Shown here piece after piece: positions 1 through 64,000 of a DNA stretch of 64,000 bases (positions are counted from its first letter, which is position 1; each line of letters starts with the position of its first letter). Origin of the DNA: an uncultured Bacteroidales bacterium (lineage in GTDB: Bacteria; Bacteroidota; Bacteroidia; Bacteroidales; FEN-979); assembly GCA_903837605.1 (NCBI GenBank), contig CAILVF010000029.1:1-64000 (forward strand), in the 5' to 3' direction. The notes below the pieces were generated by a model. It had not been told where the DNA came from and made no database searches. It worked only from the letters and a program-made list of their open reading frames with translations. A program made the translations under genes and the position numbers.

Positions 1-675
1 GTCTTTTTCAATTCCAATAACCTGTACTTTCGCCTTTTCCTTTTTCACTTTCTGCAAGGTTTTTTTCTCATCATTTTTTAACGCCTCCAGCATTCTTGCC
101 GCATCTTCCTTGCTTAGTTTCTTCTGATCCTGAGGCGGCTGGTTCTTCTGATCCTGCTTATCCTGGTCCTGTTTTTTCTGATCCTTTTTCTGATCCTGTT
201 TGTCTTTATTCTTCTTGTCCTGGTCCTTCTTTTGCTGATCCTGCTGTTTCTTCAGCATCATTTTTGCATATTCGAGGTTATATTTAGTGTCCAGGTCCGA
301 AGGGTTATTCATCAATGCATTTTTATAGGCGAGTATGCTTTTATCATACTGCTTGGCTTCAAGAAAGGAATTACCCATATTATGATAGACTTTGGCCTGG
401 ATATCCTTGTCCTGGTTTTTGCCTGCAAGTTCATTGTACATTTTGGCTGATTCCTCGAAATTTTTCTCCTCGTAAACAGCGGTCCCAAGGTTGAACTTCC
501 CCTTTACCGACTCCTTATTAATTTCAAGGGCTTTACGGTAATCTTTTTCGGCTTCTTTAAAGTTCCCCTTTTCGTACTGGTTGTTGCCTTTGCGTAAAAG
601 AGTATTTTCTTTCTGTGCAAAAACAGGAAAAGCCAGCATGAACAAAAGCAACAATGAAATCAGCTTAGTCTTCAT
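1..675 (-). CDS. batC: BatC-type TPR protein (3' end outside window)
   Basis: Last visible gene of the Bat operon. The start ATG is at 675-673 on the minus strand and the frame is open to base 1 (225 codons), so the stop lies just outside. A signal peptide (about residues 1-21, ending F-A-Q) is followed by TPR-like helices (about 25-125, with the pattern L-R-K-G-N-N-Q-Y-E-K-G). A Q/D/K-rich low-complexity stretch (about 130-175) leads to a charged tail. This is the usual BatC plan, and the tail looks nearly complete. The protein should be periplasmic and may assemble with the VWA proteins BatA and BatB. It follows batB by 9 bp. The function of Bat proteins is still poorly defined (aerotolerance or stress in Bacteroides). 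Confidence 0.85.
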   Translation of the reverse strand, partial: MKTKLISLLLLFMLAFPVFAQKENTLLRKGNNQYEKGNFKEAEKDYRKALEINKESVKGKFNLGTAVYEEKNFEESAKMYNELAGKNQDKDIQAKVYHNMGNSFLEAKQYDKSILAYKNALMNNPSDLDTKYNLEYAKMMLKKQQDQQKKDQDKKNKDKQDQKKDQKKQDQDKQDQKNQPPQDQKKLSKEDAARMLEALKNDEKKTLQKVKKEKAKVQVIGIEKD

Positions 676-684
676 AATTACAAA

Positions 685-1710
685 TCACCGGAACAGTTTA
701 ATATTTTTAATCCATTTTGTTTTGCGCTCAAAGACGAACAGGTCCAGTACAAGCATCAATAAAGCAAAGGCAGCAAAGAACTGGAAACGGCTTTCGAAAT
801 CAGAGAACTGTTTACTCTCAATATCTGATTTCTCAATCTTCTCCAGGTCGTCAAAGACCGTATTCAGGCCTGCATCAGAATTACTGGCCCTGACGTACAT
901 CCCTTTCCCAACGTTTGCGATCTCCTTGAGTGTCGTCTCATCCAGCCGGCTCATAATGGTATTGCCATCCTTGTCTTTCTTGTAGCCGATCTGGATATCA
1001 TCCTGAAATACGGGAATAGGTGCGCCTTCGGGGAGCCCCATCCCTATTGTATACAGTATGATCCCTGCTTTAGCTGCTGCTTCGGCCTGGTCAAGGACCT
1101 GTCCTTCATGATCCTCCCCATCGGTTATCAGTACAATTGCTTTATTATGTTTAGACTCCCCGAAACTTGATGCGGCAAGTTTTATTGCCTCTCCAATGGC
1201 AGTTCCCTGGGTCGGGACCATCCCTGTTGAAACCGTATTCACAAAAAGTTTTGCCGCAGCATAGTCGGTTGTGATTGGCAACTGGGTATAGGCTTTTCCT
1301 GCAAAAACAATAAGCCCGATGCGGTCGCCTTCCAGTTTATCGGTTAGTTTTGAAATGGCCTGTTTTGCGCGTTCAAGACGGCATGGCCTGATGTCCTGGG
1401 CGAGCATGGAATTAGAAACGTCGAGGCAGATCATCAGGTCAATTCCTTTTCTTTTCACTTTTTCGATCTTCGAACCTGACTGGAGATCGGCTAAAGCCAT
1501 AATCATTGCGGCAAGAGCGAGGGAATACAGAACGAATTTGACGATGGGTTTGGCGGTGGAATATTCCGGGGCAAGTATTTTAAGCAGTGAGTATTCGCCG
1601 TAAAGGTCCATCGACTTTTTCCGCCTGATCATAAACCATATGAACAAAGCTGATAAAAGCGGTATCAGGAGAAACGCAAAAAAGAAAACACTATGTGCAA
1701 ACCTGAACAT
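685..1710 (-). CDS. batB: BatB, VWA-domain membrane protein
   Basis: 341 residues. Hydrophobic segments at about 8-27 and 57-75 precede a von Willebrand factor A domain (about 88-290), and one membrane segment near the C-terminus (about 308-328) follows. The MIDAS metal site D-x-S-x-S is visible as D97-V-S99-N-S101, with the later T (T-x-G-T-A) and the I-T-D-G-E-D motif. The long-VWA, terminal-TM layout is that of BatB. The gene lies 9 bp downstream of batA and 9 bp upstream of batC, so the three are surely cotranscribed. A periplasm-facing VWA domain binding a protein partner through Mg2+ is the family expectation. The role in aerotolerance is inferred from Bacteroides. Confidence 0.93.
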   Translation of the reverse strand: MFRFAHSVFFFAFLLIPLLSALFIWFMIRRKKSMDLYGEYSLLKILAPEYSTAKPIVKFVLYSLALAAMIMALADLQSGSKIEKVKRKGIDLMICLDVSNSMLAQDIRPCRLERAKQAISKLTDKLEGDRIGLIVFAGKAYTQLPITTDYAAAKLFVNTVSTGMVPTQGTAIGEAIKLAASSFGESKHNKAIVLITDGEDHEGQVLDQAEAAAKAGIILYTIGMGLPEGAPIPVFQDDIQIGYKKDKDGNTIMSRLDETTLKEIANVGKGMYVRASNSDAGLNTVFDDLEKIEKSDIESKQFSDFESRFQFFAAFALLMLVLDLFVFERKTKWIKNIKLFR

Positions 1711-1719
1711 GCTGATTGA

Positions 1720-2712
1720 TTACGGTATGGTTTTTAAAACTGCGTATCTTACAAATCCTTCCAGGGCAAGTAAAATAAACGCGATGAGTATCAGGGGCAG
1801 AAACTCTTCTTTCTTTTTCCTGAATTCAGTCACATCTATCCTTGTCTTTTCCATTTTATCAATTTCCTTATATATCTCCCTTAACTTGGTGATATTCTGG
1901 GCCCTGAAATATTTTCCGTCGGTCATGCCCGAGATCTTTACCAGCAAAGGTTCGTCTATTTCAACTTTCATCTGCTGCAGCTGGATCCCGAAAGGGGTTT
2001 GAACAGGATAAGGGGCATACCCCATGGTTCCTATGCCAATCGTATAAATCCTGATACCAAAGAGTTTGGCAATTTCCGCTGCCGACAAGGGATCCACTGA
2101 ACCCATATTATTCACCCCGTCGGTAAGCAGGATGATGACCTTGCTAACTGCTTTGCTGTCTTTAAGCCGGCTGGCTGCCAGGGCTAAACCGTCGCCAAGT
2201 GCAGTGCCGTCATCTATCATGCCGCTTTTGATATCCATGAACAGGTTCTTCAATACTGCATGATCGGTGGTAATAGGGCATTGTGTAAAAGATTCCCCGC
2301 TGAAAATAACAAGGCCTATCCTGTCGTTCGGTCGGCCGTCAATGAAATCCATAGCTACATCCCTGGCCGCTTCAAGCCTGTCGGGCTTGAAATCCTGTGC
2401 CAGCATTGACCCGGAGATATCAAAAGCTATGACCAGGTCGATGCCTTCAACGTTAACCGACTGCCTGCTGAGGCTGGTCTGGGGCCTTGCCAGGGCGAGG
2501 ATCAGCAGCGCTATCGCCATCAGCCTGGTAACATACATTGCATTGTACAGATAATGCCTCCACTGAACATAGTCTTTACGGAAGCCGCGAATAGTACTAA
2601 CCTGGAGGACTGCCGGATTGATCTTTCTGCGGTAGAAATACCAAACCCCCAGTGCAGGAACTAACAGCAGCAGGAAAAGGTAACCCGGGTTCGCAAATGT
2701 CATTCCATGCAT
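1720..2712 (-). CDS. batA: BatA, VWA-domain membrane protein
   Basis: 330 residues. There are membrane segments at about 10-27 and 60-76, a VWA domain at about 90-290 with an intact MIDAS (D98-I-S100-G-S102) and the L-L-T-D-G-V-N-N motif, and a C-terminal membrane helix at about 304-322. It is a paralogue of the following batB, as is usual for the operon. Met1 and Met4 are both possible starts. The gene begins 5 bp after the BatD-like gene, so it sits in the middle of the moxR-to-batC operon. MoxR ATPases are thought to act as chaperones that insert metal or remodel VWA partners, which fits this pairing. Confidence 0.93.
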   Translation of the reverse strand: MHGMTFANPGYLFLLLLVPALGVWYFYRRKINPAVLQVSTIRGFRKDYVQWRHYLYNAMYVTRLMAIALLILALARPQTSLSRQSVNVEGIDLVIAFDISGSMLAQDFKPDRLEAARDVAMDFIDGRPNDRIGLVIFSGESFTQCPITTDHAVLKNLFMDIKSGMIDDGTALGDGLALAASRLKDSKAVSKVIILLTDGVNNMGSVDPLSAAEIAKLFGIRIYTIGIGTMGYAPYPVQTPFGIQLQQMKVEIDEPLLVKISGMTDGKYFRAQNITKLREIYKEIDKMEKTRIDVTEFRKKKEEFLPLILIAFILLALEGFVRYAVLKTIP

Positions 2713-2717
2713 AAACT

Positions 2718-3707
2718 CTACGCCTGAGGTTTTTGGTTTATCTGATTGGTTGTATTATCGTGATGCTGCAATGCAACGGTTCTCACAGAAAGGTTTACAA
2801 TTTCAATTCCTGTGTTCAGGGCATTTTCGTTTTCCTGCGGACCGGGCAGGGCTTTTGCAAATTTTACCATATCGGCCGTTTGCAATACCCGGTCAAGCTT
2901 TTCAAGGAGGGGCTTTGCAAATTCACCCTGGGCCTTAAGTGCTTCAACAATCTCATAAGTCGTGCTTTCCAGGGCAGGCACTGCATACCCTTCTTCAATA
3001 TAGGTTCTCAGGATACCGGTAAGTTCGCTGTGGTATTCTTTGACATTCCCCTGTTGCCAGAGCTTCCTGGTCCTGAGCTTTTCAAGGTCCTGCAAGGCTT
3101 TTTCATGAGGCAGCAGCTTCACTTTCGGCCTCAGCCGGATCAATGGTTCATTTTTCTTCCTTCTCCTTACATACCAGATGATCAAGAGAACAATAGCAAG
3201 TGCGGCAAGTGAGATCAGTATGTACGGCAAAACCTCAAGGAAGGTAATGGGAATATTTAAAGGCCCCTTGATGGGCTTGATAACATTGGTGGTGTCGACT
3301 TTGACCGTATGCACCATCAGCAAACTAAGTCCTGTGGATGAGGTTTGTAAGGTGGTGTCGGGAAATATCCTGTACCTGAATGGGATCTGGGGAATTGTAT
3401 AAAAGCCGGTATCGAAGCAGGTAAGATTGAGTTCCTGTGTAAGCGTGAGTGATTTCCTGTCCTTGGAATAGCTGCTGTCAACTTTTGAACGGCCGATAAC
3501 AATGATGTTGCCAAGAATTGTGTCGTTAAAAGCAGGCCATATGACGTGCGAACCTGATGGCCCCTCAAACCTGAGTTTCAGGCCAACATGATCACCTATG
3601 AGCATGGCTCCGGTATCAAGCCTGGCATTAACCTTTACTTCCTGGGAGTAGGAAGATGCTCCCAAAAGGAGTAGCATGACCAGGCCAGTGATGTGGATTA
3701 TTCGCAT
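2718..3707 (-). CDS. BatD/DUF4381-like exported membrane protein
   Basis: 329 residues from the ATG at 3707. A longer reading from 3761 would overlap the DUF58 gene and push the signal peptide inward. The signal peptide (about 1-20, ending S-Y-S-Q) is followed by a beta-rich extracytoplasmic domain (about 25-160), one TM helix (about 170-190, followed by R-R-R-K-K), and a helical cytosolic domain with L-P-H-E-K-A-L and Y-H-S-E-L-T-G-I-L-R-T-Y-I-E. That last pattern recurs in the Bacteroidota protein encoded between DUF58 and batA. The layout suggests a one-span adaptor linking the cytoplasmic MoxR/DUF58 pair to periplasmic Bat proteins. I infer that role from order alone. Confidence 0.75.
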   Translation of the reverse strand: MRIIHITGLVMLLLLGASSYSQEVKVNARLDTGAMLIGDHVGLKLRFEGPSGSHVIWPAFNDTILGNIIVIGRSKVDSSYSKDRKSLTLTQELNLTCFDTGFYTIPQIPFRYRIFPDTTLQTSSTGLSLLMVHTVKVDTTNVIKPIKGPLNIPITFLEVLPYILISLAALAIVLLIIWYVRRRKKNEPLIRLRPKVKLLPHEKALQDLEKLRTRKLWQQGNVKEYHSELTGILRTYIEEGYAVPALESTTYEIVEALKAQGEFAKPLLEKLDRVLQTADMVKFAKALPGPQENENALNTGIEIVNLSVRTVALQHHDNTTNQINQKPQA

Positions 3708-3711
3708 CTGT

Positions 3712-4587
3712 TTACCTTCTTGCACCCCGTTTTTTAAAAAGATTAATAAGCGGTTTAACATAATCCTGGTCGGTCCTGATCTTTACCCAGTCGACCCCGC
3801 TCCTTAAAAATGTGTCGTTAAGAAAAGCCTGGTGGTCGTCATTCCATTTTTTAAAGTATGCTCGCTGCCTGAAATCGGAAGAATCAACCCATTGTTCCAG
3901 GCCCGATTCAGCGTCTTTCACCCTGAGAAGGCCAACATCGGGCAGGTTTGTCTCCCGTTCATCAAAGATCTGAACAGCTATGATATCATGCTTCTTATTC
4001 GCGATCTTGATGGCATCCACGAAGTTATAGTCAAGAAAATCGGAAATGACAAATGTGCTGCAGCGCTTTTTTATTGCATTTGTAAGGAACCGAAGGGGTT
4101 CGGTCAGGTTCGTTCCCTGTTGGCCGGGTTTAAAATCGACCAGTTCCCTGATAATACGCAGGATATGTGACGGCCCTTTTTTCGGAGGAATGAATTTCTC
4201 GATAATATTGCTGAAGAAGATCACCCCTACTTTATCGTTATTCTGGATCGCGCTGAAAGCGAGGACCGCGGCAATCTCCGTGATCACTTCTTCTTTCAGG
4301 GTTTTCCTTGTACCGAAATGATTGGATCCGCTGACATCGATCAGGATCATGACCGTAAGTTCCCTTTCCTCATCAAAAATTTTAATATAAGGATGGTTGA
4401 AACGTGCAGTTACGTTCCAGTCAATATTCCTGATATCGTCTCCGAACTGGTATTCCCTCACTTCGCTGAAGGCCATACCCCTCCCTTTAAAGACCGAATG
4501 ATACTGTCCCGAGAATATCTGGTTTGACAGACCCCTGGTCTTTATCTCTATTTTACGGACCTTTTTAAAGAGTTCGGCGGATTCCAT
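3712..4587 (-). CDS. DUF58 domain protein
   Basis: 291 residues from the ATG at 4587 (MESAELFKK). The 20 extra upstream codons of the longest ORF are translated from an intergenic repeat and are rejected. The hallmark DUF58 stretch G-R-G-M-x-F-S-E-V-R-E-Y-Q-x-G-D-D-x-R-x-I-D-W is present, followed by a VWA-like fold with D-V-S-G-S. It has no membrane helix. DUF58 proteins pair with MoxR AAA+ ATPases, here encoded immediately upstream. In this operon the pair probably acts with the Bat VWA proteins on envelope integrity or oxidative stress. The start lies 68 bp after moxR, a gap filled by the repeat. Confidence 0.9.
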   Translation of the reverse strand: MESAELFKKVRKIEIKTRGLSNQIFSGQYHSVFKGRGMAFSEVREYQFGDDIRNIDWNVTARFNHPYIKIFDEERELTVMILIDVSGSNHFGTRKTLKEEVITEIAAVLAFSAIQNNDKVGVIFFSNIIEKFIPPKKGPSHILRIIRELVDFKPGQQGTNLTEPLRFLTNAIKKRCSTFVISDFLDYNFVDAIKIANKKHDIIAVQIFDERETNLPDVGLLRVKDAESGLEQWVDSSDFRQRAYFKKWNDDHQAFLNDTFLRSGVDWVKIRTDQDYVKPLINLFKKRGARR

Positions 4588-4592
4588 TATTT

Positions 4593-4648
4593 GGTGACTA
4601 GTGACTGGTGAATGGTGACTGGTGAATAATGACTGTTCACTGTTCACT
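4593..4648 (-). repeat. GTGACTGG-type short repeat in the DUF58 leader
   Basis: The + strand shows imperfect repetition of GGTGACTGGTGAATGGTGAC-like words ending in GTTCACTGTTCACT. Read on the minus strand it begins AGTGAACAGTGAACA. The same phrase, in the same orientation relative to the following gene, recurs at 55072-55134. It fills the gap between moxR and the DUF58 gene and is not coding. Confidence 0.8.
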
Positions 4649-4655
4649 TATTCGT

Positions 4656-5648
4656 TTAGGGTACTTCTACAGTATTTAAAATCTCATTAATAATATCTTC
4701 CGAAGTGATGTTCTCGGCTTCTGCTTCATAGGTCAGGCCGATGCGGTGGCGCATCACGTCATGGGCTACTGCACGGATATCTTCAGGAATAACATAACCC
4801 CTTCGTTTGATAAAAGCATAAGCCTTCGAAGCAAGCGCAAGGTAGATACTTGCCCTGGGGGAGGCTCCGTAACTGATCAGGCCTTCGAATTTTTTCAGTT
4901 TATAGTCGGCCGGGAAACGCGAAGCAAATACAATATCAGTAATGTATGTTTCAATTTTTTCATCGAGATACACTTCCCTTGCAACAGCTCTTGCCCTTAA
5001 AATATCTTCAGGTTTGATTATGGTGCTTGCAGCGGAGATTTCATTGCCGATATTCTGGCGGATGATCTGTTTCTCTTCTTTTTTATCAGGGTAACTGATA
5101 ATTACCTTCAGCATAAAACGGTCAACCTGGGCTTCGGGAAGAGGATACGTGCCTTCCTGTTCAATCGGGTTTTCCGTTGCAAGAACAAGGAAGGGTTCGG
5201 GCAGCATGAAAGTCTGGTCACCGATAGTCACCTGCCTTTCCTGCATTGCTTCGAGCAGCGCACTCTGGACTTTGGCCGGGGAACGGTTAATTTCATCCGC
5301 AAGGATAAAATTGGCGAAAATAGGTCCTTTCCTCACCTGGAATTCTTCTTTCTTCTGGCTGTAAACCAGGGTGCCGACAAGGTCGGCAGGAAGCAGGTCA
5401 GGCGTAAACTGGATGCGGCTGAACTTCGCTTCAATAATACTGGCAAGGGTTTTGATGGCCAGGGTTTTTGCCAGGCCGGGAACTCCCTCCAGCAGTATAT
5501 GTCCGTTGGCCAATAACCCGATCAGAAGACGTTCGATCATATGTTTCTGTCCTATGATCACCTTATGCATTTCCATAGTGATCATATCCACGAAAGCGCT
5601 TTCCCTCTGGATCCGCTCATTCAGGGCTTTAATATCCGTCTCAACCAT
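4656..5648 (-). CDS. MoxR-family AAA+ ATPase
   Basis: 330 residues from the ATG at 5648. The longest ORF starts at 5672, but that codon lies inside the -7 box at 5670-5677 and cannot be on the transcript. Walker A is G-V-P-G-L-A-K-T, Walker B is F-I-L-A-D-E-I-N-R, and the sensor/P-E-A-Q-x-D-R-F region (A-T-E-N-P-I-E-Q-E-G-T-Y-P-L-P-E-A-Q) is typical of MoxR. The C-terminal lid has the S-P-R-A-S motif. It is the first gene of the moxR-DUF58-BatD-like-batA-batB-batC operon and should act in the cytoplasm as a chaperone-like ATPase on VWA partners. Confidence 0.93.
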   Translation of the reverse strand: MVETDIKALNERIQRESAFVDMITMEMHKVIIGQKHMIERLLIGLLANGHILLEGVPGLAKTLAIKTLASIIEAKFSRIQFTPDLLPADLVGTLVYSQKKEEFQVRKGPIFANFILADEINRSPAKVQSALLEAMQERQVTIGDQTFMLPEPFLVLATENPIEQEGTYPLPEAQVDRFMLKVIISYPDKKEEKQIIRQNIGNEISAASTIIKPEDILRARAVAREVYLDEKIETYITDIVFASRFPADYKLKKFEGLISYGASPRASIYLALASKAYAFIKRRGYVIPEDIRAVAHDVMRHRIGLTYEAEAENITSEDIINEILNTVEVP

Positions 5649-5669
5649 ATATGAATTAATTTGATGGCG

Positions 5670-5677
5670 CAAAGGTA
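5670..5677 (-). promoter_or_regulatory. -7 promoter box of the moxR-bat operon
   Basis: TACCTTTG on the minus strand matches the Bacteroidota -7 consensus TAnnTTTG. It predicts a transcript starting near 5664, about 16 nt before the ATG at 5648. No convincing -33 TTTG is seen. Confidence 0.65.
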
Positions 5678-5767
5678 TAAAACCCCGGCGACCTGATAAA
5701 GCCCCTCCTGTTAATATTTGTTAACCCCTTCGTTAAAAAAATGTTAACAGAAGCCTTGAGCATGGCT

Positions 5768-6241
5768 TCATTCGTGATGGTAAGATTCGTTCCTGAGAAT
5801 TGTAAAGGCGCGGTACAGCTGTTCAGCGAACAGCAGCCTTATCATCTGGTGGGAGAATGTCATTTTGGAAAGGGCAAGGGAGTCATACCCCTTTTGTTTC
5901 AAGCCATGGTGAAACCCATAGGGCCCTCCGACCAAAAAAACAAGTGATTTGATACCCGACACCATGCGGTGGTTCAGCCAGGTTGCCAGTTCTGATGATT
6001 TCATCTGGCGGCCGTTCTCATCAAGCAGGACTACAGTTTCGCCTGGCTGGATCTGTTTTTCAATCATCTCCCTTTCCCTTGACTGTTGTTCACTTACAGG
6101 CAGGGAAGATGCGTTCTTTAAAGCGGGGAGCTCGATGTATTCAACGGGAACATACCGTTTCAGGCGGCTGAGGTATTCACCAATCCCTGTTTTAAGATAT
6201 TCTTCATCGGTTTTCCCGATCACAATGAACCTGATCTTCAT
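5768..6241 (-). CDS. rlmH: RlmH, 23S rRNA (pseudouridine1915-N3)-methyltransferase
   Basis: 157 residues from the ATG at 6241, the standard length of this family. The longer frame starts with TTG at 6268 and adds nine unrelated residues. RlmH is a small SPOUT-class, SAM-dependent enzyme that methylates pseudouridine 1915 in helix 69 of assembled 70S ribosomes. Visible signatures are L-L-D-E-N-G-R near 70, the SAM-binding loop F-L-V-G-G-P-Y-G-F near 105, and the C-terminal L-S-K-M-T-F-S-H-Q-M-I-R-L-L-F-A-E-Q-L-Y-R-A motif. It is transcribed divergently from the DUF4783 gene. A half-matching -7 box (GATATTTG, 6266-6273) precedes it. Confidence 0.96.
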   Translation of the reverse strand: MKIRFIVIGKTDEEYLKTGIGEYLSRLKRYVPVEYIELPALKNASSLPVSEQQSREREMIEKQIQPGETVVLLDENGRQMKSSELATWLNHRMVSGIKSLVFLVGGPYGFHHGLKQKGYDSLALSKMTFSHQMIRLLFAEQLYRAFTILRNESYHHE

Positions 6242-6290
6242 GAAAGAAACGCTTTTGCGATATTGCAAATATCGGAATTATTAAAAAGAG

Positions 6291-6298
6291 TAAATTTG
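6291..6298 (+). promoter_or_regulatory. -7 promoter box before the DUF4783 gene
   Basis: TAAATTTG matches TAnnTTTG and lies 13 nt before the ATG at 6312, giving a very short leader of about 8 nt. Confidence 0.55.
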
Positions 6299-6311
6299 AA
6301 AAAAATATTCC

Positions 6312-6704
6312 ATGTTCAGGCCTGCTGCTTTTTTCTTTTTTCTTTGTATGCTGATGACCGGACATGCGACAGCCCAGGTGGATCCTTCTCAAGGCATTAT
6401 ATCTGCAATTAGAAATGGAAATTCTGCCGAAGTGGGAACACATTTCAATGATATGGTCGACCTTAATATTCCCGGGTTTAAGGACAGTTACAGTAAAACA
6501 CAGGCTGAAAGGATCATAAGGGATTTTTTCAGCAATAATCAGGTAAGCGATGTTTCGGTAAACAGGGAAGGCAGTTCCACTGACGGCTCAAAATACACGA
6601 TAGGGAGCCTTAATGCGGGTGGGAAGCGTTACAGGCTGTTCTTTCTTCTCCGGAAAAACAAAGGGGAATACCTTATCTATCAATTGAACATACAGCCGGA
6701 ATGA
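6312..6704 (+). CDS. DUF4783-like exported protein
   Basis: 130 residues. A signal peptide (about 1-22, ending A-T-A-Q) is followed by a small alpha+beta domain of the NTF2-like DUF4783 type, with the patterns D-P-S-Q-G-I-I-S-A-I-R-N-G-N and A-E-R-I-I-R-D-F-F. Proteins of this kind are common in Bacteroidota next to nadC. The stop codon overlaps the nadC start (ATGA at 6701-6704), so the two are translationally coupled. The function is unknown and no catalytic residues are apparent. The link with NAD synthesis is positional only. Confidence 0.75.
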   Translation: MFRPAAFFFFLCMLMTGHATAQVDPSQGIISAIRNGNSAEVGTHFNDMVDLNIPGFKDSYSKTQAERIIRDFFSNNQVSDVSVNREGSSTDGSKYTIGSLNAGGKRYRLFFLLRKNKGEYLIYQLNIQPE

Positions 6705-7561
6705 TAACCAGGAATGAAGTGATGGATCTTGAGGAAATAATTAGCAGGGCTCTTGCCGAAGACATAGGAGATGGTGACCATACCACCAGGTCTACGATCC
6801 CGGTATCGGCTGATGGCAGGGCCAGGCTGATCATCAAAGCAAGCGGCATATTATGCGGGATGGGTGTTGCCGAAAAAATTTTCGCAAGGGTTGATCCCGG
6901 TCTCGCGATGAAATCATTTCTTGCCGACGGGGCTGTTATCGGTCGGGGAGATATTGCATTTGAAGTGTCAGGAAAGATATCTTCCATCCTGCAGAGCGAA
7001 AGGCTGGTGCTTAATTTTATGCAAAGGCTTAGCGGTATTGCTACAGCCACAAACAAACTCGTGAAACTCACCGAAGGCTTCCCTGCCAGGATACTCGACA
7101 CCCGCAAAACCACTCCCCTTCTCCGGGGGCTTGAGAAGTATGCCGTAAGGACCGGCGGGGGCTTCAATCACCGTTCGGGCCTGTTCGATATGATCATGAT
7201 CAAAGACAATCACATAGACTTTTCAGGAGGTATCGTAAAAGCTATTGATTCAGCAAGACTTTACCTGCAGAAAAACAGGAAGGAACTTAAAATCGAAATA
7301 GAAGTCAGGGATTTCTCCGAATTGCAGCAGGTTCTTGACCATGGAGGTGTTGACAGGATCATGCTGGATAATTTTTCGCCTTCCGGGCTGGCCAGGGCGG
7401 TTCAAATGACTGACGGCCGTTTTGAGACTGAAGCTTCAGGGGGCATCAATGAGAACAACATCAGGGATTATGCTGCAAGCGGTGTTGATTTCATTTCGGT
7501 GGGAGCGCTCACCCACCACATACAAAGCCTTGATATGAGCCTGAAAGCTATCAGGGAGTAA
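6701..7561 (+). CDS. nadC: NadC, nicotinate-nucleotide pyrophosphorylase (carboxylating)
   Basis: 286 residues, full length for the family. The enzyme makes nicotinate mononucleotide from quinolinate and PRPP with CO2 release, the committed step of de novo NAD synthesis in the cytosol. Signatures: E-D-I-G-D-G-D-H-T-T at the N-terminus, L-N-F-M-Q-R-L-S-G-I-A-T near 105, D-T-R-K-T-T-P-L-L-R near 132, K-D-N-H-I near 167, and the barrel end E-A-S-G-G-I-N / S-V-G-A-L-T-H. Met1 and Met8 are both possible; Met1 gives the ATGA overlap with the preceding gene. Its end overlaps the convergent SDR gene by 11 bp. Confidence 0.97.
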   Translation: MITRNEVMDLEEIISRALAEDIGDGDHTTRSTIPVSADGRARLIIKASGILCGMGVAEKIFARVDPGLAMKSFLADGAVIGRGDIAFEVSGKISSILQSERLVLNFMQRLSGIATATNKLVKLTEGFPARILDTRKTTPLLRGLEKYAVRTGGGFNHRSGLFDMIMIKDNHIDFSGGIVKAIDSARLYLQKNRKELKIEIEVRDFSELQQVLDHGGVDRIMLDNFSPSGLARAVQMTDGRFETEASGGINENNIRDYAASGVDFISVGALTHHIQSLDMSLKAIRE

Positions 7562-8399
7562 TACATTTCCCAAGCCCTTCTTCAAATGAAGTTTTTGGCT
7601 GCCAGCCCAGGGAGAACTTTATCTTATCTATTCCGGCATAAAGGTCGAATATCTCATTCTGCCGCTCGGCTCCCCTTGCCATATAGGGTTTGGTAATTCC
7701 GCTCAGCCTCATGACTGTTTTAATAAGATCTTCCACGCTGATTGATTTACCGCTCCCTACATTATATATTCCCGGTTCACCTTCGATAGTGCGGAAGATG
7801 GCATCCACCAGGTCATCGATATAAACATAATCCCTTTTAGGCCTGAGATCCATGACCTGTACTTCTTTGACAGCGGGATCCTTAACCATCTGGATAATTT
7901 CGGGAATGATGAAATGGGCGGGCTGCCCCGGTCCGTATGCATTGAAAGGTCGTAAAACAGAAACCCTAAGTTTGAAATTCTGAGCATAGAACTGGCAGGT
8001 ATTATCGGCCAGGAGCTTGCTATGGCTGTATGGATTATAGGATTTAACGGGATGGTTTTCATCAATTGGGAGATACTCCGGAGAACCGTAAAGATACGAG
8101 CTGATATAGGTGAGCCCGGCCCCTGTTCTGCGGCAGAATTCAAGTACATTGACCGTTCCCATAAGGTTGATCCTGTAAAAAGCCCCGGGATCTTTCCAGC
8201 TGTCGGGGACAAAAGTCCTTCCTGCAAGATGGATCACGTGAAAAAAATCGTTTGCCCTGAACATATCAAAGCATGAAGCATCGGTGATATCCCCCTGGGC
8301 CAGGTCCAGTCCTGTGACATCGAAACCCCCGTTATGCAGGCGTTTCATAACAGCCCTGCCGATGAATCCATCGGAACCGGTGACCAGTATTTTTTTCAA
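7551..8399 (-). CDS. NAD-dependent epimerase/dehydratase (extended SDR)
   Basis: 282 residues. The start must be TTG at 8399, which overlaps the upstream stop as TTGA, because the NAD motif T-G-S-D-G-F-I-G begins at residue 7 and the next Met lies beyond it. The catalytic Y-x-x-x-K is Y-S-H-S-K, with an upstream S (Y-I-S-S) in the usual place. Sequence style is that of GDP-4-keto-6-deoxymannose reductase or UDP-glucose 4-epimerase relatives. It is the last gene of a three-gene nucleotide-sugar operon and probably reduces or epimerises the product of the LegB-like dehydratase. The exact substrate cannot be read from sequence. Confidence 0.85.
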   Translation of the reverse strand: MKKILVTGSDGFIGRAVMKRLHNGGFDVTGLDLAQGDITDASCFDMFRANDFFHVIHLAGRTFVPDSWKDPGAFYRINLMGTVNVLEFCRRTGAGLTYISSYLYGSPEYLPIDENHPVKSYNPYSHSKLLADNTCQFYAQNFKLRVSVLRPFNAYGPGQPAHFIIPEIIQMVKDPAVKEVQVMDLRPKRDYVYIDDLVDAIFRTIEGEPGIYNVGSGKSISVEDLIKTVMRLSGITKPYMARGAERQNEIFDLYAGIDKIKFSLGWQPKTSFEEGLGKCITP

Positions 8400-9097
8400 A
8401 GCAAGGATGTAAGTTTTTGCAGGTCCTCGTTTGCTTTTTCGTAATCATCGGGGCGGCCTATATCCAGCCAGTAGCCCGCATAGGGAAAAACATTGACGGG
8501 GATTTGTTTTTCGAGCAGGCTCAGCATAAGGTTATCGAAACCGAATGGTTTGTTTTGTGGCACATATTCAAGAACCTTCCGGTTCATGGCATAAACTCCC
8601 ATACTGACATTGAAAGAATACTCCGGCTTTTCACGGAACCCCGTTACTTGACTATCCGCCTTATCGAGTTCAAGCACTCCAAAATCAATTTTTGCAGTGC
8701 GGTGGTAAGTTGAAACCGTGAGCAAAGCATTTTGCGAGGTATGTTTTAAATAGAGTTCCCTGAAATCAAGATCAGTGAGGAGGTCGCCGTTCATCACGAG
8801 AAAGTCATCCGGCAGATTTTCTATCAGTTTAATGGGAGCGACCGTCCCCAAAGGTTCTTCCTCAAGTGAATAGTTGATCTTTAATCCGAGTTTGGAACCA
8901 TTGCCCAGGTATGCCATGATAATCTCGGCGAAATGGTTGAGGCAGATTGTTACTTCGTCAACCCCGCATTTTACAAGCCTGGTGATCAGTATATCAATTA
9001 TGGCCTTTTCCCCGACCGGGACCAGTGGTTTCGGGATAACTGTAGTATATGGCTTTAGCCTGGTACCTTTTCCGCCGGCGAGAATAACAGCCTTCAT
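8396..9097 (-). CDS. Sugar-1-phosphate nucleotidyltransferase
   Basis: 233 residues, a single NTP_transferase domain. The nucleotide-binding start A-V-I-L-A-G-G-K-G-T-R-L is followed by P-K-P-L-V-P-V-G and the metal-binding V-M-N-G-D. The end is Y-W-L-D-I-G-R-P-D-D-Y, as in mannose-1-phosphate guanylyltransferase-like and glucose-1-phosphate thymidylyltransferase-like enzymes. No hexapeptide or CBS domain is attached. Its position between a LegB-like dehydratase and an SDR suggests that it activates the sugar those two enzymes modify. LegB-type pathways use GDP-sugars, so guanylyl transfer is my favoured but unproven guess. Confidence 0.85.
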   Translation of the reverse strand: MKAVILAGGKGTRLKPYTTVIPKPLVPVGEKAIIDILITRLVKCGVDEVTICLNHFAEIIMAYLGNGSKLGLKINYSLEEEPLGTVAPIKLIENLPDDFLVMNGDLLTDLDFRELYLKHTSQNALLTVSTYHRTAKIDFGVLELDKADSQVTGFREKPEYSFNVSMGVYAMNRKVLEYVPQNKPFGFDNLMLSLLEKQIPVNVFPYAGYWLDIGRPDDYEKANEDLQKLTSLL

Positions 9098-9103
9098 AGT
9101 GTG

Positions 9104-10102
9104 TTATATATTATAAATATCGGGTTTGTAAAACTGCATGTTCCCTTCAGCACTGAACCATTTAATGGTTTCCCTGAGGCCTTCATCGAGTGTATACCCG
9201 GGCGACCATCCGAACAGGTCTTTAGCCTTGCGGTTTTCGGCCCAGAGGCGTTCAACCTCTGATTTCTCAGGACGTAATCTTGAAGATTCCCTTCCGATTT
9301 CAATAGTTTTGCCCATGATCCCCGAAATCTTTTTTACAAGGTCCATGATCGATATTTCATAATTGCTCCCCAGGTTAACGACTTCCCCCAGGGCTGTTTC
9401 GCTTTCGGCAGCTTTAACAAAGCCAAGAGCGGTATCCCTGACAAAATTCAGGTCCCTGGTCGGAGTAAGAGATCCGAGGGATATTTCTTTTTTTTCTGCA
9501 AGTATCTGGGTGATGATCGTTGGGATGATAGCCCTGGCCGATTGCCGCGGCCCGTAGGTATTGAATGGTCTTACCACGATAACCGGCGAGTTGAAGGAAC
9601 GGAAAAATGTTAACGCCAGGAAGTCTGCTCCTGCTTTGGAAGCTGCATAAGGCGACTGGGGGTTAATCGGGTGTTCCTCGGTAATGGGAACGAACCGGGC
9701 CGTGCCGTATACTTCAGAGGTTGAAGTATGAATTATTTTTTTCAGGTTCAGCTGCCGGGCTGCCTGTAAAACATTCAGAGTTCCCTTGATATTTGTGTCA
9801 ATATACACATCGGGGCTATGGTAAGAATATGGTATTCCTATCAAGGCGGCGAGGTGGAACACTACTTCGCATCCCTTCATGGCTTCCCGCATTCCATTCG
9901 GATCCCTGATATCCCCGCTGAAAACGTTCAGTTTCTCTTTCATCTCCCCCGGGAAATAATCCAGCCAGCCCCAGCGGTTAAAAGAATTATAATGGACCAT
10001 TGCGGTTACTTCACAATTTCTTTTCAGTAATTCCTCAACCAGGTGGCTGGCAATAAACCCCCCTGCACCTGTTACAAGGACTTTGGTGTTGTTAATCTCC
10101 AT
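9104..10102 (-). CDS. LegB-like nucleotide-sugar 4,6-dehydratase
   Basis: 332 residues, extended SDR. The NAD site is V-T-G-A-G-G-F-I-A-S-H-L, the catalytic site is S-T-S-E-V-Y-G with Y-A-A-S-K, and the substrate loop is R-P-F-N-T-Y-G-P-R-Q-S-A-R-A-I-I-P. The stretches Y-N-S-F-N-x-W-G-W-L-D and I-P-Y-S-Y-H-S-P-x-x-Y-x-D-T-N are those of LegB and its close relatives, GDP-N-acetylglucosamine 4,6-dehydratases of the legionaminic acid pathway. It is first in its operon, with its own -7 box. No LegC, LegI or LegG homologue is in the window, so the final sugar may not be a nonulosonate. Confidence 0.85.
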   Translation of the reverse strand: MEINNTKVLVTGAGGFIASHLVEELLKRNCEVTAMVHYNSFNRWGWLDYFPGEMKEKLNVFSGDIRDPNGMREAMKGCEVVFHLAALIGIPYSYHSPDVYIDTNIKGTLNVLQAARQLNLKKIIHTSTSEVYGTARFVPITEEHPINPQSPYAASKAGADFLALTFFRSFNSPVIVVRPFNTYGPRQSARAIIPTIITQILAEKKEISLGSLTPTRDLNFVRDTALGFVKAAESETALGEVVNLGSNYEISIMDLVKKISGIMGKTIEIGRESSRLRPEKSEVERLWAENRKAKDLFGWSPGYTLDEGLRETIKWFSAEGNMQFYKPDIYNI

Positions 10103-10120
10103 ATTAATTTAAATTCCTGA

Positions 10121-10128
10121 CAAAATTA
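10121..10128 (-). promoter_or_regulatory. -7 promoter box of the nucleotide-sugar operon
   Basis: TAATTTTG on the minus strand, 18 nt before the ATG at 10102. A CTTG at about 10150-10153 is a candidate -33 with a spacer of about 21 bp. Confidence 0.65.
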
Positions 10129-10167
10129 AGAATAAAGACCAGAAATCTGCAAGACACCATATTTTTC

Positions 10168-10175
10168 TAACTTTG
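10168..10175 (+). promoter_or_regulatory. -7 promoter box of the TPR/PAS kinase gene
   Basis: TAACTTTG matches TAnnTTTG. It predicts a leader of about 35 nt to the TTG at 10215. It is divergent from the box at 10121-10128, so one short region fires both ways. Confidence 0.6.
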
Positions 10176-10214
10176 CATGACAATCACTGAAAACATCACA
10201 GGAGCTAGACCGGT

Positions 10215-12602
10215 TTGAAGAAATTGAACTTTTACAATATCATGATGTTTTTGCTCCTCTGTTTCGTTGCAAACAATGCAGTTGCAACAGAGGACAAGCC
10301 TGAACTTCCGGTCATTATCAGGCAGGTTGACTCACTTAACAAACTGGCCTTAAGTAATTCCTACGAAGAAATGACCTATTCCAGGTCACTGGCAACCCAG
10401 AGCCTGTATCTTGCCCGAAGCTGCCATTACCAGGAAGGTGAAGCCTTTGCATTATATTGCCTGGGACTTTCCAATCAGAACCAGGGGGATTTTCCTGTTT
10501 CCCTGGAATATTACTTTCAAAGCCTCGACGTCTACCAGGGCCTTAGGGATGTCGATAATGAAATCAATCTCAACCTGTCGGTGGTAGGGATCTTTTTACT
10601 GCTGCATGACACATACAGGGCCGAACCATACCTTGACAAAGCATACTCCCTTTTAAGTAAATCAACCGACCTTGAAAAACCCTCATTACTATTCATCACA
10701 AAGGGCAATCTGGCTATGGGAAAAGGCCATTACAGGGAAGCTGTTGATTGCTACTACCGCAGTGCAGGATACTCATTAATTCATAAAAACACCCTTGGAG
10801 TAGGCAGGGCATACAAGCTCTCGGGAGATGCTTATGTACAGCTTAAACAATTTTACAAGGCCATTTTTTTATATCAGAAAGCTAAGGTAATCTTCAGTCA
10901 GATTGACGACATACGCGAACTAAGCGTGCTTAACACCCGCATCGCCCATGCTTATTCCGTTCTCGGCAACAAGCAGTCGGCCCTGGAATACAACAAAAAA
11001 GCATACCATGAAAGATTAATTACCGGTATTAAGAGCCTTATCAGTTCCTCCATAATTAACGTAGGGGGATCCTTTATGGAAGTCGGAAAATATGATTCGG
11101 CCGTTTACTATTTGCGGCTTGGTCTCGAACGCAGCATTGAAGAAAAGCGGAACACTCTGATTGAAGAAGCTCATCTGCTGCTTGCCGACTGTTATTCCCT
11201 TCAGAAGAATTATGCCCTGAGCCTTAAACATTATCAGGATTACTTCTCAGTTCATATCAGGATGAATGAGGACCGCAATAAGGTTGCTATTCGTACGATT
11301 GAAGCAGAACACCTTGTTCGTGAAGTGGAGAACACCCATAACTTTCTCACCCGGCAAAATGAGGCCCAGCAGTTCGATCTCCGCAACCACAGGCTTCAGT
11401 TGCTTTTTATGGGATTTATCCTTTTCCTTATTCTCGCTGTTGGTTTAATAGTTCATGGGTTGACCAGGAGGACCCAGAGATCGGAAAAGGAACTTCAGGT
11501 ATTGAATTTCAAACTTGAAAACGAGATAAGAGAGCATAAGGAAGCAGAGCGTCATTTCGAGGAAAGCGAAAATCTTTATCGTTTCCTGGCAGAACATTCC
11601 CCTGATGTCGTCTCCCTGTTTGACAAGACGCTTAAGAGGAAATATATCTCGCCAAGCTGTTTCTCCATGTACGGGTTTACCGAAGAAGAACTGGTTACAA
11701 GACCAGATCCTTTTGAAGTAGTTGATCTTTCATACAGGAAGCAGATCAGGTCCTCTCTCGAATCCATTATCCAGAAAAAAACTCCTCAGACACTTGTATA
11801 TAAGGGAAGGAAAAAAGACGGCACTTCATTTTGGGTTGAAAACCATATAAACCCGATGATAGACTCTTTAAGCGGAGAGGTTTATGAGCTTGTGACCGTG
11901 GTGAGGGATATTTCGGACCGTATGGTCTACGAAGAACAACTTGCCGAAAATGAACGGCAGAAAGAAGTCTTGTTGTATGAGATCCACCACAGGGTAAAAA
12001 ACAACTTTGCAATATTGATCAGCCTGATGGAACTGCAGAAACAATTTGCAAAGGTTGATTCACTCGACATGCCCTTAATTGACCTCCAGCTCAGGGTCAG
12101 GACAATGTCGCTGGTACATGAGCAGTTATACCAGAATCAGAGCATTGATGCCATCCCTCTTGGTTCCTACCTGGAGCGTCTTACAAGTATTATCAGCAGT
12201 GCCTTCAGCAAACCCAACGTCAGGCTTCATACCTCGGTGCAGGAATGCGCTGCCAGGATTGAGATTGCACTTCCCCTCGGCCTGATTGTCAATGAACTTC
12301 TCACCAACGCTTTTAAGTATGCGTTCCCTAAAAACGCCATGGGGGATATCTGGATCGATCTGAGACTCGATAAAACAGATGAAAAGGCGGAACCCGGGCT
12401 GGAATCAATTTTCTATATTCTTAACATCAGGGATAACGGCATTGGCCTGCCAGAGAATTTTTCTTTTGAAACCAATGTTTCAACCGGCTCACAGATCGTA
12501 AAGATCCTGATTGAACAGCTGGAGGCACGGTTTGAATTAGGGTCCCGGCCGGGGACATCCTTCACTTTGCGTTTTGCTGCTTTTCCCAAGGAATTTAACT
12601 GA
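10215..12602 (+). CDS. TPR-PAS hybrid membrane sensor histidine kinase (HisKA_2 type)
   Basis: 795 residues. The start is TTG, supported by AGGAG at 10200-10204 and by the signal peptide it yields (about 1-25). A periplasmic stretch of TPR repeats (about 40-380) leads to one TM helix (about 394-414), a short coiled coil, a PAS domain (about 447-575), a HisKA_2 dimerisation box with E-I-H-H-R-V-K-N-N (phospho-accepting His near 591), and an HATPase with N-E-L-L-T-N-A-F-K-Y-A-F (near 692) and D-N-G-I-G-L. No response regulator is adjacent, so it is an orphan kinase. gpsA follows by 9 bp and is probably cotranscribed. Confidence 0.92.
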   Translation: MKKLNFYNIMMFLLLCFVANNAVATEDKPELPVIIRQVDSLNKLALSNSYEEMTYSRSLATQSLYLARSCHYQEGEAFALYCLGLSNQNQGDFPVSLEYYFQSLDVYQGLRDVDNEINLNLSVVGIFLLLHDTYRAEPYLDKAYSLLSKSTDLEKPSLLFITKGNLAMGKGHYREAVDCYYRSAGYSLIHKNTLGVGRAYKLSGDAYVQLKQFYKAIFLYQKAKVIFSQIDDIRELSVLNTRIAHAYSVLGNKQSALEYNKKAYHERLITGIKSLISSSIINVGGSFMEVGKYDSAVYYLRLGLERSIEEKRNTLIEEAHLLLADCYSLQKNYALSLKHYQDYFSVHIRMNEDRNKVAIRTIEAEHLVREVENTHNFLTRQNEAQQFDLRNHRLQLLFMGFILFLILAVGLIVHGLTRRTQRSEKELQVLNFKLENEIREHKEAERHFEESENLYRFLAEHSPDVVSLFDKTLKRKYISPSCFSMYGFTEEELVTRPDPFEVVDLSYRKQIRSSLESIIQKKTPQTLVYKGRKKDGTSFWVENHINPMIDSLSGEVYELVTVVRDISDRMVYEEQLAENERQKEVLLYEIHHRVKNNFAILISLMELQKQFAKVDSLDMPLIDLQLRVRTMSLVHEQLYQNQSIDAIPLGSYLERLTSIISSAFSKPNVRLHTSVQECAARIEIALPLGLIVNELLTNAFKYAFPKNAMGDIWIDLRLDKTDEKAEPGLESIFYILNIRDNGIGLPENFSFETNVSTGSQIVKILIEQLEARFELGSRPGTSFTLRFAAFPKEFN

Positions 12603-12611
12603 GAACCGAGA

Positions 12612-13601
12612 ATGAAAGGAAAGAAAAAAATTTCTATCATAGGTGCCGGCACAATAGGCACCGCCCTGGGCAACATTTTATCGGAAAACTCCTCGGGAGA
12701 AATTCTCCTGGTTTCGGTTGAAGAAAAGGTTGTCAATTCAATCAATGAACAGCATATCAATGCAAAGTATTTTCCCGGGCACCACCTTCATGCAGACCTT
12801 AAAGCCACGACCGATGTGAGGCTGCTTGCAGGATCCTCGGTGATCTTCCTGGCTATACCTTCAGTTGCCATGCTCGATTACCTGAAATCCATCAGGGCAA
12901 ACATCCCCCCCGATTCAATACTTGTTAACCTGGCCAAGGGATTCGGCTGTGGTGAGAATACGATTGTGGACTGCCTGAAAAAGGGTTTCAGCAACCCTGT
13001 ATGCACCCTAAAAGGACCAAGTTTTGCCAAGGAAATCATTAACCGTATCCCTACAGGTTTTACTTTAGGACATCCTGGAGCAGTGACTGCGGATGAGGTT
13101 TCGGTTTTATTCAAAGGTTCTACCATTTATCTCGATTTCAGCGACGACATACAGGGGGTTGAGTTACTCAGCATCCTCAAGAACATTTATGCCATTGTCC
13201 TGGGCATTGTGGATGCCCAGTTTAATTCTCCTAACCTGAGGTTCCTGATCCTTACAAGGGCATTCAGGGAGATGATGAACATCATGCTTTATTTCGGCGG
13301 CAGGGAAGAAACCATTTACAAATATTGCGGTTACGGGGATTTTACGCTTACAGCCCTGAATGACCTCAGCCGTAACAGGACCCTGGGCCTGTTGATAGGG
13401 AAAGGCTTTTTTACAGAACATGTCTCCCATGAGCTGGTACTCGAGGGGAAGACTGCAGCCAGCATTTTTTACGAAAAGATTGCAAGGGAAACAGGAGTTG
13501 AACAACGCTTCCCCATCATGAGCGAGCTGTATAAGATATTTACCCGCAAATATGATATTTCCAGCTTCGTCAGCACGGTCCTCGAGATGGAAGAACCCTG
13601 A
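12612..13601 (+). CDS. gpsA: GpsA-like glycerol-3-phosphate dehydrogenase (NAD(P)+)
   Basis: 329 residues, normal length. The enzyme reduces dihydroxyacetone phosphate to sn-glycerol-3-phosphate, the backbone of membrane phospholipids. The Rossmann motif is I-G-A-G-T-I-G-T-A-L at about 8-17. K-G-P-S-F-A-K-E-I (about 136-144) is the family signature. L-K-N-I-Y-A-I-V-L-G-I with its catalytic Lys and a G-Y-G-D-F-T-L-T-A pattern follow, the latter replacing the more common G-x-G-D-L-x-x-T. It follows the sensor kinase by 9 bp. The sequence is somewhat divergent from housekeeping GpsA, so a second copy elsewhere is possible. Confidence 0.85.
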   Translation: MKGKKKISIIGAGTIGTALGNILSENSSGEILLVSVEEKVVNSINEQHINAKYFPGHHLHADLKATTDVRLLAGSSVIFLAIPSVAMLDYLKSIRANIPPDSILVNLAKGFGCGENTIVDCLKKGFSNPVCTLKGPSFAKEIINRIPTGFTLGHPGAVTADEVSVLFKGSTIYLDFSDDIQGVELLSILKNIYAIVLGIVDAQFNSPNLRFLILTRAFREMMNIMLYFGGREETIYKYCGYGDFTLTALNDLSRNRTLGLLIGKGFFTEHVSHELVLEGKTAASIFYEKIARETGVEQRFPIMSELYKIFTRKYDISSFVSTVLEMEEP

Positions 13602-13634
13602 TTCCGGCGCTTCGCTCCGATAACGGACAACCGT
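13602..13634 (+). repeat. GCTTCGCT element leading into the first 8-bp array
   Basis: The sequence GGCGCTTCGCTCCGATAACG, followed by GACAACCGT, resembles the GCAGCTTCGCTGCGATAAC part of the 34-bp repeat at 63664-63760. Both stand directly before an NNATCCAG array. No gene is present here. Confidence 0.6.
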
Positions 13635-13735
13635 CTATCCAGCTATCCAGCTATCCAGCTATCCAGTCATCCAGCTATCCAGTTATCCAGTCATCCAGTC
13701 ATCCAGATATCCAATTATCCAGACATCCAGCTATC
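13635..13735 (+). repeat. NNATCCAG 8-bp tandem array 1
   Basis: Twelve 8-bp units plus a remnant, mostly CTATCCAG, TCATCCAG or TTATCCAG. The two leading bases vary while ATCCAG is nearly fixed. It lies between gpsA and the ssrA promoter. The same family occurs at 24357-24522 and 63761-63792, always with ATCCAG on the + strand. Confidence 0.95.
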
Positions 13736-13750
13736 TTCACTTATTTTTCG

Positions 13751-13758
13751 TATATTTG
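13751..13758 (+). promoter_or_regulatory. -7 promoter box of ssrA
   Basis: TATATTTG matches TAnnTTTG and lies 25 nt before the mature tmRNA 5' end at 13784. The extra bases would be removed by RNase P. Confidence 0.65.
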
Positions 13759-13783
13759 CAAACTTTTTCACGTACAATTACCT

Positions 13784-14153
13784 GGGGTTGACCGGTTTTG
13801 ACAGCAGGGAAGTGGGATTGTAAGCATGCCGGGAGTTCGAGGATCAGTCCCGTAAATACGAATCCGCACAAACAATAAACGGCGATAACTTCGCTTACAG
13901 ACTGGCTGCCTAATCTTAGAGATTAGTCAACAGTTGTCTCCCGGGAAGCCCCTCCTGCCGGCGTCCCGACCGAGGCATCAGAAATGACGGGATAGGCTGT
14001 TCAAGGTTCCGGTGAACATCCGAAATTAAGGTAACTACGGTTTAGGCCGGCCTGCCGCGGGCCATCCTTCTCCCGACAATCAACCGCCGGCTAAGCATGT
14101 AGAAAGCAGTTTTGCTGCCTGTTTGGACGGGGGTTCGAATCCCCCCAGCTCCA
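13784..14153 (+). ncRNA. ssrA: tmRNA (transfer-messenger RNA)
   Basis: A one-piece tmRNA. The 5' end G-G-G-G-U-U-G pairs over 7 bp with C-A-G-C-U-C-C before the discriminator A at 14153. The conserved GACCGGTTTTGACAGC follows the 5' strand, and the T-arm GGGGGTTCGAATCCCCCC stands at the 3' end. CCA is not encoded. The tag frame is best read from GGC at 13881 to TAA at 13911-13913, giving G-D-N-F-A-Y-R-L-A-A. This resembles the G-E-x-N-Y-A-L-A-A tags of Bacteroides with two extra residues before L-A-A. It rescues stalled ribosomes together with SmpB, which is not in the window. Pseudoknot-like stretches follow the tag. Confidence 0.95.
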
Positions 14154-14162
14154 CAAAAATTT

Positions 14163-14201
14163 CAGGACACGCAATTTTTAGCGGGGTTCTGAGTTTTTTT
14201 T
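14163..14201 (+). terminator. Probable intrinsic terminator of ssrA
   Basis: An imperfect stem (14163-14172 with 14181-14191; one mismatch, one bulge) with an A/T loop is followed after two bases by eight T residues. Confidence 0.5.
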
Positions 14202-14244
14202 ATTATTACACCGATTGAATTGTTCTTACTGAGAAGGGATTAAC

Positions 14245-15891
14245 ATGAGGGATCTGTTTGGAGGCCCTACCAAATGTCTGCTTGTTCAGACGAAATTTTC
14301 TGCGCTTAGTTTTTGGAATTACCAGGATGTTTGTGACATCGTAGGCGCAAAGTACCCTGCAGCCCCGTTGGGATTGCTTACAGTTGCCGCTCTTCTTCCC
14401 CAGCAATGGACTTTTAAGCTGGTCGACGAAAACGTTGAGCCCCTGCTTGACGAGCAACTGTTATGGGCTGATATCGTTTGTACGGGAGGCATGCTTCCCC
14501 AGCAAAAGAGCATGCTCGAATTCATCGGCCGGGCCCATGAACTGGAACGCCTTGTGGTTGTAGGAGGCCCCGATCCCACATCCCAGCCCGGTCTCTATAA
14601 AGAAGCCGATTTTTTAGTCCTTGGCGAAGGCGAGATCACCATCCCCATGTTCCTTAGGGACCTCGAAGTAGGGATAACCTCCGGAACCTACCATTCAACA
14701 GAACGGGCCAATATGCTCGAATCGGTCATCCCGCGCTACGACCTCATACGGTTCCGCGATTATATCATGATTGGCATGCAGTTTATCCGCGGATGCCCTT
14801 TCAACTGCGAGTTCTGTGACGTGATCGAACTCTTTGGCCGGACCCCGAGGTTTAAAACCAATGAGCAGATCCTTAAAGAACTGCAGACCCTGTATGACCT
14901 GGGCTACCGGGGCCATATCGACATGGTTGACGATAACTTCATCGGTAATAAGAAAAAAGTAAAAGAGTTGCTGAGGGAGATCAAAGCCTGGACAATAGCA
15001 AGGAAATACCCGTTCTACTTCACAACAGAAGCTTCGGTCAACCTGGCCGACGATGACGAACTTTTACAGCTCATGCAGGATTGCGACTTCAGGTATGTAT
15101 TCCTAGGCATCGAAACCCCCGAAAACGAAACACTTGCCCAGAACAATAAGAACCAGAATGTCAACAAGCCCATCGAGGATGCTGTAAGCAAGCTCCTTTC
15201 GTACGGCATGGTCAGCAATGGGGGATACATCATCGGGTTTGACAGCGAAAGCAGGCAAATAGCCTCCAATATGATCAATTCCATACAGGAATCGGGCATC
15301 TGCATGGCTATGATAGGATTGTTATACGCCCTTCCCAATACCCAGCTTACCCGAAGGCTGGAGGCTGAAGGCAGGTTGTTCCATCTTGCAGCCCAGAATG
15401 TGGGAGATACCGATATTGACCAGATGACCAGCGGGCTTAACTTTGCCACCCTTATCCCTCGTGCTGAAGTCCTGAAAAATTACATAGAAGTTCTGGGTAC
15501 CGTTTACGATCCTCAGAATTATTACAAGCGTGTTATATACACCGGCCTGAAAATCAAAACAAAGTACCGGCATAAGCCCTCATTCTCAACCTGGCTTATT
15601 TATATGAGATCCTTCCTCCGGGTCTGCAGGGAAGCCGGATTTTCAAAGGAAACCGGTAAGCAATACTGGAAGATGTTCTTCACGGTTATTTTCAGGAACC
15701 CTTCCGGGATAGAAGCCGCAGTAAACCTTGCAGCCATGTTCATCCATTTCCAGAAGCAAAAGAAGTATATTGTTAGCTCAGTAAACAATACCCTCGCCGT
15801 CATGGAAAATAAAAGTGAAGAAGCCTTTAATAACCGGATGACGGGAAAAAGCATTCAAAGACCAGCAAGAGTTCCTGAGGTTCATTGTTAA
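14245..15891 (+). CDS. B12-binding-type radical SAM protein with DUF4070 (HpnP/HpnR-like family)
   Basis: 548 residues. The N-terminal region (about 25-150) has the cobalamin-binding Rossmann style (P-L-G-L-L-T-V-A-A-L-L-P, then V-V-V-G-G-P-D-P-T), though the classical D-x-H-x-x-G is absent, as is common in this family. The radical SAM core carries the 4Fe-4S motif C184-x-x-x-C188-x-x-C191 in R-G-C-P-F-N-C-E-F-C-D. The C-terminal ~150 residues look like DUF4070. Relatives methylate unactivated carbons, as in hopanoid C2/C3 methylation, but many are uncharacterised and the substrate here is unknown. It lies 91 bp after tmRNA with AGAAGG ahead of the ATG, and stands alone. Confidence 0.85.
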   Translation: MRDLFGGPTKCLLVQTKFSALSFWNYQDVCDIVGAKYPAAPLGLLTVAALLPQQWTFKLVDENVEPLLDEQLLWADIVCTGGMLPQQKSMLEFIGRAHELERLVVVGGPDPTSQPGLYKEADFLVLGEGEITIPMFLRDLEVGITSGTYHSTERANMLESVIPRYDLIRFRDYIMIGMQFIRGCPFNCEFCDVIELFGRTPRFKTNEQILKELQTLYDLGYRGHIDMVDDNFIGNKKKVKELLREIKAWTIARKYPFYFTTEASVNLADDDELLQLMQDCDFRYVFLGIETPENETLAQNNKNQNVNKPIEDAVSKLLSYGMVSNGGYIIGFDSESRQIASNMINSIQESGICMAMIGLLYALPNTQLTRRLEAEGRLFHLAAQNVGDTDIDQMTSGLNFATLIPRAEVLKNYIEVLGTVYDPQNYYKRVIYTGLKIKTKYRHKPSFSTWLIYMRSFLRVCREAGFSKETGKQYWKMFFTVIFRNPSGIEAAVNLAAMFIHFQKQKKYIVSSVNNTLAVMENKSEEAFNNRMTGKSIQRPARVPEVHC

Positions 15892-15953
15892 AGCTTACAT
15901 TTCCCTGAATATTTTCTACTTTTATACCCCATAATTTATCTTCTTTTGAATCC

Positions 15954-17258
15954 ATGAAAACCCGGGCCATATTTGTCCTGCTTGTCATTGCTTCATGCCG
16001 TGTAATTGCCCAGCAGGATACCCCTGCCCGCCAGCTTAAAACACTGATTGAGAATTACCAGTATAAAGAAGCGGTTTCACTTGCCGAGAAACTTCGTTCA
16101 ACCGATACTGCAAGGACCGATATTTTACTTCCCGAAGGGGAAGCCATGTTAGCCCTGTTCCGTTTTAAAGAAGCCGAAAACCTCTTCCTGCGCGCCTGGC
16201 ATGCCGACAGCACCAACCCCAGGATCATGAACAAGCTTGCCGGACTGTACCGCCAAACCGGGGAGACCGAGCAGGCGGTTCACTGGTATAAAAAGATCCT
16301 TGAAAAAGATTCCCTGAATGAAGCTGTATGTTTACAGCTGGCCGCTATTTATTCCCAAACCGAGGATAACCCTGCCGCCTTTAAGCTGATGATCCCGCTT
16401 TACAGGTATGATTCCACATCCTTTTACCTGCTGAAACAGATAGGCAATGTATGCCTGGATCTCAGGAAACCCGATTCAGCCCTGCTTTTCTATTACCGCG
16501 CACTCCGGGTAAATCCTGCCGATGCAGGGGTCATGGTTAAAGCGGCCAACATCCTCATCCGCCATAAAGATTATGATTCGGCCGTTTCAATTACAGCAAG
16601 GTTTATGAAAGAAAACCCTAAGGCATATTCCGTGATGCGGCTTAACGCCTATGCCACTTACCTTCTTAAAGACTACCCGGGCTCGGCCGAAAGGTTCAGA
16701 AGGTCGATGCGGATGGGCGACAATTCGAAATTCACATTGAAATACCTGGGGCTTTGCCGGTATAAGCTTGAAATGTACGACTCAGCCGTCCCTTCCTTCA
16801 GGAAAGCCTATGTTATGGACACTACCGACGTGGAGGTCTGTTTCTATTACGGGGTCTCTGCCATGCGCTCATTCATACCCGATACCGGGCTGTGTTACCT
16901 TCAAAAAACTTTGAAGATCATAATGCCATCAGAACAGTTCCTTCTCACACTGTATGCCGAACTGGCCGGGGCATACAATTTAAACTCCAAACCCGATACC
17001 GCCCTGGAAATTCTTTTAAAGGCCCATAACACAGACACTAAGGACCCGGCAATAGTTTTCAAGATCGCCTACCAGTACGATTATTACCTGCACAAACCAT
17101 CTACGGCCCTTCCCTGGTACGAGGCGTTCATGAAGATGAAGCCGGCCGATTCAGTTTCAGCCCAGAACCTGCCCCAGGTGATGTCATACACCATGTATGC
17201 CCGCAACAGGATCAAAGAGCTTAAAGACTATAACAAACATAAAACCCCATCTAAGTAA
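15954..17258 (+). CDS. Exported TPR-repeat protein
   Basis: 434 residues. A signal peptide (about 1-21, ending V-I-A-Q) is followed by about eight to ten TPR units across the rest of the protein, with the recurring pattern W-Y-K-K-I-L-E-K-D-S-L-N-E-A and A-L-L-F-Y-Y-R-A-L-R-V-N-P. No other domain is visible. It should be a periplasmic or surface-exposed scaffold. No binding partner is evident from neighbours: a radical SAM gene lies upstream and a YihY-like gene downstream with its own promoter. Confidence 0.85.
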   Translation: MKTRAIFVLLVIASCRVIAQQDTPARQLKTLIENYQYKEAVSLAEKLRSTDTARTDILLPEGEAMLALFRFKEAENLFLRAWHADSTNPRIMNKLAGLYRQTGETEQAVHWYKKILEKDSLNEAVCLQLAAIYSQTEDNPAAFKLMIPLYRYDSTSFYLLKQIGNVCLDLRKPDSALLFYYRALRVNPADAGVMVKAANILIRHKDYDSAVSITARFMKENPKAYSVMRLNAYATYLLKDYPGSAERFRRSMRMGDNSKFTLKYLGLCRYKLEMYDSAVPSFRKAYVMDTTDVEVCFYYGVSAMRSFIPDTGLCYLQKTLKIIMPSEQFLLTLYAELAGAYNLNSKPDTALEILLKAHNTDTKDPAIVFKIAYQYDYYLHKPSTALPWYEAFMKMKPADSVSAQNLPQVMSYTMYARNRIKELKDYNKHKTPSK

Positions 17259-17282
17259 AACCCGCTTCTCTTCAGCTTTTCT

Positions 17283-17290
17283 TATCTTTG
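17283..17290 (+). promoter_or_regulatory. -7 promoter box immediately before the YihY-like gene
   Basis: TATCTTTG ends only 4 nt before the ATG at 17295, so transcription should begin at or very near that codon. The same geometry is seen at 45297-45304. Confidence 0.6.
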
Positions 17291-17294
17291 CAGC

Positions 17295-18239
17295 ATGCTC
17301 ACCAATATGCTGCAGAAATTTCTCAACGGGAAATTAATTGCCTTTCTTACCAGGCTTTCCAAAAGAATCATCCTTCCGGGCTTTGACGGGCTGCCTCTCC
17401 ATAATGTTTTCGGTTTCTTCTTCAAAGGGATGCAACAGGGCTATATTGCAACCAGGGCCTCGGCCATTTCGTTTTCATTTTTTCTTGCGATTTTCCCTTT
17501 CCTGATCTTCCTTTTTTCCATCATCCCATTTATACCGATCGCAAATTTCCAGCAAACACTGCTGACACTGATCCAGGACTTCATGCCCGGCATAGTATGG
17601 GCTTCTGTGCAGGAAACCATTACCGATATCATTACCAGGCCCAGAAGCGGGGTCCTTATCCTCAACTTTTTCCTGGCCCTTTATTTCTCAACCAAAGGCA
17701 TGAAAAGCCTCATCGAAGCGTTTAATAACACCTACCATGATATCGAATCCCGGTCAACGGTAAAACAATATATCATCGCATTCGTCCTGGTCATCATTAT
17801 TTCCTTCCTGCTGATCGTCGCGATCGGCCTGATGACTTTTGGGTTTAAGCTTCTTAAATTCATCCTGCCCGATGTCATCGTCAATGCACATTTCTTTATT
17901 TTCCTCTTGCAGATACTTCGCTGGCTGATCATCCTGGCCGCCCTCTTCCTGGCTATCTCTTTCATGTATTTCCTGGCTCCTTCACGTACCGACCGGTTCA
18001 GGTTCATCTCTGCAGGTTCCACCTTGTCCACCCTGCTGATTGTACTGACTACACAGGGATTCAATTTCTATGTGGATAACTTTTCACGTTACAACGCATT
18101 GTACGGTTCAATCGGGACCCTGCTCGTGATCATGCTGTGGATATACTCCAATGCATTTGTTTTGCTGATGGGATTTGAAGTGAACGCCAGCATAAAGGTT
18201 GCCGGCCATGGCGTTGCTGAAGCATTCCAGGTAGAATAA
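17295..18239 (+). CDS. YihY/BrkB-family inner-membrane protein
   Basis: 314 residues. About six hydrophobic segments span residues 50-300. The family core is recognisable from R-A-S-A-I-S-F-S-F-F-L-A-I-F-P, A-L-Y-F-S-T-K-G-M-K-S-L-I-E-A-F-N and Y-N-A-L-Y-G-S-I-G-T-L-L-V-I-M-L-W-I-Y. These proteins were once called RNase BN by error and are polytopic membrane proteins of unsettled function. The -7 box 4 nt upstream makes the mRNA nearly leaderless; the alternative start is Met5 at 17307. It converges with the flippase gene, with only 2 bp between the stops. Confidence 0.9.
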   Translation: MLTNMLQKFLNGKLIAFLTRLSKRIILPGFDGLPLHNVFGFFFKGMQQGYIATRASAISFSFFLAIFPFLIFLFSIIPFIPIANFQQTLLTLIQDFMPGIVWASVQETITDIITRPRSGVLILNFFLALYFSTKGMKSLIEAFNNTYHDIESRSTVKQYIIAFVLVIIISFLLIVAIGLMTFGFKLLKFILPDVIVNAHFFIFLLQILRWLIILAALFLAISFMYFLAPSRTDRFRFISAGSTLSTLLIVLTTQGFNFYVDNFSRYNALYGSIGTLLVIMLWIYSNAFVLLMGFEVNASIKVAGHGVAEAFQVE

Positions 18240-18241
18240 AT

Positions 18242-19702
18242 CTACTTTACTTTCAACTTTATAAACGGAAGAAAAATCTGAAGGAGTTCTTTCCTGTATG
18301 TAAAATAAATCAGAACGGCTGTAATTCCGAATTGTATGCAGCCCGGGATGATTCCGGTCTTGTCGGGGATGAATACAAACAGCATAAAACCCGAAACGAT
18401 GGCAACCAGGGGGAGGTAAATAAGTTTCCACATATTCAGATTATAAGTGAATACCTTGCGGCTTTCAATATAAAGGAAAAAGGCCTGGACCGGCTTAATC
18501 AGGAAGTTTGCAATGACAGCCCCCATCAGCCCGAACTTCCATACCAGGGTGCTGCTCATTATGACCTGGATTACGGCTGAATAAAAGAAGATCTTAGGAA
18601 GGACTTTTGTTTTTTTAAAATAAAACAACGGAGCCAGGAACATGTAAAAAGCCGGGCTTGTCGCATACCCCAGGCAAAGTATCCCGATAAAAGCAAAAGC
18701 CTGGTAATATAAGTGGTTCTTGACCACAATGGGGACCAGTACCGGGCAAACAATGGTTACCAGCGGCAGTACAAGCAAAGTCACCGCGGTAAACCCGTTG
18801 TAGTACCTGTTCACCTCAGGTGTGCTTGAGTGAAGGTCATTGTCTTTCCAGATAGAAAAAATTTTCGGCTGGATTGTATTGATAAGACCCGTATGCAAAA
18901 GTCCGATTCCCATGGTCAGTTTCACTGCCAGGTCAAAAATCCCCACGTAGGTGGGATCAACCATAAAATATTTGATGATGTACCTGTCGATATAATTCAC
19001 GACCCAGATCATGATGCCGTAAACGATCATAGGGGCGCAAAAAGCGACCATTCCGTCGAGGTGCTTGCGGCTGAATTTAAAACCAAACTCCCCTGTGATC
19101 ATGATAATCGAGGCAATGCCCGATACCAGGGCCGGGATCAGCCGTCCGATGATTGGTCCATAGAGGGTATAAGGAAATGACAACACTATTGAAAGTGAAG
19201 CTGCAAGGATTATAACAAAATTTGAAATGTTCAGGTAAAAGAAACGCACCGGGCGCTGCTGGTTAACCAGTAAGTTAGAATAGGTTTTAAAGATCCCGTT
19301 GAATATTGCGGTGATCACCGTGATAAAACCAAACGGGAAGAACTGCATCATCACATCGCCCCTGAAGATCACCCTGAACAGCAGGCTTCCCCCGGCCAGC
19401 ATAATGAACATCACCGCAGTGCCAAGGGTGATCAGGGCCATCAGCACAGTACCAATAAATTCATTCAGCTTTTGCTTGTCATTCCTGACCTGGAAATAAT
19501 TGATCCCGATATAAGTATCGAGCCCCATCGACGATACGAGCTGGATAAAATACAGCAGGGTAAAATAGATCGCGTTGATCCCGAACTGTTCAGGGGTAAG
19601 CCAGGCAGTAAAAAAAGGGATCAGTATAACCCCGGTGGTATAAGGCAGGGCCCCGATGACGGAGTAGATCATTGAAGACCTGAAGAATTGCTTTGAGATC
19701 AT
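18242..19702 (-). CDS. Polysaccharide flippase (Wzx/MATE-like, oligosaccharide exporter)
   Basis: 486 residues with about 12-14 hydrophobic helices along the whole length, the layout of the polysaccharide synthesis/MOP flippase family. The start pattern M-I-Y-S-V-I-G-A-L-P-Y-T-T-G-V-I-L-I-P-F-F-T is typical. It would move lipid-linked sugar chains across the inner membrane. It lies 39 bp after a glycosyltransferase gene on the same strand, and both follow a response regulator with a promoter at 21989-21996, so a small exopolysaccharide operon is likely. It has no polymerase or initiating transferase beside it. Confidence 0.88.
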   Translation of the reverse strand: MISKQFFRSSMIYSVIGALPYTTGVILIPFFTAWLTPEQFGINAIYFTLLYFIQLVSSMGLDTYIGINYFQVRNDKQKLNEFIGTVLMALITLGTAVMFIMLAGGSLLFRVIFRGDVMMQFFPFGFITVITAIFNGIFKTYSNLLVNQQRPVRFFYLNISNFVIILAASLSIVLSFPYTLYGPIIGRLIPALVSGIASIIMITGEFGFKFSRKHLDGMVAFCAPMIVYGIMIWVVNYIDRYIIKYFMVDPTYVGIFDLAVKLTMGIGLLHTGLINTIQPKIFSIWKDNDLHSSTPEVNRYYNGFTAVTLLVLPLVTIVCPVLVPIVVKNHLYYQAFAFIGILCLGYATSPAFYMFLAPLFYFKKTKVLPKIFFYSAVIQVIMSSTLVWKFGLMGAVIANFLIKPVQAFFLYIESRKVFTYNLNMWKLIYLPLVAIVSGFMLFVFIPDKTGIIPGCIQFGITAVLIYFTYRKELLQIFLPFIKLKVK

Positions 19703-19741
19703 CGCTTGCCCCCGGTATTTATTTATTATTGTATGCGGATG

Positions 19742-20812
19742 TCATGACAGTATCTGTTCAAACAGCCCAAGCAGTTCCTCCCTGTGTTTGGGCAGGGAGA
19801 AATTTTCCAGGGCCCTCTGCCTGGCCGCGGCGCCTGTATCCAGTTTCAATGCCTGCCTGATAGCCTCTTCCAGCTCATCGGGTGAGCGTTTTTTCACGAT
19901 GACCCCCGTATCCCCTATCGCATCTGGAATTCCGTTCACATCGGAACCTACAGGTATACATTCGCAAAGCATGGCTTCGTTCAGTGTGAAAGGCATGCCT
20001 TCGGTAATCGAAGCCTGGACAAAAACCTTTGCCCTGTTATAATTCATGAACAGCAAATCATCGGGGCAATAAAACAGCACTGTTTCCAGGTTGGGGATAC
20101 CGCTGATCCTGTAGTTCTCTTCTATCCATTGCATGAATTCTTTCCTGAAACCAATCAGGGTGAACTTTTTATCGGGGATCCTGCGGGCCGTTTCAATAAA
20201 AAGATCGAAGCCCTTATTGAAAAAATCATTGATCCCTCCCATGGTGCCAACCGTAAGTATCCTGTCATGCTCCTTCGGGATAGTGTTTTCACGATAAAAT
20301 TTACTGGTGTCGACCCCGTTTGAAATTACAGTCATGGGGGTTTTTATACCGGGTATGTAATATGTTATCCCGTCCTTTTTCCCATCCGCAGAATAGTAAA
20401 AATTCTCATGCCGGATCAGTGACTTATGGTTTGGGATTATATGCGATGCATTCCTCAGTGCATATTTAACACACAGGCCCCTGAATTTTTTGTAATAAAC
20501 TCCCTTTTTCAGCTCGGGGTAACAGATAGCTTCCTGTCCGCCGGCAAAAATGACGGTCTTTTTCCCCAGCAGCCGGGCCATAAATACGATCACCGCCGCA
20601 TGGTAATCGGCAAACCAGGTGACATAAGCCGAAGCATCCTTATTGTTTTTCAGGATAAAGCCGGCCAGTGAGAGCATGCTGCGGATAAATTGAAAGCCCT
20701 TAAGGTTCTTCTGTAAAAGATATGGAACGACGGTATAGCGTTCCTCCAGAATGGCCTGGTCTATGGCGTAAAACGTAGTATTCCCGCTTTTGATATAAAG
20801 GATCTTCTTCAT
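19742..20812 (-). CDS. Family GT4-like glycosyltransferase
   Basis: 356 residues, GT-B fold. The C-terminal half carries the family signature: T-E-G-M-P-F-T-L-N-E-A-M-L-C-E-C-I-P-V-G (the E-x7-E region) followed by V-N-G-I-P-D-A-I-G-D-T-G. The linker has I-S-N-G-V-D-T-S-K-F-Y, and the nucleotide-sugar region has V-G-T-M-G-G-I-N. The sugar donor cannot be inferred. Its start overlaps the stop of the response regulator (TAATG), so regulator and transferase are cotranslated. Together with the flippase it probably builds a surface glycan. Confidence 0.88.
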   Translation of the reverse strand: MKKILYIKSGNTTFYAIDQAILEERYTVVPYLLQKNLKGFQFIRSMLSLAGFILKNNKDASAYVTWFADYHAAVIVFMARLLGKKTVIFAGGQEAICYPELKKGVYYKKFRGLCVKYALRNASHIIPNHKSLIRHENFYYSADGKKDGITYYIPGIKTPMTVISNGVDTSKFYRENTIPKEHDRILTVGTMGGINDFFNKGFDLFIETARRIPDKKFTLIGFRKEFMQWIEENYRISGIPNLETVLFYCPDDLLFMNYNRAKVFVQASITEGMPFTLNEAMLCECIPVGSDVNGIPDAIGDTGVIVKKRSPDELEEAIRQALKLDTGAAARQRALENFSLPKHREELLGLFEQILS

Positions 20813-21972
20813 TAAAAAAGAGGATTGGCGTACCGCCGGATGTCTTCACTGCTCACCCTGCCTTCGCATAAAATGACAAGCCGCTCAGCAACATTTTTCA
20901 GTTCACGGATATTTCCCGACCATTTCATATTCTTAAGCTCTTCCATTGCATCCTCATCCACTTCGAGCATGGGTTTGCCCTGCTGGTTGCAATATAAGCC
21001 TATAAAATGAAGGGCCAGGAGGGGAATGTCTTCGATCCTTTTACCCAGGGGCGGCACATCGATGATGATGACGCTTAAACGGTGGTATAAGTCTTCCCTG
21101 AAGTTCTTATTCAGTATCTCTTCCTTGAGGTTCTTATTCGTCGCCGCGATCACACGCACATCAACCGATATCTCCTTTTCACCTCCCACCCTTGTGATCT
21201 TGTTTTCCTGCAAAGCTCTAAGGACTTTCGACTGGGCCGAAAGGCTCATGTCGCCTATTTCGTCGAGGAAGATCGTCCCGCCGTCGGCCTGCTCAAAATC
21301 CCCTTTATGCTGTTTAACAGCCGAGGTGAATGATCCTTTTTCATGGCCGAAGAGGTTGCTTTCGATGAGTTCGGAAGGGATGGCCGCACAGTTTACTTCA
21401 ATGAAAGGGCCGTCGGCCCTGTTGCTCAGGGCATGGATATGCCGGGCCACAAGTTCCTTGCCGGTTCCGTTCCCCCCTGTTATAAGTACCCTCGCATCGG
21501 TAGGCGCGACTTTCTTAATAATTTCCCAAATCCCGTTCATAGCCTCCGACTCCCCTACCATCTCGTAATTCATCCCCACCTTTTTGCGGAGCTGTTTGGT
21601 CTCGCTGACCAGCCTGCCCTTATCCATGGCGTTACGAAGCGTCACCAGCAGGCGGTTCAGGTCGAGGGGTTTTGCTATATAATCATAGGCTCCCTTGCGG
21701 ATGGCCTCCACTGCCGTTTCAATAGTGCCGTGGCCCGAGATCATGATAATGGGCGTTTCGGTAAAACTCAGGAGCTGGTTCAACACCTCAAGGCCATCCA
21801 TCTTAGGCATTTTGATATCGCAGAGAATTGCATCATAATGATGATCCCTTGCGAGTTTCAGCCCTTCGGCCCCATCCCTCGCATCATCCACCCTGAACTT
21901 CTCATATTCGAGGATCTCGTGGAGGGTGCTCAGTATGCTTTGCTCGTCATCTATTACAAGAATTCGGGGCAT
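20812..21972 (-). CDS. NtrC-type sigma-54 response regulator without DNA-binding domain
   Basis: 386 residues. Receiver domain 1-115 with acidic pair D8/D9, phospho-acceptor D52 and K101. The AAA+ domain runs about 138-375, with Walker A G-G-N-G-T-G-K-E (166-173) and Walker B T-I-F-L-D-E (233-238). The sigma-54 loop reads G-S-F-T-S-A (213-218) where GAFTGA is canonical. The protein ends right after the AAA+ lid, so the usual Fis-type helix-turn-helix (about 50-60 residues) is missing. It is the first gene of the glycosyltransferase-flippase unit, and no histidine kinase is adjacent. Confidence 0.92.
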   Translation of the reverse strand: MPRILVIDDEQSILSTLHEILEYEKFRVDDARDGAEGLKLARDHHYDAILCDIKMPKMDGLEVLNQLLSFTETPIIMISGHGTIETAVEAIRKGAYDYIAKPLDLNRLLVTLRNAMDKGRLVSETKQLRKKVGMNYEMVGESEAMNGIWEIIKKVAPTDARVLITGGNGTGKELVARHIHALSNRADGPFIEVNCAAIPSELIESNLFGHEKGSFTSAVKQHKGDFEQADGGTIFLDEIGDMSLSAQSKVLRALQENKITRVGGEKEISVDVRVIAATNKNLKEEILNKNFREDLYHRLSVIIIDVPPLGKRIEDIPLLALHFIGLYCNQQGKPMLEVDEDAMEELKNMKWSGNIRELKNVAERLVILCEGRVSSEDIRRYANPLF

Positions 21973-21988
21973 TCTTCAGATTTGAGAG

Positions 21989-21996
21989 CAAAAGTA
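21989..21996 (-). promoter_or_regulatory. -7 promoter box of the regulator-glycan operon
   Basis: TACTTTTG on the minus strand, 17 nt before the ATG at 21972. Confidence 0.6.
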
Positions 21997-22009
21997 GTTA
22001 ATTCTTAGG

Positions 22010-22017
22010 TAATTTTG
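22010..22017 (+). promoter_or_regulatory. -7 promoter box of the VCBS-repeat gene
   Basis: TAATTTTG, 34 nt before the ATG at 22051 and only 13 bp from the opposing box at 21989-21996. This makes a compact divergent promoter. Confidence 0.6.
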
Positions 22018-22050
22018 CGAATTGACCGGCATCGTAATGAGCAGACTTAA

Positions 22051-24327
22051 ATGAAGAAGCCTATCCCGTATCTCGCATCCCTTTTCATCCTGGCATCCTG
22101 CATCCTGCCTGCTTACGGACAATCGTCCCTGGCCGGCAACATGAAGTATACCTGGGCCGGTGGGCTCAATGCCTGCCAGTTCTGCGCTATCGACCTGGAC
22201 CTTGACGGCCTGAACGACCTGCTTATTTTTGACCGCCACGGGAACCGCAAGCTCACATTCATAAACCAGGGAGGATCCGGCCAGGTCAATTACAGGTATG
22301 CACCGGAATATGAAGCCCTGCTGCCCGAGATGCAGGAATGGGTGATCACTGCCGATTACAACTGCGACGGTAAGATGGACATCTTCACTTATGGATACGG
22401 GGGCGTAAGGGTATTCAGGAATACATCGGCAGGCAGCCTGAGCTTTCACCTGCAAACCGATCTTCTCAAATCATGGTATTATACCGGGTATGTGGGGATA
22501 CTGGTTACTTCTGCCGATTATCCTGCAATTGCCGATGTTGACGGGGACGGGGACCTGGACCTTCTTACCTTTTTCGGACTGGGTTCCTACATGGAATACC
22601 ATAAGAACCTCTCCATGGAAAAGTTCGGCAACTGCGACAGCCTTGATTACAGGCTAACCGACCATTGCTGGGGGAAGTTCAAAGAAAGCGAGGGAGGAAA
22701 CCGTATCACCCTGAATGCAGTTTGTCCGTATGCAATTTCAAATGATCTTGTGACTGCGGATGGCTTTAGCCCTCCCAAGCATACCGGTTCCACCTTGCTT
22801 GCCAGCGACCTGAACGGCGACGGGCTCACCGACCTGGTCGTAGGGGATGTGGATTTCCCGAACCTGATAGCGCTCACGAACGGTGGGACGAGGGATTCGG
22901 CCCTGATGGTGAGCCAGGATACCCTTTTCCCTTCCTACGACAGGAATATCAGGCTGTTTTCCTTCCCGGCACTGTCCTATGTCGACCTTGATAATGACGG
23001 CGTCAAAGACCTGGTGGTATCTCCGTTCGACCCCTCCTATTATAATGCTGAGAACACCAAAAGCTGCTGGTTCTATAAAAACAACGGCAGCAATACAAAC
23101 CCGCAGTTTATTTTTCAGACTGAGAACCTGTTCCAGTCGGAGATGCTTGATTTTGGAAGTGGTTCGAATCCTGTTGGCGCCGACCTGAACGGGGACGGGC
23201 TCCAGGATATCATTACAGGAAATTACGGGTACTATGATTCTTCGGAATATCATGGCGGCTACCTGCAGTCGTATTTTACTTCCTCCCTGGCCTGGATTAA
23301 AAATACAGGCAGCACTGCATCGCCTTCGTTCGAACTGGGCACCAGCGACCTGGCCAATGCCTCACGCCTGAAGGTCCACGGCTTGTATCCTGCTTTTTAC
23401 GATCTCAATAATGACGGCATCACCGATCTCTTATGCGGCAATGAAGACGGCAGCCTGGTCTTTTACCAGGGAAAGGGCGACAGCGCAGGGATACCCGTAT
23501 ACGGAAGTCCGCAGAAAAACTACCAGCAGATCAAAACCGACGCATTCAGCGCTCCCCAGCTTTTCGATCTTGACCGTGACGGACTTGTTGACCTGGTCAT
23601 TGGCCGGCAGAACGGTACAATGGTCTATTACAGGAACACGGGAAGCGCGGGAAATCCGGTGTTTACCCTGGGCCGCGACAGCCTTGGAAAGGTCGATGTA
23701 ACAAACCACAACCTATCCTATTTCGGTTACTGCACCCCGTATTTCTTCAGGAACAAGAACCTGACTTACCTCCTGGCCGGATCCGAGGAAGGGAAGATGC
23801 ACCTGTTCTCGCATATAGACGGCAACCTTAACGGCCGGTTCACCGAAATTGATTCCCTGAACAGCCTGATCGGGATCTCCGGCGATAGTCTCAGGATCGG
23901 TTGGAGAGCCTCGGGGTTTTTGGCGCATCTGAGCGATCCCCTGTATTATGATATGGTATGCGGAAATTTCAGCGGCGGTTTGAATTATTTTACCAAAGGC
24001 CGGATACCCGGCATACAGGAGCCACAGCCGGATGAAACGGCGCTTCGCCTTAAGGTCTTTCCAAACCCGGCCGGGCGGGAGATCACGATCAGCATCCTTA
24101 AAAATAACAATAGCAACTTTGAACCTTCCGGCATAAGCCGGGAACCCTGTTTGCTCCGCATCTATAATTCCATCGGCAGGGAGCTTATTCGCAAGGACTA
24201 TGTACCCGGTTCGGCTATCGCAACCGCCTCCCTTCCCCCGGGTATGTATATTGCAGTTCTGTCTTTCCCCTCGTCCTCAATGGAAGCCAGGGGGAAATTC
24301 CTGCTGACAGGAACTCCAGAACCTTAA
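22051..24327 (+). CDS. Secreted VCBS/FG-GAP repeat protein with T9SS type A sorting domain
   Basis: 758 residues. The signal peptide (about 1-24, ending A-Y-G-Q) contains a GCATCC-type repeat at DNA level. Repeated D-x-D-x-D-G calcium-loop units follow (D-L-D-L-D-G-L-N-D, D-V-D-G-D-G-D-L-D, D-L-N-G-D-G-L-T-D, D-L-D-N-D-G-V-K-D and others), as in beta-propeller VCBS/FG-GAP proteins. The C-terminal ~85 residues (V-F-P-N-P-A-G-R-E through Y-N-S-I-G-R-E-L to L-P-P-G-M-Y-I-A-V-L) are a type A sorting signal, so it should cross the outer membrane by the type IX system and may be surface anchored. The ligand is unknown. Confidence 0.92.
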   Translation: MKKPIPYLASLFILASCILPAYGQSSLAGNMKYTWAGGLNACQFCAIDLDLDGLNDLLIFDRHGNRKLTFINQGGSGQVNYRYAPEYEALLPEMQEWVITADYNCDGKMDIFTYGYGGVRVFRNTSAGSLSFHLQTDLLKSWYYTGYVGILVTSADYPAIADVDGDGDLDLLTFFGLGSYMEYHKNLSMEKFGNCDSLDYRLTDHCWGKFKESEGGNRITLNAVCPYAISNDLVTADGFSPPKHTGSTLLASDLNGDGLTDLVVGDVDFPNLIALTNGGTRDSALMVSQDTLFPSYDRNIRLFSFPALSYVDLDNDGVKDLVVSPFDPSYYNAENTKSCWFYKNNGSNTNPQFIFQTENLFQSEMLDFGSGSNPVGADLNGDGLQDIITGNYGYYDSSEYHGGYLQSYFTSSLAWIKNTGSTASPSFELGTSDLANASRLKVHGLYPAFYDLNNDGITDLLCGNEDGSLVFYQGKGDSAGIPVYGSPQKNYQQIKTDAFSAPQLFDLDRDGLVDLVIGRQNGTMVYYRNTGSAGNPVFTLGRDSLGKVDVTNHNLSYFGYCTPYFFRNKNLTYLLAGSEEGKMHLFSHIDGNLNGRFTEIDSLNSLIGISGDSLRIGWRASGFLAHLSDPLYYDMVCGNFSGGLNYFTKGRIPGIQEPQPDETALRLKVFPNPAGREITISILKNNNSNFEPSGISREPCLLRIYNSIGRELIRKDYVPGSAIATASLPPGMYIAVLSFPSSSMEARGKFLLTGTPEP

Positions 24328-24356
24328 AGCCCTCCTCCAACAGACCCTTCTGCCGG

Positions 24357-24522
24357 ATATCCAGCTATCCAGTCATCCAGCTATCCAGTCATCCAGCTAT
24401 CCAGTCATCCAGTTATCCAGCTATCCAGCTATCCAGTCATCCAGCTATCCAGCTATCCAGTCATCCAGCTATCCAGTCATCCAGTCATCCAGTTATCCAG
24501 TCATCCAGTTATCCAGTTATCC
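24357..24522 (+). repeat. NNATCCAG 8-bp tandem array 2 (largest)
   Basis: Twenty full 8-bp units plus TTATCC, without interruption. Most units are CTATCCAG or TCATCCAG in irregular alternation. It fills the start of the 421-bp gap between the VCBS-repeat gene and mraZ. Confidence 0.97.
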
Positions 24523-24686
24523 CTCCTCCCCATTTTGTTAACAATCGCTTTGAATTAAAATTCCCCCCACCAACCCCCACATTTTTATATATTTTTTCTT
24601 TTCTTACTCTCACAAGGCTTTCAAAATGTAACTATTTTTTGGAAGCCTCGTACAATACTGTTAATAAAAAGAAGTTATTAACACGA
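24523..24686. other. Non-coding stretch between array 2 and the MraZ operator
   Basis: A/T- and pyrimidine-rich, with a C-tract near 24565-24580. It contains one hairpin (listed separately). I see no gene and no clear TAnnTTTG box. The dcw promoter probably lies near the operator that follows, but I cannot place it. Confidence 0.6.
24615..24648 (+). other. 12-bp stem hairpin upstream of mraZ
   Basis: AGGCTTTCAAAA (24615-24626) pairs with TTTTGGAAGCCT (24637-24648) with one wobble and a 10-nt loop. It has no T-tract behind it, so it is not a classical terminator. It may insulate or regulate the dcw transcript, or end the upstream gene. Confidence 0.45.
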
Positions 24687-24712
24687 GTGGGTGAAAGTGG
24701 GAAAAAGTGGGA
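24687..24712 (+). promoter_or_regulatory. MraZ operator: three TGGGN boxes at 10-bp spacing
   Basis: TGGGT (24688), TGGGA (24698) and TGGGA (24708) are separated by exactly 5 nt each. This is the direct-repeat pattern bound by MraZ in other bacteria. It ends 36 bp before the mraZ ATG, so autoregulation of the dcw cluster is expected. Confidence 0.85.
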
Positions 24713-24748
24713 AAATTGACCGTATATTAGCACCGTTGAATTAAAAAA

Positions 24749-25234
24749 ATGGCCCCAGTTACCAATCTTATCGGTGAATTTGAATGCAGGCTTGATGACA
24801 AAAGCCGTGTCATACTTCCGAGCGGTCTGAAAAAACAGATCTCCCAGGAAGCCCAGGACAAGTTTGTCATCAACAGGGGGTTTGAGAACTGCCTGGTGTT
24901 GTATCCAATGAATGAATGGAAAGGCATCAGTGAAGAGATCAACCGCCTGAATCTGTATAACCGGAAGAACAGGGATTTCGCGAGGTATTTTTACCGCGGT
25001 GCTACGGAACTCACACTTGACAATGCCAGCCGTCTTCTTCTTCCCAAGTCGTTGTTAAGCTATGCCGGTATCGTACGCGATGTCGTCCTGTTTGCCTTCT
25101 CCAACCGGATCGAAGTCTGGGCCAGGGACAGGTATGAAAAACTCATGACCGCCGAGCCTGAAGATTTTTCACTTCTGGCTGAAGAGGTCATGGGCAAACA
25201 GGATAAAAACGACAGCCGCGACGATGTACCATAG
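24749..25234 (+). CDS. mraZ: MraZ, transcriptional regulator of the dcw cluster
   Basis: 161 residues with two SpoVT/AbrB-like MraZ domains. The first (about 5-50) has G-E-F-E-C-R-L-D-D-K-S-R-V-I-L-P-S-G-L, and the second (about 85-130) has R-G-A-T-E-L-T-L-D-N-A-S-R-L-L-L-P-K-S-L. Both carry the D-x-x-x-R-x-x-x-P DNA-binding pattern. MraZ forms ring oligomers that bind TGGGN repeats and represses its own operon. Three such boxes lie directly upstream. The stop overlaps the rsmH start by 11 bp. It is the first gene of the cluster. Confidence 0.96.
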   Translation: MAPVTNLIGEFECRLDDKSRVILPSGLKKQISQEAQDKFVINRGFENCLVLYPMNEWKGISEEINRLNLYNRKNRDFARYFYRGATELTLDNASRLLLPKSLLSYAGIVRDVVLFAFSNRIEVWARDRYEKLMTAEPEDFSLLAEEVMGKQDKNDSRDDVP

Positions 25235-26117
25235 GCCTGTACTACTCAACGAATCCATTGAGCTTCTCAACATCCAACCGGGGGGCGTCTATGTGGATGC
25301 AACGTTCGGGGGTGGAGGGCATTCAAAGGAGATCCTGAAAAGGCTTGAAAGCGGAAAATTAATTGCCTTTGACCAGGATGAGGATGCAGCGGCTAATGCT
25401 ATCGAAGATCCGCGTTTCACCTTTGTAAACCACAATTTCAGGTTTATCAAAAACTTCCTCCGCCTTCACAAGCAGGTCCCTGTTGACGGTATCCTTGCCG
25501 ATCTGGGGGTATCCTCCCACCAGATCGATGTACCTGCCAGGGGATTTTCAACACGCAGCGAAGGTGCCTTGGATATGCGCATGGACCGCCGCAAGCCACT
25601 TACTGCCCATACCATTATTAATACATATACCGAAGAGAAGCTGGTAGGCCTTTTCCGCATGTATGGCGAGATCATCAACGCAAGGAAACTTGCATCAAGA
25701 ATAGCCGAATCCCGGCGTGAAAAAGAAATTGCATCCACGACTGAGCTTGTTGCCATCGCAAAAACCTGCGCCGCAAAAGGAAAAGAGAACAAATACCTGG
25801 CGCAGGTTTTTCAGGCCCTGAGGATTGAAGTCAACCAGGAGGCCGAGATACTGGAGGAATTCCTGCTGCATTGCCTGGATGTTCTAAGGAGCGGCGGCAG
25901 GCTTGCTGTTATAAGCTATCACTCCCTCGAGGATAAAAAAGTCAAGAACTTTTTCAGGACAGGAAATTTTGAAGGTGAACTGAAGAAGGATTTTTATGGC
26001 AATATACTTTCTCCCTGGGAAGTGGTCACCAGGAAAGGGATTGTTGCCGGGGAAAAAGAAATTGAATTGAACAGCCGTGCGCGGAGTGCAAGGCTGAGGG
26101 TTGCAGAAAAGAAATAG
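25224..26117 (+). CDS. rsmH: RsmH, 16S rRNA (cytosine1402-N4)-methyltransferase
   Basis: 297 residues, full length. A class I SAM fold with D-A-T-F-G-G-G-G-H-S at about 25-34 for cofactor binding, the family signature L-G-V-S-S-H-Q-I-D near 92, G-F-S-T-R-x-E-G-A-L-D-M-R-M-D at about 105, and S-Y-H-S-L-E-D-K-K-V-K near 230. It methylates C1402 in the ribosomal decoding centre. In nearly all bacteria it follows mraZ, as here, with an 11-bp overlap. It is followed by a repeat-filled gap and ftsL. Confidence 0.97.
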   Translation: MYHRPVLLNESIELLNIQPGGVYVDATFGGGGHSKEILKRLESGKLIAFDQDEDAAANAIEDPRFTFVNHNFRFIKNFLRLHKQVPVDGILADLGVSSHQIDVPARGFSTRSEGALDMRMDRRKPLTAHTIINTYTEEKLVGLFRMYGEIINARKLASRIAESRREKEIASTTELVAIAKTCAAKGKENKYLAQVFQALRIEVNQEAEILEEFLLHCLDVLRSGGRLAVISYHSLEDKKVKNFFRTGNFEGELKKDFYGNILSPWEVVTRKGIVAGEKEIELNSRARSARLRVAEKK

Positions 26118-26121
26118 GGAG

Positions 26122-26272
26122 GCATTTTGCACAAGCAGCCTGTATTGAGCGAAGCATTCTGCACAAGCGGCCTCAGGTGAACGAAGAGAACCGCAGCCGC
26201 GGTGCAAAGACAGGAGCGAAAGCCGCGGTACAAAGATGCAAGCGAAAGCGGCGGTGCAAAGATGCGGGGGAA
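26122..26272 (+). repeat. Two short tandem repeats between rsmH and ftsL
   Basis: A 32-bp unit beginning GCATT(T/C)TGCACAAGC starts at 26122 and again, diverging, at 26154. Then three 26-bp units of the type AGCCGCGGTGCAAAGA...GCGAA occupy 26195-26220, 26221-26246 and 26247-26272. The minus strand of the first part contains the GCTTCGCT word also seen at 13602 and 63664. It is non-coding in my reading. The open frame through it is fused to ftsL. Confidence 0.85.
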
Positions 26273-26291
26273 TCAGGATCTTAACGAAACT

Positions 26292-26789
26292 ATGACTGAG
26301 TTCAGGGGAAATAAAATGAGGGAAAATCCGGCAGAAGCCGAATGGAAGGATATTTCCTACGAAGCCGTTCCCCATGAAGAAACTGCAAGTGCAGCCGAAG
26401 CAGCTGAGAAGGAAGTTGCACCCCCTGTAAAACCCGTAAAAAAATTACATAAGGGAAGGAAGAGGGTGCAGGACGTACTGGGCGGGGATTACTTGTCGAA
26501 AAAAAGCGTAGTCGACAATGTTCCCTTCCTTATTTATATCACTGTCCTGGCCTTGTTTTATATAGCCAATACGTACAATACCGAAAGGATGTACAAGCAG
26601 ATTGAACGGACAAAGACGGAGCTCAAGGAACTCAGGTTTGAATACATCACGGCACGTTCGTCGCTGATGTTCGAAAGCAAGCTGTCGGAACTGAATACCA
26701 GGACCCAGGCTATCGGCCTGAAGGAAACCCTCACCCCCCCTTATAAGATATTTTATTCGGGAGACTCAATTCAAAACGGGAACAAATGA
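26292..26789 (+). CDS. ftsL: FtsL-like cell-division protein
   Basis: 165 residues if started at ATG 26292 (MTEFRGNK). ATG 26316 (MRENPAEAEW) is equally possible. The frame is open to 26202, but those codons are the 26-bp repeats and are rejected. A charged N-terminal cytosolic region (about 1-75) is followed by one TM helix (about 77-95) and a periplasmic coiled coil (T-E-R-M-Y-K-Q-I-E-R-T-K-T-E-L-K-E-L). FtsL bridges FtsQ/FtsB to FtsW/FtsI in the divisome. The sequence is poorly conserved, and the call rests on topology and position between rsmH and ftsI. It overlaps ftsI by ATGA. Confidence 0.8.
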   Translation: MTEFRGNKMRENPAEAEWKDISYEAVPHEETASAAEAAEKEVAPPVKPVKKLHKGRKRVQDVLGGDYLSKKSVVDNVPFLIYITVLALFYIANTYNTERMYKQIERTKTELKELRFEYITARSSLMFESKLSELNTRTQAIGLKETLTPPYKIFYSGDSIQNGNK

Positions 26790-28939
26790 CCCAGGATGTA
26801 AGAAAAGGCATAATGACGAGAGTATATGTAGTATACCTGGGTATACTGCTTTTCGGCCTTGCTGTACTGGGGAGGGCTTTTTATATCCAGAATTTCGAGA
26901 AAACGGAATTGCTGGAAATGGCTAAAAAGCAGGAGATGCAGGTTTTTCCGATTGAAGCGATCCGTGGAAATATCCTTTCCGACGACGGGACTTTACTGGC
27001 CGTCTCTGTTCCGATCTTTGAACTGAGGATGGACCTGGTCGCCGATTCGCTTACCGATGAGGTGTTTAAGAACGGCGTTGATTCGCTTGCAATTTGCCTG
27101 GCAGGGATTTACAAGGACAAATCGCCCATGCAGGTTAAAGACAAGCTATGGGAGGCCCGCAGGAACCAGGAGCGTTATTTCCTTATCAAGCGCGACGTCA
27201 CCTATCCCGAACTGAAAAAGATTCGCAGGTTCCCCATCTTTAAAAGAGGCAGGTTCAAGGGCGGCTTGATGGTGATCCCCCAGTGGGAACGCGAGCTCCC
27301 ATATAAATCCCTTGCCCGCAGGATCATAGGATATGAAAAGGGCGAAGGGGATCAGAAAATATATGTGGGCCTTGAAGGCAAATTCACGAAACAGCTCGAA
27401 GGCATAGGTGGCTCCAGGATGATGCGTCGCGCCGGCGGGAGCAACTGGATGCCTGTCGACATTGAAAGCCAGGTTGAACCCCAGAACGGCCTGGATATAG
27501 TAACTACCATCGACATCGAGCTGCAGGACCAGTCGGAAGCAGCATTAAGGAAAGAACTAATCGCCGACAGTGCCGATCACGGCTGCCTGGTAGTCATGGA
27601 AGTGCAGACCGGCTATGTTAAGGCCATGGTGAACCTTGGAAGGACGAAAAAGGGAACTTACGAAGAAGTATTTAACTATGCCATTGCCGAGGCTAATGAA
27701 CCAGGTTCCACATTCAAGCTTGCCTCATTCCTGGTTGCTCTGGACGACGGCAAGGTCGAACTCAACACGCCTATCCAGGTTGGCAACGGTATTGTTTATT
27801 TCGCCGGCCATAAGATCCAGGATTCACATCCCCCCACCTCTTCAGTCTATACAGCCCAGCAGGTCTTTGAAAAATCCTCGAACGCAGGCACCGCAAAAAT
27901 GATCTATGGCATCTATTCGGCTGAACCGCAGAAATACATCGACGGGCTTTACCGGCTTGGCCTGAACAAACCTCTAAACCTTCAGATCGATGGGGAACGG
28001 CCACCCTACATCAAGAATACCAAAAGCAAATACTGGTCAGACCTTTCACTCCCCTGGATCGCGTATGGTTATGAAGTCGCCCTGGCTCCTATCCACCTTA
28101 TTACCTTATATAATGCCATCGCAAACAATGGCAAGATGGTCAAGCCTCTTTTTGTAAAAGAGATACTCAGGAACGGCAAGGCGATTCAAACGTTCAAACC
28201 GGTTGTGCTGAATCCCCAGATCGTTTCTCCCTCGACTGTTCAGAAAGCCAAGATCCTGATGGAAGGCGTTGTCCTGCGGGGCACGGGAACAGCCATCGCC
28301 AGCCCCATTTACAGGATCGCAGGTAAGACCGGAACTGCGCAGCTCGCCCAGAATAACAGGGGGTATAACCAGGGAACAAAGAACGTCAGGTACAAAGGTT
28401 CTTTCTGCGGCTTCTTCCCCGTGGAAAACCCAAGGTATACTATGATGGTGGTCATTGTGGACCCAAAAAAAGGAAAGTATTACGGGGGCGCCGTTGCCGC
28501 CCCGGTGTTCAGGCAGATTTCCGACAGGCTTTACTCAAAGCAGGAAGACATCCTTTTCCCATTCAAAAAAGACAGTGTAAACAGCCTTTTGCCATTTGCG
28601 AATGCAGGCATGCAGTCAGACCTCAATGAAGCTTACAGCACACTCGGTTATAATATTAATAAGGTGGATGTTCGTGCACTCTGGACCCAGGCTGTTCCAA
28701 ACGAAAACAAGATCATTTTATACCCCCAGGCCGTATCCAGAAATCTCATGCCTGATGTGAGCGGGATGGGTCTGAAAGACGCCTTATTCCTGCTTGAACA
28801 AATGGGCCTGAATGTAGTTGTGAATGGCCGTGGGGCGGTGGTAAACCAGAGTGTAAAGCCGGGAACGCTTGTCAATAAAGGCATGCCGGTAGTACTTGAC
28901 CTTGAGGGCCCGAAAGCTAAAGCTAAAACCCAGACATGA
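26786..28939 (+). CDS. ftsI: FtsI (PBP3-type) division transpeptidase with PASTA domain
   Basis: 717 residues. A short cytosolic start and one TM helix (about 12-32) precede the non-catalytic dimerisation domain (R-G-N-I-L-S-D-D-G-T near 57-66). The transpeptidase domain has the three penicillin-binding motifs: S-T-F-K (catalytic Ser, near 307), S-S-N (near 360) and K-T-G-T-A (near 515). A single C-terminal PASTA domain (about 650-712, M-P-D-V-S-G-M-G-L-K-D-A) is usual for Bacteroidota. It crosslinks septal peptidoglycan together with FtsW. Its ATGA overlaps join it to ftsL and murE. Confidence 0.96.
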   Translation: MTQDVRKGIMTRVYVVYLGILLFGLAVLGRAFYIQNFEKTELLEMAKKQEMQVFPIEAIRGNILSDDGTLLAVSVPIFELRMDLVADSLTDEVFKNGVDSLAICLAGIYKDKSPMQVKDKLWEARRNQERYFLIKRDVTYPELKKIRRFPIFKRGRFKGGLMVIPQWERELPYKSLARRIIGYEKGEGDQKIYVGLEGKFTKQLEGIGGSRMMRRAGGSNWMPVDIESQVEPQNGLDIVTTIDIELQDQSEAALRKELIADSADHGCLVVMEVQTGYVKAMVNLGRTKKGTYEEVFNYAIAEANEPGSTFKLASFLVALDDGKVELNTPIQVGNGIVYFAGHKIQDSHPPTSSVYTAQQVFEKSSNAGTAKMIYGIYSAEPQKYIDGLYRLGLNKPLNLQIDGERPPYIKNTKSKYWSDLSLPWIAYGYEVALAPIHLITLYNAIANNGKMVKPLFVKEILRNGKAIQTFKPVVLNPQIVSPSTVQKAKILMEGVVLRGTGTAIASPIYRIAGKTGTAQLAQNNRGYNQGTKNVRYKGSFCGFFPVENPRYTMMVVIVDPKKGKYYGGAVAAPVFRQISDRLYSKQEDILFPFKKDSVNSLLPFANAGMQSDLNEAYSTLGYNINKVDVRALWTQAVPNENKIILYPQAVSRNLMPDVSGMGLKDALFLLEQMGLNVVVNGRGAVVNQSVKPGTLVNKGMPVVLDLEGPKAKAKTQT

Positions 28940-30396
28940 AGAAACTTAGCCTGATAGTACCTCAACATCTGGTCCTCGAAAGCAGGGGTGATATGGATAT
29001 TATGATCGGCTCACTGCAGTTTGACTCAAGGCAGGTCAGGCCGGGCGATGTGTTTTTTGCCGTCAGGGGCAGTGTTTCCGACGGCCATGATTTTATCGGC
29101 ATGGCTATAGAGAAAGGAGCTTCAGCCATTGTTTGTGAATCCTGCCCCGTGGAAATGTCCGGCTTTATTACATGGATCAAGACTGCCGACAGCGCTTTGA
29201 TGCTTGGCGAGATGGCTTCGGCCTTTTATGATAACCCTTCCTTCAAACTTCAATTGGTCGGGATAACAGGCACCAACGGGAAGACAACCACCGTTACGCT
29301 TCTTCACAGCTTGTTTACGGGACTCGGGTACAAGGCAGGCCTGCTCAGTACGATTAAAAACATGGTGGGAGAGCGCGGGGTCCCTGCCACCCATACTACT
29401 GCCGACCCTGTCCAGATCAATCGCCTGCTGAGTGAAATGTGCGAGGAAGGCTGCGAATACTGCTTTATGGAAGTAAGTTCGCATGCGGTCGACCAGAAGC
29501 GTATTGCCGGCCTCAGGTTCAGGGGCGCGATTTTTTCAAACCTGACGCATGACCACCTCGATTACCATAAGACATTTGATGCATATCTTAAAGCAAAGAA
29601 AGGCTTTTTTGACGGCTTGCCCGAATCGGCCTTTGCCCTGGTAAACAAGGACGACAAAAACGGCCCCGTCATGCTCCAGAACACCAGGGCTGCAAAATTC
29701 ACATACAGCCTTCAATCCATGGCCGATTTCCGCTGCAGGATTGTCGAAAACGAGTTTTCCGGCCTTCATCTCAGCATTGACGGACAGGATGTATGGTTCA
29801 GGCTCATAGGATCTTTCAACGCATACAATATCCTCTCGGTGTATGCTGCTGCGGTTTTGCTCGGCCAGGAATCTTTCAGGGTGCTCACCCTTCTCAGCAG
29901 CATGGGCCCAGTCGAAGGCCGGTTCAACTCCATCAACGGTCCGGGTAACATCACAGTAATCGTTGATTACGCCCATACCCCGGATGCTTTGAAGAATGTT
30001 CTGGAGACCATCAACGACATCCGCCATCATAATGAAAAACTCATTACGGTTGTCGGGGCGGGAGGTAACAGGGATGCCACGAAAAGACCGGTCATGGCAA
30101 GAATTTCAGCCAGTCTCAGCGACCAGCTTGTCCTGACCTCCGACAATCCCAGGTTCGAGGAACCTGAAGCCATCCTGGAAGAGATGATGAAAGGTATTGA
30201 AATTACCGATGCCCGCAAGGTACTCGTGATTGCCGACCGCAGGCAGGCTATTAAGACAGCCGTAACCCTGGCCGGGGAGAACGATATCATTTTGGTTGCA
30301 GGCAAAGGACATGAGACTTACCAGGAGATCAAGGGAGTGAAATACCCCTTTGATGACAGGGAAATAGTGAAAGAATTATTTTCTATTAAACAATAG
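28936..30396 (+). CDS. murE: MurE, UDP-MurNAc-tripeptide synthetase (meso-DAP type)
   Basis: 486 residues, three Mur-ligase domains. The uridine-binding N-domain has D-S-R-Q-V-R-P-G-D-V-F-F-A-V-R-G, the ATP loop is G-T-N-G-K-T-T-T near 113, E-V-S-S-H-A follows, and the C-domain has Y-A-H-T-P-D-A-L and D-N-P-R (near 399). D-N-P-R is the specificity motif for meso-diaminopimelate, so the wall is DAP-type. The enzyme adds the third stem residue in the cytosol. It is intact, unlike the murD remnant two genes downstream. Confidence 0.97.
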   Translation: MKKLSLIVPQHLVLESRGDMDIMIGSLQFDSRQVRPGDVFFAVRGSVSDGHDFIGMAIEKGASAIVCESCPVEMSGFITWIKTADSALMLGEMASAFYDNPSFKLQLVGITGTNGKTTTVTLLHSLFTGLGYKAGLLSTIKNMVGERGVPATHTTADPVQINRLLSEMCEEGCEYCFMEVSSHAVDQKRIAGLRFRGAIFSNLTHDHLDYHKTFDAYLKAKKGFFDGLPESAFALVNKDDKNGPVMLQNTRAAKFTYSLQSMADFRCRIVENEFSGLHLSIDGQDVWFRLIGSFNAYNILSVYAAAVLLGQESFRVLTLLSSMGPVEGRFNSINGPGNITVIVDYAHTPDALKNVLETINDIRHHNEKLITVVGAGGNRDATKRPVMARISASLSDQLVLTSDNPRFEEPEAILEEMMKGIEITDARKVLVIADRRQAIKTAVTLAGENDIILVAGKGHETYQEIKGVKYPFDDREIVKELFSIKQ

Positions 30397-30399
30397 CCT

Positions 30400-31653
30400 A
30401 TGTTGTACTATTTATTTACATGGCTGCATAAAGCGTTCAATGTCCCGGGGGCGGGCCTGTTCCAGTATATTTCGTTCAGGGCTGCATTTGCGCTGATCAC
30501 TTCGCTGTTCATTTCGATGATCATCGGGAAAAGGCTGATCGGGTTCCTCAGGAAAAAACAGGTTGGAGAAACGATACGTGATCTTGGCCTGACAGGACAG
30601 GTTTCCAAACAGGGAACGCCTACCATGGGCGGACTCATCATCCTTGCTGCGATCCTGGTACCCACCCTGCTCTTCGCCAAGCTTCATAACATATATATCA
30701 TCCTGATCCTCGTTGCAACAGTATGGCTTGGTTTGATCGGGTTCCTCGATGATTATATAAAGGTGTTCAAAAAAGACAAGAAGGGATTGCCGGGCAAACT
30801 GAAGATACTGGGCCAGGTCGGGCTGGGTCTGATTGTTGGATTTACCATGTATTTCAGCGACAAGGTTGTGATCAGGGAAAAGACAAGGAACCAGGCTTAT
30901 GTTTCATCACAGGATATTTTCAAGGTTGAAAATGCATCTGAAAGGATCAGCCCTTTTTCGAGGACCGAGATCAAGTCGACAAAAACCACCATCCCGTTCA
31001 TCAAGCATAACGAGTTCGACTACAGCTGGCTCATTTCCTGGATCAGCCCGGGAGCAAAGTCATGGACTTGGCTTGTATTCATTCCTATTGTCATTTTTAT
31101 CATCATAGCGGTTTCCAACGGGGCCAATCTCACCGACGGGCTCGACGGACTTGCCAGCGGGACTTCAGCCATTATCGGGATAACGCTGGGAGTACTGGCG
31201 TATGTGTCGGGTAACACAAATTTCGCCGATTACCTCAACATCATGTATATCCCGAATACTGGTGAGCTGGCGATCTACATTGCAGCTTTCGTAGGGGCCT
31301 GTATAGGGTTCCTCTGGTATAATTCTTACCCTGCCCAGGTTTTCATGGGCGATACCGGCAGCCTTGCCCTCGGGGGCATCATCGCTGTTTTCGCGATCAT
31401 CATCCGCAAGGAAATCATGATCCCGATTTTCTGCGGGATCTTCCTGGTAGAGAACCTTTCGGTGGTAATGCAGGTGAGTTATTTCAAGTATACAAAACGA
31501 AAATTCGGGGAAGGCCGGAGGATATTTAAAATGTCACCCCTCCACCATCATTACCAGAAGCTGGGGTACCATGAATCGAAGATCGTAATGAGGTTTATGA
31601 TCGTGGGGATCATGCTGGCGGTACTGACGATAGTAACATTAAAGATAAGATAA
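30400..31653 (+). CDS. mraY: MraY, phospho-MurNAc-pentapeptide transferase
   Basis: 417 residues with about 10 membrane helices. It transfers phospho-MurNAc-pentapeptide to undecaprenyl phosphate, making lipid I. Signatures: T-P-T-M-G-G-L near 71, the acidic pair F-L-D-D-Y-I-K near 115, [10 protein letters not shown] near 246, [12 protein letters not shown] near 310, and the H-H-H-Y loop (P-L-H-H-H-Y) near 388. The insertion before the central D-G-L-D region (about 155-200) is typical of Bacteroidota. It starts 3 bp after murE. An 80-bp repeat-containing gap separates it from the murD remnant. Confidence 0.97.
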
Positions 31654-31660
31654 GAGAGAA

Positions 31661-31700
31661 GGCACTAGGTACCAGGCACTAGTACCCAGTAACAGGTAAC
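31661..31700 (+). repeat. Short repeat at the missing part of murD
   Basis: Imperfect repetition of GGCACTAGGTACCAGGCACT followed by AGTACCCAGTAACAGGTAAC. It starts 8 bp after the mraY stop and sits exactly where the first two domains of MurD should be encoded. Confidence 0.75.
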
Positions 31701-31733
31701 AAAAAAAATAACATATCACTAAAACACAAAACC

Positions 31734-32282
31734 ATGACCCTAGAATCCCTGGCATTACAAGGAAATACGAATGTATACGACAATCTGGCGGCTACCGTTT
31801 CAGGTCGGATCCGTGAGGCCCGGAAGGCCTGTTTCAGGGAATGGTTCGCCGATTTCGGCAATACCGAACACAGGATGGAATTCGTAGCCAACATTCATGG
31901 TATCGAATTCATAAACGATTCCATGTCGGTAAGCTTAAACGGCGCCTGGTTTGCACTTGAAACCATGTCGAAACCGGTCATCTGGATAGCAGGGGGAGGA
32001 AGCTCGAATGAAGAGCTTGAATTCCTCAAAAAGCTTATAGAAAAGAAAGTCAAGGCCATTATCTGCCTGGGTCCGGGGAATGAGTCCATCCATGAGTCTT
32101 TCGCTGACTCTGAAATTCCGATAGCCGATACGTATACCATGGCCGAGGCTGTTGAAGCCGCGTATTACCTCGGGAGGAAAGGCGATGTGGCTTTATTTTC
32201 GCCGGGTTGCAAAGAGGATGCGATCTTCGACAGCCATGAAGCCAGGGGTATTGCTTTCAGAAATGCCGTAAAGAACCTTTAA
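31734..32282 (+). CDS. MurD C-terminal remnant (Mur ligase domain 3 only)
   Basis: 182 residues, against about 440 for MurD. It aligns with the end of the central domain (L-A-L-Q-G-N-T-N-V-Y-D-N-L-A-A) and all of domain 3. The uridine-binding and ATP-loop domains are absent, and only 80 bp separate it from mraY. E-H-R (45-47) and N-D-S (61-63) remain. The N-D-S-K-A-T-N signature has become N-D-S-M-S-V-S, and S-P-A-C-A-S-x-D reads S-P-G-C-K-E-D. The frame is open throughout, so it is either a recent wreck that kept its frame or a maintained non-catalytic domain. D-glutamate ligation must be done by a MurD elsewhere or by another enzyme. Confidence 0.85.
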   Translation: MTLESLALQGNTNVYDNLAATVSGRIREARKACFREWFADFGNTEHRMEFVANIHGIEFINDSMSVSLNGAWFALETMSKPVIWIAGGGSSNEELEFLKKLIEKKVKAIICLGPGNESIHESFADSEIPIADTYTMAEAVEAAYYLGRKGDVALFSPGCKEDAIFDSHEARGIAFRNAVKNL

Positions 32283-32291
32283 GAGATTTGT

Positions 32292-33503
32292 ATGGCCAAC
32301 AACACGTTTAAGAACATCAAAGGCGATAAGGTGATATGGATAGTGGTTGTCATTTTATCGATATTCTCATTGCTGGCTGTCTACAGTTCAACCGGGACTC
32401 TTGCCTATAAAAAGCAGCACGGGAATACCGAATATTATCTTATGAAACACCTGCTCATCCTGGGTTTTGGATTCGGGCTGATGTACCTCACCCATTTGAT
32501 AAAATACACTTATTTTTCAAGGATCTCGCAGATCGGGCTGATCCTGACCTTCCCGTTGCTTGCTTTCACACTTGTTTCGGGCACCAATCTTAATGAAGCG
32601 AACCGCTGGCTTACGGTCCCTATCGTCAACCTGACCTTTCAGAGTTCCGATATGGCAAAACTCTTCCTTATTATGTACCTGGCCAGGGTGTTGAGTAAAA
32701 AGCAGGAGCTTGTTGAGGATCTGCGGAAAGGATTCCTGCCTGTGATCCTGCCTGTGATCGCGGTCACCGTATTGATTTTGCCTGCGAACTTTTCCACGGC
32801 AGCCATTTTATTTGTCACCTGCCTGGTACTGATGTTTATTGGCCGTATCAGCCTTAAATACATTTTCTCGCTTATCGGGCTGGGGATTGTTTCGGTAGTC
32901 ATGATTTTTGTAATCGCCATTGTTTTCCCTCATTTATTCCCCCGGGGTGAAACCTGGGTTAAACGTGTTGATCATTTCATCCATGATGAAAAGGCCAGTG
33001 CCGATGCCACCTACCAGGTTGACCAGGCTAAGATCGCTATCGGGTCAGGAGGGGTGTTCGGCAAATCCCCGGGAAAGAGCACACAGAGGAATTTCCTTCC
33101 CCACCCCTATTCTGATTTCATTTTCGCAATCATAATTGAAGAATACGGGCTCATAGGGGGGAGCTTTGTGATGCTGCTTTACCTGATATTGTTTTTCAGG
33201 GTGATCAGGATTGCCGGGAAATGCCAGGGGAATTTCGGCGCCCTGCTTTCGCTGGGGATAGGATTCAGCATGGTGTTCCAGGCGATGATCAATATGGCTG
33301 TGGCTGTGAACCTGTTCCCTGTGACAGGACAGACTTTGCCCCTGATCAGTATGGGCGGGACTTCAATCTGGTTTACCAGCATTGCCATAGGGATTATTTT
33401 AAGCGTAAGCAGGATGACTGAAATCGACACAAGGAACGGAACCGAGGTGGAAATACTTACCGATCATGGCGCTAAAGAAATAGGAGACCTGGTTCCGGCT
33501 TAA
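32292..33503 (+). CDS. ftsW: FtsW, septal peptidoglycan polymerase (SEDS family)
   Basis: 403 residues with about 10 membrane helices. SEDS signatures: L-A-V-Y-S-S-T-G near 27, the extracytoplasmic loop A-N-R-W-L near 112 (N-E-A-N-R-W-L), Y-Q-V-D-Q-A-K-I-A-I-G-S-G-G-x-x-G-K-S near 240, and F-I-I-E-E-Y-G-L-I-G-G near 280. It polymerises lipid II and partners with FtsI encoded upstream. It starts 9 bp after the murD remnant and continues the operon to murG. Confidence 0.95.
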   Translation: MANNTFKNIKGDKVIWIVVVILSIFSLLAVYSSTGTLAYKKQHGNTEYYLMKHLLILGFGFGLMYLTHLIKYTYFSRISQIGLILTFPLLAFTLVSGTNLNEANRWLTVPIVNLTFQSSDMAKLFLIMYLARVLSKKQELVEDLRKGFLPVILPVIAVTVLILPANFSTAAILFVTCLVLMFIGRISLKYIFSLIGLGIVSVVMIFVIAIVFPHLFPRGETWVKRVDHFIHDEKASADATYQVDQAKIAIGSGGVFGKSPGKSTQRNFLPHPYSDFIFAIIIEEYGLIGGSFVMLLYLILFFRVIRIAGKCQGNFGALLSLGIGFSMVFQAMINMAVAVNLFPVTGQTLPLISMGGTSIWFTSIAIGIILSVSRMTEIDTRNGTEVEILTDHGAKEIGDLVPA

Positions 33504-33512
33504 ATTATTCAG

Positions 33513-34634
33513 ATGACGAAAATTATTATCAGCGGAGGAGGTACAGGGGGGCATGTGTTCCCTGCTATTGCTATTGCTAATGCCATCAGGGCAAAGCTCG
33601 CCGATGCTGATATCCTGTTTATCGGGGCCAGGGGGAAGTTAGAAATGGAGAAAGTCCCGGCAGCCGGTTACAGGATCGAGGGGCTGACCATTGCGGGCTT
33701 GCAGAGAAAATTAAGCTTGAAGAACCTGGTTTTCCCGTTTAAACTTTTAAGCAGCATGTTCAGGGCAAGGAAACTCGTTTCAGATTTTGGACCTGATGTT
33801 GTGGTCGGGGTCGGGGGATATGCTAGCGGGCCGGTTTTAAGGACTGCTGTCGCCATGAAGATCCCGGCCCTGATACAGGAGCAGAACTCGTTTCCCGGCA
33901 TCACCAACCGCATGCTGGCGGGTAAAGTCCAGAAGATCTGCGTTGCCTATAAAGGGATGGAGAAATATTTTCCGAAGAAGAAACTGGTACTTACCGGAAA
34001 CCCGATCAGGCAGGACCTGACCGGGTTAAGCGGGAAAAGGCATGAGGCTGTGGATCATTTCGGACTGGCTGAAAACAAGACTACAATTTTAGTGATTGGC
34101 GGAAGCCTGGGGGCAGGCACAATAAATCAAAGTGTCATGCAATGCTTGATCAGCGGCAATCCCGGCGGGTCTGTTCAATGGCTCTGGCAATGCGGAAAGT
34201 ATTATTACGAAAAACTCAGGGAAGAACTTTCCCATGCAGGGATAAGCAACGAACGGGGGGATGTGAAACTCCAGGCCTTTATCGACCGCATGGACCTGGC
34301 CTATTCAGCTGCCGACGTGGTGATTTCCAGGGCCGGGGCTATTGCAATCTCGGAATTATGTGCATGCGGGAAACCGGTCATACTGATCCCTTCTCCAAAT
34401 GTGGCCGAGGACCACCAGACAAAAAATGCGATGGCGCTTGTTGAGAATAAAGCGGCTGTTATGATCAGCGACAAGGATGCAAAAGAGAAACTCGGGGGTT
34501 CACTTGCATTACTGATCAATGATGCGCCCCTGCAGGAGGAACTGAAGCGAAACATAAGGACTATGGCGGCTCCGGATGCAGCGGACAGAATCGCCTCAGA
34601 GGTACTGGGATTAATTAAAACAGTAAAGGAATAA
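33513..34634 (+). CDS. murG: MurG, lipid II synthase
   Basis: 373 residues, GT28 with GT-B fold. The enzyme adds GlcNAc from UDP-GlcNAc to lipid I at the inner face of the membrane. Signatures: the first G-loop G-G-G-T-G-G-H-V-F-P near 8, the second G-V-G-G-Y-A-S-G-P near 94, the third G-G-S-L-G-A near 192, and the acceptor/donor site S-R-A-G-A-I-A-I-S-E-L near 272 with K-P-V-I-L-I-P-S-P near 288. Position between ftsW and murC is standard. The start lies 9 bp after ftsW. Confidence 0.97.
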   Translation: MTKIIISGGGTGGHVFPAIAIANAIRAKLADADILFIGARGKLEMEKVPAAGYRIEGLTIAGLQRKLSLKNLVFPFKLLSSMFRARKLVSDFGPDVVVGVGGYASGPVLRTAVAMKIPALIQEQNSFPGITNRMLAGKVQKICVAYKGMEKYFPKKKLVLTGNPIRQDLTGLSGKRHEAVDHFGLAENKTTILVIGGSLGAGTINQSVMQCLISGNPGGSVQWLWQCGKYYYEKLREELSHAGISNERGDVKLQAFIDRMDLAYSAADVVISRAGAIAISELCACGKPVILIPSPNVAEDHQTKNAMALVENKAAVMISDKDAKEKLGGSLALLINDAPLQEELKRNIRTMAAPDAADRIASEVLGLIKTVKE

Positions 34635-34641
34635 GCAACAA

Positions 34642-36033
34642 ATGAAACCGCAGGAGCTTTCATCGGTATATTTTCTTGGGATAGGCGGGATCGGGATGAG
34701 CGCCCTGGCCCGGTATTTCCTTCACCTGGGTGCAGCGGTCAGCGGTTATGATAAAACGCCTACAGCATTGACCCGTCAGCTTGAGCTGGAAGGAATGAAA
34801 ATCCATTTCGGGGATGATCCGGCACTCATCCCGTTGAACACTGAACTTGTGATATACACCCCGGCCATCCCGAAGGACAATAAAGAATTAAACTTCATCC
34901 TTAAGAAAAAGATCCCTATGATGAAGCGTTCGGAGGTGCTCGGGTTGATCTCTTCCGGCTATTTTACCATAGCTGTCGCCGGCACCCACGGGAAGACCAC
35001 AACCTCCATGCTGGTAGCTCATATCCTGAAAAGTGCGGGCATCCCCCATATTGCATTCCTGGGAGGCATTTCAAAGAATTACGGAACCAATTTCCTTATT
35101 GAAACTTCAGGTCCCGCGGCTCCCGTATGTGTTGTTGAAGCTGACGAATTTGACCGTTCCTTTCTGCAGCTTGCGCCCGATATTGCCATTGTCACATCAG
35201 CCGATCCCGACCATCTCGACATTTATCATACGCATAAGGAGATGCTTGCTTCATTCGAAGAGTTCACGGGGAAGATAAGAAAAGGAGGTTCCCTGGTCAT
35301 GAAAGCCGGAGTTGGGCTAAAACCCCGGGGGCAATCGGCTTACAATGTTTTTTCCTATTCCCTGGATAAAAAGAAGGCTTCGGCGCCTACGGGGTCTAAA
35401 GGATTTAAAGCAGGGGGTTTTGGTATAAGTAAGGGTGTATACCATTATGATTTCTGCAGTGCTAACGATGTTTGGAAAGACCTTGTGCTGGGATTGCCGG
35501 GATTGTTCAACCTTGAAAATGCCCTTGCCGCCAATGCCGCTGTCTTCCTCATGGGACTGAGCCAATCGAAAGTTGCCAGGGCGATGAAGTCATATAAGGG
35601 GGTTGTGAGGAGGTTTGATTTCCAGGTGAAAAAGCGGGGGTTCGTGTATATCGACGACTATGCCCATCATCCCGAAGAACTGAGAGCCTGCATTGAAGCG
35701 GTAAAAGAGATGTATCCGGGTCAAAGGATCACAGGTGTTTTCCAGCCCCATTTGTATTCAAGGACCCGCGACCTGGCTTCAGAATTTGCAGTGAGCCTCG
35801 ACCTTCTCGATGAGATCGTACTGCTTGACATTTACCCCGCAAGGGAGAAACCGATAAAAGGTGTAAGCAGTGAACTTATCCTGGAAAAACTGAAAACGGA
35901 GAATAAAATACTGATTGAAAAAGATAAACTGTTGAATTACCTCAAAAAGCTTAAACCGGAGGTCCTGCTGACACTCGGGGCAGGCGATATAGACCAGCTG
36001 GTGCCATCTGTCAGAAAAGCATTTGCAAAATGA
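34642..36033 (+). CDS. murC: MurC, UDP-MurNAc-L-alanine ligase
   Basis: 463 residues, all three Mur-ligase domains present. The N-terminal G-I-G-G-I-G-M-S near 14, the ATP loop A-G-T-H-G-K-T-T-T-S near 115, E-A-D-E-F-D-R-S near 166, and the C-terminal Y-A-H-H-P-E-E and F-Q-P-H-L-Y-S-R-T are all intact. It adds L-alanine to UDP-MurNAc, the step just before the MurD reaction. Its integrity makes the loss of murD nearby more remarkable. Its stop overlaps ftsQ (ATGA). ddl is not between murC and ftsQ here. Confidence 0.97.
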   Translation: MKPQELSSVYFLGIGGIGMSALARYFLHLGAAVSGYDKTPTALTRQLELEGMKIHFGDDPALIPLNTELVIYTPAIPKDNKELNFILKKKIPMMKRSEVLGLISSGYFTIAVAGTHGKTTTSMLVAHILKSAGIPHIAFLGGISKNYGTNFLIETSGPAAPVCVVEADEFDRSFLQLAPDIAIVTSADPDHLDIYHTHKEMLASFEEFTGKIRKGGSLVMKAGVGLKPRGQSAYNVFSYSLDKKKASAPTGSKGFKAGGFGISKGVYHYDFCSANDVWKDLVLGLPGLFNLENALAANAAVFLMGLSQSKVARAMKSYKGVVRRFDFQVKKRGFVYIDDYAHHPEELRACIEAVKEMYPGQRITGVFQPHLYSRTRDLASEFAVSLDLLDEIVLLDIYPAREKPIKGVSSELILEKLKTENKILIEKDKLLNYLKKLKPEVLLTLGAGDIDQLVPSVRKAFAK

Positions 36034-36839
36034 AGAAGTTCTGGAAAATAGCTCATGTTTCTCTCTGGGTAATACTCGTGGCGGGTGCCTGCGTAATGGT
36101 CGGATTTACAAATTTCGAGCAGTATTACAGGCCCTGCAACAGGATCTATGTCACCATGGATTACGGCCAGGCCGACAAGCTTATCACCATGGCAGATATT
36201 GACTCTATTATCCGCAGGAACACGGGAAAGATCAGTGGCAAGCCAATGGGATGGGTTAACATACGCCAGATTGAAAAATCCATTACAGCCCAGGCTTACG
36301 TTGAAAAAGCCCATGTTTACGAAAGCCTCGACGGTAACATTTTTGTCGAAGTCAAACAAAGGGAACCCATACTCCGCATCATTAACAGCAAATTCGAATC
36401 GTTCTATGTAGACGGATCAGGGCGGCTGCTTCCCCCCAACCCGTTCTTCCCGGCCAGGGTCCTGATTGCAAGCGGGAATATTTCCCATTCCTATATGGCC
36501 AACAGGAACTTCAGGATAGAGACCCCGATGATGGGCGATACAGTCGGGCCGGCCGATACCCTGATGTTTGAACTATACAAACTGGCATTGTACATCAACC
36601 GTGATAAATTCCTGAAAGCCGAAATAGACCAGGTCTATGTCACGCCCTCAAAAGAATTCGAGCTTGTGCCTAAGGTAGGTCAGCATGTGATCATGCTCGG
36701 GAAGGCCGATAACCTCGACGAAAAATTCAGGAAGCTCATGGTTTTCTATAAGCACGGCCTTAATATAATGGGATGGAATAAATATAATTACATCAATATA
36801 AAATACAGAAATCAAGTAGTTTGTTCAAAACTTCACTAG
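36030..36839 (+). CDS. ftsQ: FtsQ, division protein
   Basis: 269 residues: a short cytosolic start, one TM helix (about 8-28), then a POTRA-like domain (about 45-115, with the I-E-K-S-I-T-A-Q-A-Y-V-E-K-A-H-V-Y pattern) and a beta domain with V-D-G-S-G-R-L-L-P. FtsQ links early and late divisome proteins in the periplasm. Bacteroidota versions are weakly conserved, and position between murC and ftsA supports the call. It starts in the murC stop and ends 3 bp before ftsA. Confidence 0.92.
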   Translation: MKKFWKIAHVSLWVILVAGACVMVGFTNFEQYYRPCNRIYVTMDYGQADKLITMADIDSIIRRNTGKISGKPMGWVNIRQIEKSITAQAYVEKAHVYESLDGNIFVEVKQREPILRIINSKFESFYVDGSGRLLPPNPFFPARVLIASGNISHSYMANRNFRIETPMMGDTVGPADTLMFELYKLALYINRDKFLKAEIDQVYVTPSKEFELVPKVGQHVIMLGKADNLDEKFRKLMVFYKHGLNIMGWNKYNYINIKYRNQVVCSKLH

Positions 36840-36842
36840 CAT

Positions 36843-38174
36843 ATGAAAAACTCAGGCATCATTGTCGGTCTCGACATTGGAACAACAAAAATCGCCGTCA
36901 TTGTAGGGCGTAAAAACGAACATGGTAAAATAGAAATTCTTGGCTACGGGAAAGTCCCCAGTATTGGCGTGAAACGAGGGGTCGTCGCAAATATTGAAAA
37001 CACCGTGCAGTCGATCCGTGAAGCTGTTGCTGAAGCTTCCTCCAAATCGGGTGTCGATATCAAGTATGTGAATGTCGGAATTGCCGGGCAGCATATTAAA
37101 AGCCTCCAGCACAGGGGAAGCATGATACGCGAAAATTTCGATACCGAGATCAGCCAGGAGGATATCGACAAGCTTTGTAACAGCATGTATAACCTTAACA
37201 TGAACCCCGGTGAAGAAATTCTTGATGTTATTGCCCAGGAATTCAGTATTGACGGGGATCATGGGATTCCGAAGCCAAAAGGCATGAACGGCAGGCTGCT
37301 TGAAGCAAATTTTCATATAATTATCGGACAGACTGCTGCGGCAAAGAACATATATAAATGTGTAAGGAAAGCCGGGCTCGAGGTAGTGGAGCTGATACTG
37401 GAGCCGATTGCATCGGCCGAGGCTGTGTTGAGCGAGGATGAAAAGGAGGCAGGGATAGTGCTGGTCGACATTGGTGGCGGCACATCCGACATAGCAATCT
37501 TTCATGAAGGCATCATCCGCCATACTGCGGTCATTCCGCTTGGAGGCGAAATCATCTCCGAAGATGTCAAAGAAGGTTGTTCCATAATTAAGAAACATGC
37601 CGAGGAACTGAAGATAAAATTCGGATCTGCCCTCGCGCGTGAGAATAAGGAAGAGGAGATTGTAGCCATCCCCGGTCTCCGCGGCAGGCCCCCCAAGGAA
37701 ATCAGTCTTAAAAACCTTGCCAGTATCATACAGGCACGAATGGAGGAGGTCATAGAACACATCTACTATGAGATAAAGAATTCAGGTTACGAGAAAAAAT
37801 TGCTTGGCGGGATCGTCCTCACCGGTGGTGGCGCACAACTGAAACATATTGCCCAGCTGACCGAATTTATCACAGGCTTTGACACCCGTATAGGCTATCC
37901 CAATGAACATCTCAGCAACGAAATCCCGCCCGAGATGGCAAGCCCGATGTATGCCACAGGGGTTGGACTGGTAGAGATCGGGATTGAACGTTATGAAAAA
38001 GAGCAGGAAAAGCTGAAGGATGTTGAGGAGGAGCCGGAAGAACCCAAGGAGGAACCAGGGAAACAAAAGAAAGTAAAAGTAAAGAAAGTGAAGGATCCCG
38101 GTAAAATCAGGAGGTCATTCCCGGAACTTTTCCTTGACAAGATAAAAGGTTTATTTGAGGAGGATATTGAATAA
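36843..38174 (+). CDS. ftsA: FtsA, actin-like membrane tether of FtsZ
   Basis: 443 residues, actin/HSP70 fold. Phosphate-1 loop L-D-I-G-T-T-K near 10, phosphate-2 V-D-I-G-G-G-T-S-D near 208, adenosine loop L-T-G-G-G-A-Q-L near 328, and the 1C subdomain at about 85-160. The charged linker rich in E/K/P (about 390-420) ends in a putative amphipathic membrane helix (P-E-L-F-L-D-K-I-K-G-L-F). It anchors FtsZ filaments to the inner membrane. It is followed by a 99-bp A-rich gap and ftsZ. Confidence 0.96.
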   Translation: MKNSGIIVGLDIGTTKIAVIVGRKNEHGKIEILGYGKVPSIGVKRGVVANIENTVQSIREAVAEASSKSGVDIKYVNVGIAGQHIKSLQHRGSMIRENFDTEISQEDIDKLCNSMYNLNMNPGEEILDVIAQEFSIDGDHGIPKPKGMNGRLLEANFHIIIGQTAAAKNIYKCVRKAGLEVVELILEPIASAEAVLSEDEKEAGIVLVDIGGGTSDIAIFHEGIIRHTAVIPLGGEIISEDVKEGCSIIKKHAEELKIKFGSALARENKEEEIVAIPGLRGRPPKEISLKNLASIIQARMEEVIEHIYYEIKNSGYEKKLLGGIVLTGGGAQLKHIAQLTEFITGFDTRIGYPNEHLSNEIPPEMASPMYATGVGLVEIGIERYEKEQEKLKDVEEEPEEPKEEPGKQKKVKVKKVKDPGKIRRSFPELFLDKIKGLFEEDIE

Positions 38175-38273
38175 GCCCCGCTATTAACAATCAATCTGTT
38201 AATAAAAAAAGAAAAAGAAAAAAAAACGGCCAGTTCTATTATTTAATTTTAAACGGATCTAATTACCAGACAA

Positions 38274-39923
38274 ATGAGCGACTTAATAAAGTTTGATCTG
38301 CCTAAGAACCAGTCATCTATAATAAAAGTTATAGGTGTTGGTGGTGGCGGCAGCAATGCTGTGACCCATATGTTTAACCAGGGAATCGTTGGAGTGGACT
38401 TCATAATCTGCAATACAGATGCCCAGGCTATGGAATCCAGCCCTGTCCCCACAAAAATCCAGCTGGGAGCAAATCTCACCAGCGGTCTTGGAGCAGGCGC
38501 TGTTCCTTCGGTGGGCCGTAACGCAGCCCTTGAAAATGCCGCTGAGATCAGAGCCATTCTGGATAAGGGGACGAAAATGCTATTCATCACTGCAGGTTTG
38601 GGCGGGGGGACAGGTACCGGCGCTGCGCCGGTAATAGCGCAGATCTCTAAGGAACTCGATATCCTTACTGTCGGAATTGTGACTATCCCCTTTGCTTTTG
38701 AGGGTAGAAAGCGTAAACAATATGCCGAAGAAGGCCTTCAGCAGTTGAAGAAACAGGTTGACTCATTACTTATAATCAGCAACGACAAGCTCAGGGAGCT
38801 TTGCGGCGACCTCAGGCTGACTGCCGCATTTAAAAAAGCTGATAACGTGCTTACAATGGCAGCTAAAGGCATAGCCGAGATCATTACGGTAACCGGGCAT
38901 ATCAACGTGGACTTTGAAGATGTTAAAACCGTGATGAGAGACAGCGGTGTGGCTATCCTTGGAACAGGAGTTGCCGGAGGTGAAAACCGCGCCCTGCGTG
39001 CCGTTGAAGAGGCATTAAGCTCTCCCCTGCTTGATAATAACGATATTGAAGGAGCAAGTAATCTTTTACTTTACATCTCAAGCGGTACCGATGAGATCAC
39101 AATGGATGAGGTAACAGAGATCACCGATTATATCCAGGGCAAGACCAAGTCATCGGCTGAAGTCATTTGGGGAACCGGTATCGACGTGAGCCTGGCTGAA
39201 AACATCAGTGTAACCATAATTGCCACAGGCTTTGATCCGGAACACAGGCAAAAAGACCCTTCCAAGCCACAGGATGTTATACTTCACGATCTGTATAACC
39301 ATAAAATTGAACCTAAGGTTGAAAAACGTTTCATCGACCACAGGCAGCCTGCTCACGCGCCGAAAACGGAAGAAAGAACCGAAGAGATCACCATGGTAAG
39401 CCCCATGCCGGAACAAAGAGTTGCCGAGCCCGAGCCTGCCATGGAATCATCTGTAGAACTCAGTGCCGATAGCAATCCGATATCCATTGAATTCACACTT
39501 GAAAATCCGCAGGTCTTTGTCCAGCCGGAAACTATTGTCAGTGAAACCATAAGTATCAGGGAACCCGAGCTTGTCAATGAAGTTGCTCCCCATAAGGTTG
39601 AAGAACCATCACCCTTCATCAAAGTAATGCCCGTGGAACATCCCGGGCATGGTCATTCCCAGGACGACCATGACCGCAGGGCGAGTGAACGGGTAAATAA
39701 GCTTCGTGCACTTAGCGAGAAGCTGAAGAGCATTACACCTATCGATCCGACAAATATCTATGAACTTGAATCTGTCCCGGCCTATAAGCGCAGAAACGTC
39801 GACCTCCTGGATGTCGCTCCTTCTTCTGAACCCAGTGCACCAACTTATTCGCTGGGGGAATCGGCCGATAAAAGCATAGAGATCCGTTCGGAAAACTCGT
39901 TTCTGCATAAAAATGTAGATTAA
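38274..39923 (+). CDS. ftsZ: FtsZ, tubulin-like division GTPase with long C-terminal linker
   Basis: 549 residues. The tubulin signature G-G-G-T-G-T-G lies at 110-116, after G-V-G-G-G-G-S-N-A-V (21-30), and N-T-D-A-Q at 47-51. The GTPase and T7-loop domains end near 330. A variable acidic linker of about 170 residues follows, then V-P-A-Y-K-R-R-N-V-D-L, the Bacteroidota form of the conserved tail that binds FtsA. The extreme C-terminus (about 35 residues) extends beyond that tail. It is the last gene of the cluster and is followed by a strong terminator. Confidence 0.97.
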   Translation: MSDLIKFDLPKNQSSIIKVIGVGGGGSNAVTHMFNQGIVGVDFIICNTDAQAMESSPVPTKIQLGANLTSGLGAGAVPSVGRNAALENAAEIRAILDKGTKMLFITAGLGGGTGTGAAPVIAQISKELDILTVGIVTIPFAFEGRKRKQYAEEGLQQLKKQVDSLLIISNDKLRELCGDLRLTAAFKKADNVLTMAAKGIAEIITVTGHINVDFEDVKTVMRDSGVAILGTGVAGGENRALRAVEEALSSPLLDNNDIEGASNLLLYISSGTDEITMDEVTEITDYIQGKTKSSAEVIWGTGIDVSLAENISVTIIATGFDPEHRQKDPSKPQDVILHDLYNHKIEPKVEKRFIDHRQPAHAPKTEERTEEITMVSPMPEQRVAEPEPAMESSVELSADSNPISIEFTLENPQVFVQPETIVSETISIREPELVNEVAPHKVEEPSPFIKVMPVEHPGHGHSQDDHDRRASERVNKLRALSEKLKSITPIDPTNIYELESVPAYKRRNVDLLDVAPSSEPSAPTYSLGESADKSIEIRSENSFLHKNVD

Positions 39924-39977
39924 AAGTGCTCATCTTAAAATAGAACTCTCTTCTAACTTGTAGAACTCAATCAGGGG

Positions 39978-40010
39978 ACCCGGGACTGTTAAACTGTCCC
40001 GGGTTTTTTA
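39978..40010 (+). terminator. Strong intrinsic terminator of the dcw cluster
   Basis: A perfect 9-bp stem ACCCGGGAC (39978-39986) / GTCCCGGGT (39996-40004) with a 9-nt loop runs straight into a T-tract. It also lies at the 3' end of the convergent gene whose stop is at 40008-40010. Confidence 0.92.
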
Positions 40011-41492
40011 TTTAACCGCTTCATACCTGTTGAGCCAGGCGTCGGCAATGTGGACGGGATGGCCCTTTTTTCTCAGGGTCCTGCCAAACTGGATTATACT
40101 ATCGGGGAATGAAGCCAGCCAGCCGTCTTTTATCAGGTAGATTTTTGGCTGGGTAAGCACTTCCACGGCGAGTGCAGGATTCCGAACGTAATCCTTTTCA
40201 TGGGGAGTAGCTTTGATGTGCATGGGATCTGGGCTTGCACTCATGTAGGAATTCCAGTATTCGGCAATGATCCCTATATTCCCCATGTACTTCAGAGCCG
40301 AGATCACCCTGATGCGGGAAGGCCTGAATTCAGGATAATAAAACCTCAGACTTCCGCTTAAAGATCCAATGATAACAACGAAAAGGACCGCAAGCCGGAA
40401 TTTATTTCTCATATGGCCTTCGGGAAGATTTTCAAGCCATAAAACCAGGCTGATCGCAGCCGATATAAAACATGTCGTAAAGTACCTTCTGCCGGCTCCG
40501 TTAGCTGCAACCCAGCCGGATGTAACAACAGCCATAAGTGTCAGAAGGGCTTCAAAAAGGAAAAAATAAAACCAGGGGCTCGAGGTGATGCCAGGCCGGG
40601 TTTTAATCTTTCGTGTCTTGCTAATCACCAGGAATAACAAGGTGATCAGCATTCCCCAGGCATAAACACTCTCAATCCTGTTTTCAGGTGAAAACAGGAA
40701 TACCCCGATCACGGAATCAAGAGCGATGTGAAGGTTCGAGACAATTCCCGAAGCCGAAGCGAGAAAGCCGGAGTTATAGGCCTGAACTGGGGTTGACACC
40801 CCTTTTGCATAATGAATCAAAAAGAAACCCGTAACTGCCCATATTAAAGCAGTAAAAGCAGGGACCGTCAACCCCCGCCAGGAAATTATTTTCAAAGGAT
40901 CCTTTCTGGCAGAATAAAAATATAATCCTCCCATAAGAAGTAATGCAAGTAGGCTTATCAGGGCCATGTCGGAAACCCAGACGGAGACGATGAACATAAA
41001 ACAGCCCGAAGAAAGCCATGCCAGGCATTTCCACCTGGCTTTTGCACTGAAAGAGCGATCGAGGAAATTCAATGCAAGTATCACGCAGCTGGCCTGTATT
41101 CCGTAAAGTATGAGCAGGAATTCAAGAAAATGCCAGGGCGGGAAAAACCAGGCCAGCGCCACAACCATCCTGCCGAATCCTGACTTCACGAAACGGGTCA
41201 GGGCCCAGAACCCGGCACAGAGGACCAGGTAATGAACAATGGAAACAATGAGCACGGGTTGCAGGCCGGTGACCTGGTAAAACCAATGGGCAATCAACGG
41301 AATAAGGCTGCCTGAGCGGTCCTGTCCCCAGAAATAAATATCATGCGGAAGTGAAAAAGCCGGTGTCATCAGGATGTTCACAGCCATGTCGGAATTGAGA
41401 AGGGGATAGAAATTCTCTGAAAACGTAAAAAACGAAAGCAGGATGATCAGAATGATCCCGGCATTAATCCATATGCCTGCCTGGCTTTTCAT
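40008..41492 (-). CDS. Polytopic membrane protein, glycosyltransferase-like
   Basis: 494 residues with about 11-12 hydrophobic helices, a luminal first loop (N-S-D-M-A-V-N-I-L near 33-41, with an acidic residue placed as in GT-C enzymes), and a soluble C-terminal tail (about 390-494). The layout is that of dolichyl- or undecaprenyl-phosphate-sugar-using GT-C glycosyltransferases, but no specific family motif is certain. It is the last gene of a four-gene operon, overlapping the SDR gene by ATGA. With a polyprenol-reductase-like flavoprotein in the operon, a lipid-linked sugar role is attractive but inferred. Confidence 0.6.
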   Translation of the reverse strand: MKSQAGIWINAGIILIILLSFFTFSENFYPLLNSDMAVNILMTPAFSLPHDIYFWGQDRSGSLIPLIAHWFYQVTGLQPVLIVSIVHYLVLCAGFWALTRFVKSGFGRMVVALAWFFPPWHFLEFLLILYGIQASCVILALNFLDRSFSAKARWKCLAWLSSGCFMFIVSVWVSDMALISLLALLLMGGLYFYSARKDPLKIISWRGLTVPAFTALIWAVTGFFLIHYAKGVSTPVQAYNSGFLASASGIVSNLHIALDSVIGVFLFSPENRIESVYAWGMLITLLFLVISKTRKIKTRPGITSSPWFYFFLFEALLTLMAVVTSGWVAANGAGRRYFTTCFISAAISLVLWLENLPEGHMRNKFRLAVLFVVIIGSLSGSLRFYYPEFRPSRIRVISALKYMGNIGIIAEYWNSYMSASPDPMHIKATPHEKDYVRNPALAVEVLTQPKIYLIKDGWLASFPDSIIQFGRTLRKKGHPVHIADAWLNRYEAVK

Positions 41493-42352
41493 GACCTGGT
41501 TCTGCTAAGGCGTTTGTGAACGATACGTTCAACCAGTCCGAAAGGCAGCAGGGCTGCAATCCGCAGCTGAAGCATATTGTTGATGCGATAAACGGCCCTG
41601 GGCCTGGTTATACAGGAAACACTGTAAATAAACTCCGCTGCCTGACCAGGGCTGATCACTTTCCCTATCTCCCCGGAAGCCTGGGATGCAAAAGCATGGA
41701 AAGCGGCTTTCAGAGGATCACTTTCCTGAACTGCTTCTTCACTGCCGGCCAGCCCTGAAACAGTTTTCAGAAGTTCCGTATCTATTGCGCCAGGCCTGAT
41801 CACTACCACGTCGATCCCGTGAAACTTCAGTTCCTGCCTGAGCACTTTGGCATACCCTTCAACAAGTTTCTTTGACAATGGATAAGCCATAAAAGGCATA
41901 GTAAGGTTAAGGCTCTCACTGCCTATATGTATGATCCTGCCTCCGGGCTTACTTACCAATGGAAGAAAAACCTGGTTCACCCGGTATCCCCCGAAAACAT
42001 TCACTTCAAAGATGCGCCTGAATTTATCAAGCGGGGTTTGTGATAACATGAAGTAGCTATCGATCCCGGCATTGTTGATAATAAGGTCGAGTTTGCAATC
42101 TTCAGCTTTCAAAACAACAAATGCGGAAGCAACCGACTCATCAGAAGAAACATCCATTTTCAATGGCTGTAACAGGCTTTTTCGGCCTGGCTGGCCTTTG
42201 AATAAGGGGGAAACCTGTAAATCTCCGTATTCAGGGATTTCCAGGTCGGTTGCAATCACCTTCCACCCCCCAGAAAGGAATCTTAACGCCAGAGCCTTAC
42301 CCAGGCCCCTCCCGGCCCCGGTGATCAGAACTGTTTTGTCACTATCGCGCAT
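41489..42352 (-). CDS. Short-chain dehydrogenase/reductase
   Basis: 287 residues from the ATG at 42352 (MRDSDKTVLITG). The frame is open to 42625, but those codons overlap the upstream flavoprotein gene and are rejected. Classical SDR: T-G-A-G-R-G-L-G (about 10-17), N-N-A-G near 86, catalytic S near 138 (H-I-G-S-E-S) and Y-P-L-S-K near 151. Its C-terminal region resembles retinol-dehydrogenase-like or membrane-associated SDRs. It overlaps its upstream neighbour by 11 bp and its downstream one by 4 bp, so expression is tightly coupled. The substrate is unknown, possibly a polyprenyl lipid. Confidence 0.88.
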   Translation of the reverse strand: MRDSDKTVLITGAGRGLGKALALRFLSGGWKVIATDLEIPEYGDLQVSPLFKGQPGRKSLLQPLKMDVSSDESVASAFVVLKAEDCKLDLIINNAGIDSYFMLSQTPLDKFRRIFEVNVFGGYRVNQVFLPLVSKPGGRIIHIGSESLNLTMPFMAYPLSKKLVEGYAKVLRQELKFHGIDVVVIRPGAIDTELLKTVSGLAGSEEAVQESDPLKAAFHAFASQASGEIGKVISPGQAAEFIYSVSCITRPRAVYRINNMLQLRIAALLPFGLVERIVHKRLSRTRS

Positions 42353-43538
42353 TTCGCATATATTTCTTCTCTTTTTGCTTCTGGATGACCGAAGACAGCG
42401 CGCAAACCGGTTTCCAAAGGGGCTTCCATTTCCCGAAAGCACGGGGCACATCGTTGAACGAACGTTCTCCCCTGAGTACTTTCCCGAAAGCCATCCAAAC
42501 TCTTTCACTGTCGCGCACCCAATGATGAATTCGAAGCGGCATTGCATTGAACAGCGCACAAATGTTCTTCGCCTCGAGCATTTCCGGCATGATCTCAGAA
42601 TTGATCCTGGACGTATACATCGCAAGATCGGAAATTTTCCCTTCCAGTCTTTCCTTTATGACTTCAGCAGCTATCGTACCGCTCTTAACGGCCCAGAAGA
42701 TCCCTTCGCCTGTGAGCGCATCGGTAAGACCTGCTGCATCACCCGCCACCAGGACCCTGCCTGAATGGCAAAGAGCTTTCCTGGTGCGCACAGGCAATGG
42801 ATGCGAACGGTTTGATAGTGTTTCAACGACGGGGATACCGCAGGCGTTGATAAAATCTTCATAGTATCCTGGCATCCGCCGGGCCATATGCGCCGGGCCG
42901 CCAATACCAATTGAGAAATGATCTTTCTTCGGGAATATCCAGGCATACCCGCCCGGGAAAGTGCCCCAGTCAAGGAATACGGTTTCCTTATATTTCTCCA
43001 GCATCTCCGGGCTTGACCTGACTTCCGCCTCCCAGGCCATGCCCCATTCGATATCATTGTTCAGGCCAACACTCCTGGCCACACGGCTCGATGCCCCGTC
43101 GGCCCCGATCAGAAACGAAGAACGGTATTCTCCCTTCACTGTCTTTACCAATACACCGCCGTCATCCTGGCTAAGCCCTGTGACTTTCTCGGAAGTCAAC
43201 ACCTTTGCCCCGGCATTCACAGCCTGCTCCAGCAAAAAAGCATCAAACTCTTCCCTCATGGTACAATACATCAGGGGAAGCTTGTTCGTCCTGGTAAACA
43301 CATCATTAAACCCTGATGAAAACCTGAAAGAATGAATGGTGGTATGGACCAGGGGACCGAGGTCAAAAGGTATTATCGATAGTATCTTATGAGTCAGGCC
43401 TGCCCCGCATACTTTGTAACGGGGAAATGCCGATTTCTCAAGTATTAAGGTACTGATCCCTGATTTCTGTAAGTGATACGCGGCTATTGTACCTGCGGGA
43501 CCGGCACCCGAAATAATGACATCGGCATCGCGACTCAT
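42342..43538 (-). CDS. Geranylgeranyl-reductase-family FAD oxidoreductase
   Basis: 398 residues from the ATG at 43538. GTG at 43544 is two codons upstream and overlaps the preceding stop. FAD motif G-A-G-P-A-G (9-14), the family signature F-P-R-Y-K-V-C-G-A-G-L near 40, G-A-D-G-A-S-S-R-V-A-R near 150, and the second FAD site V-A-G-D-A-A-G-L-T-D-A-L-T-G-E-G-I near 270. Members hydrogenate prenyl chains (chlorophyll phytyl, archaeal lipids, menaquinone side chains). Some Bacteroidota members are undescribed. The operon partners are a heptose-kinase-like gene, an SDR and a membrane GT-like gene. Confidence 0.88.
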   Translation of the reverse strand: MSRDADVIISGAGPAGTIAAYHLQKSGISTLILEKSAFPRYKVCGAGLTHKILSIIPFDLGPLVHTTIHSFRFSSGFNDVFTRTNKLPLMYCTMREEFDAFLLEQAVNAGAKVLTSEKVTGLSQDDGGVLVKTVKGEYRSSFLIGADGASSRVARSVGLNNDIEWGMAWEAEVRSSPEMLEKYKETVFLDWGTFPGGYAWIFPKKDHFSIGIGGPAHMARRMPGYYEDFINACGIPVVETLSNRSHPLPVRTRKALCHSGRVLVAGDAAGLTDALTGEGIFWAVKSGTIAAEVIKERLEGKISDLAMYTSRINSEIMPEMLEAKNICALFNAMPLRIHHWVRDSERVWMAFGKVLRGERSFNDVPRAFGKWKPLWKPVCALSSVIQKQKEKKYMRNAR

Positions 43539-43540
43539 TG

Positions 43541-44548
43541 TCACAAAAGGGATATGACTTCCTTAAGCAGTTTGTCCTTGTTAATGGGAACCACGCCTAC
43601 CTCTTCACAAACAAGGCCTCCGGCAAGGTTGGAGATGTATGCTATTTCATATGGCGGACGTTGTGCTGCCATGCAAAGAGAAGCTACGCAGATCACCGTA
43701 TCCCCCGCCCCGCTCACATCCGATATCGACCTGACGTGCGCAGGAATAAAAAAATTCTTCTGGTCCAGCTTGTCTTTCATGCTCAGTATCATGCCGTGCT
43801 CCGAAAGGGTGGTCATCACATATTCGCATTTGATCTTTTCTCTCAGCGACTGTGCCGCTTCAATAACGGCATCGCGGTCGCCGGCGTCAAGTTCAATTTT
43901 AAGACCATCCTTAAGCTCCTTGAGATTCGGCTTGAACAGGGTGACATTTGCAAAAGACTCAAAATTCTTTCTCTTGGGATCCACAGCTGTAGGTATGTTC
44001 CGCTTCCTGGCTTTCTTAATAACCTCCTGGATCAGCTTGGGAGTCAGAACACCTTTGTTGTAATCCTGGAAAATAATACAATGTATGGTTTCGGTTTCAA
44101 GAATACGGTCGATCACTCTCGACAGGGTCAGATAATCGGCATGCACCAGGTCGTCATCCTCTTCTTCGTCAACCCTGAGCATCTGGTAATTGTTCCCGAA
44201 AATCCTGAATTTAGTCGTCGTGATCCTTCTCTGGCTCCTTACAATCCCCGAGGCATCCATCTTCTCCTTCTTCATCAGTTCGAGGAAGATATCGCCTTTA
44301 TCGTCGGTGCCGATCACCGAACACAGGATCGGCTTTGCTCCCATAGCCCTGATATTCATGGCAACGTTGGCTGCACCACCCATCCTGTGCTCCCGTTTCC
44401 TTAATGCAACAATCGGAATCGGCGCTTCAGGAGAGATCCTTTCAACTTTTCCCCAAAGGTATGAATCCACCATTACATCACCGATAACCATGACATTCAG
44501 GCGATTGAACGAATCGAAAAGTTTTTTATAACTGACTTCTTTTGCCAT
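43541..44548 (-). CDS. RfaE1/HldE-type D-glycero-beta-D-manno-heptose-7-phosphate kinase
   Basis: 335 residues, PfkB-family kinase. N-terminal V-M-V-D-S-Y-L-W-G-K-V-E-R-I-S-P-E-A-P-I-P-I is the RfaE domain-I signature. R-M-G-G-A-A-N-V-A-M-N follows, and the catalytic loop is D-V-S-G-A-G-D-T-V. It phosphorylates the C1 position of heptose-7-phosphate for ADP-heptose and LPS core synthesis. The adenylyltransferase half (domain II) is absent, as is common in Bacteroidota, where it is separate. It is the first gene of the operon with the prenyl reductase, SDR and membrane protein. The start of the next gene falls 2 bp past its stop. Confidence 0.9.
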   Translation of the reverse strand: MAKEVSYKKLFDSFNRLNVMVIGDVMVDSYLWGKVERISPEAPIPIVALRKREHRMGGAANVAMNIRAMGAKPILCSVIGTDDKGDIFLELMKKEKMDASGIVRSQRRITTTKFRIFGNNYQMLRVDEEEDDDLVHADYLTLSRVIDRILETETIHCIIFQDYNKGVLTPKLIQEVIKKARKRNIPTAVDPKRKNFESFANVTLFKPNLKELKDGLKIELDAGDRDAVIEAAQSLREKIKCEYVMTTLSEHGMILSMKDKLDQKNFFIPAHVRSISDVSGAGDTVICVASLCMAAQRPPYEIAYISNLAGGLVCEEVGVVPINKDKLLKEVISLL

Positions 44549-44569
44549 GCTCGAGTGTTAATTCAATGG

Positions 44570-45292
44570 TTATGCAAACTGGTAGTCGGCAATGGTTTTT
44601 ATATTTTTATTTTTCTCGTCGGATGAGATCTTCCCGTCATGAAGCCTGATGATCCTGTGTGTATGTAAAGCGATATCCTCTTCATGGGTAACAATGATAA
44701 CGGTATTTCCTTTATTATGGATCTGTTCCAGCAATCCCAGTATCTCAATGGAAGTTTTCGAGTCAAGGTTCCCGGTTGGTTCGTCGGCAAGTATGATCGC
44801 AGGGTCGTTAACCAGGGCCCTTGCAATTGCAACACGTTGACGCTGCCCCCCCGACAGTTCGTTGGGTTTGTGGGTCATACGGTCGGTGAGCCTCACTTCT
44901 TCTATAACACTCGAAGCCCGTTCCATGCGCTTTGCTTTGCCGTATCCAGCATAGATGAGCGGCAGCATGACATTTTCAAGGGCGGTTGACCGGGGCAGCA
45001 GGTTAAACGTCTGGAAAACGAAACCGATCTCACGGTTTCTGATCTCGGCAAGGCTGTTATCGTCCATCTTGCTCACATCATGGCCGTTCAGCATATATCT
45101 CCCACTGGTAGCGGTGTCGAGGCAGCCGAGAATATTCATTAAGGTTGATTTCCCGGAACCCGAAGGCCCCATGATTGCAACGAATTCATTTTTACGGATG
45201 ACTAATGAAATGGAGCGCAGGGCTTCAACTACCACAGTCCCCACTTTGTAGTTTTTTACAATGTTCTCAAGGTTAATGATCTCTTTTTCCAT
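44570..45292 (-). CDS. ABC transporter ATP-binding protein (MacB/LolD type)
   Basis: 240 residues. Walker [10 protein letters not shown] (about 41-49), Q-loop V-F-Q-T-F-N-L-L-P, signature [15 protein letters not shown], Walker [13 protein letters not shown] and H-loop T-H-E are all intact. The L-S-G-G-Q-Q/R and N-L-D-S pattern is that of the MacB/LolD/FtsE branch. No permease gene is beside it, so it must act with one encoded elsewhere. Both promoter elements are seen upstream, with the -7 box 4 nt before the ATG, which implies a leaderless mRNA. Confidence 0.93.
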
Positions 45293-45296
45293 GGAT

Positions 45297-45304
45297 CAAA
45301 GATA
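45297..45304 (-). promoter_or_regulatory. -7 promoter box of the ABC ATPase gene (with -33)
   Basis: TATCTTTG on the minus strand ends 4 nt before the ATG at 45292. TTTG at 45324-45327 gives a -33 element with a 19-bp spacer. This is the best complete Bacteroidota promoter in the window. Confidence 0.75.
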
Positions 45305-45309
45305 AAGGG

Positions 45310-46104
45310 TTAAAATCGTAGTACAAAATCTTCTTTACTAAGTTCTTCGCGAAAATATATAACTCCAAGGTGGAACAGGTCGATACTCACCTTCACAAAG
45401 GGCTGGGCGATAATGAATTTCCAGGCTTCTTCCATTTCCCCCGACCAGTGGATGTCATCGAATACCGCAACAGAGGCGGCACTCAGGTATGGTTTGCACT
45501 GCTCCAAGTATTTCAGTGTAGGTTCACTGCGGTGGTTGCCATCAAAAAACACCAGGCCGGGCTTCGGCATCAGCCCCAGGGCTTCCCCGAGTTTTTCATC
45601 AAACGTTCCGGTAATTACTGTAACATTCTTTATCCCTGCCTTCTTAAAAGCCTGGCGGGCCAGGGCGGCAGTTTCAGGACAGCCTTCCATTGTAATGATC
45701 TGTGCATCGGGTGCAGCCTCAGCCATATACAGGGCGCTGAGGCCTAGTGAAGTCCCGAATTCAAGAATTGAAGAGGGTTTCAGTTCTTTCACCAGTTTGT
45801 AAAGAAACCGGCCTTCAGCGGCTGAAATGAGAGAATGGCGGGCAAGGTCTCTGACTTTTATGGCCCCGGCTCCCGGCCCCGGCTCATTTGAACCGGCCCC
45901 GAAATCAACCCGGTTTATTGTGTTTTTGTCATTTAACAATGCCTTCCTGAACCCTTCCGCCCTGGTGTAAGCAGGATATTTTGTTTTATCCTTCAGAATA
46001 CCGGCCCAGAATCTGTATATAAAGGGCGAATGCAGGCTGTATTTTGACTGCACCAAACAACGGTATCTGATGTATGCTGAAAATGAATCCTTTAAGCTGC
46101 GCAT
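45310..46104 (-). CDS. Class I SAM-dependent methyltransferase
   Basis: 264 residues from the ATG at 46104; the longer frame to 46149 adds unlikely residues. The Rossmann motif I is L-E-F-G-T-S-L-G-L-S-A-L-Y-M-A near 125, followed by I-T-M-E-G-C-P-E (acidic end of beta2) and the motif F-F-D-G-N-H-R-S-E-P-T near 190, with V-F-D-D-I-H-W-S-G later. The pattern resembles the Methyltransf_24/O-methyltransferase group common in Bacteroidota. The substrate is unknown. It is divergent from the UbiA gene and upstream of the ABC ATPase, which has its own promoter. Confidence 0.85.
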   Translation of the reverse strand: MRSLKDSFSAYIRYRCLVQSKYSLHSPFIYRFWAGILKDKTKYPAYTRAEGFRKALLNDKNTINRVDFGAGSNEPGPGAGAIKVRDLARHSLISAAEGRFLYKLVKELKPSSILEFGTSLGLSALYMAEAAPDAQIITMEGCPETAALARQAFKKAGIKNVTVITGTFDEKLGEALGLMPKPGLVFFDGNHRSEPTLKYLEQCKPYLSAASVAVFDDIHWSGEMEEAWKFIIAQPFVKVSIDLFHLGVIYFREELSKEDFVLRF

Positions 46105-46233
46105 AAAAAACAAAACACGGGGCTGTGGCAGGCCCATTAGAATAACCACATCTTTTGACGATTATTGTGCCCTGAAGTTACACTTCCCGGCCGTTCATTT
46201 TGGCCGTAAAGGAGAATTGCAAAGCTCTTTTCT

Positions 46234-46241
46234 TAATTTTG
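46234..46241 (+). promoter_or_regulatory. -7 promoter box of the UbiA-family gene
   Basis: TAATTTTG predicts transcription starting near 46247. This excludes the upstream TTG at 46200 and favours GTG 46260 as start. Confidence 0.6.
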
Positions 46242-46259
46242 CAGAAACAAACACTCAAG

Positions 46260-47129
46260 GTGCAGAAACAATTAGAAAATATCGGCAATTATTTTTCGCT
46301 CGTAAAAATCCACCATACCCTGTTTTCCCTGCCTTTTGCAATGATCGGGCTATTCCTTGGCTTTAAAGAGACAGGCTCAGTGTTCAGTTTGCGGGACCTT
46401 CTCCTGGTCATTTTGTGCGTTCTTTTCGCAAGGAATGCCGCAATGGCATTTAACCGTTATGCCGATATAAAATTCGACAGTAAAAACCCCCGCACCTCTG
46501 CCCGGGAGTTACCAAGTAAGATCATCAGCCGGCCGGCAGCCCTTGCATTCATCATCATTAATGCCCTGCTTTTCATGGGAGCCGCATGGTTCCTGAACCT
46601 TCTCTGTTTCATGCTTTCCCCCCTGGCATTGCTGATAGTGCTTGGGTACAGTTTCACAAAACGGTTCACTTCGCTTTCACATGTTTTTCTCGGGCTCGGA
46701 CTGGCCCTGGCGCCTATCGGGGCTTATATTGCCGTGACCGCCCATTTTGCCCTTCTGCCCCTGCTGTTCTCCTTTTCGGTGATCTTCTGGGTTGCAGGCT
46801 TCGATATCATCTATGCCATGCAGGACGTAGCTTTTGACAGGAGCGAGCAATTGAAGTCCCTCCCTGTTTTCCTTGGAAGCAAAAATGCCCTTCTCCTTTC
46901 AATAGTATTTCATGTAATCTCCGTCGGATTTCTTGTTACAGCAGGCCTTATCGGCCCTTTTGGCAATATTTACTGGGCAGGGATGGCCGTTTATACCGCC
47001 CTGATAATCTACCAGCACATCCTGGTGAAACCCAACGACCTTTCAAAAGTCAACCTCGCCTTTTTCACACTGAACGGTATTGCCTCGGTAATTTACGCCT
47101 GTTTCGTGATCGCCGATCTTTACCTCTGA
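46260..47129 (+). CDS. UbiA-family prenyltransferase (menaquinone pathway, MqnP-like)
   Basis: 289 residues from GTG 46260, a start chosen because the -7 box lies at 46234-46241. About eight or nine membrane helices. The first Asp-rich site is N-R-Y-A-D-I-K-F-D-S-K-N-P-R-T (N-x-x-x-D-x-x-x-D), with A-R-E-L-P after it. The second is the D-I-I-Y-A-M-Q-D-V-A-F-D pattern. The signature S-Y-T/F-K-R-F-T-x-L-S-H and A-P-I-G-A-Y-I-A-V-T point to UbiA/MqnP-type quinone prenyltransferases, probably for menaquinone by the futalosine route. Its stop abuts the comM stop. Confidence 0.88.
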   Translation: MQKQLENIGNYFSLVKIHHTLFSLPFAMIGLFLGFKETGSVFSLRDLLLVILCVLFARNAAMAFNRYADIKFDSKNPRTSARELPSKIISRPAALAFIIINALLFMGAAWFLNLLCFMLSPLALLIVLGYSFTKRFTSLSHVFLGLGLALAPIGAYIAVTAHFALLPLLFSFSVIFWVAGFDIIYAMQDVAFDRSEQLKSLPVFLGSKNALLLSIVFHVISVGFLVTAGLIGPFGNIYWAGMAVYTALIIYQHILVKPNDLSKVNLAFFTLNGIASVIYACFVIADLYL

Positions 47130-48668
47130 TCACCTTCCCCAGTTTTCCCTGTCGAGAGAGCGGTAAGTAATGGCCTCGGCCAGGTGCTCTGCAGAAATTT
47201 CATCTGAACAATTCAGGTCGGCAATAGTTCGTGAGACTTTTAGAATTCGTTCATAGGCTCTGGCCGATAATCCAAGCTTATCCATGGCATTTTTCAGGAG
47301 CACGCCTGAGGCTTCGTCAACCCGGCAGAACTGCCGCAATTGCCGGGGGGTCATTTGTGCATTGCAATAAACCCCTTTCAGGCCTTTAAACCTCTTTTCC
47401 TGGTTTTGCTTTGCCCTCACCACCCTGCTCCTCATTTCATTGCTGCTTTCGGCCGATGGCTGGTCCCTGAGATCGCGGTATGGGACGGGGATCACTTCAA
47501 TCTGTATGTCTATCCTGTCGAAAAGAGGACCCGAGATCTTATGAAGATATTTCTGTATTATTCCCGGATTGCACTGGCAGGGTGTTTGAGGATGGTTGTA
47601 ATAACCACAGGGACAGGGGTTCATGGCTGCGATAAGCATGAAACTCGCCGGGTAGGTGGTAGAGACCTTTGCCCTGCATACCGTTACAACCCGGTCTTCC
47701 ATGGGCTGCCTCAGAACTTCCAGAACCTGCCTGTTGAACTCAGGCAGTTCATCCAGAAACAATACACCGTTATGCGCCAGGGAAATTTCCCCGGGACGGG
47801 GGATGCTTCCCCCTCCGACAAGGGCAACGGGTGAGATTGTATGATGGGGCGACCTGAACGGCCTTGCCGTGACCAACGGGCCAGAGCCGTTCAGCCTCCC
47901 TGCCACTGAATGAATCTTGGTAGTTTCAAGGGCCTCCTGCAGAATGAGGGGAGGCAGGATAGACGGAAGCCGTTTGGCCATCATCGTTTTTCCCGCCCCC
48001 GGCGGGCCGATCAAAAGAACATTATGCCCCCCTGCAGCCGCTATCTCCAATGCCCTTTTGATGTTTTCCTGCCCGCGCACATCTGCAAAATCCAGGGCTG
48101 GGTTTCCCTTCGCATTTCCAAACTCAGCCTCTATATCAACCCTGGTTCTCTCAAGTATCCCTTCCCCGTTAAAAAAGTCTATCACCTCCTTGATATTCCC
48201 GGCCCCGTATATGTCAATATCGTCAACTACCGCCGCTTCCCTTGCATTCCCGGCAGGAAGTACCAGGCCTTTAAAGCCCTGTTTCCTGGCTTCCAGCGAG
48301 ATCGGCAAGGCGCCTTTGACAGGCAGCAGGCTGCCGTCCAGGGAAAGTTCCCCCATGATCATATACTTCTCCAGCTTATCTGTTTTGATCATCTCAGAGG
48401 CTGCCAGTATGCCCATAGCTATGGGAAGGTCATAGGAAGAGCCCTCCTTGCGGATATCGGCCGGGGCAAGGTTGATCACGATCTTTTTCCCGGGAACTTT
48501 AAAACCGTTGTTCTTCAGCGCCGATTCAATGCGCTGGTGGCTTTCACGTACAGCATTGTCGGGCAGCCCGACCATGAAAAACTGTATCCCCTGGTCGATA
48601 TTCACTTCCACCGTGATCATCAGGGCCTGTATCCCGGTAATGGCACATCCGTACGTCTTGACCAGCAT
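47130..48668 (-). CDS. comM: ComM/YifB-family Mg-chelatase-like ATPase
   Basis: 512 residues, full length. N-terminal Lon-protease-like domain (ChlI, about 20-140) with the N-L-A-P-A-D-I-R-K-E-G-S motif, then an AAA+ core with Walker A G-P-P-G-A-G-K-T-M-M-A near 220, Walker B V-L-F-L-D-E-L-P-E-F near 305, sensor region A-A-M-N-P-C-P-C-G, and the C-terminal Mg_chelatase_C domain (Y-x-R-I-L-K-V-S-R-T-I-A-D-L). ComM is a hexameric helicase that promotes branch migration during integration of foreign DNA in natural transformation. It is widespread even in species not known to be competent. Confidence 0.95.
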   Translation of the reverse strand: MLVKTYGCAITGIQALMITVEVNIDQGIQFFMVGLPDNAVRESHQRIESALKNNGFKVPGKKIVINLAPADIRKEGSSYDLPIAMGILAASEMIKTDKLEKYMIMGELSLDGSLLPVKGALPISLEARKQGFKGLVLPAGNAREAAVVDDIDIYGAGNIKEVIDFFNGEGILERTRVDIEAEFGNAKGNPALDFADVRGQENIKRALEIAAAGGHNVLLIGPPGAGKTMMAKRLPSILPPLILQEALETTKIHSVAGRLNGSGPLVTARPFRSPHHTISPVALVGGGSIPRPGEISLAHNGVLFLDELPEFNRQVLEVLRQPMEDRVVTVCRAKVSTTYPASFMLIAAMNPCPCGYYNHPQTPCQCNPGIIQKYLHKISGPLFDRIDIQIEVIPVPYRDLRDQPSAESSNEMRSRVVRAKQNQEKRFKGLKGVYCNAQMTPRQLRQFCRVDEASGVLLKNAMDKLGLSARAYERILKVSRTIADLNCSDEISAEHLAEAITYRSLDRENWGR

Positions 48669-48728
48669 GGCAGAGGTTTTGGTACTCCTTAATCCGCCAT
48701 CAGGAAAAAAGTGACATGAAAATCGAGA

Positions 48729-49721
48729 TTATTTTTCGGGTTTATACCTGGAACCGGCAAGGATCTTCTGGGAGTCTTTTTCTTTCAGCAGCTGTTCAAG
48801 GCTTACATCGGGGTTCCGTTCCATATACTGTTTAACGATCTGCCAGCCTATCCAGTTGCCGAGCAAGGGAGGGGAAAACTTTGAGAATTCAGCGGTGAAT
48901 GGGCCATCGGAAGTGAATACCCTTATAATACGGCCGTCGTTGGAATATAACATATGGTTTTCTATGATGGCGGCCCAAACCTGGAATTCATTCTTTTTGA
49001 TCCAGTCGTATTGTTCCTGGGTATAACCGATCTTGATCCTGGCGGGGGTCGAGGGCAGAATGGCGTCCTGGAGGTAAAGCCTTTTGCCCGATTCAACCAT
49101 GATATCCAAAAGGCTGGTCCCCCCTGTCTCAACAGGGAAATTTGAATTTGCCAGCAGTCTTACACAGTCGGGCACAATATTTTGCTCGTTCATTCTTGCA
49201 ACACTGTAGTTTGGGACCCCGTCGGCCTTGTAAGGGGGGTAATCCTTTCCAAGGTAGTTGTCGAGACCAATCAGCAGCACCGAATCTGAATATTGAACCG
49301 GGTATTCGTAATCACCGCCCGAGATGTAGGCATAAACCAGGGGGATGCTGAAAGAGGTGAAATAATATTTAAAGTGTTTGAAAGCCGCATCCAGGTCTTT
49401 TTCAATGTTGCTGACTTCGGGATATTTCATCCTTACCGCCTTAATAAAATCCTGGTTGCGCGGGTTATCCATGTAATCCTTTAAGGTCGAAAGCTTCGAC
49501 GGCTCATCAAGGCTGTCGCCTAAAAAAATCCTGTACACCGGTTGCAGTTTTTTAATGTCGCGGCGGAAGTCAGCCGTATTTGCATTGAAGAGGTCCAGGT
49601 CATAACGCCGGATCTTAACCGGCGGGATGCTGATCTTTGAAATATCCGCTTCATGGTCCCTGCTGCGTCCACATCCGCAGAAAATCAAAATAATCGACAG
49701 CAGTACTGTAATTTGCTTCAT
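48729..49721 (-). CDS. gldB: GldB, gliding-motility/T9SS-associated lipoprotein
   Basis: 330 residues. A lipoprotein signal (about 1-17) ends in F-C-G-C, so it is lipidated at Cys. The body has the GldB patterns R-Y-D-L-D-L-F, L-L-I-G-L-D-N-Y-L-G-K-D near 145, and N-W-I-G-W-Q-I-V-K-Q-Y-M-E-R-N-P near 285. GldB is needed for gliding in Flavobacterium, and in non-gliding Bacteroidota it accompanies the type IX secretion system. In several Bacteroidota it lies near nadE, as here (a PorT-like gene and nadE follow divergently). A weak -7 match (CACGTTTG) precedes it at 49729-49736. Confidence 0.9.
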   Translation of the reverse strand: MKQITVLLSIILIFCGCGRSRDHEADISKISIPPVKIRRYDLDLFNANTADFRRDIKKLQPVYRIFLGDSLDEPSKLSTLKDYMDNPRNQDFIKAVRMKYPEVSNIEKDLDAAFKHFKYYFTSFSIPLVYAYISGGDYEYPVQYSDSVLLIGLDNYLGKDYPPYKADGVPNYSVARMNEQNIVPDCVRLLANSNFPVETGGTSLLDIMVESGKRLYLQDAILPSTPARIKIGYTQEQYDWIKKNEFQVWAAIIENHMLYSNDGRIIRVFTSDGPFTAEFSKFSPPLLGNWIGWQIVKQYMERNPDVSLEQLLKEKDSQKILAGSRYKPEK

Positions 49722-49800
49722 AAATAAACAAACGTGATTAACGGTTGATTATTTTTGGATAAAATTATTGAAAATGGGAAATGAGCCGTCTCTAAATCTT

Positions 49801-49808
49801 TAATTTTG
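49801..49808 (+). promoter_or_regulatory. -7 promoter box of the PorT-like/nadE operon
   Basis: TAATTTTG, 29 nt before the ATG at 49837. Confidence 0.6.
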
Positions 49809-49836
49809 TTTTTTCAGGTTTAAACCAAAGATCCTC

Positions 49837-50523
49837 ATGAGAAAAAATATTTTTTTGTTTGTTATAACATTTCTTCTTCCCCTGTGTTCAGTTTTTGCCC
49901 AGGAAAAAAAACCGGAGATCAAACTGGGACTGAAATTTGCGCCTGACATTTCTTTCATTACACCATCCACGCAGGACTACAACAGCAATGGTGTAAAACT
50001 GGGCGGGGTGATGGGGCTTATCTGTGATTTTTATTTCGCCGAGCATTACGCATTTTCAACCGGTCTTAACTTCGCTTTCCTGGGAGGGAAGATGACTTAT
50101 CCTGATATGGTTCATGACACCCTTCAAGGAACCACCAATAGCAATCTCAGTTTTACATACATCGAGATCCCCCTCATGGTCAAAATGTTCACAAAAAAAT
50201 TTGGGAGATGTTCGTTTTTCGGTCAGGTCGGGTTTGGAACCGGGTTCAGGATTGCCGCGCATGAGAAAAACGACTTTACAGGAAAAAATGGCTATACCCA
50301 GTCGGAGAAAAAGGATATTATGAGCCAGACCACTGTCATCAGGGAATCGGTGATCATCGGATTGGGAACCGAGATTTACCTTGACCAGTCGACCAGGATA
50401 TTTTTAGGGCTGGGATACAGCAACAGCCTGAATAACGTTATGAAAGGATACAATGCTGTTTCCAAACTGAATCAGAAAGCCTATCTTAACTATGCCGAAC
50501 TGAATATCGGCGTCATGTTTTAA
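49837..50523 (+). CDS. PorT-family outer-membrane beta-barrel protein
   Basis: 228 residues. A signal peptide (about 1-21, ending V-F-A-Q) precedes alternating hydrophobic strands typical of a small eight-stranded barrel (G-L-K-F-A-P-D-I-S-F, A-F-S-T-G-L-N-F-A-F, S-F-T-Y-I-E-I-P-L-M-V-K-M near 105). It ends in an aromatic residue (G-V-M-F), as outer-membrane proteins do. I-E-I-P-L-x-x-K is a PorT/OMP_b-brl_2 signature. PorT is linked to the type IX system, but many paralogues exist, so assignment to that role is uncertain. It lies 2 bp before nadE and divergent from gldB. Confidence 0.8.
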   Translation: MRKNIFLFVITFLLPLCSVFAQEKKPEIKLGLKFAPDISFITPSTQDYNSNGVKLGGVMGLICDFYFAEHYAFSTGLNFAFLGGKMTYPDMVHDTLQGTTNSNLSFTYIEIPLMVKMFTKKFGRCSFFGQVGFGTGFRIAAHEKNDFTGKNGYTQSEKKDIMSQTTVIRESVIIGLGTEIYLDQSTRIFLGLGYSNSLNNVMKGYNAVSKLNQKAYLNYAELNIGVMF

Positions 50524-50525
50524 AT

Positions 50526-52181
50526 ATGCAGATCGCACTTGCCCAGCTGAACTACCGTATCGGTGACTTTGAACAAAATGTTGCCAGGATCATCGATGGC
50601 ATACATAAGGCAAAGGATGCCGGAGCCGATCTTGCCGTATTTGCCGAATTATCGGTTTGCGGCTATCCTCCCCGTGATTTTCTCGAGTTCGACGATTTCA
50701 TTGAAAAATGCTACCAGGGGATCCTCAGGATAGCTGAAGAATGTAACGGCATTGCGGCAATTGTGGGCAGCCCTTCTTTGAACCCTGCCGATAAAGGGAA
50801 ACCCCTTTACAATTCGGCTTATTTCCTTTCCGAAGGAAGGATACAATCGGTGATACATAAGACCCTGCTGCCGAATTACGATGTATTTGACGAATACAGG
50901 TACTTCGAGCCAAACCGGCTTCCCAATGAAATCATTGAATATAAAGGAAGGCGGATTGCATTGACCATTTGCGAAGATCTCTGGAATATCTCCGACGATC
51001 CCCTGTATGTAAGGAACCCCATGGATGAATTGACCAGGTTCAACCCTGATCTTATCATCAATATAGCCGCTTCACCTTTTCACTATGACCAGCCTGTCGC
51101 AAGGTTTGAAGTGCTTAAGCGCAATGCTATGACTTACGGCATCCCTGTTTTTTATGTGAACCATGTAGGGGGGCAAACCGAGCTGTTGTTTGACGGGGGT
51201 TCCATGGCGGTCAATGCAGCTGGTGAGTTGGTGGCGGAATTAAACAGGTTCTCCGAAGATTTTAAAATACTTCAAACCGGCGATCCGGAATTCGAACATC
51301 AGATTCCATTTCCCGGTTCCCGGTTTCCGGTTCCCGGTTCCCGTATTCCTCTCATCCATGATGCCCTGGTCATGGGGATCAGGGACTATTTCAGCAAAAT
51401 GGGTTTTTCAAAGGCCATTCTCGGCTTATCAGGGGGTATCGATTCCGCCTTAACCCTTGTACTTGCTGCTGAAGCCCTTGGTAAGGACAATGTGAAAGCG
51501 GTGCTGCTTCCTTCACGGTTTTCATCGGACCACAGCATAAAGGATGCCCTGGACCTGGCAGCAAACCTTGGCGTTGACCATGAGACTATTCCTATCGAGG
51601 AATCTTTCATGGCCATACAGCACAGTCTTGAGCCTCAGTTCAGCTCACAACCTTTCAATCTCACCGAAGAGAACATGCAGGCGAGGATCAGGGCGGTTAT
51701 ACTGATGGCGTTATCAAATAAATTCGGATATATATTATTAAACACTTCCAATAAGAGCGAGGCTGCCGTGGGTTACGGAACGCTTTACGGAGATATGTGC
51801 GGAGGCTTGTCGGTGCTCGGGGATATTTATAAAACCCAGGTTTATGAACTTTCCCGTTACATCAACAGGGAAAAGGAGATCATTCCCCGGAATTCAATAA
51901 GCAAACCCCCGTCGGCGGAACTCCGCCCCGGGCAGAAAGATTCCGATTCCTTACCCGAATATGATATCCTCGATAAGGTGCTTTACCTGTATATTGAGGA
52001 AAGAAAAGGTCCGAAAGAAATATTGGAAGCAGGCTTCGATGAAGCCGTCGTAAAACGGGTGCTGAACCTGGTGAACACCAGTGAATATAAACGCTACCAA
52101 ACCCCTCCCATACTCAGGGTTTCCCCAAAAGCCTTCGGGATGGGCCGCCGTATGCCAATTGTAGGGAAATACCTTTCCTGA
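50526..52181 (+). CDS. nadE: NadE, glutamine-dependent NAD+ synthetase
   Basis: 551 residues, two domains. The N-terminal nitrilase-type amidase (about 1-255) has A-E-L-S-V-C-G-Y-P-P-R-D near 38, K near 115 and L-T-I-C-E-D-L-W (catalytic Cys near 148). The NAD synthase domain has the P-loop L-S-G-G-I-D-S-A-L near 300 and T-S-N-K-S-E near 413. It converts nicotinate adenine dinucleotide to NAD+ with glutamine nitrogen. The linker between the domains (about 260-275) is encoded by a CCCGGTTC-type repeat and reads as F-P-G-S-R-F-P-V-P-G-S-R. Together with nadC it covers two steps of NAD synthesis in this window. Confidence 0.97.
   Translation: MQIALAQLNYRIGDFEQNVARIIDGIHKAKDAGADLAVFAELSVCGYPPRDFLEFDDFIEKCYQGILRIAEECNGIAAIVGSPSLNPADKGKPLYNSAYFLSEGRIQSVIHKTLLPNYDVFDEYRYFEPNRLPNEIIEYKGRRIALTICEDLWNISDDPLYVRNPMDELTRFNPDLIINIAASPFHYDQPVARFEVLKRNAMTYGIPVFYVNHVGGQTELLFDGGSMAVNAAGELVAELNRFSEDFKILQTGDPEFEHQIPFPGSRFPVPGSRIPLIHDALVMGIRDYFSKMGFSKAILGLSGGIDSALTLVLAAEALGKDNVKAVLLPSRFSSDHSIKDALDLAANLGVDHETIPIEESFMAIQHSLEPQFSSQPFNLTEENMQARIRAVILMALSNKFGYILLNTSNKSEAAVGYGTLYGDMCGGLSVLGDIYKTQVYELSRYINREKEIIPRNSISKPPSAELRPGQKDSDSLPEYDILDKVLYLYIEERKGPKEILEAGFDEAVVKRVLNLVNTSEYKRYQTPPILRVSPKAFGMGRRMPIVGKYLS
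51307..51344 (+). repeat. In-frame CCCGGTTC-type repeat inside nadE
   Basis: Imperfect repetition of TTCCCGGTTCCCGG words in the interdomain linker. It is read in frame and gives two F/V-P-G-S-R units. Confidence 0.8.
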
Positions 52182-52436
52182 TTATACTGACTGAACCGAT
52201 TCCACGCCTTTGATTTCCGGGATGGCGCGTACAACGGCTGCTTCAATACCGTTTTTCAGGGTCATCTGCGAATGCGGGCAATTGCCGCACATGCCGAGAA
52301 GCCTTAAATTAACAACCTTATCGTCGGTCATATCAACATATTCAACATCGCCTCCATCGGCCTGCAGGTAAGGACGGATTTGTTCTATTACGTTTTTAAC
52401 TTTTTTCTCCAGTTCGATATCTATCATGTCATGCAT
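52182..52436 (-). CDS. NifU-like C-terminal domain protein (Fe-S carrier)
   Basis: 84 residues from the ATG at 52436 (the next one is at 52427). The frame extends to 52451, but that codon overlaps the -7 box. The NifU domain is complete: I-R-P-Y-L-Q-A-D-G-G-D-V-E-Y-V near 20-34, the cluster-binding C-G-N-C-P (C-x-x-C) near 52-56, and I-P-E-I-K-G-V near the end. Single-domain NifU/Nfu proteins carry 4Fe-4S clusters to target enzymes. The neighbouring mrp gene, across a kinase, encodes another Fe-S carrier. The stop abuts the nadE stop. Confidence 0.92.
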   Translation of the reverse strand: MHDMIDIELEKKVKNVIEQIRPYLQADGGDVEYVDMTDDKVVNLRLLGMCGNCPHSQMTLKNGIEAAVVRAIPEIKGVESVQSV

Positions 52437-52448
52437 TGTTTGAGGGTG

Positions 52449-52456
52449 CAAAGATA
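52449..52456 (-). promoter_or_regulatory. -7 promoter box of the NifU-domain gene
   Basis: TATCTTTG on the minus strand predicts a transcript start near 52443 and so excludes the ATG at 52451. Confidence 0.65.
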
Positions 52457-52489
52457 GTGAAAAATCATAAGTAAGTCAGGTGTTTACCT

Positions 52490-53914
52490 CTATTTGCTGA
52501 ACCTTACAGTAAAGCAGCTTCCTTTATGATTTGAAATTTCAAGAGTGCCATTCATCTGGCTTTTGACCCAGAGGCTGACAAGATAAAGGCCTATCGAGGA
52601 AGGGTTCTGTACATCAACGGGATGAGAGAAACCGACTCCGTTATCCTTAACCTGGAGAGTATGGGTGTCGCCTTCGGTACTCATCTTCACGCTGACTAAA
52701 GGGCCTTCATTGAAGTCTTTTGGGAAAGCATATTTCAGGGCATTGGTAACCAGCTCATTCACAATCAGGCCACATGGCATTGCGCATTCCGCATCCAGGA
52801 CTATATTGCTGCAGTCGACATCCGCCTTGATTAGGTCACCTTTTGTAAAGGTGGTAAGAAGGTGCGACACCAGCAAAGAAAGATAAGGCTGCATTGAAAT
52901 TCTTGAAAGTTTTTCGCTCTGGAAAAGCTCCTGGTAAATGACCGAAATGGTGCGTATCTGTTCCTTAAGCTCTTTAATGACATAAAGTGAGCCTTCGTCG
53001 TTTATGTTCGGGCTCCTCAGATCAATCAGGGCAAGTATGGTCTGCAGGTTATTTTTAACCCGGTGGTGGACTTCCCTGAGCAGTATCTCCTTCTCTTCCA
53101 GCGCTGCCCTCAGCATCTCTTCATTCCGTTTGCGTTCCGAAATATCGCGCACAATGGCCCACATTCCCGAAGGTTTACCTTGTTCGTCCCTGATCATAAA
53201 TGTACGCATCTCAACAGGAATGATATGTCCGTCCCTGGCCTTGTATTCCTTTTCATAAACCACCGAGGATCCGAGGGGAAGGATTTCCTGCTCAACGAGC
53301 CTGGTTTCCATGGTATGCCACTTTTCGGGAGTCAGGTCAAAATAAGTGAGCTTCAGCAGTTCTTCTTCCTCGTAACCAAGCAATTTCCTGAAACTCTCAT
53401 TACATTCCTGGATCTTTCCCTGCATATCGACCGAGACAAAGGCATCGGTCATGCTTGAATGGAGCTCACGGTATTTATGTTCCGAGAGAAGAAGCTGTTG
53501 TTCTATCTTTTTCCGTTCGGAAATTTCACGAACAGCCCCGATGAGATGTGTAGGCATGCCGTCGGACCCTTTTCGCTGGCGGGCAGATATCCTGATCCAG
53601 CGCTCCTTTCCTTCCTTATGAAAAGATCTGCACTCGATTTCCCCTTTTTCATTTGTTGTAAGCATTTTGCGGATGAAATCGTCAAACAGGCTAAGGTCTT
53701 CGGGATGAACAATGCTTCTCCAGGAGTCGGGGGTGAGTGCATCAGCAGCTTCGCGACCGGTATTTTTCATCAGGTTCTCTGAAGCCCAGCTCAGTTTAAG
53801 CTGGCCTTCAGTTTCAACATCCACGACAAAGATATAATCAGCAATCACCTCGTTAATCAGGCGGTGCCGCCATTCACTGTCTTTGATGTTTTGTTCCGGC
53901 ATTACTGAGGTCAT
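52490..53914 (-). CDS. Soluble two-PAS sensor histidine kinase (HisKA_2 type)
   Basis: 474 residues from the ATG at 53914. ATG 53929 lies inside the -7 box and is rejected. Two PAS/PAC units (about 15-135 and 140-265, with V-H-P-E-D-L and E-I/D-I-S-E-R-K ends) lead to a HisKA_2 box with E-V-H-H-R-V-K-N-N-L-Q (phospho-His near 280) and an HATPase domain with N-E-L-V-T-N-A-L-K-Y-A-F and D-N-G-V-G-F. No membrane helix is seen, so it is cytosolic. There is no response regulator nearby. The catalytic half is clearly related to that of the kinase at 10215. Confidence 0.92.
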   Translation of the reverse strand: MTSVMPEQNIKDSEWRHRLINEVIADYIFVVDVETEGQLKLSWASENLMKNTGREAADALTPDSWRSIVHPEDLSLFDDFIRKMLTTNEKGEIECRSFHKEGKERWIRISARQRKGSDGMPTHLIGAVREISERKKIEQQLLLSEHKYRELHSSMTDAFVSVDMQGKIQECNESFRKLLGYEEEELLKLTYFDLTPEKWHTMETRLVEQEILPLGSSVVYEKEYKARDGHIIPVEMRTFMIRDEQGKPSGMWAIVRDISERKRNEEMLRAALEEKEILLREVHHRVKNNLQTILALIDLRSPNINDEGSLYVIKELKEQIRTISVIYQELFQSEKLSRISMQPYLSLLVSHLLTTFTKGDLIKADVDCSNIVLDAECAMPCGLIVNELVTNALKYAFPKDFNEGPLVSVKMSTEGDTHTLQVKDNGVGFSHPVDVQNPSSIGLYLVSLWVKSQMNGTLEISNHKGSCFTVRFSK

Positions 53915-53926
53915 TAAACAGATATA

Positions 53927-53934
53927 CAAATATA
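53927..53934 (-). promoter_or_regulatory. -7 promoter box of the two-PAS kinase gene
   Basis: TATATTTG on the minus strand. Transcription should start near 53921, with about 7 nt of leader to the ATG at 53914. Confidence 0.6.
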
Positions 53935-53945
53935 TAAATTTCTGC

Positions 53946-55037
53946 TTATGCCTTTCCGAACGCTTCCTTTATTGCATTGGAGATAGCAACCTGCTGGGCC
54001 ACGGCTTCAGCAAGTTTCATAAAAGCCATACCTGAAGGGCTGTCATTCCCGGTTGCAACAGGCTTACCGGAATCACCGGAATCAGCTATGGCCTGTTCTA
54101 TTGGTATTTGCCCCAGGACAGGGATCTTCAGATCATCGGCAAACTTCTGGCAGCCGCTCTTTCCGAAGATAAAATATTTCTTTTCGGGCATGTCGGGAGG
54201 AATAAAAAAGGACATATTCTCAACCAACCCAAGGATGGGTATCCCAATCTGTTCATTCCGGAACATATCGGCTGCTTTCCTCACATCGGCTATAGCCACC
54301 TCCTGGGGTGTGCTGACTATTATCGCGCCTGTAAGCGGGAAACTTTGCACCAGTGTAAGCGGGATATCGCCGGTTCCCGGGGGAAGGTCTATTACCATGT
54401 AATCAAGTGGGCCCCATTCAATATCGGTGAACAATTGCTTCAATGCCGAGGAAGCCATAGGCCCTCTCCAGACAAGCGCCTTGGACTGATCAACAAAAAA
54501 GCCGATGGAGATCATTTTGATCCCGAATTTCTCGAAAGGATAAACGAAGGTTTTCCCATCCCGGTCAAAGCCCTTTGCTTTCTCATCAAGTAAACCGAAC
54601 ATGAGGGGGATAGAAGGGCCGTATATGTCAGCATCCAGCAGGCCAACTTTTGCCCCTGTTTTTGCAAGAGCAATTGCCAGGTTTACAGCAACGGTAGATT
54701 TACCGACACCTCCCTTGCCGGAACCAACGGCAATGATATTCTTTACATCCTTTAGCAAGTCCTCATTTTCCTTACGTTTGGTGGTAACCCTTGAAGAAAG
54801 GTCCACCTCAACTTCCAGGTCCTTATCAACATGATCATGAATAGCCTTGACACATGACTGCGTCAGAAAATCCTTTAAAGGACAGGCAGGGGTTGTGAGT
54901 ATGAGTTTGAATTTCACTTTGCCTTCGCTGATCTTTATCTCATCAATCATGTTCAACGTAACCAGGTCCTTATTCAGATCGGGGTCGATGACATGCGACA
55001 GGGCTTGTAATATATCTTTCTGCGTTACTTTTTTCAT
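53946..55037 (-). CDS. Mrp/ApbC-family Fe-S cluster carrier ATPase
   Basis: 363 residues from the ATG at 55037 (MKKVTQKDIL). The frame is open to 55163, but that stretch is a repeat and is rejected. An N-terminal MIP18/DUF59 domain (about 5-90, with D-P-D-L-N-K-D-L-V and T-P-A-C-P-L) is followed by the deviant Walker A G-S-G-K-G-G-V-G-K-S-T (105-115), D-A-D-I-Y-G-P-S-I-P, and V-E-N-M-S-F. The C-x-x-C of many Mrp proteins is not seen: the region after V-E-N-M-S reads F-F-I-P-P-D-M-P-E-K-K-Y, as in a number of Bacteroidota. Cluster transfer is the family role. Confidence 0.92.
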   Translation of the reverse strand: MKKVTQKDILQALSHVIDPDLNKDLVTLNMIDEIKISEGKVKFKLILTTPACPLKDFLTQSCVKAIHDHVDKDLEVEVDLSSRVTTKRKENEDLLKDVKNIIAVGSGKGGVGKSTVAVNLAIALAKTGAKVGLLDADIYGPSIPLMFGLLDEKAKGFDRDGKTFVYPFEKFGIKMISIGFFVDQSKALVWRGPMASSALKQLFTDIEWGPLDYMVIDLPPGTGDIPLTLVQSFPLTGAIIVSTPQEVAIADVRKAADMFRNEQIGIPILGLVENMSFFIPPDMPEKKYFIFGKSGCQKFADDLKIPVLGQIPIEQAIADSGDSGKPVATGNDSPSGMAFMKLAEAVAQQVAISNAIKEAFGKA

Positions 55038-55071
55038 TTCTTTAATATCAGTTTGTTTGTACGATTTATAT

Positions 55072-55134
55072 GGTGAAAGGTGAACAGTGACTGGTGACTC
55101 ATGGCTCATGGCTGGTGATTGTTCACTGTTCACT
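55072..55134 (-). repeat. GTGACTGG-type short repeat between mrp and the alkyltransferase-like gene
   Basis: GGTGAACAGTGACTGGTGAC-type words end in GTTCACTGTTCACT on the + strand, the same family as 4593-4648. It overlaps the last codons of the gene ending at 55123 and fills the mrp leader. Confidence 0.8.
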
Positions 55135-55458
55135 TTCCCTTGGGTCCCAGAACAATTTCTCAAACTTCACCACCTTGTTATCTTTAACTTTAATCCCTTC
55201 GCTCATAAGGAGTTGCTCCATAATCTCAGGTCCCCCGAAATGATGTTTACCCGTGAGAAGGCCGTTCCTGTTCACCACCCTGTGAGCCGGAATATTTTTA
55301 TTGCTGGTGTGGGAGGCATTCATAGCCCAGCCGACCATCCTTGCCGAACCTCTCAATCCGAGATATTCGGCAATCGCCCCGTAGGAAGTTACCCGGCCAT
55401 AAGGGATCTTCACAACAACTTCATAAACATCATGAAAAAACGATTCCTTTAACGGCAT
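55123..55458 (-). CDS. Alkyltransferase-like protein (ATL) of the MGMT family
   Basis: 111 residues. The fold matches the C-terminal DNA-binding domain of O6-alkylguanine transferases: I-P-Y-G-R-V-T-S-Y-G-A-I-A near 18-30, then R-x-V-G-W-A-M-N near 40. The active-site P-C-H-R is P-A-H-R at 57-60, so the alkyl-accepting Cys is replaced by Ala. It therefore cannot dealkylate DNA. ATL proteins instead bind O6-alkylguanine and direct nucleotide excision repair to it. The last residues (E-S-E-Q) are encoded by the intergenic repeat, which has probably replaced the original tail. Confidence 0.92.
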   Translation of the reverse strand: MPLKESFFHDVYEVVVKIPYGRVTSYGAIAEYLGLRGSARMVGWAMNASHTSNKNIPAHRVVNRNGLLTGKHHFGGPEIMEQLLMSEGIKVKDNKVVKFEKLFWDPRESEQ

Positions 55459-55464
55459 GGGGAC

Positions 55465-55797
55465 CTACAATTCCTTTTTAAGTTCGAGAAGGAATCCTTT
55501 TACCTGGTTCAGGGAGTCAATGATCTGGACCGTATTTACCACGTTTTCCCGGTTCTGTTTTAATTTGTCCTTAGCTCCCTGCAGTGTATATCCCCTTTCC
55601 TTAACAAGGTGGTAGATCAGCTTCAGGGTTTCAAGGTCCTGCTTTGTGAACAGCCTGTTGCCTTTTTTATTTTTCTGCGGATTCAGGATATCGAACTCCT
55701 TCTCCCAGAATCGTATCAGGGATTGGTTTACTTCAAATAACTCAGCCACCTCACCAATGTTATAGTAGATCTTTTCTATTTTATGAGAGGTCTTCAT
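55465..55797 (-). CDS. MerR-family transcriptional regulator (small)
   Basis: 110 residues. The winged-helix DNA-binding domain is at the N-terminus: I-G-E-V-A-E-L-F-E-V-N-Q-S-L-I-R-F-W-E-K-E-F (about 14-35), then N-R-L-F-T-K-Q-D-L-E-T-L near 47. A short dimerisation helix follows, and no effector-binding domain or Cys metal site is present. Such minimal MerR proteins are common in Bacteroidota beside an M23 peptidase gene, as here. Targets are unknown. It lies 9 bp after the peptidase gene and 6 bp before the ATL gene, so the three are probably one operon. Confidence 0.9.
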   Translation of the reverse strand: MKTSHKIEKIYYNIGEVAELFEVNQSLIRFWEKEFDILNPQKNKKGNRLFTKQDLETLKLIYHLVKERGYTLQGAKDKLKQNRENVVNTVQIIDSLNQVKGFLLELKKEL

Positions 55798-55806
55798 AAT
55801 TGCGGT

Positions 55807-56781
55807 TTAATCCATTGTTTGTGAGGGCTGCTGCGAAAGATCGAGCATCATCTGGAACTGTTCAGGGCTAAGGTCATTGAAGAAAAAATAGATAGGGTTC
55901 AGGGGGATCATGTTTTTACGTACCTCATAATGCAGGTGGGGTGATGTGGACTTGCCGGTATTGCCCACATAACCGATAATCTGGCCTCTCAGGATCTTCT
56001 GACCGGGCTTGACAAAGATCTTTGACAGATGGGCATAAACAGTCCTGTAATTATAACCATGGTCAATGACCACCTCATTCCCGTAACCCCCTTCCCCATC
56101 CCTTGCTGCAAAATAAATGGTACCGTTCCCGGTAGCATACACCTCGGTACCTACAGCCGCGGTAAAATCCATTCCTTCATGAAACTTCCTGACCTTATAA
56201 AACGGGTCGACCCTGGTCCCGAAATAGGATCCTATCCTCCGCAGGTCCTTGTTATTCAACGGCTGTATAGCAGGAATACTGGCCAGCATCTGTTCCTTGT
56301 TTTTGGCCAGGGTGAAAACCTCGTCAAAGGATTTCGACTGAACATAGAGCTGGCCAAGAATTTTATCCATCCTCTTCGAGGTTTCAACCATCAGCTCCTC
56401 GTTCGAATACCCTTTGAGCTTTTCATAACGGTCTATCCCTCCTATTCCAGCCTCTCTGACCGAACCCGGAATGGGTTCAGCCTCAAAGATCACACGGTAG
56501 ATATTATCATCCCTGTCCTGCAGGTCCCTGATAACCCTGGTAATCCGGTCGAGCTGGTCATTTAACATCCTGTACTGGAATTTCATCTGCTCGATCTCCC
56601 TCTTCTGGGCTTTCATCTTTGGGGTATCTACGAAGTTGTAAGCAAGCAGGAGTACGGCAACAGCAAATACAACACCTGTCGACAGATGCGTAAAAAAATA
56701 CAGCAACCTTTTCCGGAAAGTAGTCTGAACCCGGTCGAAGGTCAGTGACTTTTTATTAAACTTATATTTTACCTTGCTCAT
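55807..56781 (-). CDS. M23-family (LytM) peptidoglycan endopeptidase, membrane anchored
   Basis: 324 residues from the ATG at 56781. The longer frame starts at 56829 inside the -7 box. One TM helix (about 32-52) is followed by a coiled coil (about 58-90) and a C-terminal LytM domain with H-x(3)-D (F-H-E-G-M-D-F-T-A near 200) and S-P-H-L-H-Y-E-V (H-x-H, near 285). The zinc ligands are complete, so it should be active, unlike EnvC-type activators. It cuts peptide crosslinks during growth or division. A MerR regulator and ATL gene follow. It is divergent from alaS. Confidence 0.93.
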   Translation of the reverse strand: MSKVKYKFNKKSLTFDRVQTTFRKRLLYFFTHLSTGVVFAVAVLLLAYNFVDTPKMKAQKREIEQMKFQYRMLNDQLDRITRVIRDLQDRDDNIYRVIFEAEPIPGSVREAGIGGIDRYEKLKGYSNEELMVETSKRMDKILGQLYVQSKSFDEVFTLAKNKEQMLASIPAIQPLNNKDLRRIGSYFGTRVDPFYKVRKFHEGMDFTAAVGTEVYATGNGTIYFAARDGEGGYGNEVVIDHGYNYRTVYAHLSKIFVKPGQKILRGQIIGYVGNTGKSTSPHLHYEVRKNMIPLNPIYFFFNDLSPEQFQMMLDLSQQPSQTMD

Positions 56782-56826
56782 TGGCAGCGAAATAAAGAAT
56801 CGCTTAAAACAGGAAACATGAACCTG

Positions 56827-56834
56827 CAAAATTA
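56827..56834 (-). promoter_or_regulatory. -7 promoter box of the M23 peptidase operon
   Basis: TAATTTTG on the minus strand. TTTG at 56857-56860 is a candidate -33 with a 22-bp spacer. It sets the start at 56781 (leader about 40 nt). Confidence 0.65.
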
Positions 56835-56844
56835 ACTAAATAAT

Positions 56845-56852
56845 TAACTTTG
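56845..56852 (+). promoter_or_regulatory. -7 promoter box of alaS
   Basis: TAACTTTG, 65 nt before the ATG at 56917. It overlaps the spacer of the opposing M23 promoter, so the two cannot easily fire together. Confidence 0.6.
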
Positions 56853-56916
56853 CTGCCAAATCGCATTTCACAAAAATTGTTAAAGCCTGTTAACGCATTG
56901 TTAATCTTTTGTTTAG

Positions 56917-59550
56917 ATGAATTCAACCGCTATACGCCAAGCCTTTCTTGATTATTTCAAATCCAAAGGGCACCAGATCGTGCCTTCGGCTCCCATGGTC
57001 ATTAAAAATGACCCCACCCTGATGTTTACCAATGCGGGGATGAACCAGTTCAAAGACCTGTTCCTCGGGAACAGGGAAGCTTCATTTAAACGGGTTGCCG
57101 ACACCCAGAAATGCCTCCGTGTCTCGGGCAAACACAACGATCTTGAAGAAGTGGGCATCGACACGTATCATCACACCATGTTTGAAATGCTGGGAAACTG
57201 GTCTTTCGGTGATTACTTTAAAAAAGAAGCCATTGAATGGGGATGGGAATTCCTGACTGAAGTCGTGAAGATCCAGAAAGACAGGATGTATGTCACAGTT
57301 TTTGAAGGCGATGCCAAAGAAGGGCTTGAAAAAGATAAAGAAGCCTTTGATTACTGGAAGGCCCTGGTCCCGGAGGACCGTATCCTGATGGGATCCAAGA
57401 AGGATAATTTCTGGGAGATGGGCGATACGGGCCCCTGCGGACCCTGTTCGGAGATCCATGTCGACCTCAGGGACGATAAAGACCGCAGCCTGGTTCCAGG
57501 CCATCAACTGGTTAATACCGGGAACCCCCTTGTGATTGAGATCTGGAACCTGGTGTTCATACAGTATAACCGCCAAACCGGCGGACAGCTAAACCCCCTT
57601 CCTGCAAGGCATGTGGATACCGGCATGGGATTCGAGCGCCTTTGCATGGTCCTCCAGGGCAAAAAATCGAATTATGATACCGATGTGTTCCAGCCCCTTA
57701 TCCTTCACATTGCCGAACTCTCCGGAAAGGAATACGGGAGCGGCCTGAAAACCGATATTGCCATGAGGGTCATTGCCGACCATGTAAGGGCCATTTCTTT
57801 TGCCATTGCAGATGGCCAGTTACCTTCGAATGTCAAAGCGGGGTATGTCATCCGCAGGATACTGAGAAGAGCTGTACGATATGGTTACACATTTCTGGGG
57901 TTCAAGGATCCCTTCCTTTACTCCCTGGTACCTGTTTTAATAAACCAGATGGGAACTGTATTTCCTGAGCTGGCCTCACAGAAAGACCTCATCATCAATG
58001 TGATGAAAGAAGAGGAAACCGCATTTCTCAGGACTTTGGCGACGGGGATACAGAAGTTCAATGGATATCTCGCATCCCGGATCCCGAATCCTGCATCCCT
58101 TATCGACGGATCCTTCGCCTTCGAGCTGTTTGACACTTACGGCTTCCCCATCGACCTTACCCAGCTGATGGCCCGTGAAGCAGGATGGGAAGTGGATATG
58201 GAGGGCTTCCGTAAAGGCCTTGAGGAACAGAAGTCCAGGTCGAGGCAGGCCGCAAACGTGCAAACCACTGATTGGGTTGTAGTGGTTGAAGATTCACCAA
58301 TGCCTGAATTTGTAGGGTATGACAGCCTGAAAATTGAAACAGGGATCACCAAATACAGGAAGATCTCGACAAAGGGACAGGAACTCTATCATGTGGTTCT
58401 GGAGCAGACGCCGTTTTATGCCGAATCAGGCGGACAGGTCGGCGACAAGGGATGGCTTGTTTCGGGTGATCAAAAGATTACCGTAATTGATACTTTAAAG
58501 GAAAACGACCTGATCATCCACATCTGTGATACAATCCCGGAAAATCCGGAACAGCCTGTGATCGCCGAGGTGGATTCCATGAAGCGCAGGATGACAGCCA
58601 ATAACCATTCGGCTACCCACCTTATGCACTCCGCACTTCGTAAAGTCCTTGGCACGCATGTCGAACAGAAAGGTTCGCTGGTGGATGACGAACACCTGCG
58701 TTTCGATTTTACCCACTTTGCAAAACTTGGCAAGGAGGAGATTGAAACTGTGGAAAAGATCGTCAATTCAAAGATCCGTGAAAACATAAGGCTGAATGAA
58801 GAGAGGGCGATGCCCATAGAAGAGGCAAAAAAAATGGGGGCAATGGCCCTTTTCGGAGAAAAATACGGGGATTTCGTAAGAGTCGTAACCTTTGACCGTG
58901 ATTTCTCTGTTGAATTCTGCGGGGGCACCCACGTCGCAGCCAGCGGACAGATCGGCATGTTCAAGATCACATCAGAAAGTGCCATTGCTGCAGGAGTCAG
59001 AAGAATTGAGGCCATTACGGCCGAAAGAGCCGAAAACTGGTTCTACGAGAAACTTCATCAGCTTGAGGATCTCTCCGAGATCATGAAGAACCCGAAAGAT
59101 CTTGTAAAAGGATTGAAAAACCTGGTGGATGAAAATCAGGTATTGAGGAAAGACGCGTCTGAACTGGCAAAGATCAGGGGCGGACAAGTGAAAGATGAAC
59201 TTATAAAGAAAGCCGAACTCATCAATGGGATTACCTTTATTTCTGCAAAAACCGACCTGGATACCGAGATCATTAAAAACCTGGCGTTTGAGCTGCGAAG
59301 CTGTGCCGACCAGGTTTTCATCGTATTAGCTAATGAAGTTGAAGGCAAAGCCGGTCTTACAGTAGCCATCTCCGATACGCTGGTCAAAGCCGGCAAGCTG
59401 AATGCAGGAAACATAATCCGTGAAATTGCAAAGGAGATCCAGGGAGGAGGAGGAGGACAGCCTCATATCGCAACGGCAGGAGGGAAAAACCCGGCCGGTA
59501 TTCCAGCAGCTCTCGAAAAAGCCAGGGAGATCTTAAGCCGGGACTCGTGA
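56917..59550 (+). CDS. alaS: AlaS, alanyl-tRNA synthetase
   Basis: 877 residues, full length. Class II catalytic core at the N-terminus (N-A-G-M-N-Q-F-K-D near 38, W-E-M-G-D-T-G-P-C-G-P-C-S-E near 167). The editing domain has H-S-A-T-H-L-M-H (H-x-x-x-H, near 566) and the C-terminal site C-G-G-T-H-V (near 668). The end carries the G-G-G-G-G-x-x-x-x-A-x-x-G-G-K oligomerisation motif. It charges tRNA-Ala and clears Ser/Gly mischarging. A variable loop before F-D-T-Y-G-F-P (about 384-396) is encoded by a GCATCC-type repeat read in frame. Confidence 0.98.
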   Translation: MNSTAIRQAFLDYFKSKGHQIVPSAPMVIKNDPTLMFTNAGMNQFKDLFLGNREASFKRVADTQKCLRVSGKHNDLEEVGIDTYHHTMFEMLGNWSFGDYFKKEAIEWGWEFLTEVVKIQKDRMYVTVFEGDAKEGLEKDKEAFDYWKALVPEDRILMGSKKDNFWEMGDTGPCGPCSEIHVDLRDDKDRSLVPGHQLVNTGNPLVIEIWNLVFIQYNRQTGGQLNPLPARHVDTGMGFERLCMVLQGKKSNYDTDVFQPLILHIAELSGKEYGSGLKTDIAMRVIADHVRAISFAIADGQLPSNVKAGYVIRRILRRAVRYGYTFLGFKDPFLYSLVPVLINQMGTVFPELASQKDLIINVMKEEETAFLRTLATGIQKFNGYLASRIPNPASLIDGSFAFELFDTYGFPIDLTQLMAREAGWEVDMEGFRKGLEEQKSRSRQAANVQTTDWVVVVEDSPMPEFVGYDSLKIETGITKYRKISTKGQELYHVVLEQTPFYAESGGQVGDKGWLVSGDQKITVIDTLKENDLIIHICDTIPENPEQPVIAEVDSMKRRMTANNHSATHLMHSALRKVLGTHVEQKGSLVDDEHLRFDFTHFAKLGKEEIETVEKIVNSKIRENIRLNEERAMPIEEAKKMGAMALFGEKYGDFVRVVTFDRDFSVEFCGGTHVAASGQIGMFKITSESAIAAGVRRIEAITAERAENWFYEKLHQLEDLSEIMKNPKDLVKGLKNLVDENQVLRKDASELAKIRGGQVKDELIKKAELINGITFISAKTDLDTEIIKNLAFELRSCADQVFIVLANEVEGKAGLTVAISDTLVKAGKLNAGNIIREIAKEIQGGGGGQPHIATAGGKNPAGIPAALEKAREILSRDS
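58066..58103 (+). repeat. In-frame GCATCC/GATCCCG repeat inside alaS
   Basis: Words such as CGCATCCCGGATCCCGAATC and CTGCATCCC are read in frame as A-S-R-I-P-N-P-A-S-L. Related words occur in the signal-peptide region at 22070-22115 and in the spacer 59543-59570. Confidence 0.65.
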
Positions 59551-59611
59551 TCCGGAACCCGTGATCCTTTTGCAGCCGACGCTCCCTTATCCGCAGACCA
59601 ATATTTTATAT

Positions 59612-59619
59612 TAACTTTG
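59612..59619 (+). promoter_or_regulatory. -7 promoter box of the T9SS type B gene
   Basis: TAACTTTG, 27 nt before the ATG at 59646. Confidence 0.65.
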
Positions 59620-59645
59620 TATGTGTTCATCGTCTGCTGATTTTC

Positions 59646-62288
59646 ATGAAACTCTTGAGAATATCAACATCAGCCATTACAATCTTCCTGGTCTTAATCT
59701 CATGGGCCGGTTACAGTGAAGGATCGAAGCAGCTGAATAAAGGCTGCCAGTCGTGGTCAACCTACCTCTACCTGTGCAACGATTTCACCACTCATTGTAC
59801 TGATACCAATGGTATACGCTCCCAGTTTGCCGCTTATGATGCCACTCACACCGCACCCGACAATTCAAAACTCTATTTTGTAACACGGGCAAACGAGGTC
59901 GTTTATCTGGGGTTTAACGGTTCTCCTACCGACACTATTGCAGGTTTGGACATAGTATACCGCATATGTGACAGCACGGGGGCGGTTGTGTACACCGAAG
60001 ATTACCTTCCTAAAGCAATAGGTACTGCAGGGTTCATTCAATTCCTGGAACAGGCCTGCGAAGGGCCTAACCAGATATCTTCAACCGGCAACGGTTATGA
60101 CGCGATAGAATGGACGCCTCCGAGACCGGGGACCTATTATATCGAGTTTTCTGAAAAATATAACGGCTCGTTTTATTATGGCAGGTTTTGGCTATATCTA
60201 TTTGACATCACTATTAATGACAATATAACGTCATCAGTCAAACCCGGAAGGTTATTCTCCAAAGCCTGGCAGTTTGCTTCAAACGCTTTTACAGGAATAA
60301 ATTACATCTTATCGGATGATGGCATTGTTACTTCGGCAGAATTTGACCAGATGAACGGGGGAGGCTGGATACAATATGCCAACCAGACAGGATGCGGCAA
60401 TACCAACTGGGTGGATGACAGGAAATCACTCTTCAACCAGCAGGCTTTGTTTCCCCAGTATAAAATATTTCTGAACTCGCCCGACCCTGATGTTTTTACA
60501 ATAGCCAAAAGTCTTGGACAGATCATCCCGCCCGTACCCTCAGGTACCAGGAACTGCAACGGCACAATTGACTACGTCGTAAATGTTGACAAAGCGGGAA
60601 ATGTCCAGATCCAGCTTGATTTTACCCCATCAACCTATATTTCCCGGGTTCTCAACCAGGTCGTCAGTCCCGGGTCAAATACAATTCACTGGGACGGAAA
60701 GGACGGGACCGGGTTTGAGGTGCCCAATAATGTGGTCGTAGCACTGAAAATCACGTATATAAACGGGCTTACGAATCTGCCTTTGTATGATGTGGAGAGC
60801 AGCGATTCAGGTATCCTTGTTAAACTGGTTGCACCAACCGGTGATCCGCTCAAAGTTTACTGGGACGACACAAATATCTGGAACGGTACATGCACCGGGT
60901 GCCAGGCAGGCCGCGGAACAAATGCCTCGGATGTCAGGACCAACGTTCTCACCGGGGGCTGTGCCGACCCTATAATATACCCTCCCGGCTGTCATAAATG
61001 GCCTTTTTCAGGAAGGGGCTGGGGCAACCTTAATACGATTAATTCCTGGTGGTATACCGTGACTACCAGCTCCACTTATCCCTCTGTTGCCGAATGGAGG
61101 AGCCCGAAACTGCTGGCTTTTGTTGATGGGCCGCTCACAGCCTGCGCCGGCACATCGGGAGTAATAATTTCAGTCACTGCTGATCCCAACACCGATGAGT
61201 ATCATTGGGGATACACCGGCACCGGTGTTACCTTCAGGCCTTCTGCAACCACGACACTTCCATCAGTTACACTGGATTTTTCACTTACCGCCACACCGGG
61301 CAATATCACTGTTTACGGAACCAATACCAATTGCAGCAGCATGCCCAGTCAGCTTATCAGCCTGCCTGTCAGCATCAGCGGGTCAATTGTCACGCCCGAC
61401 CTGGGACCCGACCGGACCGTATGCCCTGGACCCGGGGCAATACTGGATGCAGGATCCGGGTATATTGCCTACCTCTGGTCAACCAATGAAACCACCCGCA
61501 GTATTTCAGCCAGACAATCAGGGAAATACTGGGTACGGGTTGGGCAAAACGGATGTAGTGCCAGCGATTCGGTTACACTTGTTGTTCTTCCTTTATACCC
61601 GACAAAACTGAAACCCGATACAGCTATCTGCGAAGGGCAATCATATACCCTGGATCCCGGAGAAAATTTCACCTCTATCGTCTGGAGCACAGGTGATACC
61701 TCAAAAACCATTATTATAAGCACACCGGGACACTACTGGGTGCATACGGTTGACCCGAACGACTGTCCAGGGGCCGATACGGTGAAAATAGCCCTGAAAC
61801 CGGCTATAAATATAAATCTTGCAAGGGATACTTCACTTTGTTCAGGCCCGACTATTGTTTTACATGCCACTTTCCCCGGCGCCGCCTATAAATGGAAGGA
61901 CGGGTCAAATGATTCGCTGTTAACCGTGACAGAGCCGGGGACTTACTGGGTACGTGTGAGCCATGACAGTTGCGCGGTGGTCGACACTTCAACAGTTCAC
62001 TACTGCCCGGGCGGTGTATATTTTCCGACTGCTTTTGCCCCCGGAAGCGTGGTCGGAAATAACTATTTTCACCCCATCGGGCCGACGATGTCAAAATTCA
62101 CTCTCAGTATTTTTGACCGCTGGGGACAGCAGATTTTTACTACCGATAACCAGGAAACCGGATGGGATGGCACATGCAAGGGCAAATTATGTCAGCCGGG
62201 GGTATATGTTTATGTGGTTTCCTATGAATCACCATCTTCAGCCGGCACGGCAACCAAAGTCAGGGGAACGGTAACCCTGGTCAGATAA
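59646..62288 (+). CDS. Large secreted protein with T9SS type B (gliding-associated) C-terminal domain
   Basis: 880 residues. The N-terminal signal peptide (about 1-22) is followed by an uncharacterised Cys-containing domain (about 28-200), a FlgD-like stretch near 340-380 (W-D-G-K-D-G-T-G-F-E-V-P-N-N-V), and three to four Ig/PKD-like units with the recurring pattern Y-x-W-S-T-N/G-x-T-x-x-S-I-x-x-x-x-x-G-x-Y-W-V (about 600-790). It ends in the CHU_C/type B sorting domain (F-P-T-A-F-A-P-G near 795, then I-F-D-R-W-G-Q-Q-I-F and G-V-Y-V-Y-V-V). It should be exported by the type IX system and held at the surface. The ligand is unknown. Confidence 0.92.
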   Translation: MKLLRISTSAITIFLVLISWAGYSEGSKQLNKGCQSWSTYLYLCNDFTTHCTDTNGIRSQFAAYDATHTAPDNSKLYFVTRANEVVYLGFNGSPTDTIAGLDIVYRICDSTGAVVYTEDYLPKAIGTAGFIQFLEQACEGPNQISSTGNGYDAIEWTPPRPGTYYIEFSEKYNGSFYYGRFWLYLFDITINDNITSSVKPGRLFSKAWQFASNAFTGINYILSDDGIVTSAEFDQMNGGGWIQYANQTGCGNTNWVDDRKSLFNQQALFPQYKIFLNSPDPDVFTIAKSLGQIIPPVPSGTRNCNGTIDYVVNVDKAGNVQIQLDFTPSTYISRVLNQVVSPGSNTIHWDGKDGTGFEVPNNVVVALKITYINGLTNLPLYDVESSDSGILVKLVAPTGDPLKVYWDDTNIWNGTCTGCQAGRGTNASDVRTNVLTGGCADPIIYPPGCHKWPFSGRGWGNLNTINSWWYTVTTSSTYPSVAEWRSPKLLAFVDGPLTACAGTSGVIISVTADPNTDEYHWGYTGTGVTFRPSATTTLPSVTLDFSLTATPGNITVYGTNTNCSSMPSQLISLPVSISGSIVTPDLGPDRTVCPGPGAILDAGSGYIAYLWSTNETTRSISARQSGKYWVRVGQNGCSASDSVTLVVLPLYPTKLKPDTAICEGQSYTLDPGENFTSIVWSTGDTSKTIIISTPGHYWVHTVDPNDCPGADTVKIALKPAININLARDTSLCSGPTIVLHATFPGAAYKWKDGSNDSLLTVTEPGTYWVRVSHDSCAVVDTSTVHYCPGGVYFPTAFAPGSVVGNNYFHPIGPTMSKFTLSIFDRWGQQIFTTDNQETGWDGTCKGKLCQPGVYVYVVSYESPSSAGTATKVRGTVTLVR

Positions 62289-62325
62289 AAGCATTAATCC
62301 AGATTGACGGTATATAATTAAAACT

Positions 62326-63048
62326 ATGATCTCCCCGGAAAAAACAGTTAAGGAAACCGAAGCCTTTTGCAAGGCCAATGCCGACGAGGCCATCGTTAAA
62401 AAATATTCAAAGTATTTCAGGGAAGGGTATGATGCCTGGGGAGTGAGTTCCGAACTTTTAAACCAGAAGGCTGATGAAATTTCCGCGCTTCCCGGGATAA
62501 CAAATGCCCATATCCATGAGGTCTGCATTTTGCTGGTCCGGTCCCCAAAGTACGAAATGACGTCCATTGCCGGTCTCTTGCTTAAAAAGATAAAAAAGCA
62601 GTGGAACAGCGAAACTGTTTTGGCCATTGAAAGGATCTTCAGCGTTGGGATTAACAACTGGGCCCATACAGACTGGATCTGCAGCGAGATCATTCCCGAC
62701 ATGATCAAAATGAATCTTCTCTCAATGGATTCGCTTAAACCATGGAGAAAAGCCGCAAACAGGTTCCAGAGAAGGGCCGCGGTTGTTGGCCTTATCAAGC
62801 CGATGAAGAAATCAGCAGACTTCAATCCTTATTTTGACTTTATTGATCCCATGATGATGGATGAGGAGAGGGTTGTTCACCAGGGACTTGGGTGGTTCCT
62901 GCGGGAGGCCTGGAAGAAACAGTCAGGGCCCACTGAGAAATTCCTGCTGAAATGGAAGGATTCGTCGGCACGTTTGATTTTCCAGTATGCAACTGAGAAG
63001 ATGACCCCCGAACAAAAAGCCAGGTTCAGAAAAGCTAAAGAAAACTAA
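62326..63048 (+). CDS. DNA alkylation repair protein (AlkD-like HEAT-repeat glycosylase)
   Basis: 240 residues, all alpha, of the ALK/HEAT-like fold that wraps damaged DNA. Recognisable family patterns are Y-F-R-E-G-Y-D-A-W-G-V near 30, N-N-W-A-H-T-D-W-I-C near 106 (the Trp/Asp catalytic region, with the D of T-D-W), N-R-F-Q-R-R-A-A-V-V near 143 and Q-G-L-G-W-F-L-R-E-A near 185. Relatives remove N3- and N7-alkylpurines without base flipping. With the alkyltransferase-like protein at 55123, the window holds two alkylation-damage genes. The start ATG is 37 bp after the T9SS gene. Confidence 0.85.
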   Translation: MISPEKTVKETEAFCKANADEAIVKKYSKYFREGYDAWGVSSELLNQKADEISALPGITNAHIHEVCILLVRSPKYEMTSIAGLLLKKIKKQWNSETVLAIERIFSVGINNWAHTDWICSEIIPDMIKMNLLSMDSLKPWRKAANRFQRRAAVVGLIKPMKKSADFNPYFDFIDPMMMDEERVVHQGLGWFLREAWKKQSGPTEKFLLKWKDSSARLIFQYATEKMTPEQKARFRKAKEN

Positions 63049-63064
63049 GCAGGATCGAGCCGGT

Positions 63065-63619
63065 TTACATCATCAGGCGGGCTTCATCTTTAACGTAATT
63101 CAAAGCGGCTGAAGTTGCAGGGTTTTCATTCTGAAGGCTGATGTCGAAGATCGCACGCACCAAAACCGGTGCGGGATCCAGGGGATCAAGCGGTCCGGCT
63201 GCGCGGTTTATTATTGAAATAGATTCCTCCCTTGCATTCTTGATCATCTCCCAGGCAGTTGAAGAAATATACACCTGCTGGCTGAGATTGTAATCAAATT
63301 CCTCCCTTATGGTCTTAATCATGGCCATCTGGAGTTCGGGAACATTCATTTCGGACCTCTGCACACGCATTACGAGATTGGCCGGCTGGATGCGTTCGAG
63401 AAACAATACTATTCTTTCATATGCCTGCAGTTTCAAGGGGAGTGTAATTCTTTTCGACTCGCTGAGGTCAGTGTTAACAGGAGCCGGCGACATGGTGTAT
63501 TTGTATTTCAGCTTCAGATAGTATGTGATCAGCAGCCATGCGGCAAGCGAGCCCAGCCCAATGATCATGAAGGCATGAATAATATCGGTGATGAGGGTAG
63601 TCCAGAAGAAATTGTCCAT
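63065..63619 (-). CDS. Conserved small membrane-anchored protein of unknown function
   Basis: 184 residues. One TM helix (about 12-33) near the N-terminus leads to a cytosolic helical domain with L-P-L-K-L-Q-A-Y-E-R-I-V-L-F-L-E-R-I-Q-P near 58-77 and E-F-D-Y-N-L-S-Q-Q-V-Y-I-S near 112. I recognise this as a conserved Bacteroidota family but not its function. No catalytic motif is visible. It has its own -7 box at 63636-63643, and is convergent with the AlkD-like gene with 16 bp between the stops. Confidence 0.75.
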   Translation of the reverse strand: MDNFFWTTLITDIIHAFMIIGLGSLAAWLLITYYLKLKYKYTMSPAPVNTDLSESKRITLPLKLQAYERIVLFLERIQPANLVMRVQRSEMNVPELQMAMIKTIREEFDYNLSQQVYISSTAWEMIKNAREESISIINRAAGPLDPLDPAPVLVRAIFDISLQNENPATSAALNYVKDEARLMM

Positions 63620-63635
63620 TGGGAATTGTTTTGGG

Positions 63636-63643
63636 CAAAGGTA
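63636..63643 (-). promoter_or_regulatory. -7 promoter box of the small membrane-protein gene
   Basis: TACCTTTG on the minus strand, 17 nt before the ATG at 63619. Confidence 0.65.
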
Positions 63644-63663
63644 TGGAATAAACCCGGATGACT

Positions 63664-63760
63664 GGATAAGGCAGCTTCGCTGCGATTGCCGGATAATTGG
63701 ACAAGCAGTTTCGCTGCGATTGCCGGATAATTGGACAAGCAGCTTCGCTGCGATAACTGG
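63664..63760 (+). repeat. 34-bp GCTTCGCT tandem repeat
   Basis: A shortened first copy (63664-63690) is followed by two full 34-bp units at 63691-63724 and 63725-63758. Each unit begins GGATAATTGGACAAGCAG and contains GCAG(C/T)TTCGCTGC. The version with C forms a 5-bp hairpin with a 3-nt loop. It runs directly into the third ATCCAG array. Confidence 0.9.
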
Positions 63761-63792
63761 ATATTCAGTTATCCAGCTATCCAGTTATCCGG
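63761..63792 (+). repeat. NNATCCAG 8-bp tandem array 3 (short)
   Basis: Four units: ATATTCAG, TTATCCAG, CTATCCAG and TTATCCGG. Same orientation as arrays 1 and 2, and again upstream of a + strand promoter. Confidence 0.85.
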
Positions 63793-63831
63793 CATCTTAC
63801 ATCCCTGCTCTGTGGAACGTAAATTTTTTAC

Positions 63832-63839
63832 TATTTTTG
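63832..63839 (+). promoter_or_regulatory. -7 promoter box of the aminotransferase gene
   Basis: TATTTTTG, 30 nt before the ATG at 63870. Confidence 0.6.
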
Positions 63840-63869
63840 TAGATTAGAAATCATTACAATTTCCAGCCT

Positions 63870-64000
63870 ATGACAACACTTGCTAACAGGATCAACTACC
63901 TGGCCGAATCGGAAACCCTGGCCATGTCGCGCAAAAGCCGTGAGCTGCGTGCCGAGGGCCATGATGTTATTAATCTCAGCCTTGGGGAACCCGATTTCAA
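63870..64000 (+). CDS. Class I aminotransferase, aspartate-aminotransferase-like (5' end only)
   Basis: 43 codons before the window ends. The visible start M-T-T-L-A-N-R-I-N-Y-L-A-E-S-E-T-L-A-M-S and the stretch I-N-L-S-L-G-E-P-D-F are the usual N-terminus of PLP-dependent fold-type I aspartate aminotransferases (AAT I-gamma type). The catalytic Lys and PLP contacts lie outside. A promoter box and repeat array precede it. Confidence 0.8.
   Translation, partial: MTTLANRINYLAESETLAMSRKSRELRAEGHDVINLSLGEPDF

Follow-up and report, generated by a model that had tools for sequence, protein, structure and literature searches.

A Mur-ligase domain in another use is already known from MurT/GatD, in which MurT has retained its ATP-binding ligase core and works with a glutaminase partner. 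It has also been proposed that Mur ligases form a complex with MraY and MurG in the cytoplasm, and MurD, MurE, and MurF of T. maritima were reported to bind MurG and MreB (available text of PMC6420597). A third related system is the MurD2-MurL pathway of Xanthomonas, Stenotrophomonas, some Alphaproteobacteria, and rare actinobacteria (PMC8788868; PMC5808125). According to the available text of PMC8788868, MurD2 of X. oryzae has Glu197 and Arg358 at the positions of D182 and K348 of E. coli MurD, reverting both residues switches the enzyme to D-Glu, and E. coli MurD with the K319T change can use L-Glu. The available text of these two pathway papers does not list Bacteroidota or mention a reduced dcw MurD, and in the open-licence PMC literature that we searched we found neither a MurD C-domain standing alone nor MurL described from Bacteroidota.

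The window is a stretch of 64,000 nucleotides from the metagenome-assembled genome (MAG) of an uncultured Bacteroidales bacterium (G000). At the murD position of its dcw cluster is an ORF of 182 codons with zero internal stops (31734-32282; this and all window features below are on the + strand), with mraY (30400-31653) upstream and ftsW (32292-33503, starting 9 bp past the ORF) downstream. We label this C-domain-only MurD ORF MurD-C: it corresponds to a stand-alone MurD C-terminal domain preceded by the last part of the central domain. TIGR01087 (the NCBIfam MurD model) matches it from model position 263 to 440 of 441 (E 5.8e-34; 117.9 bits, under the curated cut-off of 211.95) and leaves positions 1-262 unmatched, and Pfam reports only Mur_ligase_C (31.4 bits, cut-off 28.4). 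The UDP-binding domain and most of the ATP-binding domain are missing; the GKT/S loop, E157, H183, and K198 are gaps in all eight MurD-C proteins of the window's genus (g1). The 80-bp spacer between mraY and MurD-C (31654-31733) contains GGCACTAG twice, and because the MurD match begins at 31722, there is no trace of the lost domains in it. Within the remaining domain, the DSKATN of canonical MurD is replaced by DSMSVS (codons D62-S67, 31917-31934), so that K319 is lost while D317 and S318 are kept. SPGCKED (codons S156-D162, 32199-32219) stands where canonical Bacteroidales MurDs mostly have SPACASF or SPCCASF, with S415 and L416 changed to E and D. A sequence-only reading of the window had described a murD cut to its C-terminal domain, without the uridine and ATP-binding domains, with both altered motifs and with no stop or frameshift, among otherwise intact Mur enzymes. 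Each of these points was borne out: K319, S415, and L416 are replaced in all eight genomes of the genus, and murE (28936-30396), murG (33513-34634), and murC (34642-36033), as named from sequence and gene order, are long open ORFs of 486, 373, and 463 aa.

An AlphaFold2 model of MurD-C, built with 38 aligned C-only proteins, had a pLDDT of 71.4 and a pTM of 0.62. The top solved structures found by Foldseek with this model were MurDs, the first being P. aeruginosa MurD (7u35; E 4.2e-7, TM 0.63 over the query). MurD-C shares the homology and fold of the C-domain with canonical MurD, besides its place between mraY and ftsW. In contrast, its low score, the missing N-terminal and central domains, and the loss of catalytic residues from the C-domain suggest that it would not act as a canonical MurD ligase. 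MurT/GatD is likewise a Mur-ligase domain in another use, and the Foldseek match to it was weak (6gs2, E 0.13), but MurD-C lacks the ATP-binding ligase core.

We ran the MurD model against 61 genomes (that of the window plus 60 relatives), 37 of which (G000-G036) belong to the window's family. A C-domain-only MurD ORF occupies the mraY-X-ftsW position in 35 of the 37, and the two exceptions are a genome that is 69% complete (G029) and one whose contig begins inside ftsW (G036). At all of the loci inspected (the 35 family loci plus G037, G039, and G041), ftsW is the next gene and mraY comes before, although for G037 and G041 only part of mraY lies on the inspected stretch. (In the loci of G010 (L016) and G004 (L010), mraY is in two separate pieces, from a frameshift or an assembly error.) Counted from the first ATG, 37 of 53 measured C-only ORFs from the family and the order are 182 aa long (range 170-199), and they lie −4 to 81 bp from ftsW. 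In some genomes, the profile match extends slightly upstream of the ORF start across stop codons, but the ORFs are open from a conserved Met onward. Identity to the window's protein is 81-98% within the genus and 47-57% elsewhere in the family. Relatives whose murD in this position is full length were found only in other families; the sequence-only reading had regarded such relatives, together with premature stops in this copy, as a sign of misassembly or simple decay. Among the best 80 named database records, six have an ORF of less than 330 codons at the locus, including one that is cut at its end.

MurD-C is under purifying selection. The median pairwise dN/dS within g1 is 0.064 (28 pairs, range 0.018-0.137), and the medians for four other genera are 0.084 (g2, one pair), 0.082 (g3), 0.087 (g4), and 0.089 (g5). 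These are Nei-Gojobori estimates with synonymous distances near saturation (28 of 66, 7 of 10, and 5 of 10 pairs were usable after the saturation filter in g3, g4, and g5), so the values are rough though far below 1. They are above those of the neighbours MraY (0.031-0.052) and FtsW (0.022-0.043) and below those of the full-length MurD2 discussed below (0.093 in g1; 0.130 in g4, from two usable pairs). With selection of this kind and an intact ORF in 35 of 37 family genomes, MurD-C is not a pseudogene.

To describe what has been lost, we compared 24 catalytic or ligand sites across classes of MurD. (D182, K319, and K348 were placed by alignment to E. coli MurD; for the other sites we presume the E. 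coli numbers, and we presume the catalytic roles.) All 24 sites are intact in the 30 MurDs examined from 76 genomes with MurI, save for one A414S, and in the 22 untruncated dcw MurDs from genomes with MurL, save at N271 (kept in 20 of 22) and A414 (21 of 22; one A414S). In contrast, H267 is missing from all 54 C-only proteins. In the family outside g1, K319 is kept in 11 of 27 proteins, K348 in 3, and S415 in all 27; S415, F422, D317, and H301 are each retained in 26 or 27. Genus g1 has gone further, with K319M, T321V, N322S, K348S/T, S415E, and L416D in all eight genomes.

These losses are not spread evenly over the domain. Among 49 C-domain sites that are at least 95% conserved in 52 full-length MurDs, 37 are kept by half or more of the 35 family C-only proteins, and the 12 that are kept by less than half are H267, N268, N271, K319-A-T-N322, the pair of loop residues of which K348 is the last, A414, and two more (positions 38 and 116 of the window's protein). 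We take most of the 12 to be active-site positions; we know of no catalytic role for positions 38 and 116. Conversely, R30, P81, and W84 are present in 35, 34, and 34 of the 35 family C-only proteins, as compared to fractions of 0.67, 0.77, and 0.73 in other MurDs. The concentration of loss at catalytic sites supports the view that MurD-C is a pseudoenzyme that would have kept its fold and surface. Some C-only proteins are highly diverged, scoring only 48.2 (G051), 50.4 (G107), and 69.7 bits (G115).

Of the 37 family genomes, 34 (all except G000, G014, and G029) encode a full-length MurD elsewhere that scores over the cut-off. A MurL-like gene lies directly upstream of it in all 17 of the family loci inspected and beside it in 22 of 23 loci overall; the exception is G037, which has MurL on another contig. 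The MurL model NF041275 matched two family members with E values of 2.6e-73 (247 bits) and 1.7e-71 (241 bits); three proteins scored 241-247 bits against a cut-off of 700 that was drawn for Xanthomonadales only. With a home-built MurL profile, we found MurL homologues in 34 of 37 family genomes (partial in G024) and, again, not in G000, G014, or G029. MurI over the cut-off was found in none of the 37; in six, matches below the threshold reached 43 bits at most. In 20 of 20 aligned proteins (of 23; 14 from the family), the second MurD has E190, I336, and R363 at the positions that align with D182, K319, and K348 of E. coli MurD. It thus has the Glu and Arg residues, the pairing with murL, and the lack of MurI that are expected of MurD2. 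Because the L-Glu-type residues occur together with MurL and without MurI, this family likely adds L-Glu by MurD2 and then epimerises the product by MurL. The likeness to the described pathway (available text of PMC8788868 and PMC5808125) extends to the adjacency of the two homologues. The genes murL and murD2 are adjacent and co-directed, with an overlap of a few bases in L045 (3558-6297), and the same arrangement is seen in matching parts of L046-L063, L070, L072, and L073; they are likely an operon. Their neighbours are yqgE, which NCBIfam named in L045, and a gene identified by eye as that of a LysM glucosaminidase.

The window's own MAG is one of the genomes in which profile searches found neither a match to MurL nor a MurD over the cut-off, the latter as the sequence-only reading had implied. 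When the 11.2-kb murD2 locus of G004 was compared to contig C64 of G000, query positions 6-4789 matched with 87% identity, up to the 3' flank of murD2. C64 ends 91 bases past this flank, in a simple repeat, and the rest of the query had only short repeat-like matches in G000. In other words, G000 has the downstream neighbours but lacks, in one block, murD2, murL, and everything past them. Since this block is missing at a contig end, an assembly gap is the simplest reading, although a true loss of murD2 and murL is possible. Short repeats (L085 1-130; L048 4733-4859) are scattered over many contigs and occur at the break beside murD2; they may have caused it.

To see how far this arrangement extends, we used a sample of 129 Bacteroidales genomes from 123 genera. 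MurL was found in 46 and MurI over the cut-off in 76; no genome had both, and seven had neither (G000, G051, G111, G124, G153, G161, and G162). The MurI genomes have a MurD over the cut-off in 75 of 76 cases, the exception being G053 (70% complete). Among the 46 MurL genomes, the dcw MurD is untruncated in 22 (including G048, where it runs off the contig), C-only in 19, and cut at a contig end in three (G088, G131, and G142); none was found in G113, whose dcw genes look dispersed, or in G056, where we found no dcw locus. The C-only form was present in 19 of 44 resolved MurL genomes and in 0 of 75 MurI genomes among the matches listed (E ≤ 1e-32; Fisher p = 2.9e-10, which ignores kinship and counts the three MurDs cut at contig ends as untruncated), and 19 of the 21 C-only genomes in the order sample have MurL. 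We left out a C-terminal MurD piece from a MurI genome (G042) that is 99% identical over 99 residues to a long MurD, which indicates one gene on two contig ends. Another MurI genome (G102) has two MurD matches at E 1e-32 or better, and the full-length one is among the matches listed. The 22 MurL genomes with an untruncated dcw MurD (G048, G049, G062, G063, and 18 more; L069-L071, L197-L216) do not have MurI, and this MurD has its D-Glu-type residues intact alongside MurD2-MurL. A candidate source of D-Glu, the D-amino-acid aminotransferase TIGR01121, was over the cut-off in only one of 129 genomes (G108, a MurI genome) and matched more weakly in 56, including some MurL genomes; among controls, 1 of 14 reached the cut-off. 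Outside the order, MurL was found in 0 of 296 genomes of the phylum, in a sample without any known positive.

One genome without MurL or MurI deserves separate mention. G051 (98% complete) has a diverged C-only MurD of 170 aa in its dcw cluster, and profile searches found no MurL, MurI, or MurD over the cut-off. If real, G051 has kept MurD-C without MurD2, which favours a role with dcw proteins over one as a MurD2 subunit. This genome also encodes a MurC-like ligase away from dcw, and inspection by eye showed a tandem pair of FtsZ-like genes behind ftsA (L193, L237, and L078). We considered whether the ligase, on contig C3, is Mpl, but NCBIfam scored it higher as MurC-like (250.8 bits, cut-off 335), and given this ligase we dropped the idea that G051 lacks MurC.

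How often did the truncation arise? Parsimony gave 9 changes between the untruncated and C-only states on a FastTree phylogeny of MraY and FtsW (103 taxa), 11 on a quick IQ-TREE phylogeny of the same proteins (81 taxa), and 6 on the tree of the C-domain itself. Considering well-supported branches alone, only one change is forced, and the AU test does not reject a single clade of the 30 C-only rows, G051 being excluded (p = 0.32), so we do not claim repeated origin. Whether it had one origin or several, the domain is retained over great distance. The start of the C-only gene also has a counterpart in longer genes. ATG is at the conserved start site in 49 of 54 C-only genes, and the same Met is encoded by ATG inside the untruncated murD of 21 of 22 MurL genomes and 24 of 30 MurI genomes. 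The 20 nt before this internal Met are A-rich in the 22 murDs from MurL genomes (on average at the 81st percentile of the gene, p = 2.4e-6) but not in the 30 from MurI genomes (53rd percentile, p = 0.66; difference p = 0.0028), although these p-values ignore kinship and are overstated because the genes are related. We regard the A-rich stretch as a lead towards a possible internal translation start and no more. It is conceivable, though we doubt it, that murD in Bacteroidales would yield both the ligase and a separate C-domain, from the internal start, with a non-catalytic role in wall synthesis. In lineages that switch to MurD2-MurL, the ligase portion would then be shed, maybe on several independent occasions, with precisely the C-domain ORF retained.

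What does MurD-C do? We propose, with somewhat more confidence than doubt, that the old dcw murD was cut down to a selected pseudoenzyme C-domain whose most likely role is to dock the proteins that assemble wall precursors in the cytoplasm. The MurD2-MurL route would likely have made the ligase activity of the dcw MurD dispensable, and the old gene would have lost its UDP-binding domain together with most of its ATP-binding domain. The remainder forms a separate ORF, presumably translated, whose start is a Met that used to be internal; that it is a pseudoenzyme held by selection is supported by the low dN/dS, its presence in many families, and the loss of catalytic sites. MurD-C would dock the products of the flanking genes (MraY, FtsW, MurG, and other Mur ligases), which is the part that the C-domain of MurD would already play in a Mur complex. 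The docking role is plausible because Mur ligases of T. maritima are reported to bind MurG and MreB; in the available text of PMC6420597, however, the Mur ligases are full enzymes, whereas here we have a bare C-domain. The sequence-only reading had offered, as one option, that the domain was kept for another role such as a scaffold: the retention is supported, and the scaffold is what we infer. A point against the proposal is that 22 MurL genomes have an untruncated and largely intact dcw MurD, which a simple story in which MurD became useless does not explain. The faster evolution of MurD-C than of MraY and FtsW, the strong divergence of some C-only proteins, and the scores of the MurL homologues, far under the Xanthomonadales-only cut-off, also count against it, and the rate comparison described next gave it no partner.

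MurD-C might instead be a subunit of MurD2 or MurL, as C-only MurDs are found only in genomes without MurI, mostly together with MurL, and a first comparison of evolutionary rates (18 genomes, five genes) tied MurD-C to MurD2 (0.70) and MurL (0.63). But this signal disappeared once five control genes were added (14 genomes, 10 genes; −0.07 for MurD2 and −0.25 for MurL). The best values were then 0.51 for MurE and 0.47 for FtsW, below the 0.68 of an unrelated pair (FtsW and a 914-aa protein), and leaving out g1 (28 pairs) gave 0.42 for MurD2, 0.57 for FtsW, and 0.53 for rnhB, so that rate covariation among these 10 genes and 14 genomes pointed to no partner. MurD2 is also full length with a C-domain of its own, the MurD-C gene stays in dcw and away from murL-murD2, and no MurD2 or MurL was detected in G051, so we consider a subunit unlikely. 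The retention of S415, F422, D317, and H301 outside g1 would fit a ligand sensor that adjusts wall synthesis and has kept its binding of glutamate or a nucleotide; this seems quite unlikely, as the pocket is rewritten in g1 (S415E, L416D, K319M, and K348S/T in 8 of 8), yet dN/dS there is 0.064.

The sequence-only reading had suggested that a second murD took over and that the remnant is decaying. There is a second MurD in the relatives, but it looks like MurD2 beside MurL and not like a plain duplicate. The progressive loss of ligase residues, the high divergence in G051 and G107, and the profile matches that cross stops upstream of the ORF, which resemble old coding sequence, would suit a gene on its way out, but dN/dS is 0.064-0.089 in five genera, the place is constant, and the length is nearly constant in far-apart families; decay is very improbable. 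We give just as little credence to the idea that what counts is just the DNA or the process of translating it, for operon spacing or for translational coupling to the nearby ftsW (−4 to 81 bp away), since it is the amino acids that are under selection and distant families have retained many of the conserved non-catalytic residues. Finally, the lack of a full-length MurD in the MAG could hint at a misassembly or at a split gene with its other half elsewhere. Misassembly or chance is ruled out by the same ORF in the same place in 34 other family genomes, most of which have a full MurD elsewhere. Similarly, the five other MurD-model matches in G000 are in ORFs of 446-884 aa, with no N-terminal-only piece among them, and we see next to no prospect that this explanation is right.

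Under the docking proposal, an essential wall enzyme that has been reduced to a conserved non-catalytic domain would split the structural role of MurD from its chemistry, and the long-suspected cytoplasmic Mur complex would become directly testable through one small protein. The MurD2-MurL route is indicated in roughly one in three of the Bacteroidales genomes sampled (46 of 129), a group that is absent from the list in the available text of the pathway papers, and the mutual exclusion of MurL and MurI is without exception in the 129-genome sample.
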